This document shows positions 1-50,995 of a stretch of 50,995 nt of DNA, piece after piece. Positions within the stretch are counted from its first letter, which is position 1, and the number at the start of each line of letters is the position of its first letter. A program made the position numbers and the translations under genes. Below the pieces are notes generated by a model. It was not told the origin of the DNA. It ran no database searches and saw only the letters and a list, made by a program, of their open reading frames with translations. Source of the DNA: Elusimicrobiota bacterium. Its GTDB lineage: Bacteria; Elusimicrobiota; Elusimicrobia; UBA1565; UBA9628. The stretch lies in assembly GCA_016218575.1 (NCBI GenBank), contig JACRDN010000011.1, forward strand, positions 76,209 to 127,203, read 5' to 3'.

Positions 1-690
1 GGCCTTCTGCGCGAATCGGCTCTCGAGCGCGCCCCTCTGGGTGAACAGCCGCTCCACCCCGTCGTAAAAAACCCAGCGCCCGAGGCCCTCGTTCCACAAG
101 GCCAGGCGCGCGTCGAGCTGGCTTTCCACGCCCTCGGCCCCTATTTTCTCGAGGAGGGGCCTCTCCAGGCTCCCGGCCTTGGGCAGGAACAGATGGGATT
201 GAAGGAACAGCTCCGGCCCCCCCATGAGGGCGATGTCGTAGTACTTATCCCACTCCCACTCCGGGTGTATCCGGTCCCGCCAGATCTGGCGGGCCTTATG
301 GTAGCAGGCCGGGAGCACGGTCTCCTGGGCCGCGAAGCTGAACAAAGTGACCAGACACGAGCACCACAGAATCGGCCGCCAGAAGTCTCGTATCTCGAAG
401 CCGCTGGCCTGCACCGCCACCCATTCCCCGCTCTGGACGAAGCCCGTGATCGAGACCAAGGCCGCAAGAAGCGTGGCCATGGGAATCACCCGGATGGTCC
501 AATAAGGCACCTCGAGCCAGAGGTACTCCAAGATTTCCCCCAGAGAGGCTTTGCTCGCCACGAGGTGGTTCATGTTGTCGAACATGTGGCCCAGGAAAAT
601 GAGGATGGAGAAAATCCCCAGCCCGTAAAAGAACGGTCGGAAAAAAGACTTTCCCATATAGAGCGTGAATATTCGCACGCGAGAGCTCAC
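1..690 (-). CDS. LptF/LptG-family permease, partial (3' end outside window)
   Basis: This is a YjgP/YjgQ-family permease of the LPS export machine (LptB2FG), which extracts lipid from the inner membrane. The reading frame is open for 230 codons and runs off the left edge. The GTG start overlaps the stop of the upstream permease as GTGA. The protein begins VSSRVRIFTLYMGKSFFRPF, matching the family's usual opening, in which a short amphipathic stretch precedes TM1. TM1 is around residues 20-40. A second hydrophobic pair (about 75-90 and 105-130) precedes the periplasmic beta-jellyroll region, which starts near residue 140. An in-frame ATG twelve residues in (MGKSFF) is an alternative start. The tandem arrangement with a second homologue is the classical lptF-lptG pair; which one is F or G cannot be decided here. 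Confidence 0.85.
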   Translation of the reverse strand, partial: MSSRVRIFTLYMGKSFFRPFFYGLGIFSILIFLGHMFDNMNHLVASKASLGEILEYLWLEVPYWTIRVIPMATLLAALVSITGFVQSGEWVAVQASGFEIRDFWRPILWCSCLVTLFSFAAQETVLPACYHKARQIWRDRIHPEWEWDKYYDIALMGGPELFLQSHLFLPKAGSLERPLLEKIGAEGVESQLDARLALWNEGLGRWVFYDGVERLFTQRGALESRFAQKA

Positions 691-1778
691 TGGGCGAGGC
701 TCCTCTTGGCCATGAAGGCGCCCAGAGCCAGGCCCGCGGCATCGGCGATCCAGGGCCCGATCGCGGAGAAGCCGGCGTGCCGCCGCCCGAGCCCGATGCC
801 CACGGCAAGGAGCCCGTAGAACGAAAACAGCACCACCAGGCTGAGGGCGAAGCCCAACCCCCGGCTGTGGCGCGTGAGCCTGAGCCCCAGAGGCACGGCG
901 AGCCAAAAGAAGACGAAGGGGGAGAGCGCCGCGGCACTTCTCAGGCTGCGCTCGACGGCGTAGAGCCTGCGCTCGGCCGGGGGCGTCGCCGGATCGCGGG
1001 CCATGGCCTTAAGCCGCCGGGAGTTGAGCTCCTGGATGTCGGGCTTGCGGTCCGCGAGGAGCCCCCCGCTCCAGGGAACCTCCAAGCGGTAGCGAGAGAA
1101 AGTCCCGGAGGTGTATTTGTCGGGGTCGAGGTTTGGAAGCTGCAGGCGGCCGTCCTCCAGCTCCAAGGTCATGCCCTCGCCCTTCTCTATTTTGAAGCGG
1201 CCCCGGCGGGCCTCCACGCGCAGAGCACTCTGGGAAGCCTTGAGGCGCACCAGGTAGACTCCCTCAAGCCTCCCGGAGCCCTTCTCGACCGAGCGGGCGT
1301 AAAGCTTCCAAGGGCCCAGGCGGGTGAAGGCCCCCGGCTCGAGCTCCACGCGGGAGATCTGCTGGGCCGCCAAGGAATACTGGTTCCTGAAGGAATGGAA
1401 GCCCTCGGGGCTTGCCTTGTGGTTTAGGTAATAGAGAACTCCCGACAAGAGCATCCCGACCGCGAGGAAAGCGCGCGTCATGTCAAAGAAGGAGAATCCC
1501 GAGGCGCGCAGGGCCAGGACCTCCCCCCTCTCCGTGAATTGGCCCAAGGTCAATAGAAGGGCCACGAGGTAAGCCATGGGAATGGCCAGGCTAAGCACAT
1601 AGGGAATCAGTCGCGTAAAGCACGCCGCGATCCAAATGGGGGAAATCCCCCGCATCACGGCCATGTTGAAAATCTTGAGGAAGTGGTTCATGAGGAGCAC
1701 GCCCGAGAATATCCCGAGGCAGATCAGAAAAGAGGGCAGGAAGCTGCGCAGGAAATAGCGCGGCAGAATCGTGATCAT
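687..1778 (-). CDS. LptF/LptG-family permease
   Basis: This is the second YjgP/YjgQ permease, 363 residues, a normal length. It begins MITILPRYFLRSFLPSFLIC. Its ATG overlaps the stop of the upstream glycosyltransferase as ATGA; an upstream in-frame ATG exists but would lie inside that gene, so I reject it. TM segments are near residues 12-35, 55-75 and 95-115. A long periplasmic domain (about 135-265) contains the jellyroll strands, and three C-terminal TMs follow (about 275-360). In the family it works as a heterodimer with its partner and the ATPase LptB, which is not in this window. Co-transcription with a lipid-sugar transferase suggests a lipid A or LPS modification and export operon. 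Confidence 0.88.
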   Translation of the reverse strand: MITILPRYFLRSFLPSFLICLGIFSGVLLMNHFLKIFNMAVMRGISPIWIAACFTRLIPYVLSLAIPMAYLVALLLTLGQFTERGEVLALRASGFSFFDMTRAFLAVGMLLSGVLYYLNHKASPEGFHSFRNQYSLAAQQISRVELEPGAFTRLGPWKLYARSVEKGSGRLEGVYLVRLKASQSALRVEARRGRFKIEKGEGMTLELEDGRLQLPNLDPDKYTSGTFSRYRLEVPWSGGLLADRKPDIQELNSRRLKAMARDPATPPAERRLYAVERSLRSAAALSPFVFFWLAVPLGLRLTRHSRGLGFALSLVVLFSFYGLLAVGIGLGRRHAGFSAIGPWIADAAGLALGAFMAKRSLAQ

Positions 1779-3712
1779 CTCAAGCTCAACGCCAAGGCTC
1801 TGGGGATGGGGGCCAGGCGCAATTCCCGGAAATTGAGGGTGTAGCCCTCCCGCCATGGCTGGGCCTGGGCTTCTATGACCTCGTCCTTATCGAGAATCAT
1901 GGGCCAAGTATACCAATACGGGTTGGCGCGCAGAAGCTCCCGCTTGTACACCGCGGGGTGGACTCGGAATCTATCGTCCAGGCTGCGCAGGAGGATCCAG
2001 CCCATTTCCTTGAAGCCAAGGTCCTTCTCGCAGCCGTCCTCGCAGCTGAGCGAAACCGAGACCAGATAGCTGCCGGCCTTGACCGCCAGGCGAGGCTCGA
2101 AGAATCTACGGCCCGGGGGCTCGAAACCGGAGGGCGAGTAGAACCCCGACAGGAGAAAGCAGCGCCTGCGAAAGAGGCCCAGGCTCCGGTTCATGAAAGC
2201 ACCCTGCGTCCACTCGGCCTTGACCCGGTGGCCGGCACCCCCCAGGGCCTCCAGCAAGGCCTCCAGCCTCGGCATATCCTCCTCGCAGAGCGCCAGGTCA
2301 TGCCCCCGGGCCAAGGCCAGCCGGAGGGACGATATGTCCTTGAAGCTCCAAAGGGATCGCTTCGCCAGGACCGGCAGGCAAGCCAAGCCATGGTAAGTCC
2401 TGGCGAATACGGACACGGGTCCGGACGCCGCGGCCTCCGGTATCTCCGATTGGCCGAGCCGGGGATGGATGAATCCGAAAACAGCCGAGAGCAAAACCGC
2501 GGCCCCGCCCCCGGCCAAAGCCAAGTCCTTCCCGCGGAGCAAAGCCCAAGCGGAGACTGCGGCGGCCGCGCAGGCAACAGCGGACGCTCCCCTGGCGAAG
2601 CCAAAACGCCAAGAAAAGCCCAGCAGGAGCGCTCCCATCGCGGCGAACAAGACCGCGGTCAGCCGCGCCGCCCAAAGACAGGGCCGGCGCCCCCAATCCC
2701 AGCGCCTCAAGAGCCAAACCATGAGGCCGGGGATCATGAAGAGGACGTAGCGCTCGGTCTTGGTTTTCTGGACGAGGAAGGGAAGCAAGGCCGCCGCGGT
2801 CCAGGTTAATATCCATTTATCCTCGGGCTCGATGGACCTTCCCCCCCGAATCGTGGACAAGAGAAGCAAGGTCCAGGGCAGAACCGCCCCCAGGCACATG
2901 AGGATAAATACCCCCAAGGGGATGTGGCCGCTCGTCAGGAATCTCACGGAGTACATCTCCCCCAGGAAAACCACGTCCCAGTACTGCTTCCCGTAGAGCC
3001 GGGCCATCTCGATATTCCAGGGAAGGGCCAAAGCCAAACATAACGCGGCCCCCCCGGCCGCCGGGGCGCCCATTTCCTTGAACAGCTTCCAGTCCCTTTG
3101 CCACAGGATCCAAAGACCCAAAGCCGGGAGGAGCACGGCGGGAGCCACCGGCCACTTGAGCATCATGGACAGGCCGCTCGCGGCCCCCGCGGCCCAAAGC
3201 CAACGGCCTTCCCTTTTGACCAAAGCCCGGGACAGGGCGTAGAAGGCCAGGATCATGAGGAAGCTCAAGGGCACGTCTATCAAGGCGATGCGCCCCGAAC
3301 TAAAAAAACCGGCAGAGCTCACGGTCAGCAAGGCCGCGGCCAAGGCCCGGGAAGTCCCCAAGCCCAAAGTCCAGCCCAGCCACAAGGCGGCTACCGCGGC
3401 CCCGGCCGTGGAGAGGACCGCGGGCAGGCGCATGGCCCACAGCGAAACCCCGAAAAACTTGTAGGAGGCCAGGATCAGCCACCACATAAGAGGCGGCTTC
3501 AAAAGATGCGGCTCGCCATCGAGCCAAGGTGTCGCCCAATCGCCCCGCCCCAGCATTTCCAGGGGAATGGGCGCGGAATAGGCGTGTTCCATGTAGTGGG
3601 TAAAGGAGGAGGGGCTCCCGATCCCCGGCGCGAGAAGGACCAAAGAAAAAAGGCCGAGAGCCAAAGAGAGCAGGAGTTTTTCGCGGCGATTCGGGCCGAT
3701 GGACGGCACCAA
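1775..3712 (-). CDS. ArnT/PMT-like membrane glycosyltransferase
   Basis: A polytopic GT-C glycosyltransferase of 645 residues, related to ArnT (GT83) and the PMT_2 family. These enzymes move a sugar from a polyprenyl-phosphate donor to an acceptor on the outer face of the inner membrane. TM1 is around residues 12-30. The first periplasmic loop carries an acidic residue in the HYMEHAYS stretch, where the family has its catalytic acidic residue, and is followed by GEPHLLKPPLMWW, an ArnT-like KPP motif. About ten further TMs extend to residue 430, followed by a soluble C-terminal domain of some 200 residues. It is first in a tight operon with two LptF/G permeases, so the acceptor may be an exported glycolipid such as lipid A (inference). 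The exact sugar is unknown. Confidence 0.82.
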   Translation of the reverse strand: MVPSIGPNRREKLLLSLALGLFSLVLLAPGIGSPSSFTHYMEHAYSAPIPLEMLGRGDWATPWLDGEPHLLKPPLMWWLILASYKFFGVSLWAMRLPAVLSTAGAAVAALWLGWTLGLGTSRALAAALLTVSSAGFFSSGRIALIDVPLSFLMILAFYALSRALVKREGRWLWAAGAASGLSMMLKWPVAPAVLLPALGLWILWQRDWKLFKEMGAPAAGGAALCLALALPWNIEMARLYGKQYWDVVFLGEMYSVRFLTSGHIPLGVFILMCLGAVLPWTLLLLSTIRGGRSIEPEDKWILTWTAAALLPFLVQKTKTERYVLFMIPGLMVWLLRRWDWGRRPCLWAARLTAVLFAAMGALLLGFSWRFGFARGASAVACAAAAVSAWALLRGKDLALAGGGAAVLLSAVFGFIHPRLGQSEIPEAAASGPVSVFARTYHGLACLPVLAKRSLWSFKDISSLRLALARGHDLALCEEDMPRLEALLEALGGAGHRVKAEWTQGAFMNRSLGLFRRRCFLLSGFYSPSGFEPPGRRFFEPRLAVKAGSYLVSVSLSCEDGCEKDLGFKEMGWILLRSLDDRFRVHPAVYKRELLRANPYWYTWPMILDKDEVIEAQAQPWREGYTLNFRELRLAPIPRALALSLR

Positions 3713-3729
3713 TGGATTTTAGCATTTTG

Positions 3730-3735
3730 TATAAT
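3730..3735 (+). promoter_or_regulatory. -10 box abutting a start codon (leaderless candidate)
   Basis: A perfect TATAAT ends six bases before the ATG at 3742, so the expected transcription start falls on or next to the start codon. No good -35 lies 16-18 bases upstream, and there is no Shine-Dalgarno sequence. Confidence 0.55.
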
Positions 3736-3741
3736 GGCGGC

Positions 3742-5139
3742 ATGAACCTCGAAAAAACCCTGGAATACGCAAAACAAAACAAGGATAATTTCATCTCGGA
3801 CCTCAAGGGGTTGGTGGCCATCCCCAGCGTGAGCTTCCCGGGCTTTGACGCGCGCACGCTCGAGGATAGTGCTGCGGCCGTGGCTGGCATCATGAAGTCG
3901 CGCGGGCTTGAAAACGTCGAGATCCTGCGCCTGCCCGACGCCCATCCCTACGTCTACGGCGATTGGCTCCACGCACCGGAAGCCCCGACCTTGCTTCTCT
4001 ACGCCCACCACGACGTCCAACCCCCGGGGCGCGAGGAACTATGGAAATCCCCTCCCTTCGAGGCCAAGGAGCGCGACGGCAGGCTCTACGGCCGCGGCAG
4101 CGCCGACGATAAGGCCGGGGTCGTGGTGCACCTGAGCGCCATCGGCTCGTACTTGAAGACGGCGGGCGCGCTCCCGGTCAACGTCAAGGTCATCATCGAG
4201 GGCGAGGAGGAGATAGGCAGCGAGCATCTTGAAGCTTTCCTAAGCCGCTATCGAGAAAAACTCTCCGCCCATATCATGGTGCTGACCGACACCAGCAATT
4301 TCGACGTGGGCATCCCCTCCATCACCACCTCGCTTAGGGGCTTGGTCTCCATGGACGTCACCGTGCGCTCGGCCGACCATCCCCTGCACTCAGGCATGTG
4401 GGGAGGGCCGCTCGTGGACCCGGTCCAGGCTCTGGCCAAGATGATCGCCTCGGTGACCGACTCGCAAGGACGGCTCGCCGTGCCGGGAATACTCTCCCAG
4501 GTTCGCAAGCTCTCCAAGGCTGAGGAGAAAAGCCTCAAGTCCCTGCGCTATTCCGAGAAGGACTTCCGCAAGCAGTCTGGGGTCCTCTCTAAGACCACGG
4601 TCCTTAACGGCAAGGACCTCCTGCGCCAGATGTGGTTTAAGCCGTCATTCTCGGTCAACGCCATCCAGGCCTCCTCTCGCAAGGACTGTGCCAATATCAT
4701 CAACGAGGCGGCCTGGTGCCACATGGGACTCCGGATCGTCGAGAAAATCCAGCCCAAGGACGCCCTGGCCCGGCTTAAAAAGCACCTGCTCCAGCACGCT
4801 CCCTGGGGCGTGAAAGTGGAATTTTCCAACGAGACCTTGGGCCCGGCCTGGAGCACCAATCCGGAAAGCCCGGTGTTCCAAGCCGCGGCCCAGGCCATGG
4901 CCAAGGGCTTCGGCCGCGAGGCCGCCTTCATCGGCTGCGGCGGCTCCATTCCCTTCGTGGGCCCTTTCTCCAAGGTTCTGGGAGGGGCGCCGGCCCTCCT
5001 CATCGGCGTCGAGGACCCCTACACCAACGCCCACAGCGAGAACGAGAGCCTGCACCTCGGGGATTTCCTGAACTCCATCCTCGGCACGATCCACCTCTAC
5101 CGGGAGCTGGCTAATTCCCGTCCGATGGTTCGAGAATAG
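3742..5139 (+). CDS. M20-family metallo-dipeptidase
   Basis: A di-zinc M20 peptidase (PepV/CNDP-like) of 465 residues, predicted cytosolic, that hydrolyses dipeptides or N-acyl amino acids. Metal and catalytic residues are all visible: H89 and D91 in AHHDVQP, the bridging D122 in GSADDK, the catalytic E156 and ligand E157 in EGEEEIGS, a further acidic ligand in LTDTSNFD, and the late histidine in NAHSENE. The dimerisation (lid) domain lies at about 200-350. I chose the ATG at 3742 because the upstream ATG at 3712 adds ten residues encoded by the promoter region and would overlap the divergent gene's start. The substrate is not predictable. Confidence 0.88.
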   Translation: MNLEKTLEYAKQNKDNFISDLKGLVAIPSVSFPGFDARTLEDSAAAVAGIMKSRGLENVEILRLPDAHPYVYGDWLHAPEAPTLLLYAHHDVQPPGREELWKSPPFEAKERDGRLYGRGSADDKAGVVVHLSAIGSYLKTAGALPVNVKVIIEGEEEIGSEHLEAFLSRYREKLSAHIMVLTDTSNFDVGIPSITTSLRGLVSMDVTVRSADHPLHSGMWGGPLVDPVQALAKMIASVTDSQGRLAVPGILSQVRKLSKAEEKSLKSLRYSEKDFRKQSGVLSKTTVLNGKDLLRQMWFKPSFSVNAIQASSRKDCANIINEAAWCHMGLRIVEKIQPKDALARLKKHLLQHAPWGVKVEFSNETLGPAWSTNPESPVFQAAAQAMAKGFGREAAFIGCGGSIPFVGPFSKVLGGAPALLIGVEDPYTNAHSENESLHLGDFLNSILGTIHLYRELANSRPMVRE

Positions 5140-5153
5140 CGGGCATTTCCTCG

Positions 5154-5447
5154 ATGCGGGAAGTCGCGAGGGTGGGAGTGGACTGGGAAAGCTTCGCCAG
5201 ACTTTTCGTCTTCAGCGTCCTGCTTCTTGCTCCTCCGCTGATCGCCGCCGCGGCCCGCGGCGGATTTCTATGGTTCGCTGTTCCCGCCGGCATAGGCTTC
5301 GCCGTCGTGAACGGTTTGGCCGTCTATGGCTCAATCCAAAAATGGGAGTGGCTTGAGTGGAAAACTTGGAGCCGCTTCTACGGAATGGTCACGATCATAA
5401 GCGTGCTCGAGCTGCTTCTTTTCATCGCATTCGTCCAAGGAACATAG
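5154..5447 (+). CDS. small hypothetical membrane protein
   Basis: A 97-residue protein with about three hydrophobic helices (near residues 14-33, 38-57 and 74-95). A tryptophan-rich linker, QKWEWLEWKTW, sits before the last helix. I recognise no family. It starts 14 bases after the peptidase stop on the same strand, so it may be cotranscribed. No clear ribosome site precedes the ATG; a GTG eight codons in is an alternative start. It could be spurious, but the hydrophobic pattern and its fit between a gene and a non-coding patch favour a real gene. Confidence 0.5.
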   Translation: MREVARVGVDWESFARLFVFSVLLLAPPLIAAAARGGFLWFAVPAGIGFAVVNGLAVYGSIQKWEWLEWKTWSRFYGMVTIISVLELLLFIAFVQGT

Positions 5448-5490
5448 GAGACTTGAACTTTTTACCCCTCCAGTCGACCCTCGGGAGGAA

Positions 5491-5540
5491 ATGCAGAGGC
5501 CCTGCATTTTTGACTCGAAAAATCTAGTCAAAAATACAGG
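5491..5540. repeat. two overlapping inverted repeats
   Basis: The first hairpin is ATGCAG / CTGCAT with a 5-base loop (5491-5507). The second has 15-base arms with one mismatch, CCTGCATTTTTGACT (5501-5515) and AGTCAAAAATACAGG (5526-5540), with a 10-base AT-rich loop. They share bases 5501-5507, so only one can form at a time. Confidence 0.7.
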
Positions 5541-5722
5541 ACGCCGCGTGTTGCGCCCGGAGCGCCATGCGGACTACGGGACATCCAGCGCCGCCGCGGC
5601 CCTTGCCGAGGCTCACCTCGGTGAACTCCGACTTAAAGGACGCGTTGAAGCCCTGCCTCCTGTCGGGCATGACCCGAATCTGCTCTTCCGTGGCCTCGGA
5701 CTCCGCAGCCGGCAGGACGGAC

Positions 5723-5760
5723 TTATCCACCAAAACTTCCCGGGAAATTTCTGTGGATAA
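5723..5760. repeat. 38-bp imperfect dyad with DnaA-box-like ends
   Basis: The outer arms are TTATCCAC and GTGGATAA. The centre is the perfect palindrome TTCCCGGGAA (5737-5746). Both are symmetric about the same point, with 16 of 19 base pairs matching. The right end read on the minus strand is TTATCCACA, the textbook DnaA 9-mer; the left end is TTATCCACC. Confidence 0.6.
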
Positions 5761-5762
5761 CT

Positions 5763-6557
5763 TCAGGGCTCCTGACCCGTGGCTAAAATCGATGGAACAA
5801 ATCCTGTTCGCGCAAGAAATACAACCTCCCAGAGGAGCACGAGTCCCAGAATATAACACGTGATCGGGACGAACTCAAGATATCTCTCAGTTGTCTCGTT
5901 AAAGAAGGGCGCTAGGCACACCAAAATGTAGTTCCACGCAGAATGGAATCCGATACAGACCAGAAGGCTTCCTGTCCGCCAGCGAATGAGCGCTAGAAGC
6001 ATCCCGATTAGGAAAAGCATGCCCGCGTAGACGGGGGGATGGAGCACTTCTAGGTGGACGGCGGCAAACACAGCAGAGGAAAGCGGTACCATTAGAAAGG
6101 GTACCCATTTGCCCGAAAAGGCTCCCAGATAGAGGCCACGGTAATGGAGCTCCTCATAAGCAGCCGAGATAGGCACGAAAATCAGGTAAGCTGCCGCCGG
6201 AAAAAGCCCGTAGCCAGATCTCCGCAGGTTCTCCATGTTTAAACTGATGTGCACTTGGCCTGCAAACACGGCACAGGCAAGGGATATGGCGGTCACAAGA
6301 GCGCCATACCGGACACCCCGCAGGAATTCATTCATAAACCTCTGCTTATCACAGAACACAATGCCTAAATCTGTCACAGGCTTACGGATAATGAACTTCC
6401 AGCTCAGAAATATGGCCAGGAACATGATTGGAAAGAGGTCTGGGTATTTTAATCCCGCATGGAGCCACCGGAAATAGGCGAAGTAGACCGCGTGGACAAA
6501 TGCGATAGCAAAAGCTGGAGGGAGTAACCGGCGAAGAATGTCAATGAGACAGTTCAT
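5763..6557 (-). CDS. CPBP-family intramembrane metalloprotease (Abi-like)
   Basis: A 264-residue polytopic protein of the CPBP (Rce1/Abi) family. All three conserved motifs are present: E135-E136-x3-R140 in YEELHYRG, the FxxxH motif ending at H168 (FAAVHLE), and H205 with N209 in GFHSAWN. About eight TMs are predicted. Family members cleave membrane-associated peptides or proteins and are often linked to bacteriocin immunity or stress, but no partner gene is visible. Base composition is close to balanced, unlike the very GC-rich neighbours, which together with the surrounding debris suggests recent acquisition. The start ATG overlaps the stop of the fragment upstream (ATGA). Confidence 0.85.
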   Translation of the reverse strand: MNCLIDILRRLLPPAFAIAFVHAVYFAYFRWLHAGLKYPDLFPIMFLAIFLSWKFIIRKPVTDLGIVFCDKQRFMNEFLRGVRYGALVTAISLACAVFAGQVHISLNMENLRRSGYGLFPAAAYLIFVPISAAYEELHYRGLYLGAFSGKWVPFLMVPLSSAVFAAVHLEVLHPPVYAGMLFLIGMLLALIRWRTGSLLVCIGFHSAWNYILVCLAPFFNETTERYLEFVPITCYILGLVLLWEVVFLARTGFVPSILATGQEP

Positions 6558-6823
6558 GCTGCCAATAAAATAAATCCGGACTCGTAGCGCAGACGTAGCT
6601 GGGTCCCGGGATACCTGGTCTCGGTCTCGTTAAGTGCCTCGCACAGGTGCGCCACGGCAGCATTGCTTCGCGGATTGGCCAGTCCATTAAGGAGCACCCT
6701 CAGCACACCCGCCTGCTTGTCCGGCAAGACATCGGCCGGAGCCCGCAGAATCTCGCGTACCAGGGCCCGCCCTTCCTCCTCCGTGCGCGCATACGCTTCG
6801 TCGTCGGAACGCGCCGGCGGCCG
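6554..6823 (-). pseudogene. truncated gene tail, possibly transposase C-terminus
   Basis: An open frame of 89 codons with no ATG. It runs in the same frame directly after the TAG stop of the protease gene and ends at a TGA overlapping the CPBP start. The peptide (for example ANPRSNAAVAHLCEALNETE, then YPGTQLRLRYE) reads like real protein. The LNxTETxxPGTxLRLxY pattern reminds me of the C-terminal ends of some putative transposases; that is recollection, not proof. GTG codons around the middle could start a short product. The 5' part of the gene is absent, so I call it a remnant. Confidence 0.5.
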
Positions 6824-7834
6824 CTAGTAGACGTTGACAAGCTCGACGCGGGCCGACTTCTTCTTGCCGTCGCGGAAGGTGCGCAAAATGATGCTGTCGC
6901 CCACCTTGTAGTTCTCGAGGGCGCCGTAGAGGTCGTCGTAGTTGCGCACGGGCTTGCCGTCGATGCCCACGATGACGTCGCCGGCGCGCACGCCGGCCCG
7001 CGCCGCCGGGGAATCCTGCCGCACGTGGCGGACGACCACGCCGTCTATGTCCCCGAAGAACTGGTATTTCTCCCGGTCCGTGAAGACGATGACGCCGATT
7101 CCGGGCTGGACCACCCGCCCGTTCTTTATGAGCTCGGGCACGATCTTGCGGATAAGGCTCACGGGCACCGCGAAGCCGATGCCGGAGCTCGAGCCGCTGC
7201 GGCTGAATATCATGGTGTTCATGCCGATGAGCTCGCCGCCGGAGTCCAGGAGGGGCCCGCCCGAATTGCCGGGGTTGATGGCCGCGTCGGTCTGGATCAT
7301 GTCGTGGATGGTCACACCCCCGATACCGACGACCTCCCGCCCCAAGGCGCTCACGATGCCCTTGGTCACGGTGTTGTCGAGCCCGAAGGGATTGCCGATG
7401 GCGATGGCCTGCTGGCCCACTTGGAGAGTCTCGGATTGCCCGAGCTTGACGGGCTTCAAGGCGGGCACGGGCTTCTTGAGCGCGACGAGCTTCAAGACCG
7501 CGATGTCCTTGCGCGGCTCGACCCCCACCGGCTTGGCCGCAAATTGAGTCTGGTCCTTCAGGGTCACCAGGAATTCGTCGCCGTTCTGGACCACGTGAAA
7601 ATTGGTCACGATGTGCCCCTCGCGGTCCCAGATGAAGCCCGAGCCGCTTCCCTGCGGGATGGCGAACTCGTCCATGAAGATGTTCTGGCCGATGGCGATG
7701 TTGGTGACGAAGACCACGGAGGGCGAGGCTTCCTTGACCACGTTGATGGTATTGAGCTCATCGGGCAAAAGCGCGGCTACTGGAGCGAGGAAAGCCCGGG
7801 ACAGAGCGAAAGCCAGCGCCAATCCTGCAGTCAT
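6824..7834 (-). CDS. HtrA/DegP-like periplasmic serine protease
   Basis: A 336-residue trypsin-fold protease with one PDZ domain, the DegS/HhoA layout. A hydrophobic N-terminal segment (residues 3-22) is a signal peptide or anchor. The catalytic triad is H80 (TNFHVV), D110 (RKDIAVL) and S191 (NPGNSGGP); the oxyanion stretch GNPFGLDNTVTKGIVS is intact. The PDZ domain spans about 235-330 with the usual SPAARAGVRAGDVI loop. It should degrade or sense misfolded envelope proteins. It is transcribed divergently from the methyltransferase across a 36-bp gap containing a perfect AT palindrome. The ATG at 7834 is the only sensible start. Confidence 0.92.
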   Translation of the reverse strand: MTAGLALAFALSRAFLAPVAALLPDELNTINVVKEASPSVVFVTNIAIGQNIFMDEFAIPQGSGSGFIWDREGHIVTNFHVVQNGDEFLVTLKDQTQFAAKPVGVEPRKDIAVLKLVALKKPVPALKPVKLGQSETLQVGQQAIAIGNPFGLDNTVTKGIVSALGREVVGIGGVTIHDMIQTDAAINPGNSGGPLLDSGGELIGMNTMIFSRSGSSSGIGFAVPVSLIRKIVPELIKNGRVVQPGIGVIVFTDREKYQFFGDIDGVVVRHVRQDSPAARAGVRAGDVIVGIDGKPVRNYDDLYGALENYKVGDSIILRTFRDGKKKSARVELVNVY

Positions 7835-7839
7835 AGGCT

Positions 7840-7855
7840 AATTTTATATAAAATT
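7840..7855. promoter_or_regulatory. 16-bp AT palindrome, probable bidirectional -10 region
   Basis: AATTTTATATAAAATT is a perfect palindrome in the 36-bp gap between two divergent genes. It offers TATAAA-type -10 boxes in both directions. The predicted minus-strand transcript would be nearly leaderless; the plus-strand leader would be about ten bases. Confidence 0.5.
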
Positions 7856-7870
7856 TCCCTCCAGCGTTAC

Positions 7871-8818
7871 ATGACTGCTCCACGATGTCTTGCCTGCGGC
7901 TCCTCGAATTCCTCCAAGGAATTCGACTCCATGGAGCCGGGCTTCTCGATCAGAAGCTGCTCGAACTGCGACCTTGGCTTCACCTGGCCGCCGGTTCCCG
8001 AGGCCGAGATAGGCTCCTGGTATCCCGAGACCTACTACGGCAAGGAAAACGTCCGCTTCAACGCGATCTTCGAGCGCATGACCCACCTCTTCCAGCGCCG
8101 CCGGGCCAAGGTCCTGCGCGCCAGGACCTCCCCCGGCCCGGTCCTGGACGTGGGCTGCGGCCGGGGGTTCCTACTGGGCTACCTGCGGGGCCTCGGCTAC
8201 GAGCCGCACGGCATCGAGCTCTCCGAAACCGCGGCCTGGCACGCCAAGCGCCGCCTCGGGCTTGCCGTCGAGATTGGCGATTTCCTGGGCTCGGCCCACC
8301 CCGATGGAAGGTTCAAGGCCGTTGTTTTCTGGCACACCCTTGAGCATTTCCCGAGGCCCGCCGCGGCGCTGGCCAAGGCCGCCCGGCTTCTCGAGCCCGG
8401 TGGGCTTTTGGCCGTGGCCGTCCCCAACCGGGAAAGTCTCCAAGCCCGTCTTTTCGGAAAGAACTGGTTTCACCTGGACGTTCCGCGCCATTACACGCAT
8501 TTCGCAAGCCGCTCCTTGGAGGCCCTGCTTTCCCGCCACGGCTTAAGAATAGTCAAGCTCGACCATTTCTGCTTCGAGCAGAACCCCTACGGCTGGCTCC
8601 AGAGCTTCTACAACCTGCTGGGCTTCGACTTCAATTTCCTCTACGCCCTCCTCAAGAACCGCAGCGCGCGCACCATCCGCATCCGCCGGCACCCCTTCCA
8701 GGCCCTGGGGACCTTGGCCTTATTGCCGTTGCTCCTGCCCTTGAGCCTTTTCATGACCGTGGCCGAGGCGGCCCTGCGCCGGGGCGGCACCATCGAGGTC
8801 TACGCGGTCAAGCGATGA
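7871..8818 (+). CDS. zinc-ribbon class I SAM methyltransferase with C-terminal membrane segment
   Basis: A 315-residue methyltransferase. The N-terminus has a zinc-ribbon pattern with C6/C9 and C30/C33, then a Methyltransf_23-type Rossmann domain. Motif I is VLDVGCGRGF (residues 91-100), the acidic motif II is around HGIELSE, and the FWHTLEHFPRP stretch is typical of the family. A long hydrophobic stretch near residues 275-300 could anchor it in the membrane. An upstream in-frame extension is antisense to the protease and was rejected. Proteins of this layout usually modify sugars or lipid-linked intermediates in surface polysaccharide clusters. The ATGA overlap with the next GT-C gene supports that role here (inference). 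Confidence 0.85.
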   Translation: MTAPRCLACGSSNSSKEFDSMEPGFSIRSCSNCDLGFTWPPVPEAEIGSWYPETYYGKENVRFNAIFERMTHLFQRRRAKVLRARTSPGPVLDVGCGRGFLLGYLRGLGYEPHGIELSETAAWHAKRRLGLAVEIGDFLGSAHPDGRFKAVVFWHTLEHFPRPAAALAKAARLLEPGGLLAVAVPNRESLQARLFGKNWFHLDVPRHYTHFASRSLEALLSRHGLRIVKLDHFCFEQNPYGWLQSFYNLLGFDFNFLYALLKNRSARTIRIRRHPFQALGTLALLPLLLPLSLFMTVAEAALRRGGTIEVYAVKR

Positions 8819-10227
8819 GACGCCTGCGCTGGCCCCTCATCCTCCTGGCTTCCGTTCTTCCCCATCTCTACGGGCTCTTTTCTCCGCCCCTGGATTACCA
8901 TTACCACCGCCAGGTCAACACCGCCGCCATCGCGCGCAACTACCACCGCAACGGGCTTGATTTCTTCAATCCGCAAATAGACTGGGAAGGCGATTACCGG
9001 GGCCGCGCCGCCACGGAGTTCCCCCTCTACATGTGGCTGACCGGCCTCTTGTGGGGCCTGGGCGGGATCGGCGACGTCTGGGGCAGGATACTGTCCGTCC
9101 TATTTTCCGCCTTGACCGCGATCTACTTATACGAATTCCTGAAAGGAGAGCTGGAAGAGGAGGCCGCTTTCTACGGGAGCCTCCTTTTCTGCTTCATCCC
9201 GCTCGAGGTCTACTTCGGCCGCACCATACAGCCAGAGGCCCTGGCCCTCCTGGCGAGCATGGCCGCCCTCTACCATTGGAGCCGCTATTTGAAGGAAGGT
9301 GCCGCCTCTCAATGGATAACCGCCTCGTTCTCCGCGTTTATCGCCATCTCCCACAAACTCCCCTACCTCTATATCCTGGGGCCGCTGGCGGGCCTGGCTT
9401 GGGCTCAAGGAGGGCTCAAGGCCTTCCGGCGGCCGAGCCTGTGGCTGGCCCCGGCCGCGGCGTTGGGCGCCACCGCGTTTTGGTACCGCTTCGCCAGCCG
9501 CGGCGTGTACGTGGTTCCCTCCCATCCCGGAGAATTTTGGCAAATCCTGGAATACGGGAGGCTCGCCTACTTCGTGCAGTTTCAATTCCTCTCGCGCTTC
9601 CCCGAGCTCACCGCGACCTACGGCGGGACCTTCCTCCTGTTGTTGGGAGGAAAGGAGTTGATTTTTAAGAGAAAGAAACTCTTCTTTGGAGTCTGGCTTG
9701 CCTGCCTGGCGCTATATATAGTCGCCGGAGGCGGCTACACCTTCCACCATGAATACACCTCGCTGCCCTTCGCCCTCGTCAACGCCGCGCTGATGGGCCA
9801 TGGTCTCTGGCAGATCAAGCGAAAGCGGGCGTGGGCCTGGCTTTGCCTTCTCGCCCTCTCGGTCCCGGTCCACTCGGCCCTGCGCATCAAGCACTGGTAC
9901 CGCGTGGGGTCTCCCTTCCTTCTGAACGCCGGGAAGACCGCCCGGGAAGTAAGCTCCCCCCAAGACTTATTCCTCTGCAATGAGAGGGCGTCCTCGGTTT
10001 ATCTCTACTACCTAGACCGCAGGGGCTGGTCCTGGGACTTGCGCGAAACCGGCGAGTCGGAGATAGGCCGCGTCGAGGACAAGATCCGCAAGGGCGCCAA
10101 GTTCTTCGCCACGGCCAAGGACGGGGTTTTCGCGGACCGGGACGGGTTCTACGCGCGCTGGTTCTACGCGCGCTTCCCCGTCGTCCACGATGGAGAGGGT
10201 CTGCTGGTCTTCAAGCTACGGGATTGA
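8815..10227 (+). CDS. GT-C membrane glycosyltransferase (PMT/GT39-like)
   Basis: A 470-residue polytopic protein with about ten TMs. The first loop (DYHYHRQVNTAAIARNY) and the later GRAATEFPLYMWL resemble the substrate-entry loops of dolichyl/polyprenyl-phosphate sugar transferases. The classic DE pair is replaced by DYHYHR, so the donor-binding details may differ. A soluble C-terminal domain of about 100 residues follows the last TM. It is translationally coupled to the upstream methyltransferase by ATGA. It converges tail-to-tail with the next gene, overlapping it by 12 bases. It is probably involved in glycan decoration of lipid or protein on the periplasmic face. The specific sugar is unknown. 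Confidence 0.75.
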   Translation: MRRLRWPLILLASVLPHLYGLFSPPLDYHYHRQVNTAAIARNYHRNGLDFFNPQIDWEGDYRGRAATEFPLYMWLTGLLWGLGGIGDVWGRILSVLFSALTAIYLYEFLKGELEEEAAFYGSLLFCFIPLEVYFGRTIQPEALALLASMAALYHWSRYLKEGAASQWITASFSAFIAISHKLPYLYILGPLAGLAWAQGGLKAFRRPSLWLAPAAALGATAFWYRFASRGVYVVPSHPGEFWQILEYGRLAYFVQFQFLSRFPELTATYGGTFLLLLGGKELIFKRKKLFFGVWLACLALYIVAGGGYTFHHEYTSLPFALVNAALMGHGLWQIKRKRAWAWLCLLALSVPVHSALRIKHWYRVGSPFLLNAGKTAREVSSPQDLFLCNERASSVYLYYLDRRGWSWDLRETGESEIGRVEDKIRKGAKFFATAKDGVFADRDGFYARWFYARFPVVHDGEGLLVFKLRD

Positions 10228-12333
10228 GAGCCGGCCCGAGGCCGCGGTGAGTCCCGGGACTCCTAGCGCGAAGGGAGTCTCGGGGCTAGGCTCCAGAGGC
10301 AACGAGAAACTCCTCAAAAGAGGGAAGGCCGCTAAAGGGATAGGAGTCGCTCCAAGCCGAGCCCGAATAAGCTCCGCCACAAAGACTTGCCCGGGAAGGG
10401 CTAGAGCCAGCTCCGCCGAGAAAGACACGTGATTGAATAAGCCCGCCAAGCGCACCGTCCGGTCCAAGTCCAAGCGCTCGAGCTTGAGCCCTTGAATGCG
10501 GCGCTCCAGGAAAGCCTTGAGCGCGCCTCCTTGGACCTCGACTGAGACGATCTTGAGCCTCCCCATCTTGAGGAACCGGACGTCGTCAGTGAGGCCCGGC
10601 CCTTCCCCGGCCGGGACCAGGAGCACATCCTGGAGCTCGACCGAGAGGCGCCCGAGCTCCAAGCCGTGCAGGAAAGCCTTCCCCGCTGAAATTCTCACCC
10701 AGGAATAGGCCGCGGCCTCGGGTTCCCAAGGCCCGAACTCGATCCTCAAATCCTCGGCCTCGAGGGCGCTGGAGGCGTAATACTGGAACCGGAAGCCTTT
10801 CTCCCGGAAGGGAGGCAAGGAGGGCCGCCGCCTCTGATAGAGAACGGCCGAGCTTGCGTCCGGCAAAGGCCAGCTCTTGACCTCCTTGTAAGCCCGGGAA
10901 AACCAGCCGTCTTTCCTTAAAATGGTCTGCGAGGCCTCGGGAAGGCCGGAGATGACCTCGGACGGGCCGAGCTCCCCGGTCTTGAGTACCACGAACTCGG
11001 AGAACTCGCACAAGCGCTTGTTGACCCCGCGGATATTGACCCGGGACAGCTTCAGATTCTTGGCCATCCAAGTGAAATTAGGCCCGTTGAAGTAAGGCGA
11101 GTTGGCGACCACGGTCAGGTTGGATATGGGCGAACCCGACTCTCTGAGGCGAGACGCTTCCATTAGGACGTCGGCGATTCGCCAATCCTCCCCGCGGGGA
11201 GGCTGGCTGGGAAGGACGACCAGGGACGCCAACGGCATGGGAATGACGATCCTCGAGATCCACCCCGCGCCGAAATTGGCGGCCGAGAAAAACTGGAAGG
11301 CCGCCAGGGACCAAACCACTGGCTTGGGCCAGGCCGACACGAGGGCCACGCTCAAGGCCGGAAGCCCGGGCACGAGAAAGCGCATTTGCCGGTTGGGCAC
11401 GAGGCTCCAGAAAACATAGGAACAGCCGGCCCAAGCCGGGAAGAGCCAGGCCTTGCGCCATTGCCGCGGATACTGGGCCGTGAAAATCCCGGATAGGCCC
11501 AAGACCCAAAAGAAGGGACCGAGCCCATCGGCCATGAGCCTGAAATACCTCAGGAAAGCCCAGGACTGCCAGAAGGGCACTCCGAAATCCCGGGAAGCGC
11601 CCACCAGACGCGGCAGAAGCACCGGGGCGTGCGCCCAATACCAGGGGAAGGGGATGGAGACCGCAAGCGCCGCCGCGGCCGCGGCCTTGGGGCGGCTCTG
11701 GCGCTCGCCCAAGCCCTTGGCCAAGGGATAGAGGGCGGGAATGAGATAGCTGAAAAAGCTCCATTTGTGAAGCATCCCGGCCGCGCAGAGAAGCCCGAAG
11801 GCCAAGGAGGCTCCCCAGTTCTTGAAGTCATCGCAGCGCACCAGCGCCCAATAGGCGGCGGCGGCGCAAGCGGCCACGGCCAAGTCGGCAAGCTGGGTGA
11901 GCAGCAATTCCTGAACGGCGGGAGAGCAGGCGAAGATCAGAGCCGCGGCCAGGGCGGTCAAATCGGGCCGGAATTCATAGGCGACGGCAAAAAGCGACAG
12001 GCAGAGAAGGGCCAAATAGAACCAATTGACCCACAGGGCCGCGCCCGCGGGATTTTCTCCCCCAGAAGCGGCCGTCAGCGCCAGGTGGTACAGGGGAGGA
12101 AAGGGGGGCATCCCGGGCTTGGGCGGCAGGAGGAACGCCCCGGCCCAGCGGCCCGTTTTCAAGGCGTCCCGGTAATCCAGGGCAATCTCCAGGTGTATGG
12201 CCTGGTCCCAGGAAGGCGGCCGGGTCTCGGCGCGGATGTAGTGCTTGAGCTCCAAAGCCTGCAGGGCGAGAAAAACGCAAAGCCCGATCAACCCCAGAGC
12301 CAAGGCTTTGCGCTCGGAGGTTGTCTGCTCCAT
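10216..12333 (-). CDS. GT-C membrane glycosyltransferase fused to a DUF2993-like lipid-binding domain
   Basis: A 705-residue protein. Residues 1-340 form a GT-C membrane core with about nine TMs and the loop SWDQAIHLEIALDYRD, whose acidic residue is where PMT-like enzymes place the catalytic Asp. A soluble region (about 350-520) follows. The last 180 residues have repeated short patterns such as ISAGKAFLHGLELGRLSVEL and LKLERLDLDRTVRL, resembling DUF2993/LmeA, a tubular lipid-binding domain. A fusion of a sugar transferase with a lipid-carrying domain is unusual. It implies that the acceptor or donor is a lipid held by the tail (inference). The gene is divergent from the next one and convergent with the previous one. 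The domain assignment of the tail is by pattern only. Confidence 0.65.
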   Translation of the reverse strand: MEQTTSERKALALGLIGLCVFLALQALELKHYIRAETRPPSWDQAIHLEIALDYRDALKTGRWAGAFLLPPKPGMPPFPPLYHLALTAASGGENPAGAALWVNWFYLALLCLSLFAVAYEFRPDLTALAAALIFACSPAVQELLLTQLADLAVAACAAAAYWALVRCDDFKNWGASLAFGLLCAAGMLHKWSFFSYLIPALYPLAKGLGERQSRPKAAAAAALAVSIPFPWYWAHAPVLLPRLVGASRDFGVPFWQSWAFLRYFRLMADGLGPFFWVLGLSGIFTAQYPRQWRKAWLFPAWAGCSYVFWSLVPNRQMRFLVPGLPALSVALVSAWPKPVVWSLAAFQFFSAANFGAGWISRIVIPMPLASLVVLPSQPPRGEDWRIADVLMEASRLRESGSPISNLTVVANSPYFNGPNFTWMAKNLKLSRVNIRGVNKRLCEFSEFVVLKTGELGPSEVISGLPEASQTILRKDGWFSRAYKEVKSWPLPDASSAVLYQRRRPSLPPFREKGFRFQYYASSALEAEDLRIEFGPWEPEAAAYSWVRISAGKAFLHGLELGRLSVELQDVLLVPAGEGPGLTDDVRFLKMGRLKIVSVEVQGGALKAFLERRIQGLKLERLDLDRTVRLAGLFNHVSFSAELALALPGQVFVAELIRARLGATPIPLAAFPLLRSFSLPLEPSPETPFALGVPGLTAASGRLSIP

Positions 12334-12401
12334 CCATGAGAATTAAAGGAAATTAACGGGAGCCAGCATATATATTTTTTGCTAGTGTACTTCGTATCGC
12401 G

Positions 12402-13844
12402 ATGGGCAAGAAGGACTACGGCGGCGCCGCTCTCATCGGGGCCGTTTTTTTCATTCTTTACATCAGCCATCTCTCGAAAGGCTACGTCTTCGAAGGGCTG
12501 GCCCGGGCCATGCCCATCGAGCTCGGAATGTTCCGCGGGCTTTTCAACGGCAACCACCTGATCTACGGCTTCGCCGGCTCGTGCTTCCACGGCCTGCTGG
12601 GTTTTTTCGGCTGGACGGGGCTGGCGGTCGTCTCCCTCCAAATCATGGACTCGCTCCTTGGAGCCGCGGGCGCGGCGGTTTTCTTTCTGGCCTTGAGGCG
12701 GCTGGGCGGAGGACGGGCGGAGGCCGCGGCCTGGGCCTGCGTCCTGGGCCTAAGTCTCGGCTATTGGAGCTGGAGCGTGGACGCCCAGGACTACATCTTC
12801 TCAACCTTCCTTCTTTGCCTCAATTTCGCCTTTCTGTCCTCCGGAGCCGCCTCGGGCCGGCTCTCGCCGTGGGCGGCGGCGGCCTTTCACGCCCTAGCCG
12901 TGCTGGGCCATGTCGTCAACGCGGTATTCGTCTCGGCGCCGCTTTGGTTTTTGTACCGCGTCCATGGCCCTCGTTGGCGGCCGGCCGCCGCGCGCTACGC
13001 GGCCGGCCTGGCCGGCCTCCTCCTCCTGGCTTACGGCTCCGTCCTCCTTCTCATCGTAAGGCCCGCCAGCTGGACCGCCGCCTTGGATTGGCTCTGGGGC
13101 AGCGCCGCCGCGGGAGGCGGCAAGCTCGGCTGGCATGGAAGACCGTCCCTGGAAAGCCTCCGACTCTGGGCCGGAATGACCGTTAACATCTTCGCTTCCC
13201 TCGCGCCGGCCGCGCTGGCCGCGCGCCTGGCCTGCGTCGCCTGCTTCGCCCTGGCGGCTTTCCGCTTCAAGAATATCCGCGGCTTTCAAAAGACCACCGC
13301 GGTGGCCTGCCTCCTGTGGCTGGCGGCCTACGCCCTGGTGTTCACCTCCTGGGAGCCCAACACCATGGTCTACCGAGTCTCCGACCTCGTCCCATTGACA
13401 GCACTTCTCTTCCTGGCAAGCCGGACCTTGCCGAAGCGGGGCTTGGGCGCGGCCCTCGGGACCGCCTTCGCCATTCTCCTGGGAACGGTCAACTTCAGGA
13501 TGGAAATCCGACCGCGCGCGCTGGCCTCCAACAACAGGCATTTGCGGCACATGGGGCTCGTCAAGGACAACACCGCGCCGGGGGATTGGGTCGCGGGAGA
13601 AGGCGGCGCCGACGAGCTCTACATCCCCTACTTCGCCCAGCGCAGGCCGCTGGCGATCGGCTTCTATAGCGGAAGAAGGGACCAGCTGCGCAAAAGGATC
13701 GATTCCCTCAAAGCCTCGGGACAGGAGGTATTCGTGACGTCGACCGTATTAAGGTCCGAGACCTGGGCGGAGTTCTTCAAATCCTACGACCTGCTCCCCA
13801 AAGCCTCGGACCCGGACGGATACACTTTGTACACCGTTAAGTAA
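12402..13844 (+). CDS. polytopic GT-C-like membrane protein
   Basis: A 480-residue protein with about ten TMs, a short DxQD-type loop (SVDAQDYIFST, residues about 127-137) and a C-terminal soluble tail. The layout resembles DUF2723 or GT-C glycosyltransferases, but I cannot name the family. The start lies just after a possible extended -10 (TGCTAGTGT, 12380-12388), leaving a very short leader. It is followed after 31 bases by the sugar-nucleotide operon on the same strand, which suggests a shared role in glycan assembly. Confidence 0.6.
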   Translation: MGKKDYGGAALIGAVFFILYISHLSKGYVFEGLARAMPIELGMFRGLFNGNHLIYGFAGSCFHGLLGFFGWTGLAVVSLQIMDSLLGAAGAAVFFLALRRLGGGRAEAAAWACVLGLSLGYWSWSVDAQDYIFSTFLLCLNFAFLSSGAASGRLSPWAAAAFHALAVLGHVVNAVFVSAPLWFLYRVHGPRWRPAAARYAAGLAGLLLLAYGSVLLLIVRPASWTAALDWLWGSAAAGGGKLGWHGRPSLESLRLWAGMTVNIFASLAPAALAARLACVACFALAAFRFKNIRGFQKTTAVACLLWLAAYALVFTSWEPNTMVYRVSDLVPLTALLFLASRTLPKRGLGAALGTAFAILLGTVNFRMEIRPRALASNNRHLRHMGLVKDNTAPGDWVAGEGGADELYIPYFAQRRPLAIGFYSGRRDQLRKRIDSLKASGQEVFVTSTVLRSETWAEFFKSYDLLPKASDPDGYTLYTVK

Positions 13845-13857
13845 TTCGCGCTTTTTT

Positions 13858-13866
13858 TGTTAGAAT
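13858..13866 (+). promoter_or_regulatory. extended -10 promoter of the sugar-nucleotide operon
   Basis: TGTTAGAAT after a run of seven T gives an extended -10 (TGn plus TAGAAT). It ends nine bases before the ATG at 13876, so the leader would be only a few bases. No clear -35 or Shine-Dalgarno sequence is present. Confidence 0.45.
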
Positions 13867-13875
13867 TCTTGAATC

Positions 13876-14889
13876 ATGCAAGCGGTGATATTGATAGGCG
13901 GGATGGGCACGAGGCTTCGCCCTCTGACCTGCGACACCCCGAAACCCCTATTGCCGGTGCTCAACAGGCCTTTCCTCCATTACCAATTCGAGATACTTAA
14001 GGCCCACGGGATCAAAGACATCCTCCTCTGCACCTCCTACCAGGCCAAGGCCTTCGAGAAGATCCTGGGCAACGGGCGCTCCCTCGGCGTGCGCCTGCGC
14101 TACCTCGAGGAGAAGCACCCCCTGGGCACGGGAGGCGCGCTTAGAAACGCCGTGCCTCTCCTGCGCAAGGACTCGACCGTCCTGGCCTTGAACGGCGACG
14201 TCTTGAACACCCTCGACATCACCAAACTCCTCAAGCAGCACCGAAAAACCCGGGCCAAGCTCACCATCGCTCTCACCCGGGTCAAGGACCCGACCGCCTA
14301 CGGCCTAGTGATCATGGATCAGGCCGGGCGCATCCGCAAGTTTTTGGAGAAGCCTTCCTGGGACGAGATCGAGTCGAACACGGTCAACGCGGGAGCCTAC
14401 CTCTTCGATCCCGCGATTTTGGACGCTGTCCCGCCCAACACGCATTACTCCCTGGAACGCTCCCTGTTTCCCATGCTCCTGCAGAACGGCTCTCCCTTGT
14501 ACGGCTTCGTGACCAACGGCTATTGGATCGACATCGGCACCATCGACAAATACCTCCAAGCCCACCTGGACATCCTAGGGGGCGCGACCCCCTTCAGGGC
14601 TCGGGGGGCCAAGGGCCAGGTCCTGCTGGGCCGTGGAACCTCCGTGGGAGATTTCGTCCGCTTCGAGGGCCACGTCTGCGTCGGCAACGGCTGCCGCGTC
14701 GGCAAGGGCGCTTGGCTGCAGGACTGCGTGGTCCTAGAGGGCACGGTGATCGGTGACGGGGCGCGCCTGGAGCGCTGCGTGGTCGGCGCCCGCTGCCGGA
14801 TCGGCACCCAGGCCGTCCTGGGCCAGGGCACGGCCTTGGCCGGAGGCTCGGAGCTAAAGCCCTACACTGTCATGGGAAGCCGCGGATGA
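13876..14889 (+). CDS. sugar-phosphate nucleotidyltransferase (GDP-mannose pyrophosphorylase-like)
   Basis: A 337-residue enzyme joining a sugar 1-phosphate to an NTP. The signature [11 protein letters not shown] (residues 8-18) binds the nucleotide. The later FLEKP and NAGAYLFDP stretches are typical of the mannose-1-phosphate guanylyltransferase/RmlA group, and GYWIDIGTIDKY closes the catalytic domain near residue 225. From about residue 245 a left-handed beta-helix begins (repeats such as GDGARLERCVVGARCRIG). It is the first of four overlapping genes that together could make an activated hexose. The product could be GDP-mannose, GDP-heptose or another NDP-sugar; sequence alone does not decide. 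Confidence 0.82.
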   Translation: MQAVILIGGMGTRLRPLTCDTPKPLLPVLNRPFLHYQFEILKAHGIKDILLCTSYQAKAFEKILGNGRSLGVRLRYLEEKHPLGTGGALRNAVPLLRKDSTVLALNGDVLNTLDITKLLKQHRKTRAKLTIALTRVKDPTAYGLVIMDQAGRIRKFLEKPSWDEIESNTVNAGAYLFDPAILDAVPPNTHYSLERSLFPMLLQNGSPLYGFVTNGYWIDIGTIDKYLQAHLDILGGATPFRARGAKGQVLLGRGTSVGDFVRFEGHVCVGNGCRVGKGAWLQDCVVLEGTVIGDGARLERCVVGARCRIGTQAVLGQGTALAGGSELKPYTVMGSRG

Positions 14890-15245
14890 TTAAGGTCGTT
14901 GAGAAGCCTTGGGGCCGAGAGCTTTGGTTCGCCCAAAACAAGAAATACGCGGGAAAGATTTTGGTCGTCGAGAAGGGCCGAAGGCTCAGCCTCCAGTACC
15001 ACAAGCTCAAGCGCGAGACATTGTACGTCCTCAAAGGGCGCCTCCAGCTCGAACTGGGCGGGCGCAAGAAAACGCTCGAGGCGGGATCCGCTTTCGACGT
15101 GCCTCCCAAGACAGTGCACCGATTCGCCGCCCCCTCGGGCCGGGTGACCTTGGTGGAGGTTTCCACCCCGGAGGTCTGGGACGTGGTCCGCCTTTCGGAC
15201 GACTACGGCCGGGCCGGCAAAAATCCCTCCAAGGAACGGAGATAG
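14886..15245 (+). CDS. cupin, mannose-6-phosphate isomerase type II-like
   Basis: A 119-residue single cupin matching the C-terminal isomerase half of bifunctional GMP-PMI enzymes. It opens with the family's EKPWGRELWF motif. The metal site shows H39 and E44 (QYHKLKRET) and H78 (PKTVHRF); one of the usual paired histidines is a lysine, so metal binding may differ. It would interconvert mannose-6-phosphate and fructose-6-phosphate, or act on another sugar. Its start overlaps the previous gene as ATGA and it ends two bases before the mutase gene, firmly placing it in the operon. Confidence 0.78.
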   Translation: MIKVVEKPWGRELWFAQNKKYAGKILVVEKGRRLSLQYHKLKRETLYVLKGRLQLELGGRKKTLEAGSAFDVPPKTVHRFAAPSGRVTLVEVSTPEVWDVVRLSDDYGRAGKNPSKERR

Positions 15246-15247
15246 AA

Positions 15248-16669
15248 ATGGAAAAAACCGCAGACATCAAGTTCGGCACCGACGGCTGGCGGGGCGTCAT
15301 GGCCCGGGATTTCACCTTCGAGAACGTGCGCCGCGTGGCCCAGGCCATCGCCGACTACGTCCGCGACGAGTCCGAGAAGGCGCCCTCCCGCAAGAAGCTG
15401 TTGACCAACCCCATCCTGGTCGGCTACGACCGGCGCTTCCAGTCCGATTCATTCGCCCGGGAGATCGCGAAGATCTTCCAGGGCAACAGGCTCAACACCC
15501 TCCTCCTGGCCGAAAGCCTCCCCACCCCGGCGCTGAGCTTGCTCACCAAGCGCACCAAGGGCTTCGGGGTCATGGTGACGGCCAGCCACAATCCCCCGGC
15601 CTACAACGGCATCAAGATCAAATACGACGGGCGCGCGGTCTTGGAGAACGTCACATCGGCGGTGGAGGGGTGGCTCGACAAGAGCCAACCCTCCCGCGCC
15701 ACGGATTACAAGGAGAAATCCTGCCGCGGCCTCTACCTCCAGTACCTAAAATCCCGGGCGAACGTCTCCGCGATCTCCTCAAAGCTCAAGAGGCCGGTGG
15801 TCGTGGACTATCTCTACGGCGCGGCGGCGGGCCTCATGGAGGAAATCATCCCCTCCAAACACCTGATCCCCATCCATTCCGCCCACGACCCGCTCTTCGG
15901 CGGCCTCCACCCCGAGCCGATAGAGGCCAACCTCAAGGCCCTCATGGACAGGGTGCGCCGGGAAAATGCGCTCCTTGGAATCGCCCTGGACGGCGACGCG
16001 GACCGCGTGGGCATCGTGGACGACTTGGGGCATTACTACACTCCCTGCCAGGTCTTCCCGATTCTCATTGACTACCTCATCGAGAAAAAGAAGATCAAGG
16101 GAAAGATCGTGCAGTCGGTCTCCCTGGGGTATCTCTCCCGCCGCATCGCCAAGGCCTACAACCTGCCCTTCGAGGAGCTACCAGTCGGATTCAAGCACGT
16201 GGCCGAGCAATTGGCGACCGGAGCCGCAGTCATCGCCGGGGAGGAGTCCGGGGGCTACGCCTGGAAAGGGGGTCTCCCGGAGCGGGACGGCCTGGTGACA
16301 GCACTCACTGTCATCGAGATGTGCGTCTCCCAAGGCAAGACTCCTTCCCAGCTCTGGAAGGCCATCGAGGCCAAGTACGGCAAGTCCCATTTCAAGCGCA
16401 TGGATTTCAGGCTCCACCGCGCCGTGCCCGACAAGGCGGTCTTCGCGGCCAAGATCGCCAAGAAGCTCCCCAAGAAGATCCTGGGGACCGAGATCAAGGA
16501 GCTTATCCAGATCGACGGGATCAAGATCATCCTCTCCGACGACCATTGGATCCTGATGCGCCCCTCGGGAACCGAGCCCCTCATGCGCGTATACGCGGAG
16601 TCGGATTCCGTGGAGCGCACGGCCGGGCTCTTGGAACTCGCCAAGAAGTGGGCCGGCCCCGTGCAATGA
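15248..16669 (+). CDS. phosphoglucomutase/phosphomannomutase
   Basis: A 473-residue alpha-D-phosphohexomutase that moves phosphate between C6 and C1 of a hexose. All four signature loops are present: phosphoserine S113 in TASHNPPAYNG, the metal loop DGDADR (D248, D250, D252), the sugar loop GEESGG (331-336), and the phosphate loop RPSGTEP near residue 440. It supplies sugar 1-phosphate for the flanking nucleotidyltransferases. I start at the ATG two bases after the cupin stop (MEKTADIKFG); longer frames upstream are antisense or overlapping noise. Whether it prefers glucose or mannose cannot be told. Confidence 0.9.
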   Translation: MEKTADIKFGTDGWRGVMARDFTFENVRRVAQAIADYVRDESEKAPSRKKLLTNPILVGYDRRFQSDSFAREIAKIFQGNRLNTLLLAESLPTPALSLLTKRTKGFGVMVTASHNPPAYNGIKIKYDGRAVLENVTSAVEGWLDKSQPSRATDYKEKSCRGLYLQYLKSRANVSAISSKLKRPVVVDYLYGAAAGLMEEIIPSKHLIPIHSAHDPLFGGLHPEPIEANLKALMDRVRRENALLGIALDGDADRVGIVDDLGHYYTPCQVFPILIDYLIEKKKIKGKIVQSVSLGYLSRRIAKAYNLPFEELPVGFKHVAEQLATGAAVIAGEESGGYAWKGGLPERDGLVTALTVIEMCVSQGKTPSQLWKAIEAKYGKSHFKRMDFRLHRAVPDKAVFAAKIAKKLPKKILGTEIKELIQIDGIKIILSDDHWILMRPSGTEPLMRVYAESDSVERTAGLLELAKKWAGPVQ

Positions 16670-17703
16670 TCAAAGCGATGGTCCTGGCGGCCGGGGCGGG
16701 CACGCGCCTGCGGCCGCTTACCTACGAGACCCCCAAGCCCATGGTCCCGGTGGTCAATCGGCCTGTCATCCACCATGTCTTCGACAATCTCCTGCGCCAC
16801 GGGGTCAAGGAGGTCATGGTCAACCTCTACGCCCACGCCGACCAGATCCGCGGCTACTGCGGGGACGGCTCGCGCTGGAGCCTGCAAGTCCATTACTCCA
16901 TGGAGCCCAAGCTCATGGGGACGGCCGGGGCGATCAAGAAGGTCGAGGGCTTCTTCTCGGACGGGCCCTTCTTCGTGCTCTCCGGGGACGGCATCTCGGA
17001 CATTGATCTCAACGACATGTTGCGCTTCCACAAGAAGCGCAAGGCCCTGGCCACCATGGCCTTGAAGCCCGTCGAGTCGCGCTTCGAGTACGGCGTGACC
17101 TTGGCCGAGTCCTCCGGACGCATCAAGGGCTTCCTGGAAAAGCCGCGCTGGAGCGACGTCTTCTCCAACAAGGTCAACACCGGCATATATCTCTTCGAGC
17201 CGGAGATTTTCCGCCACATCCCAAAAAACCGGCCCTATGACTTCGGACACGAGCTGTGGCCCAAACTCCTCAAGCTCAAGAAGCCGATTTACGCCTACGA
17301 GATGTCGGGCTACTGGTGCGACGTCGGCAACCTCGCCGAGTACCGCCGCTGCCAGGCGGACAGCCTCGAGGGCAAAAACCGCCTCAACATCCCTGGAACC
17401 GAGATCCGAAAGGGCGTGCGCGTCGAGGCCGGCTGCGACATTTCCCCCCAGGCCGTGCTCAAGGGACCCTGCCTTATCGGCAAGGGCTGCCGCATCGAGA
17501 GCGGCGCCCAGATCGGGCCGCACACCGTGGTCGGGGACCGGGCCTGCATTTCTTCTCAGGCCATTCTCAAAAATTGTATACTGTTCGATAACGTCACCGT
17601 TGGCAAGAACGTCCATCTCTCCAATTGCATTCTGGGGGCCCACGGGAACGTGAAAAGCGACATCACGGTTTACGAGGCCGCGGTCATCAACATCCGGCAG
17701 TAG
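16666..17703 (+). CDS. sugar-phosphate nucleotidyltransferase with beta-helix tail
   Basis: A 345-residue NTP transferase, the second in this operon and related to the first. Signature [13 protein letters not shown] starts at residue 7. [10 protein letters not shown] carries the metal-binding Asp, [20 protein letters not shown] is the sugar-binding region, and the [12 protein letters not shown] stretch ends the catalytic part. A left-handed beta-helix begins near residue 245. The ATG overlaps the mutase stop as ATGA. Two divergent paralogues around one mutase suggest two different NDP-sugars, or one catalytic and one regulatory subunit as in eukaryotic GMPPA/GMPPB (speculative). Confidence 0.85.
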
Positions 17704-17734
17704 AACCGAGTCGGCTCAACAGGAGGCGCTTATC

Positions 17735-18934
17735 ATGGAAAGAAAGGGCCGTTTCTTCTTCACCTCGGAGTCGGTCACCGAGGGGCATCCAGACAAGGTC
17801 TGCGACCAGATTTCGGACAGCGTTCTCGACGAGGTGCTCAGCAACGACCCCACCGGGCGCGTGGCCTGCGAAACCTTCGTCACCCGCGGCATGGTGATCG
17901 TGGGCGGGGAGATCACGACCACGACTTTCGTGGACATAGACCAGCTCGTGCGCCAAGTCATCAAGGACATCGGCTACGACCATCCCCGCTACGGCTTCGA
18001 CTCGTCCTCCTGCGCGGTCTTGAACGCCATCGGCCGCCAGTCCCCGGACATCGCGCAAGGCGTGGACACGGGAGGGGCCGGGGACCAGGGCCTCATGTTC
18101 GGTTACGCCTGCCGGGAGACCCCGGAGCTCATGCCCCTGCCCATCATGCTCGCTCACAAGCTCACCCGGCGCCTGGCGGAACTGCGCAAGAGCAAGGCCC
18201 TTGCCTATCTGGGCCCGGACGGCAAGTCCCAAGTGACCGTGGAGTACCTGGACGGCCGCCCTTTGCGGGTCGACACCGTGGTTCTCTCCACCCAGCACGG
18301 GGCGGAGATACTCGACCGCTCGGGCAACCAAATAACTGAAAAAGCGCGCGCCGAGCTCGTCGAGACCGTCATCCGCCCGGTTTTGGGCAAAAGGCTCATA
18401 GACGCCAAGACCCGTTTTTTCATCAACCCCACCGGCAAATTCGTCATCGGCGGGCCCGCCTCGGACACGGGCGTCACCGGCCGGAAGATCATAGTGGACA
18501 CTTACGGCGGCTACGCGCCGCACGGCGGAGGCGCCTTCTCCGGCAAGGACCCGACCAAGGTGGATCGCTCCGCCTGCTACATGGCCCGCTATATCGCGAA
18601 GAACGTAGTGGCCGCGGGCTTGGCCGAGAAATGCACGGTGCAGCTGGCCTATGCCATCGGCGTGGCCGAGCCCGTGGGAGTATACTTCGACACCCACGGC
18701 ACGGGCAACGCGGACGAGTCCAAGATCGAGGCCGCGGTGCGCCGCCATTTCCCGATGACCCCCAAGGGCATCATCGCGACCCTCAAGCTGCGCCGCCCGG
18801 TCTACCGCGCCACCGCGGCCTACGGGCACTTCGGCCCCGAGCAATTCGAGTGGGAGAAGACCGACAAGGCCGACCTGCTGCGCGAGGAGCTCCTGGGCGG
18901 CAAGCCCGCCAAGAAAACCCTGGCCTTGGCTTAA
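17735..18934 (+). CDS. metK: S-adenosylmethionine synthetase
   Basis: Methionine adenosyltransferase, 399 residues, near the usual length (about 385-400). It makes SAM from methionine and ATP in the cytosol as a tetramer. The N-terminal GHPDKVCDQ motif, the [15 protein letters not shown]-binding loop and the glycine-rich [17 protein letters not shown]-loop-like motif are all intact. A strong AGGAGG (17721-17726) lies eight bases before the ATG. The 31-bp gap from the previous operon is too short for a SAM riboswitch, so control is probably at the upstream promoter. SAM demand from two methyltransferases nearby is compatible with this, but metK is an essential housekeeping gene anyway. Confidence 0.97.
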
Positions 18935-18947
18935 AACGCCCTCGGCC

Positions 18948-19640
18948 ATGGGCAAGACCATCGCCGGCACCCGCGAGGCCGTAGCCCGTGTGTTTGACGG
19001 GGCGCGGATCATGACCGGGGGCTTCGGGCTTTGCGGCTTGCCCGAGAACCTGCTAGCGGCCCTGCGCGGGAAGGGAACCAAGAACCTCACCTTGATTTCC
19101 AACAACGCGGGCACCGACGAGCACGGGATAGGCCCCCTCATCAGGAACGGCCAGGTCCGCAGGATGATCATGTCCTACGGCGGGGAATGCAAGGCCTTCG
19201 AGGAGGCGGCACTCTCCGGCGCCATCGAGGTCGAGTGGGCTCCCCAGGGCACCCTGGCAGAGCGCATCCGGGCCGCGGGCGCTGGAATCGGCGGCTTCTA
19301 CACGCCCACCTCCTACGGGACTTCCGTCGCCGAGGGCAAGGAAACCCGCGTCATCAACGGCAGGAATTACGTTTTCGAGGCGCCCCTGTCGGCGGACTTC
19401 GCCTTCGTGAAGGCTTGGAAGGGCGACGCCATGGGCAACCTCGTCTATAGGAAAACGGCCCGAAATTTCAACCAGGCCATGGCCACGGCCGGCAAGGTCG
19501 TGGTCGCCGAGGTCGAGGAGCTGGTGGAGCCGGGCGCCCTCGACCCAGACTCGGTCCACACCCCGGGCATCTACGTGGACATGATCTTCCAGGGCTCGGG
19601 CTACGTCAAGCCCATCGAGAAGAGGACTGTCCATGGATAA
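18948..19640 (+). CDS. scoA: 3-oxoacid CoA-transferase subunit A
   Basis: Alpha subunit of a class I CoA-transferase, 230 residues. The glycine-rich start [12 protein letters not shown] binds CoA, and the later FYTPTSYGT and [15 protein letters not shown] stretches are typical of succinyl-CoA:acetoacetate transferase (SCOT/AtoD group). With the next gene it moves CoA between succinyl-CoA and acetoacetate or a similar acid, in ketone-body or short-chain-acid catabolism. It starts 13 bases after metK and overlaps subunit B by 8 bases. The exact acid pair is not certain. Confidence 0.9.
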
Positions 19641-20286
19641 GCGGGTCGCAATAGCCAAGCAGGCGGCCCGGGAGCTCAAGGACGGGGACTACGTCAACCT
19701 CGGCATCGGCATTCCCACTCTAGTGCCCAACTACCTGCCCGCCGGAGTCCGCGTCACCTTGCACACCGAGAACGGCATGCTGGGTTACGGGCCCTACCCG
19801 CCCGCGGGGCAGGAAGACCCGGACCTCATCAACGCGGGCAAGGAGACCATCACCGAACTGCCAGGCTGCTCCTACTTCGGCTCGCACGATTCCTTCGCAA
19901 TGGTGCGCGGCGGGCACCTCGACGCCACCATCCTCGGGGCCATGGAAGTGGCCGAGAACGGGGACCTCGCCAACTGGATGATCCCCGGCAAGAAGGTCAA
20001 GGGCATGGGCGGGGCCATGGACATGGTGGCGGGCGCCAAAAAGGTAGTGGTCGCCATGGAGCACGCCACCAAGGACAACAAGCCCAAGATCCTGAAGCGC
20101 TGCACCTTGCCCCTCACCGGAAAGGGCGCGGTCCACGTCATCATCACGGAGCTCGCCATCTTCGACGTCACGCCAGAGGGCCTAGCCCTGCGCGAAATAG
20201 CCTCCGCAGTCTCCGTGGACGAGCTCCGCAAGCTCACCGAGCCTTCCTTCAAGGTCGCCGGCTCTTTAAAAACATTCCCTCAATAA
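19633..20286 (+). CDS. scoB: 3-oxoacid CoA-transferase subunit B
   Basis: Beta subunit, 217 residues, carrying the catalytic glutamate E46 in HTENGMLG, which forms the covalent glutamyl-CoA intermediate. [15 protein letters not shown] and [20 protein letters not shown] are family hallmarks. It is translationally coupled to subunit A. There is no obvious terminator after the stop; the next promoter starts within ten bases. Confidence 0.92.
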
Positions 20287-20290
20287 CGCC

Positions 20291-20318
20291 TTGCATTTTC
20301 CCCGCTGGCTGTTATACT
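20291..20318 (+). promoter_or_regulatory. sigma70-type promoter of the lipoprotein gene
   Basis: TTGCAT, a 16-base spacer, then TATACT with an upstream TGT (extended -10). The transcript would begin near 20325 and carry a strong AGGAGG-type ribosome site before the ATG at 20358. Confidence 0.6.
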
Positions 20319-20357
20319 ACGCCGGCTGTTCAGTTTCCACCAGGAAAGGAGGGTGCA

Positions 20358-20993
20358 ATGGAAAGTATTTTTAAAAAGCTCAGGCGCTTCGCCGCACCGG
20401 CCGCCATGCTCGCGATGGCGGCGCTGAGCGCAGGATGCCTCAACAACAAGATCGCGGTGCGCCAGGACGACGCACAATTCGCGGAGCATTCCGACCGGCT
20501 CGCGCTCGGGGTGGGCTTGTACCTGGACGAAGAGACGCGGAACTGGGTCCATACCTACAAGAAGATGGGCGTCACCTACAATTTCGCCTTGGGACAGGCC
20601 CTGGAGGCCAGCGCTCCGCAGGCCCTGGCGAAATCGTTCAAGCAGGTGGAAGTGCTGGCCAGCCCCGATGGGGCCGCCGGCTCCGAGCGAATAGTCGCCA
20701 TCAGATTCGGGCCCGCCACCAACTGGGATTTCGGGCCCGTGGTCATGGCCGCCAACCGCGCCACGGTGGAGCTTCTGTGCGAGGTGCGGGATGGGAAAGG
20801 CAAAACATTATGGAGCGGCTCGGCCGTCGGCCAAGTGGAGAAAACCGCGGGAAAGGCCGCCTACCTGCCCGGCTTCAACAATTCTTGGCTCAACAAAGCC
20901 TACGGCCGTATTTTTAACGAGGCCTTGAGCACCGCCCTGGAGAATCTCAATAACGCATTACTTAAGGAGAGGCGAACTCTGGCAAAAAGGTAA
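20358..20993 (+). CDS. hypothetical lipoprotein
   Basis: A 211-residue lipoprotein with a basic start, a hydrophobic core and a lipobox LSAGC (cleavage before C27). The mature part contains a region that looks like a strand-rich domain (MGVTYNFALGQALEAS, then RATVELLCEVRDGKGKTLWSG). This resembles the LptE/DUF4136-like outer-membrane lipoproteins only loosely, and I do not assign a family. It has its own promoter and a strong ribosome site. It precedes the operator-controlled operon by one base between its stop and the first operator. Confidence 0.75.
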   Translation: MESIFKKLRRFAAPAAMLAMAALSAGCLNNKIAVRQDDAQFAEHSDRLALGVGLYLDEETRNWVHTYKKMGVTYNFALGQALEASAPQALAKSFKQVEVLASPDGAAGSERIVAIRFGPATNWDFGPVVMAANRATVELLCEVRDGKGKTLWSGSAVGQVEKTAGKAAYLPGFNNSWLNKAYGRIFNEALSTALENLNNALLKERRTLAKR

Positions 20994-20994
20994 A

Positions 20995-21010
20995 TTACCG
21001 GGATTCCCGG
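20995..21010. promoter_or_regulatory. upstream operator copy
   Basis: TTACCGGGATTCCCGG, a copy of the palindrome at 21022 lacking its last three bases. It lies just upstream of the -35 box. Centre-to-centre spacing to the second copy is 27 bp. Confidence 0.75.
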
Positions 21011-21014
21011 CATA

Positions 21015-21043
21015 TTGACAATTACCGGGATTCCCGGTAAAAT
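21015..21043 (+). promoter_or_regulatory. consensus promoter with an operator filling the spacer
   Basis: TTGACA (21015-21020), exactly 17 bases, then TAAAAT (21038-21043). This is the best sigma70 promoter in the window. The start site would fall near the GTG at 21049, so the message would be leaderless or nearly so. Confidence 0.85.
21022..21040. promoter_or_regulatory. perfect 19-bp palindromic operator
   Basis: TTACCGGGATTCCCGGTAA is symmetric about one central T. It covers the promoter spacer and the first half of the -10 box, the classic place for a repressor to block RNA polymerase. The regulator that binds it is not identifiable here. Confidence 0.8.
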
Positions 21044-21048
21044 ATGAC

Positions 21049-22017
21049 GTGCATCTCCACTTACCCAATAGCGCCTTTTTAGGCAATATTGACCCTTTTC
21101 TGCGCGGCTTCGCTCCCTCCGAGCCCAACTTTTTAGAGATAACGGCGAACAATAAATGGATTTCAGTGCATCCAGCCGTTCTCTGCATGATCGCGGCGCT
21201 GGGAATGACGGTCAAGCCTGAAAATATCCGCTGCGAGAAACTCGAGGCAAGGTCAAGGCATTATTTGCTGCGGATGGGCCTTTTCAAGCTGCTGAATCTG
21301 CCTTCCGACATGAGCATCACCGAGCACGAACCCGCCGGCAGGTTCATACCCCTCGCCCAAATACGGACATCCGCCGAGCTCTCCAGGTTCATCGCCGAAA
21401 TGACTCCCATGCTGCATCTGGAAGCGGAGCCGGAACAGGCCAAGACGCTCGGGTATATTGTGAGCGAGCTGGCGCGCAACGTCCTCGAGCACGCGGCGGC
21501 CGAAAGCGGGGCCATCCTCTGCGCGCAGTATTACAAGAAGAGCAACGCCATCCGCATAGGAATCGCGGACACTGGCCTCGGAATGAAGGCCACCATAAGC
21601 CAGTCGTATTCCGTTCAAAATGATCTGCAGGCCATACAACTCGGCCTCATGCCCGGAATCACCGGAACCACCCGGAGGGAAGGCGGCACCGAGCAAAACG
21701 CCGGAGCCGGCTTGTTTTTCATCAAGTCAATCGCCAGCGTCAACCGCGATTTTTTCGTCATCTATAGCGGCAACGGCTTCTATAAACTGCTCAAGAAATC
21801 TTCCCTGAAAAGAATGCATCTCAACGCCGATCCATTCGAGGATCGGCATTCCAAAAGCGGCGGTTTCCCGTTCTGGCGGGGCACGATCGTCGGCATAGAC
21901 ATCACCCTCCACCAAACCAAGGAGTTTTCGCTTCTGCTCGACGCGATCCGCCAGACCTATACCGAGGCCGTCCGAGACAGGAGAAAAGCCCGCCTCAAGA
22001 GGCCCCGTTTCATATGA
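21049..22017 (+). CDS. GHKL-type ATP-binding protein paired with a STAS-like protein
   Basis: A 322-residue protein with a central HATPase fold. The N box is ELARNVLEHA (E140, N144), the G1 box is ADTGLGM (D174, G176, G178) and the G2 box is NAGAGLFFIKS (about 217-227). There is no histidine-kinase dimerisation domain and no TM. The first 120 residues form an undefined domain. Such ATPases commonly sit beside DUF4325 STAS-like proteins, as here (ATGA overlap), resembling anti-sigma kinase and antagonist pairs (SpoIIAB/SpoIIAA style; inference). The GTG start lies six bases after the -10 box. The operon is headed by a strong, operator-covered promoter. Confidence 0.82.
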   Translation: MHLHLPNSAFLGNIDPFLRGFAPSEPNFLEITANNKWISVHPAVLCMIAALGMTVKPENIRCEKLEARSRHYLLRMGLFKLLNLPSDMSITEHEPAGRFIPLAQIRTSAELSRFIAEMTPMLHLEAEPEQAKTLGYIVSELARNVLEHAAAESGAILCAQYYKKSNAIRIGIADTGLGMKATISQSYSVQNDLQAIQLGLMPGITGTTRREGGTEQNAGAGLFFIKSIASVNRDFFVIYSGNGFYKLLKKSSLKRMHLNADPFEDRHSKSGGFPFWRGTIVGIDITLHQTKEFSLLLDAIRQTYTEAVRDRRKARLKRPRFI

Positions 22018-22307
22018 AGGAAATCTCTATTTTTGAAAAAGCCGGAAGTTTCGCCGAAAACAAGGACATCGCCCGGAACGTGCGGACTCGAGAAATCACC
22101 CCCGCCCTGGAAAGGGACGAGGAGGTCATCCTTAACTTCGCGGGGGTCGAGGCCGCCACCCAGTCGTTTGTTCACGCGCTCATCGCGGATGTCCTAAGAA
22201 GCCACGGTCCCGCCGCCCTCGACCGTATCGCCTTCAAGTCCTGCAATGATACAATCAAGAAAATCATCGGCATCGTGGCCGAGTACATGCAGGAGGGACT
22301 GGAATGA
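22014..22307 (+). CDS. STAS-like protein (DUF4325)
   Basis: A 97-residue protein with the STAS-like DUF4325 pattern: an opening strand and helix, RNVRTREITPALERDEEVILNF, then GVEAATQSFVHALIADV, which holds the position of the phosphorylated Ser/Thr of true STAS antagonists. This makes it a plausible phospho-acceptor partner of the ATPase encoded just upstream. It overlaps both neighbours by ATGA. No experiment on this family is known to me that fixes its role. Confidence 0.8.
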   Translation: MKEISIFEKAGSFAENKDIARNVRTREITPALERDEEVILNFAGVEAATQSFVHALIADVLRSHGPAALDRIAFKSCNDTIKKIIGIVAEYMQEGLE

Positions 22308-23350
22308 GCAAAGCCGAAGCCTACGCCGCCTTGAGCGCGGCCTCAGGCCTGGAGCCTTACACCATCGAGCGCCGCGATCCTGGAGAGGAGGATGTGCGCA
22401 TTGAAATCCTCTACTGCGGGATCTGCCACACCGACATCCATCAGGCCAAAAACGAGTGGGGAGGCTCGGTCTATCCCCTGGTTCCCGGGCATGAGATCCT
22501 GGGCAAGGTCAGCCAAGTCGGCAAGAAGGTTTCCAAGTTCAAGCCCGGGAATCTCGCCGGGGTCGGCTGCATGGTCGACTCCTGCCGAAAATGCGGCAAT
22601 TGCCGGCAGGGCCTCGAACAGCACTGCGAGGCGGGCCCCTCCTTCACCTACAACAGCTTGGAGCAGGACGGCGCCACCCGCACTTACGGCGGTTACTCCT
22701 CCCACATAATGGTCAAGCAGGACTTCGCCTTCAAGATCCCGTTCAAGTCCGGCTTGGAGCGGGTAGCACCCCTGCTCTGCGCGGGAATCACTTTGTATTC
22801 CCCTTTGCGCAGGTGGAACGCCGGGCAGGGCCGAAGGGTCGCGATCATGGGGTTGGGAGGGCTCGGGCACGTGGGCGTCAAGCTCGCCGCGGCCATGGGC
22901 GCCGAGGTGACGGTGCTGAGCTCCTCCAAGGCCAAGGAGGCCGACGCCAAGCGTTTGGGCGCGCATGATTTCGCCGTGACAGCACTGGCCGCGGCGGCCG
23001 GACAATTGACCGGGCGCTTCGACCTCATCATCGACACGATCTCGGCCGACCATGACGTGGCGGCGGCCCTGGGTTTTCTCAAGACGGCGGGCACTTTGGT
23101 GATGGTGGGAGCACCCCCCAACCCCCTGGCCGTCCCGGCTTTCTCCCTCATCGGAGGCAGGAAAAACGTCTCCGGCTCGGTCATCGGGGGACTCGCGGAA
23201 ACCCAGGAGATGCTGGATTTTTGCGCCGAGCACGGAGTCCTGGCCGACGTCGAGGTGATCTCTCTGAAGGAGGTCAACCAGGCCTACGAGCGCATGCTCA
23301 AAAACGACGTGCGCTACCGCTTCTCCATAGACATGAGCCGGAACTTTTGA
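22304..23350 (+). CDS. zinc-dependent alcohol dehydrogenase (CAD/YahK-like)
   Basis: A 348-residue MDR oxidoreductase. Catalytic zinc ligands are C41 (YCGICHTD) and H63/E64 (PGHE). The structural zinc cysteines are C94, C97, C100 and C108. The Rossmann nucleotide loop GLGGLGHVGVK (about 184-194) is intact; the residues after it (VTVLSSSKAKE) suggest NADPH. It reduces aldehydes to alcohols or the reverse, in the cinnamyl alcohol dehydrogenase/YahK group. It is odd to find it overlapped by a STAS-like gene upstream and nine bases from a sigma-factor gene downstream; perhaps it is a detoxification output of the regulatory operon. Confidence 0.9.
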   Translation: MSKAEAYAALSAASGLEPYTIERRDPGEEDVRIEILYCGICHTDIHQAKNEWGGSVYPLVPGHEILGKVSQVGKKVSKFKPGNLAGVGCMVDSCRKCGNCRQGLEQHCEAGPSFTYNSLEQDGATRTYGGYSSHIMVKQDFAFKIPFKSGLERVAPLLCAGITLYSPLRRWNAGQGRRVAIMGLGGLGHVGVKLAAAMGAEVTVLSSSKAKEADAKRLGAHDFAVTALAAAAGQLTGRFDLIIDTISADHDVAAALGFLKTAGTLVMVGAPPNPLAVPAFSLIGGRKNVSGSVIGGLAETQEMLDFCAEHGVLADVEVISLKEVNQAYERMLKNDVRYRFSIDMSRNF

Positions 23351-23359
23351 GCCGCCCCG

Positions 23360-23902
23360 GTGTCGAATAGCGTGTCGGAGCGGGAATTCTTGGAGCGGCA
23401 CTCGGGCCTGGTTTATAACCTTGCCCTGCGCCTGACCGGGAACCCCTCCGACGCCGAGGACCTGGCCCAAGACGCCCTGCTGCGGGCATTGAAAGGGCTG
23501 GGAACTTTCAGGGGAGAATGCGCCGCCTCGACCTGGGCCTATCGGATCACGGTCAACGCCTGGAAAAACCGAGTGCGCTCGGAGAAGAGGCGCGGGTTCT
23601 GGAAAATGCTGCCGATTAGCCTATTCACGCAAGAGGACCGGGAAAACGGCCTGGCGTTGAAGTCGCCAGAGCCTGCCCCGGACGCGGCTCTCGAGGCCGG
23701 GGAAAGGGAAAGCCTGGTCCAGAAGGCCCTCATGGAGCTCGATGAGGAAAGCCGGGCCATTTTGGTCCTGCGCGAGATCCAGGGGCAGTCCTACCAAGAC
23801 ATCGCCCGGGCGCTGGAGATCCCGGAGGGGACCGTGAAATCCAGGCTATGGCGGGCGCGCCTGGCCTTGAAGGAAAGTCTGCGTGCCCAAGCTCCACTTT
23901 AA
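23360..23902 (+). CDS. ECF-family RNA polymerase sigma factor
   Basis: A 180-residue extracytoplasmic-function sigma factor (RpoE-like). Region 2 spans about residues 8-75 with SDAEDLAQDALLRAL, and region 4 spans about 125-175 with SYQDIARALEIPEGTVKSRL, the helix-turn-helix that reads the -35. It starts at GTG, nine bases after the dehydrogenase stop; a second GTG four codons on is possible. The stop and the anti-sigma start overlap as TAATG, so the two are translated in a coupled way, as is typical for such pairs. Confidence 0.92.
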   Translation: MSNSVSEREFLERHSGLVYNLALRLTGNPSDAEDLAQDALLRALKGLGTFRGECAASTWAYRITVNAWKNRVRSEKRRGFWKMLPISLFTQEDRENGLALKSPEPAPDAALEAGERESLVQKALMELDEESRAILVLREIQGQSYQDIARALEIPEGTVKSRLWRARLALKESLRAQAPL

Positions 23903-24843
23903 TGGAACATCTCAAAGAGCAGATTTCGCAGTACTACGATGGCGAGCTCCCGGAAGGAGATCGACGCGCCGCCGAAGCCCATCTATCCGCGTGTCCTCAA
24001 TGCCGCGCCGAGCTCGCCCATTTCAAGGAGCTGTCGAGCGCCCTTAAAAGCCTTCCTCAAAAGCCGCTACCCCCGGGTTTCCATGAACACCTGGCCAGAC
24101 GACTCAAGAGCGAGCCCGCCCCCCCGGCTCCGGGCTCCCGCCTCTTGCCGCCTTCGCTGCGCTTGCCGGCCTACGCCCTGAGCGGCCTCATAACGGCGAG
24201 CTTCCTTTACAATCAATGGCGTGGTCCCGGTCCGGCGCAGCTCCCCGCGGCCGAGCCCTTGGCCCGGGCCAGGGGCTCGGCCCTCATTGAGGAGCCTCCG
24301 CGCGCCGCGCAAGCCTCTCCCGCCGCCGCGGCCCCCGGGCCCTACACCAACGAGGATTTGCAGAGGGACCTGGAGCTCCAGAAAAAACGGATGGGGATCC
24401 GCGCCATCGCCCCTCCCAGGGATGCCACGGTCGAGGCCCTGCCCGTGGGCTTAGAGGAGGTCCAACACCGACCGGCCTACATCGAAGGAGAGGTCCCGTC
24501 TCTATTGACTCCCGCTCAGCCTTCGGCCCCGGAGCCCTTGAGACCGCCCCTGGGCAAGGTCCTGGGCTCGGAAGGAGAAAGGGCGGAGTTTTGGAGGCTG
24601 GCGCGGCTCAAGGCGACGCCGCCCTTCGTGGACTATTCCCAGAGCCTTTTGGCCGTTCTGGTCGGCCAAGATCCCCGGTCCCGCGTTGAAATAGCGGGAG
24701 TCGAGCGAGCCGCCGAGGCCGTCGTGATCCAGTACCGTCAATTCCGCCAGCTGAGCAAGGTCCCCGGCGGGGCTGATCTCTCGGTGGAATGGCGGGTCCT
24801 GCCGAAATCCGGCCTTCCCGTCGTGTTCGAGGAAGTGCGTTAA
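23902..24843 (+). CDS. zinc-finger anti-sigma factor with PrcB-like C-terminal domain
   Basis: A 313-residue protein. The N-terminus carries the ZAS motif with H27, C31 and C34 (AEAHLSACPQCRAEL), which holds the sigma factor. One TM near residues 93-108 crosses the inner membrane. A proline/alanine-rich periplasmic linker follows, then a C-terminal domain (about 225-313) with VDYSQSLLAVLVGQDPRSRV, a pattern recalling PrcB_C. That tail may be the stress-sensing part. I start at the ATG overlapping the sigma stop; longer frames overlap the sigma gene. The gene end overlaps the convergent membrane-protein gene by four bases. Confidence 0.85.
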   Translation: MEHLKEQISQYYDGELPEGDRRAAEAHLSACPQCRAELAHFKELSSALKSLPQKPLPPGFHEHLARRLKSEPAPPAPGSRLLPPSLRLPAYALSGLITASFLYNQWRGPGPAQLPAAEPLARARGSALIEEPPRAAQASPAAAAPGPYTNEDLQRDLELQKKRMGIRAIAPPRDATVEALPVGLEEVQHRPAYIEGEVPSLLTPAQPSAPEPLRPPLGKVLGSEGERAEFWRLARLKATPPFVDYSQSLLAVLVGQDPRSRVEIAGVERAAEAVVIQYRQFRQLSKVPGGADLSVEWRVLPKSGLPVVFEEVR

Positions 24844-26186
24844 GGCTTGTAGAGCTCGAGGGCCGGAAGATCGACGTTGGGCCGGTCCCGCGTGACGCGG
24901 ACATCCCCCTTGTGCCCGCGCAGGCGCAAGCCCCGGGAATCCTTGGCGGAAAGGCTCAAGGCCAGGTAATAGTCGCCGGGAGGCAGGCCCTTGAACTCGA
25001 ATTTCCCTTGGGAATCCACGTCCACGGAGTCCACGAGGTCCTCGGGCGCCAAGGAGTAGGACCGGCGCGCGGAAAAGTACCTCCGGGCGAAAAGCGCTGC
25101 GCGCACGGGCCCCTTCCATCGCACGCGGCCCAAGATAGCCCCGGGCCGGAATTTATCCTGGCCCCGGAGCAGGGAGAAAAGGCCGGCGGGAATGCCAGAG
25201 CCGGCTTTCTTCTCCCAGCGCGACGCCCGCTCGAAGTCCCCTTGGCGCCAGTAGGCCTTGGCGAGCTCCGCGCAGGCCGCGGGACCGAAGTGAAAACGCT
25301 CCTCGTCCGCCAGGTTTCCCAGCATCCGCGCGGCGCGGGAGCCAGCTGGAGCGGCCTGCAGGGAGCCTAGAAGGAGGACCCGGGCCACGGGATCTCCGCG
25401 AAGATGCCCCTCCCAAAGCGCCCGGCGCAGGCCCTCGGCGTCCAGTCGGCGAGCGTAGGCATCATAAAGGAACCGCAGGGCCATCCTAGTGTAGCCGGTG
25501 GAGCGCCCAGCGCAATAAGCCTCCACCCCCCGCAAGGTCCCAAGGCTCGAGAGGGCCCCGGAGCGGGTCCAATACTCTGGAACCCCGCCGTTCTCTCCCA
25601 GGACCAGAACGGTCCGCTCCTCGGCCTCTGGGAAAATCCCGGCGGCTTCGGCCAAATTGCGCCGTCCCAGATCGTAGCGCAGACGCCCCGCGGAAAACAG
25701 GGCCAGCGCGAACCCGACCAAGGCTGCGCTCCAGACCCAGGCCTGGCCGCCGCCCGACAGCGCGCCCAAGGAAAGAAAGACAACCAGGAAATATAGGACG
25801 AAGACGGCAAGGGGCTCGAGGAGGCTCAGGCTTTCGGGCATGAACCAGACGTTCTGGATCACGTCCAGGCCCAAACGAACGATGAAAAAATCAAAGACCG
25901 CCAAGGCCGCGGCGAAAATCAAGGTTCGCGGCTTTGCGAACCATCGCGCCAGGGCCGCAAAAACCGCGGCCGCGATAAGGAGAATCGCTCCCCATTGGGA
26001 AACCCTCCGCGCGGCCGGAGCCTGGAAAAGCTCGACGGCACTCTCAAAGAGCCGGAAGCCCGGCCCGCGGGGCAGGATGAAATCGAGTGAGCGAGGCAGC
26101 CGCTCGATGAATGCCTGGACGGCCAGGCCAGAGGCAATGGCCGCCGACAAGAGGCATTCCCGGGACAGGACGCCTCTGCCCATCAC
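24840..26186 (-). CDS. membrane protein with carboxypeptidase-regulatory-like tail
   Basis: A 448-residue protein of no family I recognise. It has five or six TMs in the first 200 residues, with a periplasmic loop between the first two. A soluble region follows with helical repeat-like features (SRAARMLGNLADEERFHFG; AKAYWRQGDFERASRWEKK) that look like TPR. A beta-sandwich of the carboxypeptidase-regulatory type closes the protein (DSQGKFEFKGLPPGDYYLAL, near residue 405). It is coupled by ATGA to the methyltransferase upstream. It may sit in the envelope as an assembly or sensing protein (inference). Confidence 0.65.
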   Translation of the reverse strand: MMGRGVLSRECLLSAAIASGLAVQAFIERLPRSLDFILPRGPGFRLFESAVELFQAPAARRVSQWGAILLIAAAVFAALARWFAKPRTLIFAAALAVFDFFIVRLGLDVIQNVWFMPESLSLLEPLAVFVLYFLVVFLSLGALSGGGQAWVWSAALVGFALALFSAGRLRYDLGRRNLAEAAGIFPEAEERTVLVLGENGGVPEYWTRSGALSSLGTLRGVEAYCAGRSTGYTRMALRFLYDAYARRLDAEGLRRALWEGHLRGDPVARVLLLGSLQAAPAGSRAARMLGNLADEERFHFGPAACAELAKAYWRQGDFERASRWEKKAGSGIPAGLFSLLRGQDKFRPGAILGRVRWKGPVRAALFARRYFSARRSYSLAPEDLVDSVDVDSQGKFEFKGLPPGDYYLALSLSAKDSRGLRLRGHKGDVRVTRDRPNVDLPALELYKP

Positions 26187-26866
26187 GGCCGCCCTTTACG
26201 ACGACCCTTGATCCGGATAGCCGTGGGCGGACCCTCGGCCCGCCTGGCTCGCCTCTTTTCATGGGTCTTCCCGGCCAAGACGATAAGCCTGGGGCTGTCC
26301 ATGGAATAAGCCTCGCCCCCGAATCCTCCCCAGGACTTCAGATAGGCAAGCCCCGACTCCTCCAGGAGCCGCTTGGCTTCGGTCAAGCAATAGACGCGCT
26401 GGGAACCGTTCAATCGGCCGGTCTCGAAGTCAAAAAAATCCCGATGGGAATCGAAATGGCGCATCAGCCACTCTTTGTTGATGAGATCCATCAGGAGTCT
26501 GCCCTCGGGCTTGAGGCCTCTTCGCGCCGCGCGCAAGGTCGCCTCGGCCTCGCGTTCGCCCGCCAAGCGGCCGAAAGACGGCTGGAACACGACCACTGCG
26601 TCGAATTCCTCCCGGTAGGAGATCTGGCGGGCGTCGCCGTGGATGAAGTGGGCGTTGAGCCGCTCCTCCCGGGCCAGGCGGCGGGCCTCGGTCGGAGGGT
26701 CCTCGAAGAGATCTAGCCCCAGCACCCGGTACCCGCGCCGAGCCAGCTCTAGCGTCCTGCGGCCGCTGCCGCAGGCCAAATCGAGGATCCGGGCCCGGGG
26801 CTCCAGGCCCAAGATTCGCTCCACCCCGTCTATCTGCGCCTGGATCTGGCCGGGCTTACGAGTCAT
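26183..26866 (-). CDS. class I SAM-dependent methyltransferase
   Basis: A 227-residue methyltransferase. Motif I is ILDLACGSGRRTLEL (about residues 27-41), motif II is VLGLDLFED, and HGDARQI is the post-II acidic region. The last 25 residues are strongly basic (KRRARRAEG, then IKGRRKGRP). The gene is coupled to the downstream membrane protein. Its promoter on the minus strand shows an extended -10, TGATAGAAT (26889-26881), 14 bases before the ATG. The substrate is unknown. Confidence 0.82.
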   Translation of the reverse strand: MTRKPGQIQAQIDGVERILGLEPRARILDLACGSGRRTLELARRGYRVLGLDLFEDPPTEARRLAREERLNAHFIHGDARQISYREEFDAVVVFQPSFGRLAGEREAEATLRAARRGLKPEGRLLMDLINKEWLMRHFDSHRDFFDFETGRLNGSQRVYCLTEAKRLLEESGLAYLKSWGGFGGEAYSMDSPRLIVLAGKTHEKRRARRAEGPPTAIRIKGRRKGRP

Positions 26867-26921
26867 GGTCTTCGGGCCCTATTCTATCAAACCCAGCTCC
26901 CAGGCAGGGCGGGCTTTTTTG

Positions 26922-26927
26922 TATCAT
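26922..26927 (+). promoter_or_regulatory. -10 box abutting a start codon
   Basis: TATCAT after TTTTTTG ends five bases before the ATG at 26933, so the message of the nitrilase-family gene should be leaderless. No clear -35 is visible. Confidence 0.4.
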
Positions 26928-26932
26928 GCCTC

Positions 26933-27706
26933 ATGTTTCGCATCGGCGTCGTCCAGAACAACCCCAAGCTCCTCAAGCCCAAGGAAAACGTCGCCTCCTG
27001 CCTGGCCCTGATGGGCCGGCTCGAGGCCGATCTCTGGGTTCTGCCGGAGCTGTTCCACTCGGGCTACAATTTCAAGACGAAGAAGGAAGCCGCCCGCTGC
27101 GCCGAGAGCGCCGAGTCGGGGGCCCTGGTTTGGCTCCTCAAGGCCTGGACCGCCTCCAGAAACTGCGCGGTGATCGCGGGCATGGCAGAGAAAGCAGGCG
27201 CGCGCCTCTACAACTCCGCGGTGCTGGTCGAGGGACCCCGCGCGAAGGTCTATCGCAAAACCCATCTTTTCGGAAACGAGAAAAAATTCTTTTCCCCCGG
27301 AGACACCGGCTTTTGGGTGAGCCCCGTCAAGGGGGTGCCCGTGGGAGTCATGATTTGCTTTGATTGGTTCTTCCCGGAGAGCTGCCGGACCTTGGCCCTG
27401 AAGGGCGCCCAAATCGTGGCGCATTGCGCCAACCTGGTCCTCCCCTGGGGGCCGGAAGCCCTGAAGATCCGAAGCCTCGAGAACAGGGTTTTCACGGCTC
27501 TGGCCACGCGCGTGGGAACGGAGCGGGGCCTGCGCTTCATCGGGCAGTCGCAGGTGACGGCCCCGAACGGGGACGTCCTGCGCCGCCTGGGACCGGAGGA
27601 GGAAAAAGCCTTCGTCCTCGAAATAGATCCTTGGACGGCCAAGGACAAGAAGGTCCATCCGGCCAACGACCTGTTCAAGGACCGGCGGCCCCGGTATTAC
27701 CGGTAA
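26933..27706 (+). CDS. carbon-nitrogen hydrolase (nitrilase superfamily)
   Basis: A 257-residue C-N hydrolase with the complete triad E39 (LPELF), K109 (YRKTHLF) and C142 (MICFDWFFPE). Family members hydrolyse amides, ureas or nitriles. The closest layout is the small cytosolic omega-amidase/NIT-type group, but I cannot fix the substrate. It begins directly behind a -10 box and ends one base before the thioesterase start, so the two are probably one operon with the trehalose genes behind. Confidence 0.9.
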   Translation: MFRIGVVQNNPKLLKPKENVASCLALMGRLEADLWVLPELFHSGYNFKTKKEAARCAESAESGALVWLLKAWTASRNCAVIAGMAEKAGARLYNSAVLVEGPRAKVYRKTHLFGNEKKFFSPGDTGFWVSPVKGVPVGVMICFDWFFPESCRTLALKGAQIVAHCANLVLPWGPEALKIRSLENRVFTALATRVGTERGLRFIGQSQVTAPNGDVLRRLGPEEEKAFVLEIDPWTAKDKKVHPANDLFKDRRPRYYR

Positions 27707-27707
27707 C

Positions 27708-28172
27708 ATGGAAGAGATGAAACCCAAGCCCGTGCGCGCCTCCCTGACGCAGCTCTCCGACCTCATGTACCCGCCGGACGCGAACATCCACGGCACGGTC
27801 TTCGGCGGAATCATCCTTCAGATGGTGGACAAGGCCGCGGCGGTCTGCGCCATGCGGCACGCCTCCCAACCCTGCGTCACCGTGGCCATGGACCGCGTGG
27901 AATTCCTCGTCCCCATCCATGTGGGAGACCTCGTCATCGTGGAGGCGCAGATCAACTACGCGGGCCGCTCCTCCATGGAAATCGGGGTCGAGGTTTACGC
28001 GGAAAACCTCACCCAAGGCACCCGCCGCCACACCAACTCGTGCCTGGTGACCATGGTGGCCGTGGACAAAAACGGCAAGCCGGCGTCGGTGCCCGGTCTG
28101 ATCCTGGAAGGCCCCGACGAGAAATCCCGCCACAAGGCGGCCGAAGCCAGGCGCCGCGGAATAAGGAAGTAG
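27708..28172 (+). CDS. acyl-CoA thioesterase (hotdog fold, YciA-like)
   Basis: A 154-residue hotdog-fold thioesterase. The catalytic helix region NIHGTVFGGIILQMVDKAAA has the Asn-x-x-Gly and Asp positions of the YciA/acyl-CoA hydrolase group. The strand DRVEFLVPIHVGDLVIVEA follows. It hydrolyses acyl-CoA to free CoA and fatty acid. It lies between a nitrilase-type gene and OtsB with very short gaps (1 and 8 bases). Confidence 0.88.
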   Translation: MEEMKPKPVRASLTQLSDLMYPPDANIHGTVFGGIILQMVDKAAAVCAMRHASQPCVTVAMDRVEFLVPIHVGDLVIVEAQINYAGRSSMEIGVEVYAENLTQGTRRHTNSCLVTMVAVDKNGKPASVPGLILEGPDEKSRHKAAEARRRGIRK

Positions 28173-28180
28173 GCTCCGCG

Positions 28181-29026
28181 GTGCCAGGCTGGAAACGGCT
28201 GCGAGAGCGACTGCGAGATCCCCGCTTCAAAGGCCGCCCTCTCCTCCTGGGCCTGGACTTCGACGGCACTTTGGCGGCCCTGGCGCCCAGGCCCGAGAGG
28301 GCCAGCCTCCAAGACTCGACCAAGAGCCTGCTCGTCGAGCTTTCCCGGCGCCGGTGGATCAAGATCGCGGTCCTGAGCGGCAGGACCTTGCCCGATCTCA
28401 AGTCGAAGGTGGGACTCAAGAGAGCTTTCTACGCCGGCAACCACGGGCTCGAGATCATGGGCCCGGGCAAGCCTTGGGTCCATCCCCGCGCCGCGCGATT
28501 TAAGCGAGCCCTCTCGCGGGCCGCGGCGGATCTGAGGCCCCTTTTGGAGCGCTTCCCAGGCGCCTGGCTTGAAAACAAAGGCCTGGGCCTCGCGGTCCAC
28601 TACCGCGCCATGCCCGCGAACCTCCACGGGGCCTTGGAGGCCGCCCTGCGGCGGCTTCTCGTCCCCATGCGCCGGGAGCTGCGCTTGGCCCCAGGCAAGA
28701 AAGTCTGGGAAGCCAAGCCACGCGCGGCCTGGAACAAGGGCCTGGCCCTTGAGCTCATCAAAAGCCGGCTTCCCGGCTCGTGGAACTTGATGTTCATAGG
28801 CGACGACGACACGGACGAGGAGGGCTTCGCGGCCCTCGGGAAAAAAGCCTTAACGGTGCGCCTGGGACGTGCTAAAATAACATCAGCGGAGTTCGTTCTC
28901 AGAGACAGGCGCTACGTGGAGCTTCTTCTTCACGCCGTGCTGGAGACATTCCATGACTCTACCGCGGGCGAAAACACCGTTCCAGTTCCACGCCAGGCTC
29001 ACCCTCACCGCCATCACCCAGCATAA
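28181..29026 (+). CDS. otsB: trehalose-6-phosphate phosphatase
   Basis: A 281-residue HAD phosphatase of the OtsB type, removing phosphate from trehalose-6-phosphate. HAD motif I LDFDGTLA holds D26 and D28; motif II is LSGRT; NHGLEI is the substrate loop; motif IV is GDDDTDEEGF. The start is the GTG after the thioesterase stop (VPGWKRLRERL); the frame extending further upstream runs through the thioesterase gene and was rejected. The 3' end overlaps the next gene by 74 bases, an unusually long overlap in different frames. Confidence 0.88.
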   Translation: MPGWKRLRERLRDPRFKGRPLLLGLDFDGTLAALAPRPERASLQDSTKSLLVELSRRRWIKIAVLSGRTLPDLKSKVGLKRAFYAGNHGLEIMGPGKPWVHPRAARFKRALSRAAADLRPLLERFPGAWLENKGLGLAVHYRAMPANLHGALEAALRRLLVPMRRELRLAPGKKVWEAKPRAAWNKGLALELIKSRLPGSWNLMFIGDDDTDEEGFAALGKKALTVRLGRAKITSAEFVLRDRRYVELLLHAVLETFHDSTAGENTVPVPRQAHPHRHHPA

Positions 29027-29627
29027 GGCGGCGAGCCTCGACGAGCTCATCAAGGGCGTGCGGACTCTTCCCGAATCCTTCATCTACACCCATACCCACA
29101 ATTTCCTCCGGCAGCACCAGCACCTGGTCCCTGAGCCTCCGAGCGATTTCGCGGTCTGGGCCAAGCAAGGCCTGCAGGATCCCGAGCTCGCGGAGAGCCT
29201 GGCCGCCATAGACACCGTCTCTTACGCCGAACTCAAGGAGCTCCGAGAGTCCCTTCTCAAGGTCTTGGAAAAGCACTTGAAGAGCCGCGGCCCGGGGAGG
29301 ACGGTCCCGGCCGGTCAGGAATTCCCCTTCCTGCGCTCCATACGATTCTCGCTGCCCACGCCTTATATGGCCTGGGACCTAGCCGAATTCGCCGAGGGCT
29401 TGGGCAAGGCGAGCCCATCGAGCCTCTACCTCCACATCTTCGAGGCGCGGCTCCGGCCGCCCCTGGGAGTCAACGACTTCTCCGCCTGGCTCGAGAGAGA
29501 GCTCGGCGAAAAGGCCTTGAGCCGCAAGATCTCGCGCCTGGATCCCTACAGCCACACTTTGGACGGCCTCAGGCGGACCATCGTCCGCCTGGCCGAGCAG
29601 CGCCTGGAGGAGCTCTCCCATGCCTAG
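28953..29627 (+). CDS. DUF5752-family protein
   Basis: A 224-residue soluble protein of the DUF5752 type, as far as its sequence and its place beside trehalose synthase show. Features include FQFHARLTLTAITQHKAASL at the start, HTHNFLRQHQHL near residue 47 and FEARLRPPLGVNDFSAWLE near residue 165. The role is unknown; an adaptor or regulator for trehalose enzymes is a guess from context. It starts within the end of otsB and its stop overlaps the TreT start by eight bases. Confidence 0.7.
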   Translation: MTLPRAKTPFQFHARLTLTAITQHKAASLDELIKGVRTLPESFIYTHTHNFLRQHQHLVPEPPSDFAVWAKQGLQDPELAESLAAIDTVSYAELKELRESLLKVLEKHLKSRGPGRTVPAGQEFPFLRSIRFSLPTPYMAWDLAEFAEGLGKASPSSLYLHIFEARLRPPLGVNDFSAWLERELGEKALSRKISRLDPYSHTLDGLRRTIVRLAEQRLEELSHA

Positions 29628-30843
29628 GCTCGAGGAATACCGCGGCATCGTCGGCGAAAACGTCCTTCACGAGCTGGAGATTCTCGCCGGCAAGCTCCGA
29701 GGCAAGAGCCTCACTCACGTCAATTCCACCGCGGTCGGAGGCGGGGTCGCTGAAATTCTCAACTGCATGGTGCCGCTCTTCAACGAACTCGGGATCGAGA
29801 CCACCTGGCAGGTGATCAAGGGCGGAGAGGCCTTTTACGCGGCGACCAAGAAATTCCACAACGCCCTGCACGGCTCCCCCGACGGGATGGAGCCCCGCGA
29901 CTACCAGGCCTACGAGGAGACCGTGGACGCCAATCTTCCGGAAATCGCCTGCGGCGCTGATTTCGTGTTCATCCACGACCCCCAGCCGGCGGCGCTGGTC
30001 AAGAAACGCCGGGAGCTCAAGAACCGCTGGCTTTGGCGCTGCCACATAGACCTCTCCCGCCCCGACCCGCAGGTCTGGGAATACCTGCGGCCCTACATCG
30101 AGAAGTACGACGCGGCCGTCTTCTCGGCTCCGCAGTTCGCCCAACGGCTCCCCATCCCGGAGATATTGATCGCCCCGTCCATAGACCCCTTGAGCGACAA
30201 GAACCGGGAGCTCTCCCCCGAGGAGGTGAATCAGATACTGGCGCGCCTCAATATCCCAACGGACAAACCCCTCGTCACGCAGGTCTCTCGCTTTGACCGG
30301 CTCAAGGACCCGCTGGGCGTGATCGAGGCCTTCCGCCTGGCCCGGAGGTCGGTGGAGGCCCGGCTGCTGCTCGTCGGGGGCTCGGCCTCGGACGATCCCG
30401 AGGGGGCCCAGGTCCACCAGGAGGTTTTGGACAAGGCGAAGACCGACGAAGACATCATCGTTCTAGCCCTTCCCCCGACCAGCCACGTCGAGATCAACGC
30501 CATCCAGCGCGCCTCGGCGATCGTGCTTCAAAAGTCCCTGCGCGAGGGCTTCGGGCTCACGGTCTCAGAAGCGCTTTGGAAGGCCAAGCCCGTGATCGCC
30601 GGAAACGTGGGCGGCATACCCCAGCAGATCCTCCACCAGCACTCGGGCATTCTCGTCCATTCCGTTGAGGGAACGGCCTACTGGATCAAGAGGCTCCTGC
30701 AGGAGCCGGCCCTGGCCCAGCGCCTCGGGGAGGCCGGCCGGGAGCACGTGCGCAACAATTTCCTCCTGACCCGCCATTTGAAGGACTACCTCCTTCTCCT
30801 GCTCTTCGCCGAGAACAGCGGGGCCGACATGATACGCCTGTAA
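29620..30843 (+). CDS. treT: trehalose glycosyltransferring synthase
   Basis: A 407-residue retaining GT4 enzyme, TreT, which makes trehalose directly from NDP-glucose and glucose. The N-terminal HVNSTAVGGGVAEIL loop is a TreT hallmark, with HDPQPAALV and WRCHIDLSRPDP following. The C-terminal donor domain carries TQVSRFDRLKDPLGVIEAF and the EX7E motif in REGFGLTVSEALW. It is a single complete copy in the otsB operon. Having TreT beside OtsA and OtsB gives two independent routes to trehalose. Confidence 0.9.
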   Translation: MPRLEEYRGIVGENVLHELEILAGKLRGKSLTHVNSTAVGGGVAEILNCMVPLFNELGIETTWQVIKGGEAFYAATKKFHNALHGSPDGMEPRDYQAYEETVDANLPEIACGADFVFIHDPQPAALVKKRRELKNRWLWRCHIDLSRPDPQVWEYLRPYIEKYDAAVFSAPQFAQRLPIPEILIAPSIDPLSDKNRELSPEEVNQILARLNIPTDKPLVTQVSRFDRLKDPLGVIEAFRLARRSVEARLLLVGGSASDDPEGAQVHQEVLDKAKTDEDIIVLALPPTSHVEINAIQRASAIVLQKSLREGFGLTVSEALWKAKPVIAGNVGGIPQQILHQHSGILVHSVEGTAYWIKRLLQEPALAQRLGEAGREHVRNNFLLTRHLKDYLLLLLFAENSGADMIRL

Positions 30844-30852
30844 GGCCCTGAA

Positions 30853-33102
30853 TTAAGACGTTTTTTGTCCGGCCGAGGCGGGAAGGCGTATCGCGGTCAA
30901 ATCCTCGATGAGGCGCCCAGCCCAAAAATAGACGTTGTATTCCTTGAGGATGCGCCGCATGCTCAACATCCGGCGCGCCCGCTCCTCCGGATCCATCTCC
31001 AGAGCCGTTTTGATCGCTTGGGCCGTGCGCTCTGTGTCGTAGGGGTTGACGACCAAGGCGTCGCGCAGCTCGCGCGCGGCCCCCGTAAAATGGCTCAAGA
31101 TCAGCACGCCCTGCTCATCCTCCCTCGCCGCCACGAACTCCTTTGCCACCAGGTTCATTCCATCGTGGAGCGACGTCACCATGCACAGGTCGGCCGCGCG
31201 ATAGTAGGGGTCTATCTCCTTGTGGCTGTGGTGCTTCTTGAGAAGGACGATGGGCCGGTAGTCCTTGGCGGAAAACCGCCGGTTAATACGCTCGGCCTCC
31301 GCCTCCACATCGGCCTCCAAGTCCTGGTAGCTTTTGATATGGGTGCGGCTGGGCGCCCCTATCTCCACGAAGACGAACTCCCCTTGATAGACGGGATTCT
31401 TTTCGAGGAAGCGCTCGATGGCCCGGAAGCGCTCGATGATCCCCTTGGTGTAGTCCACGCGGTCCACCCCCACTCCCATCCAGCGCGCCTTGACGCCCAG
31501 CCCCTTGAGCAGGGTCTCTTTTCCAGGAGCTGCGCCCCGGGAAGGCACCGGCTCCGGGAGGGCGATGCTGATGGGGAAGGGTTTGACCGTCGTGACATGG
31601 CCCCGCCGATGCACGGCGAAGCGCTCCCATTCGATGCGGCACTCCAGGGCCCGGTCCACGGTCTCGAGGAAGTTGTTGCAATGGTACTGGATGTGGAACC
31701 CCACCAAATCCGCTCCCAGCATCCCATCCAGGATCTCCCTCTGCCAAGGGCATATCCCGAAAGCCTCGGGGTTCGGCCAGGGAATGTGCCAAAAAATGGC
31801 CACCCTGGCGTCCGGCCGGGCTTCCTTAATGAGGCGCGGCAAAAGCGCAAAATGATAGTCCTGGATCAGGACGCAGGGCTCTTGGATAGGGTCCAATTCC
31901 TCGAGCAGGGCGTCAGCGAACTTTCGGTTGACGTCCTGGTACTGCTTCCAATCCTCGGACCTGAAAATGGGCCTGGTGTGCGCGATATGGCAGAGCGGCC
32001 AAAGCCCCTCGTTGGAGAAGCCGTAATAATAGCCCTCCTCCTCCTCCTTGCTGAGCCACACGCGCTTCAAGGTGTACTTGGGCTCGTCCGGAGGCACCCG
32101 GACCCGGCCGCGCTCGTCCGCGGTCTCGCGGTCGGCGTCGCCTGCGCCCTGGCCGACCCAGGTGCCGCCGCAGGCCAGGAGGACGGGCTCGACCCCGGTC
32201 ACCAGGCCGCTGGCCGGGGTCACCACCTCCAAGCGCTTGCCCCGGCGCTCGTGCATGTATGGCTCGCGGTTGGCCACGACGAAAAGCGGGCGACCCTCGA
32301 GTTTGGCCCGGACATGCTCCTTCAAGCGCTCGGCCGTCCAAACGGATTGGACCTCCTGCCTCAGACGCGCCTCCTCTTCCGCCGCGGCGCGAGCCGCGGT
32401 CAGGCTTTGCGCCAAGTGGACGGCCTCCTTGGCCACGGGCTCCAGAAGCCCCGCCGGAGGGCTGAGGTCCCGCGGGGCTTGGCCGGTGCGCACCTGCTTC
32501 ATCCACTCCGCCAAATGATCTATGGGGGCCATGATATTCCAACGAATCACCCACAAGCTCACGAGGAGTATGACGAGGGCGTGAAAAAGCAATCTGAAGA
32601 AATTGTGCCTCCAGAGCAGCCGTATCTGGCTTTGGATGTAGGAGGTGTCGTGGATCAGGAGGAGGGAGCCCGCCGGGCCCCGCTCCGCCGCGAGAGGATA
32701 GACGAAAACCATCTCCTCGCCCCAGAAGCCCCTCCGGCTCACAGGAGGAGGCGGAGACTCCAGGCCCGCCGCGCGCTTAAGGAGGGACTCGAGGCTCTTC
32801 AAGCGCCTCTCCGTCCCCGCAGTGGCGGCCACGGTCCGGGCCTGGGCGTCGAATATCCCGGCCCCCAGGAGCCGCTCGCGCGCGGCGTTGCGGCGAAGGA
32901 CGCGGAGCATCTCCTTGGCGTCGGTTTGGATCAAGGCCGGCTCCAGGGACTCCTTGAGGCTCTCGGCCAGGGCCGCGCTCCTGCGCTGGAGCTCGGATCG
33001 GAGTTCCTTGGTTTCCTGCCTGGCCTGGAAATAAGTCGATAGCGCGGCGACCAAGGCCGCGGATAAGGACATGGACAGCACCAAGCGCGACGTGATCTTC
33101 AT
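30853..33102 (-). CDS. otsA: trehalose-6-phosphate synthase fused to a membrane sensor/HAMP module
   Basis: A 749-residue fusion. Residues 7-25 form TM1, 26-168 a periplasmic sensor-like domain, 169-187 TM2, about 188-240 a HAMP-like linker and coiled coil, and from 272 on a full GT20 OtsA domain. GT20 features are [35 protein letters not shown], the HIPWPNPE substrate motif, [10 protein letters not shown] and [13 protein letters not shown]. Free OtsA is normally soluble, at about 470 residues. This arrangement would place trehalose synthesis under a periplasmic signal (inference). I start at [10 protein letters not shown], since an upstream in-frame ATG adds 21 polar residues. It converges on treT with nine bases between. 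Confidence 0.85.
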
Positions 33103-33159
33103 GTTTGCCGCCAAGGAAGTATACCCAATTTCAGGCCCGGGGTTGTTTCCGGCCGCGAC

Positions 33160-33187
33160 TTGCAATCGAAATCATTCTTGCTATAAT
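33160..33187 (+). promoter_or_regulatory. cold-shock gene promoter
   Basis: TTGCAA, 16 bases, TATAAT with an upstream TGC (extended -10). The transcript start is expected near 33194, giving a leader of about 58 bases that contains the hairpin listed next. Confidence 0.7.
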
Positions 33188-33206
33188 ACGCCTGGCCTTC
33201 GGGCTG

Positions 33207-33220
33207 CCCGCTTCGGCGGG
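33207..33220 (+). promoter_or_regulatory. UUCG tetraloop hairpin in the cold-shock leader
   Basis: CCCGC-TTCG-GCGGG, a perfect five-pair stem with the very stable UUCG loop, lies some 30 bases before the start codon and leaves the GAGGAAG ribosome site free. Confidence 0.6.
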
Positions 33221-33251
33221 AAGTTTAGATCGCAAAGAGGAAGAAAAGCAA

Positions 33252-33458
33252 ATGGCTATCAGAGGCAAAGTGAAGTGGTTCAACGACCAGAAAGGCTACG
33301 GGTTCATCATCCCTGATGACGGCTCCCCCGATGTTTTCGTGCACCATACTTCCATCCAGGGGCAGGGATTTAAGACTCTCGCGGAGAATCAGAGCGTGGA
33401 ATTCGAGCTGCTGAACTCCGACAAAGGCCCCAAGGCCTCCAACGTCAGCAAGATCTAG
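33252..33458 (+). CDS. cold-shock-domain protein
   Basis: A 68-residue single cold-shock (OB-fold) domain that binds single-stranded RNA and DNA. It starts [19 protein letters not shown], with RNP1 (KGYGFI) and RNP2 (VFVHHT) present. Longer in-frame starts lie within the leader and are rejected because the ribosome site GAGGAAG sits ten bases before this ATG. It has its own extended -10 promoter, a structured leader and a strong terminator, so it is monocistronic. Confidence 0.95.
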
Positions 33459-33479
33459 CTGGAAAAGAGCGCATGGAAT

Positions 33480-33510
33480 GCCCCTCCCGGAAAGCCGGGA
33501 GGGGCTTCTT
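33480..33510 (+). terminator. intrinsic terminator after the cold-shock gene
   Basis: GCCCCTCCCGG, loop AAAG, CCGGGAGGGGC, then TTCTT: an 11-pair GC stem with a short T-rich tail. Confidence 0.85.
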
Positions 33511-33544
33511 GCGGCGAAAAACAACCCCGCTCCTACACCCCTAA

Positions 33545-34675
33545 CTACTCCTTAACAGGAACCTCCGCCGTGCTGGAGGAGGAATCCTCCAGCGCCGCTG
33601 ACTCCCCGCGGCGGACCTTCTCTATCTTCTGGATGGAGGCTTCCAGGCGCCGGAAGCTTGTTTCGCTGATGTCATGGTAAAGGTCCTGGGCCTTGCCGAG
33701 CCTCTCTCCCAGGTCGGAGAACCTCTCGCGGAATTTCTGATAGGCCGCGGAGAAGGCGGAGATCAGCTTGATCACCTCCTGGGTGGCCTGGGTGAAGTGG
33801 AAATTCTCGAAGGCTTGGCGCACCACGGAGATCACGGCATAAAGCGTGAAGGGAGAGCACAGCACCACCTTCTGGGCCAAGGCCTCGTCAATCAAGCCGG
33901 GACAGGCCTCGTGGATGAAGCCGTAAACCTGCTCGTTGGGAATAAATAGGAGCACATAGTCCAAGGTCTGCTCGCCGGGATTGATATAGTCCCGGCGCTG
34001 TATTTCCTTGATCCGGGCCTTCACGTCCTTGAGAAAGTCGGCCTTGTGCCGCTCTTTCTCCTCAGTGGCGGCGGCGTTGACCAGGCGCAGGTAATTGTCC
34101 AAGGGGAACTTCACGTCCATGTGAAATTTGTGCCGATCCGGCAGGAGGAAGGTGAAATCGGGGCGCGTCCCCACCGTGTCCTGGGAGCGGTTCTTCAAGT
34201 ATTGGACGTTCTCCTGGAGCCCGCATGCGCGCAGGATGTCATCGGCCATGCGCTCTCCCCACTGCCCGCGGGCCCGCGAATTGTCGAGCAAGGCCCTCAG
34301 GCCCTCCGTCGTGGCGGCGAGCTTCCCGGTGGTTTCCGATGCGTCGCGCAGGCTTTTCTCGAGGGAGCCGTATTTCTCCTGGCGCTCCGACTCGAAGCTT
34401 CTCACCAGAACCTCGTAATCCCTGAGGCGCTGGGAAAGCTGGGCCACGGCCGTTTCCACCGATTTGCGCTTCTCATCGAGCTGCGCCTCGTGGCGCACCC
34501 TCTCGGTCTCGAATTTCTGGCCGGCCAGCTCCAAAAGTCCCTTCAAATCATCCTTGAGGCGCAGCCTTTCGGCCTCCTCGTTCTTGCGTAGGGAAAAGAA
34601 AACCAGGTAAAAGACCGCGGCCGAAACGGCGCCCCCGGCCAAGGCCGCCAGGATGAAGAAAAAAAGCTGGCTCAC
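33545..34675 (-). CDS. rmuC: RmuC-family DNA recombination protein
   Basis: A 376-residue RmuC, a protein thought to limit DNA inversions and rearrangements via a nuclease-like fold. There is one N-terminal TM (about 5-27), then a long coiled coil (about 32-130), then the RmuC core with GQWGERMADDIL, DFTFLLPD and FHMDVKFPLDNYLR (about 138-205). The VDVK-type acidic/lysine pattern of the PD-(D/E)xK fold shows as MDVKFP. The length is usual. It overlaps the next upstream gene by four bases. Confidence 0.93.
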   Translation of the reverse strand: MSQLFFFILAALAGGAVSAAVFYLVFFSLRKNEEAERLRLKDDLKGLLELAGQKFETERVRHEAQLDEKRKSVETAVAQLSQRLRDYEVLVRSFESERQEKYGSLEKSLRDASETTGKLAATTEGLRALLDNSRARGQWGERMADDILRACGLQENVQYLKNRSQDTVGTRPDFTFLLPDRHKFHMDVKFPLDNYLRLVNAAATEEKERHKADFLKDVKARIKEIQRRDYINPGEQTLDYVLLFIPNEQVYGFIHEACPGLIDEALAQKVVLCSPFTLYAVISVVRQAFENFHFTQATQEVIKLISAFSAAYQKFRERFSDLGERLGKAQDLYHDISETSFRRLEASIQKIEKVRRGESAALEDSSSSTAEVPVKE

Positions 34676-35217
34676 GCCAGCGCGGCCTCGCGAGGCCGAG
34701 GCTTCCTCAGCGACGCCTTGAGGGCGGCGAAGGTGAGGACCTTGCTCTTGCAGGCCTGGCCGGTCTCAAGGTAGAGCTTGAGCTTGGCCAGGCAATCCTC
34801 CCAGCCCTGGGCGCAGCCCAGGAAGTACTTGTCGTTTCCCGGGGTCGCGGAAAAGCCGGCGTGAAGCAAGGTGACCTCGCAGCCGTCCCGCAGGGGGCGG
34901 ATGAAGAAGCTCGTCAGGGGAGGGATGATTTTCGCCTTGCGGTGCAATTTCCACATCCAAGCCACCTTGCGGCCGGGCTCCAAGTCCACGAAGCAGCCCT
35001 CGCTCTCGCCCACGGCGACGTAGGGCGGGAAGATGCCGCCGTGCTCGCCGCGGATTTTAGGCCAAACCATACGCAGCCGACCCAGGTTAGTGGCATCGGT
35101 CTCCGCCCCCTCCAGCCACCAGCGGCAGAGCTCGGTCGCCGAGGTCAGCGCCCGGTAGATCTGCTGGGGTCCGGCCTTGATCCGGATCAAATAGCGCAAG
35201 TCCCTCGTCCTAGGCAT
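34672..35217 (-). CDS. SRPBCC (START-like/AHSA1) domain protein
   Basis: A 181-residue helix-grip-fold protein. The pattern IRIKAGPQQIYRALTSATELCRWW at the start and GWEDCLAKLKLYLETG at the end are typical of AHSA1-type SRPBCC proteins, which bind hydrophobic ligands or act as co-chaperones. A basic C-terminal tail follows. It is coupled to rmuC. The ligand is unknown. Confidence 0.8.
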   Translation of the reverse strand: MPRTRDLRYLIRIKAGPQQIYRALTSATELCRWWLEGAETDATNLGRLRMVWPKIRGEHGGIFPPYVAVGESEGCFVDLEPGRKVAWMWKLHRKAKIIPPLTSFFIRPLRDGCEVTLLHAGFSATPGNDKYFLGCAQGWEDCLAKLKLYLETGQACKSKVLTFAALKASLRKPRPREAALA

Positions 35218-35222
35218 GGCCG

Positions 35223-35858
35223 CTACTCCGCCTTGGGCCCGGCGGGCCCCTCCAGAACCGGAGAGAAGGTATTGACCAGTTGGTTGAACTGAGGCTCGTA
35301 GAGCTTGTAGCCGTCCCGCGTGGCGGGATAAACCAGGACGTAGAACCCTCTTTTGAGGGGAACCACGACGTAGGCGTGCTGCCGGAAATTGACCGTTTCT
35401 CCCGTCTGTGCGCTGCTCGAAGTCCCCCAGCGGGTAGACGAGGGAACAGGAATGGGGGAAAGCACCACGAAATGCTTGGCCTTGCGCCCCCCAGCCGTGA
35501 TCTCATGAACCGGCTGGGGCATTTCATACTTTGGGCCGTAGACGTAGCTCAAGGTTTGCTGGATGAAATCATCGGCGCTCGAGTACATCTCTAGAAGCCC
35601 GTCGGGAAGCCGACGGGGGTAGGAGTAATTGTACCAGCGCACGCTGAAGCTCGGGACTCCCAGGTAAAAGTCGGGCTCGAAGGGACCGATGAAGTTGGTT
35701 TGGGCATAGTGGGTCGCTTCGCGGTCCGTCATCACATGCCAGCCCCACGGCACGGAGCCCCGCCAGTCGCTGTCGACGGAAACGTAGGCCGCGTACTTGG
35801 GCGGGCCGCAGGACGAGAAAATCGCGCAGGCCAGCGCCCCCAGAAAAAACTTTTTCAT
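35223..35858 (-). CDS. hypothetical lipoprotein
   Basis: A 211-residue lipoprotein with a clean signal (KKFFLGALACAIF) and a lipobox FSSC (C17 lipidated). The mature part is rich in Tyr/Trp and Pro, with WRGSVPWGWHVMTDREATHY and PLKRGFYVLVYPATRDGY; I recognise no family. It ends five bases before the SRPBCC gene start and probably belongs to the same operon. Confidence 0.75.
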   Translation of the reverse strand: MKKFFLGALACAIFSSCGPPKYAAYVSVDSDWRGSVPWGWHVMTDREATHYAQTNFIGPFEPDFYLGVPSFSVRWYNYSYPRRLPDGLLEMYSSADDFIQQTLSYVYGPKYEMPQPVHEITAGGRKAKHFVVLSPIPVPSSTRWGTSSSAQTGETVNFRQHAYVVVPLKRGFYVLVYPATRDGYKLYEPQFNQLVNTFSPVLEGPAGPKAE

Positions 35859-35916
35859 AAGCTCTAAAACCTGAGTATAACAGGCTGGAAGCCTCTTGTC
35901 TACAGAAACTCCCGAA

Positions 35917-37467
35917 TCAGTTGATGCCTGACACCGTTATTTTCCACCGCAAGTAGGGAGGAGAGGCGCAGTCCGGGCAAATCCCGGCGGCTATGGTCTT
36001 GGACTCGTCGCATTCGTAGCGCCGGGCCTTGAGCAGGAAAAAAAGCGGCAGGTCCACGGGATGCTTGTCCACCGCGATCCGGCACACCCGGTCGCGCGCC
36101 ATGGCCTCGGCGACCCCGTCCTTGGGCAGAAAATCAGCGGAACTTTCCCCATGCCAACCCAGCCTGAAGCTGAGCGGCGGGCGCGCATGAGGAGACCCGA
36201 TCTCCCTCCAGAACAAGCCTTGGAACGCCGCGCCCAGGGCCAAGCCGGGAGCAAGCCAACGGCGGCCGCGGCCTTTCAGGAACGCCGGAATGGCGGCGGC
36301 GGCCCCGGTCATGGCCAGAAATGAGGGAATGATGTAATAGCGGATCGAGCTCGTGTCGCGAAAGAGGATGAATAGAGAAGCGTAAGCCAAGGGCCATATC
36401 TGTAAAAAGCGCCGGTAAGGAGAGCTCTCCGTGCCGTTATCGAGGGCCCCGAGAGCCCCCGAGACGACGAGCCACAACAAGCCCGCGGCCCAGGCCCAAG
36501 AGGCGGCCGCCAAGAGCCATGGCTCCTCCCAGGAAGAGAGACGCTTGAAAATCGCCGTGTTGGACCAAATGGCGATGAAAGGGATGAGATGCCACGCCGT
36601 AAAGCAGAAAAGCCCGATGGCCAATATTCCTTTAATCAGCGCAAGCCGTCGGGCTTGGAAGTGTTCCGTTTTAGTGAATCTCTTTATCCTATCTTCCATT
36701 TCCAAAGAAAATTTTTGAAAGAGGATCGCCGCGGCCAATGGAGTCGCTAAAAGCGCCGCCGCCAAGCCCGCGCGATGCGCGGACCAAAGCGGGTCCGAAA
36801 TCAAAGGCTTCAGGGCGCAAATGAAGGCCGAAGCGATCGCAGCTATGGCGCATAAAACCGCGAGCTTCCAGCCCTGGCCCTCGAGAGCCAGGGCCGAGGC
36901 GGCGACGGCCAAGGATAGGGGAACGGAGGCGAAAATGAAGTGGTTGAACACCCCGAGGGCCGCGGCGGCCAGGAATAAAGCCACCGCGGTCGGAGAAAAT
37001 CTTTTCTCTTCGATGAACTCCCGAAGCAGGACGAGCAATACGGCAAGCAGGAAGTTCTGCAGGGCGTAGACCTCCCAGGCCACGCGGGACTTGAGCGCGA
37101 AAATTCCGAGATTGGCCATGAGATAGACAACCGCCCATGCCTCCGCCCGGCCCAGGCGCCGCGCCAAATGAGCGACCAGGATACAGGCCGCGGCCGCGTT
37201 GAGGAAAGCCCCGGGAAGCCTCAAGGCAAACACGCTCACCCCGAGCCCCGCGAAAGCCTTGGAAAGGATCCAGGCATAAAGGGAGCCCGTGTAGCCATTC
37301 ATGCCGTGCAAGGTGTAGACGCCGCGCTCGAGGAAGTTCGCGGCGAGGATGCCGATCCAGGCCTCGTCCATGTGCAGGCCCGGGAAAGACTCCAGGCGCC
37401 AGAGCATCAAGGCGGCCAAGTAGGCGCAGCCCAAAGAGAGAAGGAAAAAGCCGGAAAAGCGCCTCAT
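35917..37467 (-). CDS. GT-C membrane glycosyltransferase-like protein
   Basis: A 516-residue polytopic protein with about eleven TMs. The first loop carries the canonical acidic pair in GLHMDEAWIG (D34, E35), as in PMT/ArnT-type enzymes that use polyprenyl-phosphate sugars. A periplasmic C-terminal part of about 80 residues contains a C-x-x-C pair (GICPDCASP). The last codons (ending ITVSGIN) coincide with a short motif common in REP-like elements. It lies just downstream of tRNA-Thr on the same strand. Confidence 0.75.
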   Translation of the reverse strand: MRRFSGFFLLSLGCAYLAALMLWRLESFPGLHMDEAWIGILAANFLERGVYTLHGMNGYTGSLYAWILSKAFAGLGVSVFALRLPGAFLNAAAACILVAHLARRLGRAEAWAVVYLMANLGIFALKSRVAWEVYALQNFLLAVLLVLLREFIEEKRFSPTAVALFLAAAALGVFNHFIFASVPLSLAVAASALALEGQGWKLAVLCAIAAIASAFICALKPLISDPLWSAHRAGLAAALLATPLAAAILFQKFSLEMEDRIKRFTKTEHFQARRLALIKGILAIGLFCFTAWHLIPFIAIWSNTAIFKRLSSWEEPWLLAAASWAWAAGLLWLVVSGALGALDNGTESSPYRRFLQIWPLAYASLFILFRDTSSIRYYIIPSFLAMTGAAAAIPAFLKGRGRRWLAPGLALGAAFQGLFWREIGSPHARPPLSFRLGWHGESSADFLPKDGVAEAMARDRVCRIAVDKHPVDLPLFFLLKARRYECDESKTIAAGICPDCASPPYLRWKITVSGIN

Positions 37468-37478
37468 TAGGGAAGGAT

Positions 37479-37549
37479 AGCCCCCGCCCGGAATCGAACC
37501 GAGGTAGGCAGTTTACAAAACTGCTGCTCTACCACTGAGCTACGGGGGC
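37479..37549 (-). tRNA. tRNA-Thr (anticodon TGT)
   Basis: A full cloverleaf on the minus strand: acceptor GCCCCCG/CGGGGGC, D-arm GCTC/GAGC, anticodon stem GCAGT/ACTGC with loop TTTGTAA (anticodon TGT, reads ACA), a 4-base variable loop, T-arm CTCGG/CCGGG with loop TTCGATT. The discriminator base is T. CCA is not encoded. Length is 71 bases. Confidence 0.95.
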
Positions 37550-37555
37550 GACGCG

Positions 37556-37960
37556 TTATTTTACAAAATACTGCAGCTCGTAGACGCTTTGGCTGCGATC
37601 CTTGAAGACCGCCCCGCTCGGGCCGAACTCCGGAACGGTGAAGTAAGGCGCCTGGCTGGCGGATTCCCTCTTGAAATACTCCCGCTCCAAGGAATCCTTT
37701 TTCGCCGCCTTATTGGCGCAGTCGGCCCCGTAGTACACGGGGCACTCCAGGGCGACGATCTTGAAGGACTTCTCCTCAAAAATCGGCCCGCCCCCCCCCC
37801 CCCGGCACTTCCGCCAGCTCTCCCGCGATCAGAATGCCGCCCGCCGGCAAATTGGGGGCGCTTTTTTAAGAAAGAATCGCCCCGCCTTCAAGCCCTCCTC
37901 GGCCCGGGCCTGCCCCAGGCAAAGACACAAACTAAAAAAACAGACGATCATAACGCGCAT
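37556..37960 (-). pseudogene. secreted small protein with two frameshifts (C13/G13 tract)
   Basis: A gene for a secreted protein of about 135 residues, broken by two compensating shifts. The start (MRVMIVCFFSLCLCLGQARA) is a signal peptide behind a perfect AGGAGG seven bases upstream; an ATG six bases earlier is too close to that site. After FFLKK, restoring one A in an A6 run gives SAPNLPAGGILIAGELAEVPG in frame. A run of 13 G on the coding strand (37791-37803) then shifts the frame back by one extra base, to PIFEEKSFKIVALECPVYY and the stop. As written, a TGA truncates the product at about 40 residues. It may be an assembly artefact, a true pseudogene, or a phase-variable gene. Confidence 0.7.
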
Positions 37961-38033
37961 AGTCATACCTCCTTAAAACTAACGGTCGTCCAAATATAGC
38001 AGTTTCAAGAAATTGCCCGGCCGCCGATTGGCG

Positions 38034-38065
38034 AAAAAAGAGGCGGGGCCCTCACGGGCCCCGCC
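38034..38065 (-). terminator. intrinsic terminator of the 1217-residue protein gene
   Basis: Read on the minus strand: GGCGGGGCCC, loop GTGA, GGGCCCCGCC, then TC and a run of six T. A strong 10-pair stem, about 25 bases after the stop. Confidence 0.9.
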
Positions 38066-38089
38066 TGTGCTAATTATAAGTAAGGAACC

Positions 38090-41000
38090 TTACTGTTTGG
38101 CCAAGTCGTCGACCATTCCTTGGGCATCCTTACCGCTCTTTCCCGCGAAGTAGGCGAACGCCGCCGACGCGAGAAGGACCGCCGCCCTATACCCCAGACC
38201 GAATCCAGGCATGAGGAACGTGTAAGCAAGCAGCGTTCCAATTCCCGCGATGAGGTAGTGCGGGGTGAACATGCCGAGGATCAAGCCCACCGAAGAGGCC
38301 AGGATGACGTGGGCCAGCGCGGGGTAGGCGGAAGAAACCGCCACGGCGCCGACGATTCCCGCGATGCCGGTCATCGCCGCTTTCATGAAGCGCGAGCGAT
38401 CAATGGACTTCCGGTACAGGCCTCCCGAGAGGGCCGCGCTGAGGACGGTGGCCACCGCGGGCTGGCTCATCGGGTCTTGAGGGTTGGCGGTAAGGCCCGT
38501 CGCGTGGAACACCGTCGCGACGGCCGTGCTCACCATACCGGCCATGAAAGGCTGGCCGATGGCCAAGCCCAGGAGAGCTCCCATGGCCACGGGGGCCCAC
38601 ACAGCGCCCCAGAAGGCCGTCGGGACCGCGAGGAAGTAAGCTCCCACCACGGTCGCCATGATTCCGGCCGCTCCGAGAACGCCCATGAGCTTGCTGCGAT
38701 GGTCCGGGTTCGGGATGTAGCCCGCCAAGCCCCGGGACACGTAGGCGGCGGACAGCGCGGCCATCGTGATCAGGGTCGGGATGGATGCGGCAACGGCCGC
38801 TCCGACGGGCGTCGCGATGGCGGCGGCCACGCCGGCCACGGCCAGGCCGATGACGTCGGCCTTGCTGAACCGGACTTTGGCGTTGAGCATCTCATGCACC
38901 GGCCGAGCGGCGGCGCCGAAGAGGAAGCCCACGGAGATCGCAAGGATCGCCGCCACGGCTCCTCCGGTGGACATCGCCGCGACCGCGGCTCCGGTCAAGA
39001 CCATGCCGATGGTCCCGGTGTACATATCCCTGAGGTTGACGCTCTTGATGTCGCGCATCAGGATATGAGTCCCCAAGGCCATGGCGAAGGCCGCGTACCT
39101 GAGGGTGTGGGCGGCCGCGCCGATCGGAAGACCGACCAAGGCCACGCCGGCCACGGCGGCCAAGGCTCCGGCCACGGTCAGCTTGCCCTCCGAGGACAGG
39201 CCGAACATGGCGCCCAGTATCACCGGGGCGAGCTTGATCGCCAGAGGCGCGCCGATGCCGGTGGCCAAGGCGAAGGCCATGGCGATTCCGGCCATGCCGA
39301 TATTGCGCCCGTACTTCTCCTTGATGCCCTCGGGCAACTCGGCCACGGACAGGGAGGCAAGCGCGGTGACGTTGAGGCTGGTCACCACCGCGGCAGGCAC
39401 GCCCAAGACCGGCAGGACCGCCAGGGCCGCGACGGCGATGGCGACTCTGCCGCTCGCGTCTTTGTTGACCCCGGCGATGGAGCCGAGGACGACGCCGATG
39501 GCGAGACTCGACAACAGCGGGACGGGAACGTACAAGGAAGCCACCGCGGCCAAGATGCCGCCGATGGAGACGACGTTATTGATGAGTGAGTCGGAGACTC
39601 CCTGCTCTTTCTGAGCTTTGACGTACATGTGCGCCGCGTAAGCCGCCGTCGGAATGATGAGGAGCGGCAGGTTGGCGGTGGCGGCCAGGACCGTTCCGAC
39701 CAGGCCCACGGCTAGGCCGGCGGCCAAGGTCATGGACAAGGCCTTGCGGTCCGAGGCCTTGCGCTCATGGGCGAACTTGCTGACGGCGTAGCTGGCCAAG
39801 GTCGCGATGACCGTGGGGATGAGGTAGGCGGCCGCGCCGGCGGTGCCCACCGTCATGACGGCGCCGCTGCCGATGGCCAAGGTCACGACGCCGAGGACCG
39901 CGAGGGACGCGCCCGCGAGGGTCTCCCTGTTGATGACGTCATGGCTCGTGCCGATCTCGCCCCGGAAGTGCATGCGGCTGTACAAGGCCGCGGCGGCCGA
40001 CAGCCAAAGCAGAGGCATGGACGAGACGCCGGCCACCTGCGCGATGTTGACGAGCGCTATGCTCACGCCGTAGACGGGCGCCAGTTGAGGGGTGTCGGCA
40101 TTGAAATGCCCCAGGGCCAGGGAGATGAGCCAGGGCAGGAACAAGGACGCTCCCAAGGCGGTAGGACCACTCACGGCCAGGAACACGGTCCCGGCCACGG
40201 CGCCGGCCATTCCAACGTAGCCCAGCCAGGACTCAAGCTGCCCCTTGTCCGAGCCGTTCATGAGAAGAGCGGCCGAGAAGGTGCTGGCCGCCATGAGGAA
40301 GATGGCCTGCAGGGGCGCCGCAGGGCCGAACACGGATCCGGCCACGTACCAGAGCCAAGACACCATGGCTCCGGCCGCGACTCCGCCGATCACATGATTG
40401 TACTTGGCGGCGTGATAGCCCGCCAGCACGGAAAGAACCATGGGAACGGCCAGAGGATAGGACGCCGCCAAGGTCGCGGGAGCCGCGAAAGCCGCGATCC
40501 CGGTGAGAGCCAAGGCGAAGACGGCGACGAACCGGCGCGCCATGTCCTTTCTCTCGAAGCCCTGGGTGAAGAGCTCGGTGGAGACGGTGGCGATGCCCAA
40601 GGTGAGGGCCTGGGCCGCGAAGGCCACGGCCGTCGCCATGCCGGCGACGCTGAGGGCGCTCAGGGCCGCGAAGGAAACCACCGCGACCGCGGCGCCGACC
40701 TTGGAGTTCTGCGTGGAATAATACGCCAAGGCGCCCATGACGATGGGCAGGACCCCAAACTGCATCAAGGTCACGGCCGCGGCGGGAGCGGCGGCCGAGC
40801 CGAGGATCAGGTAACCCGCGGCGGCCACGCCGGCGCCGACCACTCCGACCAACTTCAAGGTGCTTGTGTTTTGGGGAACGTCGTCCGCGCTGTCCGGAGA
40901 GAGACCCAGCACGTTGATATTCCTGCTATGAACGATAGAACCGCCGATCAGCCCCGACAAGATCAAACCGACGCCGATGGTGATCGCTCCGCTCACGATG

Positions 41001-41743
41001 GATGCGATTCCGAGCCCGGCCAGCGTTAGGCCGAGGATAAGACCCAGGCTCTGCGGGCTTTGGCGACCGTTGGAGCCTCCGCCGAATCCATCGAAACCGC
41101 CGAAGTCAATCATCCCTCTGCGACCGGCCGCCCGGCCTCTGTAGCCCAGCAATCCCGATCTGGAGGAAGAGCCTTTGCCGGCGTTCACGACAGTGGCATC
41201 GTCAGCCTGTCCGGAGCGGACGGTTTTCAGGTCCCACTGCTTCTGGCCCTGCCCGACCGCCGCTTCAACCGAGCCCTGCTGGAGCGTCTCGGTCGCGAGT
41301 TCTTGGGTCGCCATGGCATCCGCCGCGGCCTGAACCCGAGCCTGCGCCTGAGGAGCGAATCCGCTCATGCCGGCCGAGGTCCTCTGAACTCTCTCAGTCC
41401 TTACTAAGGAGAGATTGGCTCTCGTTCGAGCATCCTGCCGAGTATCGGGAGCGCTCGTCTCGGCGCGGCCCCCGTTAATGACCCTTAAGGAAGGGGTCGC
41501 ATTGGGAGCTGTAGGGCCAGCCTGCGTGTCCAACTGCATGGCATTGGCTCCGATAATGTTGACACCCGCGTTGCCGCGGTTCCCGGTAACGACTCCGGGT
41601 CGCACGGCTCCGAGGTTGACGACTTTGCCCTGTCCCCTGACATTACCGCCCGCCATTGCCTGATAGCATCCCAGTCCGGGGGAGACCATCACGACAGCGG
41701 CGGCGACGGCAGTGGCCAGGAAACGGTTCAACCACTGTTTCAT
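38090..41743 (-). CDS. giant polytopic membrane protein of repeated helical hairpins (novel family?)
   Basis: A 1217-residue protein I cannot place. An N-terminal signal (about residues 1-31) precedes a soluble, low-complexity part to about residue 235. The rest is some 16-18 repeats of about 50-65 residues. Each has two hydrophobic helices split by a short proline-containing turn (PATLAASYPLAVP; ANLPLLIIP; AVPTAFWGAVWAP) and is separated from the next by a charged loop (FERKDMARRF; ERKASDRKA; DPDHRSK-like). This implies 32 or more TMs. It ends GKSGKDAQGMVDDLAKQ. The SD GGAGGCG lies before the ATG and a strong terminator follows, so it is monocistronic. No transporter motif, nucleotide site or conserved charged pore residue stands out. 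It could be a lineage-specific scaffold or channel. Confidence 0.75.
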   Translation of the reverse strand: MKQWLNRFLATAVAAAVVMVSPGLGCYQAMAGGNVRGQGKVVNLGAVRPGVVTGNRGNAGVNIIGANAMQLDTQAGPTAPNATPSLRVINGGRAETSAPDTRQDARTRANLSLVRTERVQRTSAGMSGFAPQAQARVQAAADAMATQELATETLQQGSVEAAVGQGQKQWDLKTVRSGQADDATVVNAGKGSSSRSGLLGYRGRAAGRRGMIDFGGFDGFGGGSNGRQSPQSLGLILGLTLAGLGIASIVSGAITIGVGLILSGLIGGSIVHSRNINVLGLSPDSADDVPQNTSTLKLVGVVGAGVAAAGYLILGSAAAPAAAVTLMQFGVLPIVMGALAYYSTQNSKVGAAVAVVSFAALSALSVAGMATAVAFAAQALTLGIATVSTELFTQGFERKDMARRFVAVFALALTGIAAFAAPATLAASYPLAVPMVLSVLAGYHAAKYNHVIGGVAAGAMVSWLWYVAGSVFGPAAPLQAIFLMAASTFSAALLMNGSDKGQLESWLGYVGMAGAVAGTVFLAVSGPTALGASLFLPWLISLALGHFNADTPQLAPVYGVSIALVNIAQVAGVSSMPLLWLSAAAALYSRMHFRGEIGTSHDVINRETLAGASLAVLGVVTLAIGSGAVMTVGTAGAAAYLIPTVIATLASYAVSKFAHERKASDRKALSMTLAAGLAVGLVGTVLAATANLPLLIIPTAAYAAHMYVKAQKEQGVSDSLINNVVSIGGILAAVASLYVPVPLLSSLAIGVVLGSIAGVNKDASGRVAIAVAALAVLPVLGVPAAVVTSLNVTALASLSVAELPEGIKEKYGRNIGMAGIAMAFALATGIGAPLAIKLAPVILGAMFGLSSEGKLTVAGALAAVAGVALVGLPIGAAAHTLRYAAFAMALGTHILMRDIKSVNLRDMYTGTIGMVLTGAAVAAMSTGGAVAAILAISVGFLFGAAARPVHEMLNAKVRFSKADVIGLAVAGVAAAIATPVGAAVAASIPTLITMAALSAAYVSRGLAGYIPNPDHRSKLMGVLGAAGIMATVVGAYFLAVPTAFWGAVWAPVAMGALLGLAIGQPFMAGMVSTAVATVFHATGLTANPQDPMSQPAVATVLSAALSGGLYRKSIDRSRFMKAAMTGIAGIVGAVAVSSAYPALAHVILASSVGLILGMFTPHYLIAGIGTLLAYTFLMPGFGLGYRAAVLLASAAFAYFAGKSGKDAQGMVDDLAKQ

Positions 41744-41998
41744 AATTCGCCTCCGGTGCGTAAATTACAGACCATGGGACCATAGTAGGAATAATGCGGA
41801 GAAAGCCCATGGGCCCTAGGGACCTTTCGCGTTCCCAATTTTGGCCTACAGTTTTATGGGACCTCTGTCCGGTGCCAGGCTTTTAGAAGTTTAAAGTTAT
41901 GGGGCCAATAGTCCTACCGAGACCTAGGCCCTCTGGCGTAAGGAAGACGGGCCTTATGGCCCCTGCCCCGAGGGAAGTCTGGGCTTACACTAAGAGAG
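41744..41998. promoter_or_regulatory. repeat-bearing intergenic leader
   Basis: A 255-bp non-coding gap, divergent between the giant gene and a small lipoprotein. It contains five short copies of ATGGG(A/G/C)CC or a close variant, starting at 41774, 41809, 41856, 41899 and 41956 (spacing 35-57 bases). Some are followed by TAG or CTAG. I see no other gene in it. Confidence 0.45.
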
Positions 41999-42238
41999 AT
42001 GGAAAAATCCTGGCCGAACCTCTCCTGTCTTCTTGCGGCAGGTTTGGCCCTAACCGCCTGCGCGGGGCCACGGCAGCATGTCTATCGCTTCGCCAGCCTA
42101 GGCTTCAGCGTCCGCGTCATGCCCCACCGCAGCATCACCGCGGCCGACTGCGGCTCGCGCAGAAAGGATGACGGGAGCCCCCTCGCCCACGCCGACGGCT
42201 GGAAAACGGCCTCGGCCGACCAACTTCACTGGCGGTAA
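41999..42238 (+). CDS. small hypothetical lipoprotein
   Basis: A 79-residue protein with a short signal and a clean lipobox (LALTAC, C21 lipidated). The mature part, AGPRQHVYRFASLGFSVRV then CGSRRKDDGSPL, shows no known domain. It ends one base before the convergent response-regulator gene. It may be complete but small, or a truncated lipoprotein. A weak TACACT lies about 14 bases before the ATG. Confidence 0.55.
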   Translation: MEKSWPNLSCLLAAGLALTACAGPRQHVYRFASLGFSVRVMPHRSITAADCGSRRKDDGSPLAHADGWKTASADQLHWR

Positions 42239-42239
42239 G

Positions 42240-42635
42240 CTACTTCTGAGGTGGCTGGGTCTTGAGCACCCGATGCAGGATGGACAGGAGCTTCTTCTGG
42301 CTGATGGGCTTGACCAGAAACTCCTCGACATGCACCTGCTTTCTCATGTCCTGGACTTCCTTGGTATGGGCGTAGGCGGTCACGACAATGACCGGGGGAG
42401 GAGCGGGCGTGCGGCTCAGGTGGCTGATGACCTCAAAACCCGTGATCCCGGGCAGCATCAGGTCCAAGACCAAGGCGTCGGGAGAGGACTTGAGCTTTTC
42501 CAAGGCCTTTTCACCGGTCGCGGCCAGGTCTATCTTGAAGCCGTCCCGCCGGATCATGATCTCGAGCAGGTTCAGCATGGATTCGTCGTCGTCCACGATG
42601 AGCACGGTCTTGGTCTTGGGGTCTAGCAAGGACAT
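42240..42635 (-). CDS. single-domain response regulator (CheY-like)
   Basis: A 131-residue REC domain with no output domain. The acidic pocket is D15-D16, the phosphorylated Asp is D58 (LVLDLMLPG), the switch Thr is T86 (VVTAYAH) and the conserved Lys is K109 (FLVKPI). It should be phosphorylated by a histidine kinase and act by protein contact. It lies downstream of the CHASE2 cyclase on the same strand, separated by a 25-bp-arm inverted repeat. Its own -10 (TATACT, 42652-42647) sits 11 bases before the ATG. Confidence 0.93.
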   Translation of the reverse strand: MSLLDPKTKTVLIVDDDESMLNLLEIMIRRDGFKIDLAATGEKALEKLKSSPDALVLDLMLPGITGFEVISHLSRTPAPPPVIVVTAYAHTKEVQDMRKQVHVEEFLVKPISQKKLLSILHRVLKTQPPQK

Positions 42636-42665
42636 AAAGCGCTTATAGTATACAATTGAATTTAG

Positions 42666-42723
42666 GAATTCGGTGACAGTTACTTAATTCTTTCGGGGGA
42701 ATTAAGTAACTGTCACCGAATTC
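42666..42723. repeat. perfect 25-bp-arm inverted repeat (REP-like)
   Basis: The left arm (42666-42690) and right arm (42699-42723) match perfectly around an 8-base loop, TTTCGGGG. The arms contain GGTGACAGTTACTTAATT, which looks like the REP/RAYT-associated repeats found in many genomes. There is no T-tract, so it is not a standard terminator. Confidence 0.85.
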
Positions 42724-42725
42724 AT

Positions 42726-44948
42726 TCATTTACTAAGGGCCGTGAAGGTGCCGTCCCAATCCGGGCCGGGGGGAACGGCCTCGAAGGCCTTGAGGCGCTC
42801 CTCGTAGAGATCGTAAAGCGTCGGAAACGACCAGGGCCGGGAGCGACATATGGACAGAAGGGCCCGGGCCTTTTGCCACTGCCGGGAGCGGTAGGCGGCG
42901 AGCATCTCGTCGTGGCGCTTCTGCCAGGCCGAGAACTCCTCCTGGCGGGCCATGGAGTCGTCGCCCAGGAGAGCGTAGATGCGCACGGGCACGCTTTTCC
43001 CCTTCACACGGATAAGGTCCAGCTCCAAGACCGCATAGTCCGGAACCCGCTCGCGGGTATTGGGGCCTATGACGATGCCAACCCCATAATTCTTGGATTG
43101 GCCCTCGAGGCGCGAGGCCAGATTCACCTCATCGCCCAGGGCTGAATAGTCGAAGCGCTGGTCAGAGCCCATGTTCCCCACGCAGCAGGCGCCGGTATTG
43201 AGTCCAAGACCTATCTGAACGGGAATAAAAGGCCGTCCCTCGGCCTTGCTCGCCGCCTCCCACTCGGTATTGAGTTCGGCCAGCTTGTCCTGCATCGCGA
43301 GCGCCGCCTGACAGGCGTGCCGGGCGTGCTCGGGATCGTCCAGGGGGGCGTTCCAGAAAGCCATGATGCAGTCGCCGATGTACTTGTCTATGGTGCCCTT
43401 TCTCTCCAGTATGATTTCCGTCATGGGGGTGAAGAAAGCGTTGATGAGGTGAGTCAAACCCTGCGGGTCGAGCTTTTCCGAAATGGTGGTAAATCCCCGT
43501 ATGTCGCAAAAAAGCAAGGTCATGTCGCGCAGTTCCCCACCCAGCTTGAGCTTGTCGGGGTTCTTGGCCAGCTCCTCGATCAGGGCCGGGGACATATAGC
43601 GGCTGAAGGCCCCCTTGATCTGGCGCCGCTCCGCCTCGGTCTTCAAGTAGCCTATTAAGGAAGAAGACATATAGATGAGAAGCACGGTCAAGCAGGGGAA
43701 TACCGGATCCACCAGGTACATCCAGGAGGAGAAGGCATGCCAGGAAAAGGCCAAAGCTCCGGTCAGCCCCGCCACGGTCAAGCTCACGCTGGAAAGCGCC
43801 CCGCAGAGAGGAAGGAGCAGGATCAAAGCTAGGCCCATCACCAGCATGTAGAGAAGCTCCGCGCCCGGGGCCCAATCCGGGCGCTGGAGAAAGCGCCCCA
43901 AGAGGACCTGCTCAACCACGTTGGCGTGGACCTCGACCCCGGGGGCGGCGGGGCTGAGGGGTGTCACGCGCAAGTCCTTGAGCCCAGAGGCGGAGGTTCC
44001 CAGGAAGATAATGCAGCCGGCCAACTGCTCGGGGTCGAAATTTTTATTGAATATCCGCCACAGGGCAATGGTGCGCTCGGGAGGCGGCAAGGTGTAGTAC
44101 ACCCAGAAGCGGCCCTTGGCGTCCGTGGGGATCTTATAGGCCCCGATCTTGATCCGGCTGATCCCAGTGTGCTGGCCGAAGCTCGACTCGCCGCTCGCCC
44201 CGGAGGATTTGACGGCGTAGCCCGCGCCCCCTTGGGCCACGCGCAGGGCCTCGGCGGCGAGCGAGGGATAAAGGGATTTCCCCAAGCCGAAGAGGAGAGG
44301 GGGCCTGCGGATGATGCCGTCCGATTCGGGGAGGAACCCGAAATTGCCGTTTCCCGCGGCGCGTTTTTCCAAAATCGGGAGATTGGCGACCGCGCCCTCG
44401 TAGGCGTCCACGTAGGCCATGGGATTGTCCCCGGCGTAGGAGAATGAAGCTTTCACGACGGGTGCCGCACCATTCTTCTGGCCGGTCAAGACAAAGCCAG
44501 TCACGACCCGGCTTCGGCCTATGGCCTGGGCCAGGAGGGCGTCATGGTCGGGCAGGGTCTTGAGCTTGGCCTTAACCGCTTCCAGCTCCCTGGTATGGGG
44601 CCAAAGCGAGGCAACCTCCGCCGGAGAAGTACGGTCTGGCTCGGAAAAAACGATGTCGAAAGCCGTGACCGCGGCGCCCAGCTCGTCCAATCTATCTATG
44701 ACGCGGGCCACCTGGCTTCTCGGCCAAGGCCACTGGCCGAGACGGGAGAGGGTCTCGTCATCTATGTCGAGGATGCGCACAGGGGCCGCCTCGTAGGGGC
44801 GGGGGCGCAGGACTTGGAACATGTCGAAGGCCTTATGCTGGAAGGTCTCCACCCAAGCCCAGGGGCTCAGCTTGAGCCAGACCACCAGGAAGAGGAGGGC
44901 CAGGGGAATCAAGAGCTGGGCCCCCCGCCTCCAGAGCGCGCGCGCCAT
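42726..44948 (-). CDS. CHASE2-domain class III adenylate cyclase
   Basis: A 740-residue membrane protein. TM1 (about 10-25) is followed by a CHASE2 sensor domain (about 35-340) with ILDIDDETLSRLGQWPWPR, then two or three TMs (about 350-430), then a class III nucleotide cyclase domain (about 480-650). The two metal Asp are in FCDIRGFTTIS and YIGDCIMAFW, the adenine-binding Lys in GTIDKYIGD, and FDYSALGDEVNLASRLEG carries the Asp and the Asn/Arg of the transition state. All are present, so it should make cAMP. The ATG at 44948 was chosen because the upstream extension lies in the divergent promoter. It is divergent from the Slam-like gene. Confidence 0.9.
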   Translation of the reverse strand: MARALWRRGAQLLIPLALLFLVVWLKLSPWAWVETFQHKAFDMFQVLRPRPYEAAPVRILDIDDETLSRLGQWPWPRSQVARVIDRLDELGAAVTAFDIVFSEPDRTSPAEVASLWPHTRELEAVKAKLKTLPDHDALLAQAIGRSRVVTGFVLTGQKNGAAPVVKASFSYAGDNPMAYVDAYEGAVANLPILEKRAAGNGNFGFLPESDGIIRRPPLLFGLGKSLYPSLAAEALRVAQGGAGYAVKSSGASGESSFGQHTGISRIKIGAYKIPTDAKGRFWVYYTLPPPERTIALWRIFNKNFDPEQLAGCIIFLGTSASGLKDLRVTPLSPAAPGVEVHANVVEQVLLGRFLQRPDWAPGAELLYMLVMGLALILLLPLCGALSSVSLTVAGLTGALAFSWHAFSSWMYLVDPVFPCLTVLLIYMSSSLIGYLKTEAERRQIKGAFSRYMSPALIEELAKNPDKLKLGGELRDMTLLFCDIRGFTTISEKLDPQGLTHLINAFFTPMTEIILERKGTIDKYIGDCIMAFWNAPLDDPEHARHACQAALAMQDKLAELNTEWEAASKAEGRPFIPVQIGLGLNTGACCVGNMGSDQRFDYSALGDEVNLASRLEGQSKNYGVGIVIGPNTRERVPDYAVLELDLIRVKGKSVPVRIYALLGDDSMARQEEFSAWQKRHDEMLAAYRSRQWQKARALLSICRSRPWSFPTLYDLYEERLKAFEAVPPGPDWDGTFTALSK

Positions 44949-44988
44949 CAACTGGATTTTCCGTGATTTGCCCGGAATAATCAAGCTG

Positions 44989-45018
44989 TTGACTTTCCCG
45001 GGGCTATTGTGCCAAGAT
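44989..45018 (+). promoter_or_regulatory. promoter candidate for the Slam-like gene
   Basis: TTGACT, 18 bases, CAAGAT. The start site would fall near 45025, leaving a short leader without a clear Shine-Dalgarno sequence. Confidence 0.45.
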
Positions 45019-45038
45019 GAACTTCCCGCGACAATCAT

Positions 45039-46448
45039 ATGAAACGATTTAAACTCAGACTTACGGCAATTCCCTTGGCACTGCTGGGCTTGGCGGCATC
45101 CCTCCAGGCGCAGAACTACGAGCAAGAGATACGCAAGCCCGGCAGCGAGATCGATATTCAATCCAAGATCACCAATATCGGCGAGGAAGCCCAGCGCCGC
45201 AAGATCCTGGAGGGCGAGAAGGACGTCTCCTACGATGAGGTGCTGGCCGACCCCGATAATTTGGATTTGAACTACCGCTATGCCCGGACCCAGGTCCGGC
45301 AGGGGAATCTCAAGGGCGCCTCGGCGACTTTGGAGCGCATCCTGCTGATAGACCCGAACCTCTCCAAGGTGCGCCTGGTCTACGCGATCGTCCTCTTCCG
45401 CCTTCAGGACATGGTCGAGGCCGAGCGGGAGCTCAACGCCCTCAAGGGCGTGGCCGACCTTCCGGAAAATCTGCGCCGGGAAACCGACAAATACTTAACG
45501 GCGGTCGAGAAGTCCTACAAGCGCACCGTGCTCTCCGGCCGCGTAAGCGCCGGCGTCCAGTACGACACCAACCGCAACTCTGCCTCCTCCTCCGGACAGA
45601 GGCTCCTCACCGACGTCCCGATCACCTTAACCGGAACCTCCCTCAAGCGCGCGGACGTGAGCAAGATATTCATAGGCAACCTCGAGCTGCGCCGGGACTT
45701 GGCAAGAAACTCCGGCGACCAACTTTTCGCGAGCTACACCTATTACCGGGCCGACCAAACAGCGGTCAAGAGCCTCAACCTACAGGCCCACTCCGCCCAG
45801 GCGGGCGGGGTTTGGAAAGCGCGCAGCTGGGAGCTGACCCCGAGCCTCTCCTACGATCTGGTGCTCCTGGCCCAGACCACCTACCTGCGCAACCGCGGCG
45901 GGGGCCTGCGCGCCCTCTACAAGCCCAGCCCGCGCTCGAGCTTCTTCGTGGAGGCCAAGGACGTCTACCAGGACTTCGCCCGCACCGCCGACGTCCCCAC
46001 GGCTCCCGAGAGAAACGGCATCCAGTTCGACGCCACGGCCGGGGCGGAGTGGCAGGCCACCGGCTCCATGCGCCTGAGCTTCAACTACAACCGCAGCGTC
46101 AAGCACGCCTCGCGCCGCTACAACGCCTACAACCGAGATTCGGTGACGGTCGGAAACGCCCTGTTCCTGGGCAAGGGGCTGTTCCTTATTCCCAGCGCGA
46201 CCTACAATTACGATCAATACCTGCAAAACGACCCCAGCGTGAGCACCCTCAAGCGCATCGACAAGACCGTGAAGCTCGACGTCACCGCGGGCGCCTCGCT
46301 CGGCCAGCTGCATCCCAAGCTCGAGAGCCTGCTCTGGACGGTGAGCTACGAATACTACGACTCCACCCGGTCCAACCTGCGCAACTACGCCTACATCAAC
46401 CAGAAGATCTCGACCTTGCTCACCTACCGGTGGGACGTGGGCTTCTGA
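45039..46448 (+). CDS. Slam-like TPR plus outer-membrane beta-barrel protein
   Basis: A 469-residue protein with a signal peptide (cleavage after about residue 25), a TPR-like helical domain (about 60-150, with NLKGASATLERILLIDPN) and a C-terminal beta-barrel (about 165-469) of alternating strands ending YRWDVGF. The final phenylalanine is the standard outer-membrane barrel signal. TPR plus a roughly 14-strand barrel is the architecture of Slam (DUF560), the type XI secretion translocon that moves lipoproteins or soluble proteins to the cell surface. The assignment is by layout, not by homology search. The downstream gene could be its cargo. Confidence 0.7.
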   Translation: MKRFKLRLTAIPLALLGLAASLQAQNYEQEIRKPGSEIDIQSKITNIGEEAQRRKILEGEKDVSYDEVLADPDNLDLNYRYARTQVRQGNLKGASATLERILLIDPNLSKVRLVYAIVLFRLQDMVEAERELNALKGVADLPENLRRETDKYLTAVEKSYKRTVLSGRVSAGVQYDTNRNSASSSGQRLLTDVPITLTGTSLKRADVSKIFIGNLELRRDLARNSGDQLFASYTYYRADQTAVKSLNLQAHSAQAGGVWKARSWELTPSLSYDLVLLAQTTYLRNRGGGLRALYKPSPRSSFFVEAKDVYQDFARTADVPTAPERNGIQFDATAGAEWQATGSMRLSFNYNRSVKHASRRYNAYNRDSVTVGNALFLGKGLFLIPSATYNYDQYLQNDPSVSTLKRIDKTVKLDVTAGASLGQLHPKLESLLWTVSYEYYDSTRSNLRNYAYINQKISTLLTYRWDVGF

Positions 46449-46475
46449 CGTGCTCTAGATCACAACTTTTGGGTC

Positions 46476-46504
46476 TTGCGCGGCGGCATCACCACGGCTA
46501 TACT
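46476..46504 (+). promoter_or_regulatory. promoter of the FecR-domain gene
   Basis: TTGCGC, 17 bases, TATACT. The start is expected near 46511. The leader holds a GAAA-tetraloop hairpin (46513-46528) three bases before the GGAGGA ribosome site. Confidence 0.65.
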
Positions 46505-46539
46505 TGCGTAATAAGCCCGAAAGGGTTTATGGAGGATTC

Positions 46540-48300
46540 ATGAATAGCCGCCTCATCGCCGCCGCTCTGTCTCTGACCTTGGGCGTTTCCCCGGCCGTGG
46601 CGCAAATTCCGGCAGCCGCTTCTCCCGGCCGCATCGGCGTGGCCGCGGCCGTCCACGGCCTGGTTCAAGCCACGGCTCCCGGGCAATCGGTGGGGCGCAT
46701 CGTCCAAAGCGGAAGACCCCTTTATCAAAACGACCACGTGACCACGGACGCCCAGGGGCGCCTCCAAGTCATGCTCCTGGACGAGACCGTGTTCACCTTG
46801 GGCCCCAACAGCGACATGGTCTTGGATGAGTTCGTCTACGACCCCGTTACCGACGCCGGGAAGGTCACGGCCCGGATCACCAAGGGCGCCTTCCGCTTCG
46901 TGAGCGGCAAGATCGCCCGCAAGAAGCCCAGCAACGTCCAGATCAAGCTTCCCGTGGGAACCATCGGCATCCGCGGGACCATAGTGGTCGGCCAAATCAT
47001 ACCCGGAGCCGCCATTCCGGGAGGAATCGGGGAATCCATGAGGGCGCGCATCGCCGTGCCCCACGGCGCGATCCAACTCGCCCCCGACATGCCCCGGGAC
47101 ATACAGGGACAGATTCCCGGCGGGCCGGCCATGCCCCCTCCCCCCCAGGCCTTCATTCCTTCCGGAGGGGGCGCCGAGATGGGAGCCGGCTTCGTGGCGC
47201 CGATGCCGCCCGGTGCCGTGCAGAATTTCATGAACCAGATGCGCGAGGTCGGCCTCGCCTTCAGGCCCGGAGACAAGGAAGGACCCCGGCCGGAGGGAGC
47301 CTACGGACCCAGGCCGGGAGAGCAGCGCGCCGAGGGAGAACAGGGCCAGCGGGCAATGCATCGCCCAGGGCGGGAGGGCCAGCCCGGGATGCGCCAACCG
47401 GGCGACCCGGAAGGGCCCGACCAACCGGGAGACGAGCAGGCAGGACCCCGCCAGCCGGGCGACAATAGGCAGGAAGGCCCGCGCCAGCTCGGGGACATGG
47501 CGGAAGGTCCCCACAAGCCGGGAGAGCCCGGCAACGATCCCGGCCCGGGCGGCTATCCCGGCTTTCGCCCCATGCGCGGCGATCCCAACCAGCCCAAGCC
47601 GGACCAGCCCAGACCCGACATGAACGCCCAGGCTGGCAATATGCCCCAGCAGCCCATGCCCGGCCCCGGCGGCATGCCGGTGTACGATTACTCGGGACCT
47701 ATAGACTACGGCCGCGCCGATTACGGGATGATGGGCCCCGCCGTCTATCAGGGAGACATGTACAACAACATGTATATAGACCCCTCCTGGACCGCGTCCT
47801 ACTCCCAGGACGCCACCAGGACCTTGACCGGGATCACGGCCGGAGCGGCCACCTGGGACGAGATCCGGACCAATCTTCCCACGGGAACGGGAATTTATAA
47901 CGGCTCGGGGTCCTACATCTCCTGCAGCGACGCGCCCTCCTGCACCAACATGTCAAGCGGAGGGATCGCCTTCACCGTGGTCGTGGATTTCACCAACCAA
48001 ATCATCGGGGGCTCGGGCTCCAACATCACCCTCTCGGGCGCGATCTCGGACATGACCCACATCGCCGCCGGGAGCTACGCCGCGGGGGGCATCATCGACA
48101 GCATGACCACCTACGCGGAAACCTTCATGGACAGCGCCAACGGCATGATAGACAACGCAAAATTCAACGGCTCCCACATCGGGCTATACAATTCCGCGGA
48201 GGCCACGGCCCAGACCGCGCAATTGACACTCAACTACACCGACGTCGCCAAAACGACCAAGGCGACCGGCATCGCATCCGGCACACTCACGGCGAAATAG
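46540..48300 (+). CDS. FecR-domain protein with low-complexity linker and barrel-like C-terminus
   Basis: A 586-residue secreted protein. The signal peptide ends at AVA (about residue 22). A FecR domain (about 30-160) shows LQVMLLDETVFTLGPNSDMVLDEF and NVQIKLPVGTIGIRGTIVV. A proline/glycine/glutamine-rich linker (about 170-400) holds short repeats built on GPRQPGD. A tyrosine/glycine-rich section follows, then a C-terminal domain (about 470-586) with VVVDFTNQIIGGSGSNITLSG and LTLNYTDVAKTTKATGIASG, patterns of an eight-stranded TbpB-like barrel. I choose the ATG at 46540, three bases after GGAGGA. Adjacent to the Slam-like gene, it may be its surface cargo (inference). Confidence 0.8.
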   Translation: MNSRLIAAALSLTLGVSPAVAQIPAAASPGRIGVAAAVHGLVQATAPGQSVGRIVQSGRPLYQNDHVTTDAQGRLQVMLLDETVFTLGPNSDMVLDEFVYDPVTDAGKVTARITKGAFRFVSGKIARKKPSNVQIKLPVGTIGIRGTIVVGQIIPGAAIPGGIGESMRARIAVPHGAIQLAPDMPRDIQGQIPGGPAMPPPPQAFIPSGGGAEMGAGFVAPMPPGAVQNFMNQMREVGLAFRPGDKEGPRPEGAYGPRPGEQRAEGEQGQRAMHRPGREGQPGMRQPGDPEGPDQPGDEQAGPRQPGDNRQEGPRQLGDMAEGPHKPGEPGNDPGPGGYPGFRPMRGDPNQPKPDQPRPDMNAQAGNMPQQPMPGPGGMPVYDYSGPIDYGRADYGMMGPAVYQGDMYNNMYIDPSWTASYSQDATRTLTGITAGAATWDEIRTNLPTGTGIYNGSGSYISCSDAPSCTNMSSGGIAFTVVVDFTNQIIGGSGSNITLSGAISDMTHIAAGSYAAGGIIDSMTTYAETFMDSANGMIDNAKFNGSHIGLYNSAEATAQTAQLTLNYTDVAKTTKATGIASGTLTAK

Positions 48301-48312
48301 GGGCTCGGGGAC

Positions 48313-48338
48313 CTCGACTACTCTTCGCAGTAGTCGAG
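48313..48338. terminator. hairpin between convergent genes
   Basis: CTCGACTACT, 6-base loop, AGTAGTCGAG: a perfect 10-pair stem just after the FecR gene, overlapping the stop of the MFS gene. It is terminator-like but lacks a strong T-run. Confidence 0.5.
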
Positions 48339-49538
48339 ATCCTTTCCGTAGGATTCCTCGAGGCGGGACAGGGCCAGGAAGGCGATGAGAAGGCTCGCGG
48401 CTCCCACCGCTTGGGCGCCGACGATAATCCCCCAGGCGCCCTTGGCGGCCTGGAAGGAAAAGTTCAGAAGCACCAAAGAACCCCGCACGAAATTCGGCAC
48501 CGTGGTCGTGACCGTGGCCCGGATGTTGGTTCCGAATTGTTCCGAGGCCGTGGTCACGAAAACCGCCCAGTAGCCGGTGCCAAGGCCCAAGGCCAGGCAG
48601 AGGGCGTAAAAAGAGCCCAAGGGCAGGCCGGGAACCAGCAAATACGCGGCCATGAGAAGGCCGGTCGCGGCCAGGAACCCGAAAATGGCTCTCTTGCGCG
48701 ACCTTAGATATTGGCTGAGGGCGCAGCTCAAGAAATCCCCCAAGGCGCAGCCGAGGTAGAGGAACATCACGGCTCGCGCCGGGTTGGGCAAAGCCGCCAT
48801 ACCCAGGGCCTTGCCGAACTCCGGCGAGAAGGTGACGAGGATCCCGATCACGAACCAGATCGGCACCCCGATCAGGATGCAGCAGAGGTAGCGCAGGGCC
48901 CGCTCCGAGTCGCCCAGGAGGGTCCTGAAATCCCCCTTCTTGACCCGGGAGTCCTTGATCTGGGTGAAGAGCCCCGATTCATACACCCCGATCCTGAGCA
49001 GAAGAAGGAGAAGGCCCATGCCTCCCCCAACGAAGTAGGCCGTACGCCAGTCGAAATAGTCGCCCACGAGCCCGGCCGCGACTCCGCCCAATATCCCCAC
49101 CCCGGCCACGACCATGGTGCCGTAGCCGCGGGATTCCTTGCTCATGATCTCGCTCACCAAGGTGATCCCGGCCCCCAGCTCTCCGGCAAGGCCGATCCCG
49201 GCCAGGAACCTCAGCCAGGCATAGGCCGAGAGCGAGCCCACGAACCCGTTGGCGATATTGGCGGCGGAATAAAGAAAAATCGATCCAAAGAGGACCGATA
49301 ACCGCCCTTTCTTGTCCCCCAGTATCCCCCACAGAATGCCGCCCAGGAGCATGCCCGTCATCTGCATGTTGAGAAGAAGCACTCCGTTGGAAAGCAGGGC
49401 CTCCTCGGGAACCCCGATGCCCTTGAGGCTCTTGACTCGGACGATGCTGAAGAGGATGAGGTCGTAGATGTCGACAAAATAGCCGAGAGCCGCCAAGAGG
49501 ATCGCGGCCCGGACTCCGCCTTTATCGCCAGTTCTCAT
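48318..49538 (-). CDS. MFS transporter
   Basis: A 406-residue major facilitator with twelve TMs. Motif A appears as GDKKGRLSV between TM2 and TM3 (about 73-82), and RFLAGIGLAGELGAGITLVSE fits the TM4-5 signature of the metabolite:H+ symporter (ShiA/ProP/KgtP) group. It should move a small organic solute across the inner membrane by proton coupling. It is a stand-alone gene, convergent with the FecR gene. The substrate cannot be predicted. Confidence 0.88.
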   Translation of the reverse strand: MRTGDKGGVRAAILLAALGYFVDIYDLILFSIVRVKSLKGIGVPEEALLSNGVLLLNMQMTGMLLGGILWGILGDKKGRLSVLFGSIFLYSAANIANGFVGSLSAYAWLRFLAGIGLAGELGAGITLVSEIMSKESRGYGTMVVAGVGILGGVAAGLVGDYFDWRTAYFVGGGMGLLLLLLRIGVYESGLFTQIKDSRVKKGDFRTLLGDSERALRYLCCILIGVPIWFVIGILVTFSPEFGKALGMAALPNPARAVMFLYLGCALGDFLSCALSQYLRSRKRAIFGFLAATGLLMAAYLLVPGLPLGSFYALCLALGLGTGYWAVFVTTASEQFGTNIRATVTTTVPNFVRGSLVLLNFSFQAAKGAWGIIVGAQAVGAASLLIAFLALSRLEESYGKDLDYCEE

Positions 49539-49593
49539 GAATTTTTACTGTACTACACAATAGGAATTGTACCCAGGGGGCATCTCAAATGCA

Positions 49594-49627
49594 AACGGAT
49601 TGACGCGCGGAGCGCGCGACATCCGTT
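49594..49627. repeat. two-tier hairpin upstream of the HAMP gene
   Basis: The outer stem is AACGGAT/ATCCGTT and the inner stem CGCGC/GCGCG around GGA, all centred on the same loop. It lies about 70 bases before the ATG in an otherwise unremarkable 159-bp gap. Confidence 0.5.
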
Positions 49628-49697
49628 GCCTCCGCGGTGACATGCAGTGACCCGAGCTGCCTTGATTCGCCGCATTCCCAGCCCTATCCTAAGCGCA

Positions 49698-50995
49698 ATG
49701 AGAAAAATTCAGATCTCTCCAGCCGTGCTCTCCCACAACGGCTCGGACGGCCTCGGACCGGAGGAAACCGCCGAGCTTCTGCACGCCCTCAAAACCGTGC
49801 GCAAGGGGAATTTCTCGGCGCGCCTGCCCAGAGCGCGCGGAGGGATCTGCGCGGACATCGCGGAAATCTTCAACGACATCGCGGAAATGAACCAAAAAAT
49901 GGCGCAGGAGCTCGAGCGCATCAGCCGCGTGGTGGGCAAGGAAGGCAAGCTCGCCCAGCGCGCCTCCTTGGGCCCCATCACCGGCTCCTGGGCGACCTGC
50001 GTGGACTCCGTCAACTCACTCATCGGCGACTTGGTCCAGCCTACCACGGAGGTCGCCCGCGTGATCGGAGCCGTGGCCAAGGGGGATCTCTCGCAAACCA
50101 TGCCTCTCGAGATCGAGGGCCGCCCGGTCAAGGGCGCCTTCCTGCAAATCGCCAACACCGTTAACACCATGGTGGGACAGCTTTCCTCCTTCGCCTCCGA
50201 GGTGACCCGGGTCGCCCGCGAGGTCGGAACCGAGGGGAAGCTCGGCGGACAGGCCGTGGTCAAAGGCGTGGCCGGGGTCTGGAAGGATCTCACCGACAAC
50301 GTCAACTCCATGGCCTCCAACCTCACCAACCAGGTCCGTAACATCGCCGAGGTCACGACCGCGGTCGCCAAGGGAGACCTCTCACGCAAGATCACGGTCG
50401 AGGTCAAAGGAGAGATTCTAGCCCTGAAGGACACCATCAACACCATGGTGGACCAGTTGAACTCATTCGCCTCGGAGGTCACTCGGGTCGCCCGCGAGGT
50501 CGGCACCGAGGGCAATTTGGGCGGACAGGCCGTGGTCAAAGGCGTGGCCGGGGTCTGGAAGGATCTCACCGACAACGTCAACTCCATGGCCTCCAACCTC
50601 ACCAACCAGGTCCGCAACATCGCCGAGGTCACGACCGCGGTCGCCAACGGCGACCTCTCCCATAAGATCACGGTGGAGGTCAAGGGCGAGATATTGGCCT
50701 TGAAGGACACCATCAACACCATGGTGGATCAGTTGAACGCCTTCGCCTCCGAGGTCACCCGGGTCGCCCGCGAGGTCGGCACCGAGGGAAAGCTTGGCGG
50801 CCAGGCCGTGGTGAAAGGGGTGGCCGGCATCTGGGAGGACCTCACCAACAACGTCAACTCCATGGCCAATAACCTGACCACCCAGGTGCGCAACATCGCC
50901 GAGGTGACGGCGGCGGTCGCCAACGGCGACCTCTCCCGCAAGATCACGGTGGAGGTAAAAGGCGAGATTCTGGCCTTGAAGGACACCATCAACAC
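49698..50995 (+). CDS. multi-HAMP sensor protein (hybrid kinase type), partial
   Basis: The open frame runs 432 codons to the window edge. After a 25-residue start ([20 protein letters not shown]) and a first degenerate HAMP unit come near-identical HAMP units of exactly 92 codons (276 bp), repeated at 50191, 50467 and 50743. Each has [19 protein letters not shown], then [20 protein letters not shown], then [16 protein letters not shown]. This is the poly-HAMP head of group III hybrid histidine kinases (Nik1-like), where HAMP relays control kinase output. There is no TM, so it should be cytosolic. The kinase part lies outside the window. Confidence 0.88.

What the first reader, a model, noticed from the sequence alone, without database searches (positions are those of the whole stretch)
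38090..41743. A 1217-residue membrane protein made of about 17 tandem helical hairpins
Helix pairs of about 50-65 residues repeat from residue 235 to the end, each split by a short proline turn and separated by charged loops, giving 32 or more TMs after a secreted low-complexity head. I recognise no transporter or enzyme motif. Very long repeat-built polytopic proteins of this type are not a family I know.
Basis: seen in the sequence. Interest (0 to 1): 0.8.

Follow-up and report, generated by a model that had tools for sequence, protein, structure and literature searches.

The report
Orphan protein with 38 membrane helices
An uncultured Elusimicrobiota bacterium encodes a real but family-less protein that crosses the membrane about 38 times as a row of 19 helix pairs; only its N-terminal tag has detectable relatives, and its closest known analogue in build is the large lipid-protecting protein Arc3A (DUF2339).

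Summary
The gene is real but lies on the minus strand (41743 to 38090). It has gene-like codon positions, an SD site and its own terminator. Residues 231-1204 form 19 hydrophobic hairpins (about 38 TMs by hydropathy) at ~52-residue spacing (p = 0.005). Turns within hairpins hold 1 K/R, 1 D/E and 17 Pro; loops between hairpins hold 40 K/R and 25 D/E. The units are not detectably homologous to one another: leave-one-out HMM, Gibbs and HHalign tests do not clearly beat shuffles. "Repeat-built" is therefore an architecture, not a shown duplication. The TM part has no credible match in Pfam, NCBIfam, PADLOC, PHROGs, PDB, plasmids, viral contigs or 341 Elusimicrobiota genomes. Only the first ~32 residues have relatives: a signal-like element (SPGxxCYxAxA), essentially restricted to the order, that heads large fusion proteins. 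Very large hairpin-array proteins are already known: DUF2339/Arc3A (35 TMs, protects against phospholipase toxins). This one shares the rhythm but fails the DUF2339 sequence test. TM cores are almost free of charge and rich in Ala/Gly, which argues against a proton-coupled transporter or enzyme. Best guess: a passive membrane-embedded scaffold or lipid-sequestering matrix, with head and loops facing the cytoplasm. The mechanism is inferred.

The parts
41750..41754 (-). Shine-Dalgarno-like GGAGG, 7-11 nt upstream of the ATG
38090..41743 (-). Gene for the 1217-aa protein (P0001), probably monocistronic: own terminator and ~500-nt gap to the upstream response-regulator gene
41648..41743 (-). Residues 1-32: signal-like element MKQWLNRFLATAVAAAVVMVSPGLGCYQAMAG; order-restricted family with conserved SPGxxCYxAxA
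41054..41647 (-). Residues 33-230: low-complexity, net-positive head (linker), no domain found
38132..41053 (-). Residues 231-1204: array of 19 hydrophobic hairpins (~38 TMs); hairpin starts at residues 231, 296, 346, 401, 449, 501, 553, 608, 664, 717, 762, 811, 853, 905, 961, 1016, 1065, 1117, 1163
38090..38131 (-). Residues 1205-1217 and stop: short charged C-terminal tail, predicted on the same side as the head
38041..38066 (-). Intrinsic terminator (11-bp GC-rich stem followed by a T run) 23 nt after the stop codon
37479..37549 (-). tRNA-Thr(TGT) downstream; near RmuC in several relatives, while this gene is absent beside it in palsa_1176 (context only)

Best explanation
P0001 is a functional, lineage-specific (orphan) giant polytopic inner-membrane protein. 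Its N-terminal 32 residues belong to an order-restricted membrane-targeting element shared with a few other large proteins of the same genome. A ~200-aa disordered head and all charged loops lie on the cytoplasmic face; 19 tightly packed Ala/Gly-rich hairpins cross the membrane. The array most likely acts passively, as a membrane-embedded scaffold or lipid-binding/sequestering matrix, similar in kind to the proposal made for DUF2339/Arc3A, rather than as an ion-coupled transporter or enzyme. Shown: coding status, the hairpin rhythm, charge segregation, charge-poor TM cores, shared N-terminal element, no detectable homologue of the array. Inferred: membrane insertion, topology, packing and the passive scaffold/lipid role.
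For: Coding signals. Rhythm significant (p = 0.005). K/R 40 in loops versus 1 in turns. TM cores carry few charges: 0.13 per TM versus 0.59-0.90 in DUF2339 and 0.27-0.58 in the MFS-like and GT39-like proteins compared; 4 of 570 residues in the 15-aa cores. GxxxG/A pairs 29 versus 19.7 +/- 3.8 in shuffles, fitting close helix packing. DUF2339 relatives show a similar rhythm, 53-57, 108-114 and 213-227 residues. Arc3A has 35 TMs, no enzyme residues, and its TMs are proposed to sequester lysophospholipids (PMC8926400). N-terminal element shared with large fusion proteins.
Against: No homologue, so no conservation evidence. Structure model useless (mean pLDDT 40, pTM 0.28). No sequence relation to DUF2339, so the functional analogy rests on architecture alone. 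Own genome has no DUF2339, but nothing links P0001 to lipid damage. No informative operon partner: the upstream response regulator and CHASE2 cyclase are separated by ~500 nt.
Confidence: 0.35

Rival explanations
1. A highly diverged member of DUF2339/Arc3A that has lost recognisable sequence similarity and protects the membrane against phospholipase attack or lysolipids.
For: Similar hydropathy rhythm; similar TM number (35 in Arc3A, PMC8926400); DUF2339 is common in the same bacterial family (16 of 42 genomes) but absent from this genome.
Against: No Pfam hit at E<=10; HHalign against family DUF2339 proteins gives P=0.24, score 20.2, inside the shuffled range 15-26; different N-terminus (signal-like element versus coiled coil or zinc ribbon); several-fold fewer charges in TM cores.
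Confidence: 0.15
2. An uncharacterised transporter or channel: several fused copies of a small hairpin-based carrier.
For: Other proteins with the same N-terminal element include ABC-transporter and, by inspection, MFS-like fusions.
Against: Few buried charged or polar residues; no transporter family hit; 38 TMs in ~975 aa, more compact than the MFS proteins compared; no internal duplication.
Confidence: 0.2
3. A weakly constrained, nearly neutral hydrophobic array (young or decaying gene) with no specific function beyond filling the membrane.
For: Orphan in one genome; absent at the equivalent locus in palsa_1176; extreme Ala/Gly bias; units without conserved residues.
Against: 3.65-kb frame intact with normal codon bias, SD site and terminator; sharp charge segregation between turns and loops.
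Confidence: 0.2
4. On origin rather than function: a new family of truly tandem-duplicated hairpins whose units have diverged beyond detection.
For: Regular ~52-aa rhythm; Gibbs alignment slightly above controls (24 versus 10 +/- 10 or lower); autocorrelation at offset 53 z = 3.6 among offsets.
Against: Leave-one-out HMMs, local segment scores and HHalign self-comparison do not beat shuffles.
Confidence: 0.3

Closest known systems
DUF2339 (PF10101), P. aeruginosa Arc3A
   Same: Massive hairpin-rich polytopic protein (35 TMs in Arc3A), ~53-57-residue hydropathy rhythm, no catalytic residues recognised
   Different: No sequence match by HMM or HHalign; signal-like N-terminus instead of coiled coil/zinc ribbon; far fewer charges and mostly fewer aromatics in TM cores
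Order-restricted Elusimicrobiota proteins headed by the SPGxxCYxAxA element (M48, M50, ABC, ATP-grasp, MFS-like and Bat fusions)
   Same: Same N-terminal element, then a low-complexity linker, then domains that are often membrane-bound
   Different: Those with Pfam hits carry recognisable enzymes or transporters; P0001 carries only the hairpin array, and its TM part matches none of them
Major Facilitator Superfamily
   Same: Alpha-helical polytopic proteins of the inner membrane
   Different: No Pfam hit; ~26 residues per TM by hairpin count and charge-poor cores; 38 TMs and no internal duplication detected

Membership tests
DUF2339 / Arc3A | Match to the PF10101 profile | tested here: not met
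   No hit at E<=10; PF10101 search of the own genome: no match
DUF2339 / Arc3A | Profile similarity to related-genome DUF2339 proteins | tested here: not met
   HHalign score 20.2, shuffled controls 15-26
DUF2339 / Arc3A | Large number of TMs in ~53-residue hairpins | tested here: met
   Autocorrelation peaks 52/102/211 versus 53-57/108-114/213-227
DUF2339 / Arc3A | Same fold | tested here: inconclusive
   P0001 model pLDDT 40; DUF2339 model pLDDT 61, PDB matches all E>0.01
DUF2339 / Arc3A | Protection against phospholipase/lysolipids | not testable with these tools
   needs experiment
Sequence-repeat protein | Units more alike than shuffled controls | tested here: not met
SPGxxCYxAxA-headed protein class | N-terminal element matching the profile | tested here: met
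   E 3.1e-17 (P0001 is one of the seed sequences) and matches to heads of other proteins at E about 1e-4
SPGxxCYxAxA-headed protein class | Low-complexity linker followed by a large protein, often with TMs | tested here: met
Known transporter families | Profile match | tested here: not met
   Pfam, NCBIfam, PDB sequences: none

The most novel reading that the evidence does not exclude
P0001 belongs to a previously undescribed class of giant Elusimicrobiota proteins headed by a new membrane-targeting element that, unlike a normal signal peptide, leaves the following head on the cytoplasmic side. Within that class P0001 is a pure 38-helix membrane matrix with no catalytic domain, a new way to build a membrane-integral scaffold or lipid sink.
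Probability: 0.15. Interest if true: 0.75.

Novelty: new variant of a known kind. Interest (0 to 1): 0.45.

Why it matters
Massive polytopic proteins without pores or active sites are poorly understood; the one studied example (Arc3A) protects cells against phospholipase toxins by an unknown mechanism. An unrelated protein with the same build would suggest that dense hairpin arrays are a functional solution reached more than once, and would test whether the array itself, rather than a conserved motif, does the work. The shared N-terminal element gives a handle on a set of giant fusion proteins in a little-studied phylum.

Tried and rejected
Plus-strand reading: stops and wrong codon bias. Homologues of the array: genome contigs, 295 and 341 phylum genomes (in these at most two candidates per genome were scored), 44 family genomes with all candidates scored, viral contigs, plasmids, PDB sequences: nothing credible; remaining TM-region hits had E 0.007-0.45 over 35-150 residues, several in short or stop-containing frames. 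Tandem duplication: DNA repeats weak, protein tests negative. Membership in DUF2339: rejected on sequence. AlphaFold without an alignment: pLDDT 40, not used. DUF2339 comparator model: pLDDT 61, best PDB matches are alpha-solenoids but E>0.01, not used as evidence. Conserved gene neighbourhood: in palsa_1176 (G258) the interval from tRNA-Thr to the CHASE2 cyclase holds no such gene.

Full report
What is there. The finding's coordinates hold one ORF of 1217 codons on the minus strand; the plus strand at these coordinates is not open. It is a real gene: GC at the three codon positions is 0.635/0.522/0.832, as in neighbouring genes; synonymous codon use fits only this frame; GGAGG lies 7 nt before the ATG; an 11-bp GC-rich hairpin with a T run follows the stop codon. 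The ~500-nt gap to the upstream response-regulator gene (42240-42635) suggests a transcription unit of its own.

Anatomy. Residues 1-32 look like a signal peptide, 33-230 are low-complexity, and 231-1204 are 19 hydrophobic hairpins. Counting TMs by hydropathy gives 30 (greedy window), 35 (dynamic programming) or 38 (two cores per hairpin). No dedicated topology predictor was available. Hydropathy autocorrelation has peaks at 52, 102 and 211 residues; shuffling the blocks gives a peak as high near 52 in 0.5% of trials. Charges are segregated: 155 turn residues hold one K/R and one D/E but 17 prolines, whereas 241 loop residues hold 40 K/R and 25 D/E. By the positive-inside rule the loops, the head and the C-terminus should all be cytoplasmic (inference).

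Are the units repeats? Not demonstrably. Mean pairwise identity is 16%. Leave-one-out HMMs score held-out units at 2.35 bits, no better than window-shuffled controls at 1.1-3.7. The best ungapped internal matches equal shuffled controls. A Gibbs search gives 24 bits versus 10 +/- 10 for the tightest control and lower values for looser ones, suggestive at most. HHalign self-comparison is empty. The regularity is therefore architectural; common ancestry of the units is possible but unshown.

Relatives. Nothing in Pfam, NCBIfam, PADLOC or PHROGs, PDB sequences, plasmids, viral contigs or genome contigs. Searches of 295 and 341 phylum genomes and 44 family genomes give no credible match to the array. 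The phylum searches scored at most two candidates per genome, so a distant relative could have been missed there; the family search scored all candidates. No other genome of its genus appeared among the family genomes searched. In palsa_1176 the interval from tRNA-Thr to the CHASE2 cyclase lacks the gene. The first 32 residues, however, match the N-termini of other large proteins. A profile of eight such termini hits 38 of 42 family genomes, 261 hits at E<=0.05 by my sum of the table, generally at the head of large ORFs. A 28-sequence profile at E<=1e-4 finds the element in 7 of 120 phylum genomes: 5 of the 6 family genomes sampled, one of the same order and one of the same class. Conserved columns are P and G (invariant), then Y, A and A in SPGxxCYxAxA.

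What the element heads. By Pfam: an ABC exporter, an M48 peptidase, M50 plus subtilase, M50 plus ClpB-type AAA, ATP-grasp ligases, and VWA/TPR/DUF58 fusions resembling a fused Bat operon, one of these in this genome. By inspection only, further M50-like, MFS-like and HAD domains. In L079 an ATP-grasp domain follows the element with no TM between, and Bat fusions carry a second signal-peptide-like segment further on (L087 read, L200). Both suggest that the head stays cytoplasmic, as P0001's own charge pattern suggests. This is inference and needs a topology experiment.

What it works like. The nearest known kind is DUF2339. P. aeruginosa Arc3A has 35 predicted TMs, lacks residues indicative of enzymatic activity, and prevents lysophospholipid accumulation during phospholipase attack; its authors suggest the TMs sequester lysophospholipids or interfere with phospholipases (PMC8926400). 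DUF2339 proteins occur in 16 of 42 genomes of this bacterial family but not in this genome. They share the rhythm. Membership fails: no profile hit, HHalign within the shuffled range, a different N-terminus, and TM cores with 0.59-0.90 charges each versus 0.13 here. The lack of buried charge, the Ala/Gly content and the excess of GxxxG/A pairs (29 versus 19.7 +/- 3.8) favour close packing over a proton-coupled pore. I therefore favour a passive scaffold or lipid-binding matrix (0.35), with transporter (0.2) and weakly constrained gene (0.2) as main rivals.

Structure. AlphaFold on residues 225-1217 alone is not usable (pLDDT 40.2, pTM 0.28). A DUF2339 comparator from this clade reached pLDDT 61; its best PDB matches are alpha-solenoids with E>0.01 and are not used as evidence.

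Verdict. A genuine, orphan, massive polytopic protein; new as a sequence, but a variant of an already known kind of build. Interest is moderate: the array is striking, yet without homologues or a model its function cannot be pinned down here.

Noticed in passing
window 41648-41743; L041-L069, L070-L089, L196-L200: An essentially order-restricted N-terminal element (SPGxxCYxAxA) heads large, often fused proteins, commonly several per genome; the domains behind it (ATP-grasp, ABC, MFS-like) suggest that what follows it stays in the cytoplasm, unlike an ordinary signal peptide.
   Followed up: partly
L087 (own genome G000:C7): A 2753-aa protein with VWA domains, TPRs and DUF58 in one chain, resembling a whole Bat/aerotolerance operon fused into one polypeptide, with a second signal-peptide-like segment about 110 residues in.
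   Followed up: partly
L196 (G240:C67): M50 membrane protease fused to ClpB-type double AAA domains behind the same N-terminal element.
   Followed up: partly
L073 (G085:C40): M48 peptidase fused behind the same element to several Ala/Gly-rich TM hairpins that look like those of P0001 but show no sequence similarity.
   Followed up: partly
window 50155-50995, ORF 49647-50993 (+): 276-nt tandem repeat, three copies at 89% matches, in an ORF that runs off the window; looks like repeated HAMP-type units of a sensor protein (by eye, not tested).
   Followed up: no
window 30853-33165 (-): Glycosyltransferase family 20 (trehalose-phosphate synthase) domain behind an N-terminal part with apparent TM segments, like a membrane sensor module.
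   Followed up: no
window 42240-46448: Response regulator, CHASE2-guanylate cyclase and a divergent TPR protein adjacent; CHASE2 cyclases are numerous in this family.
   Followed up: no
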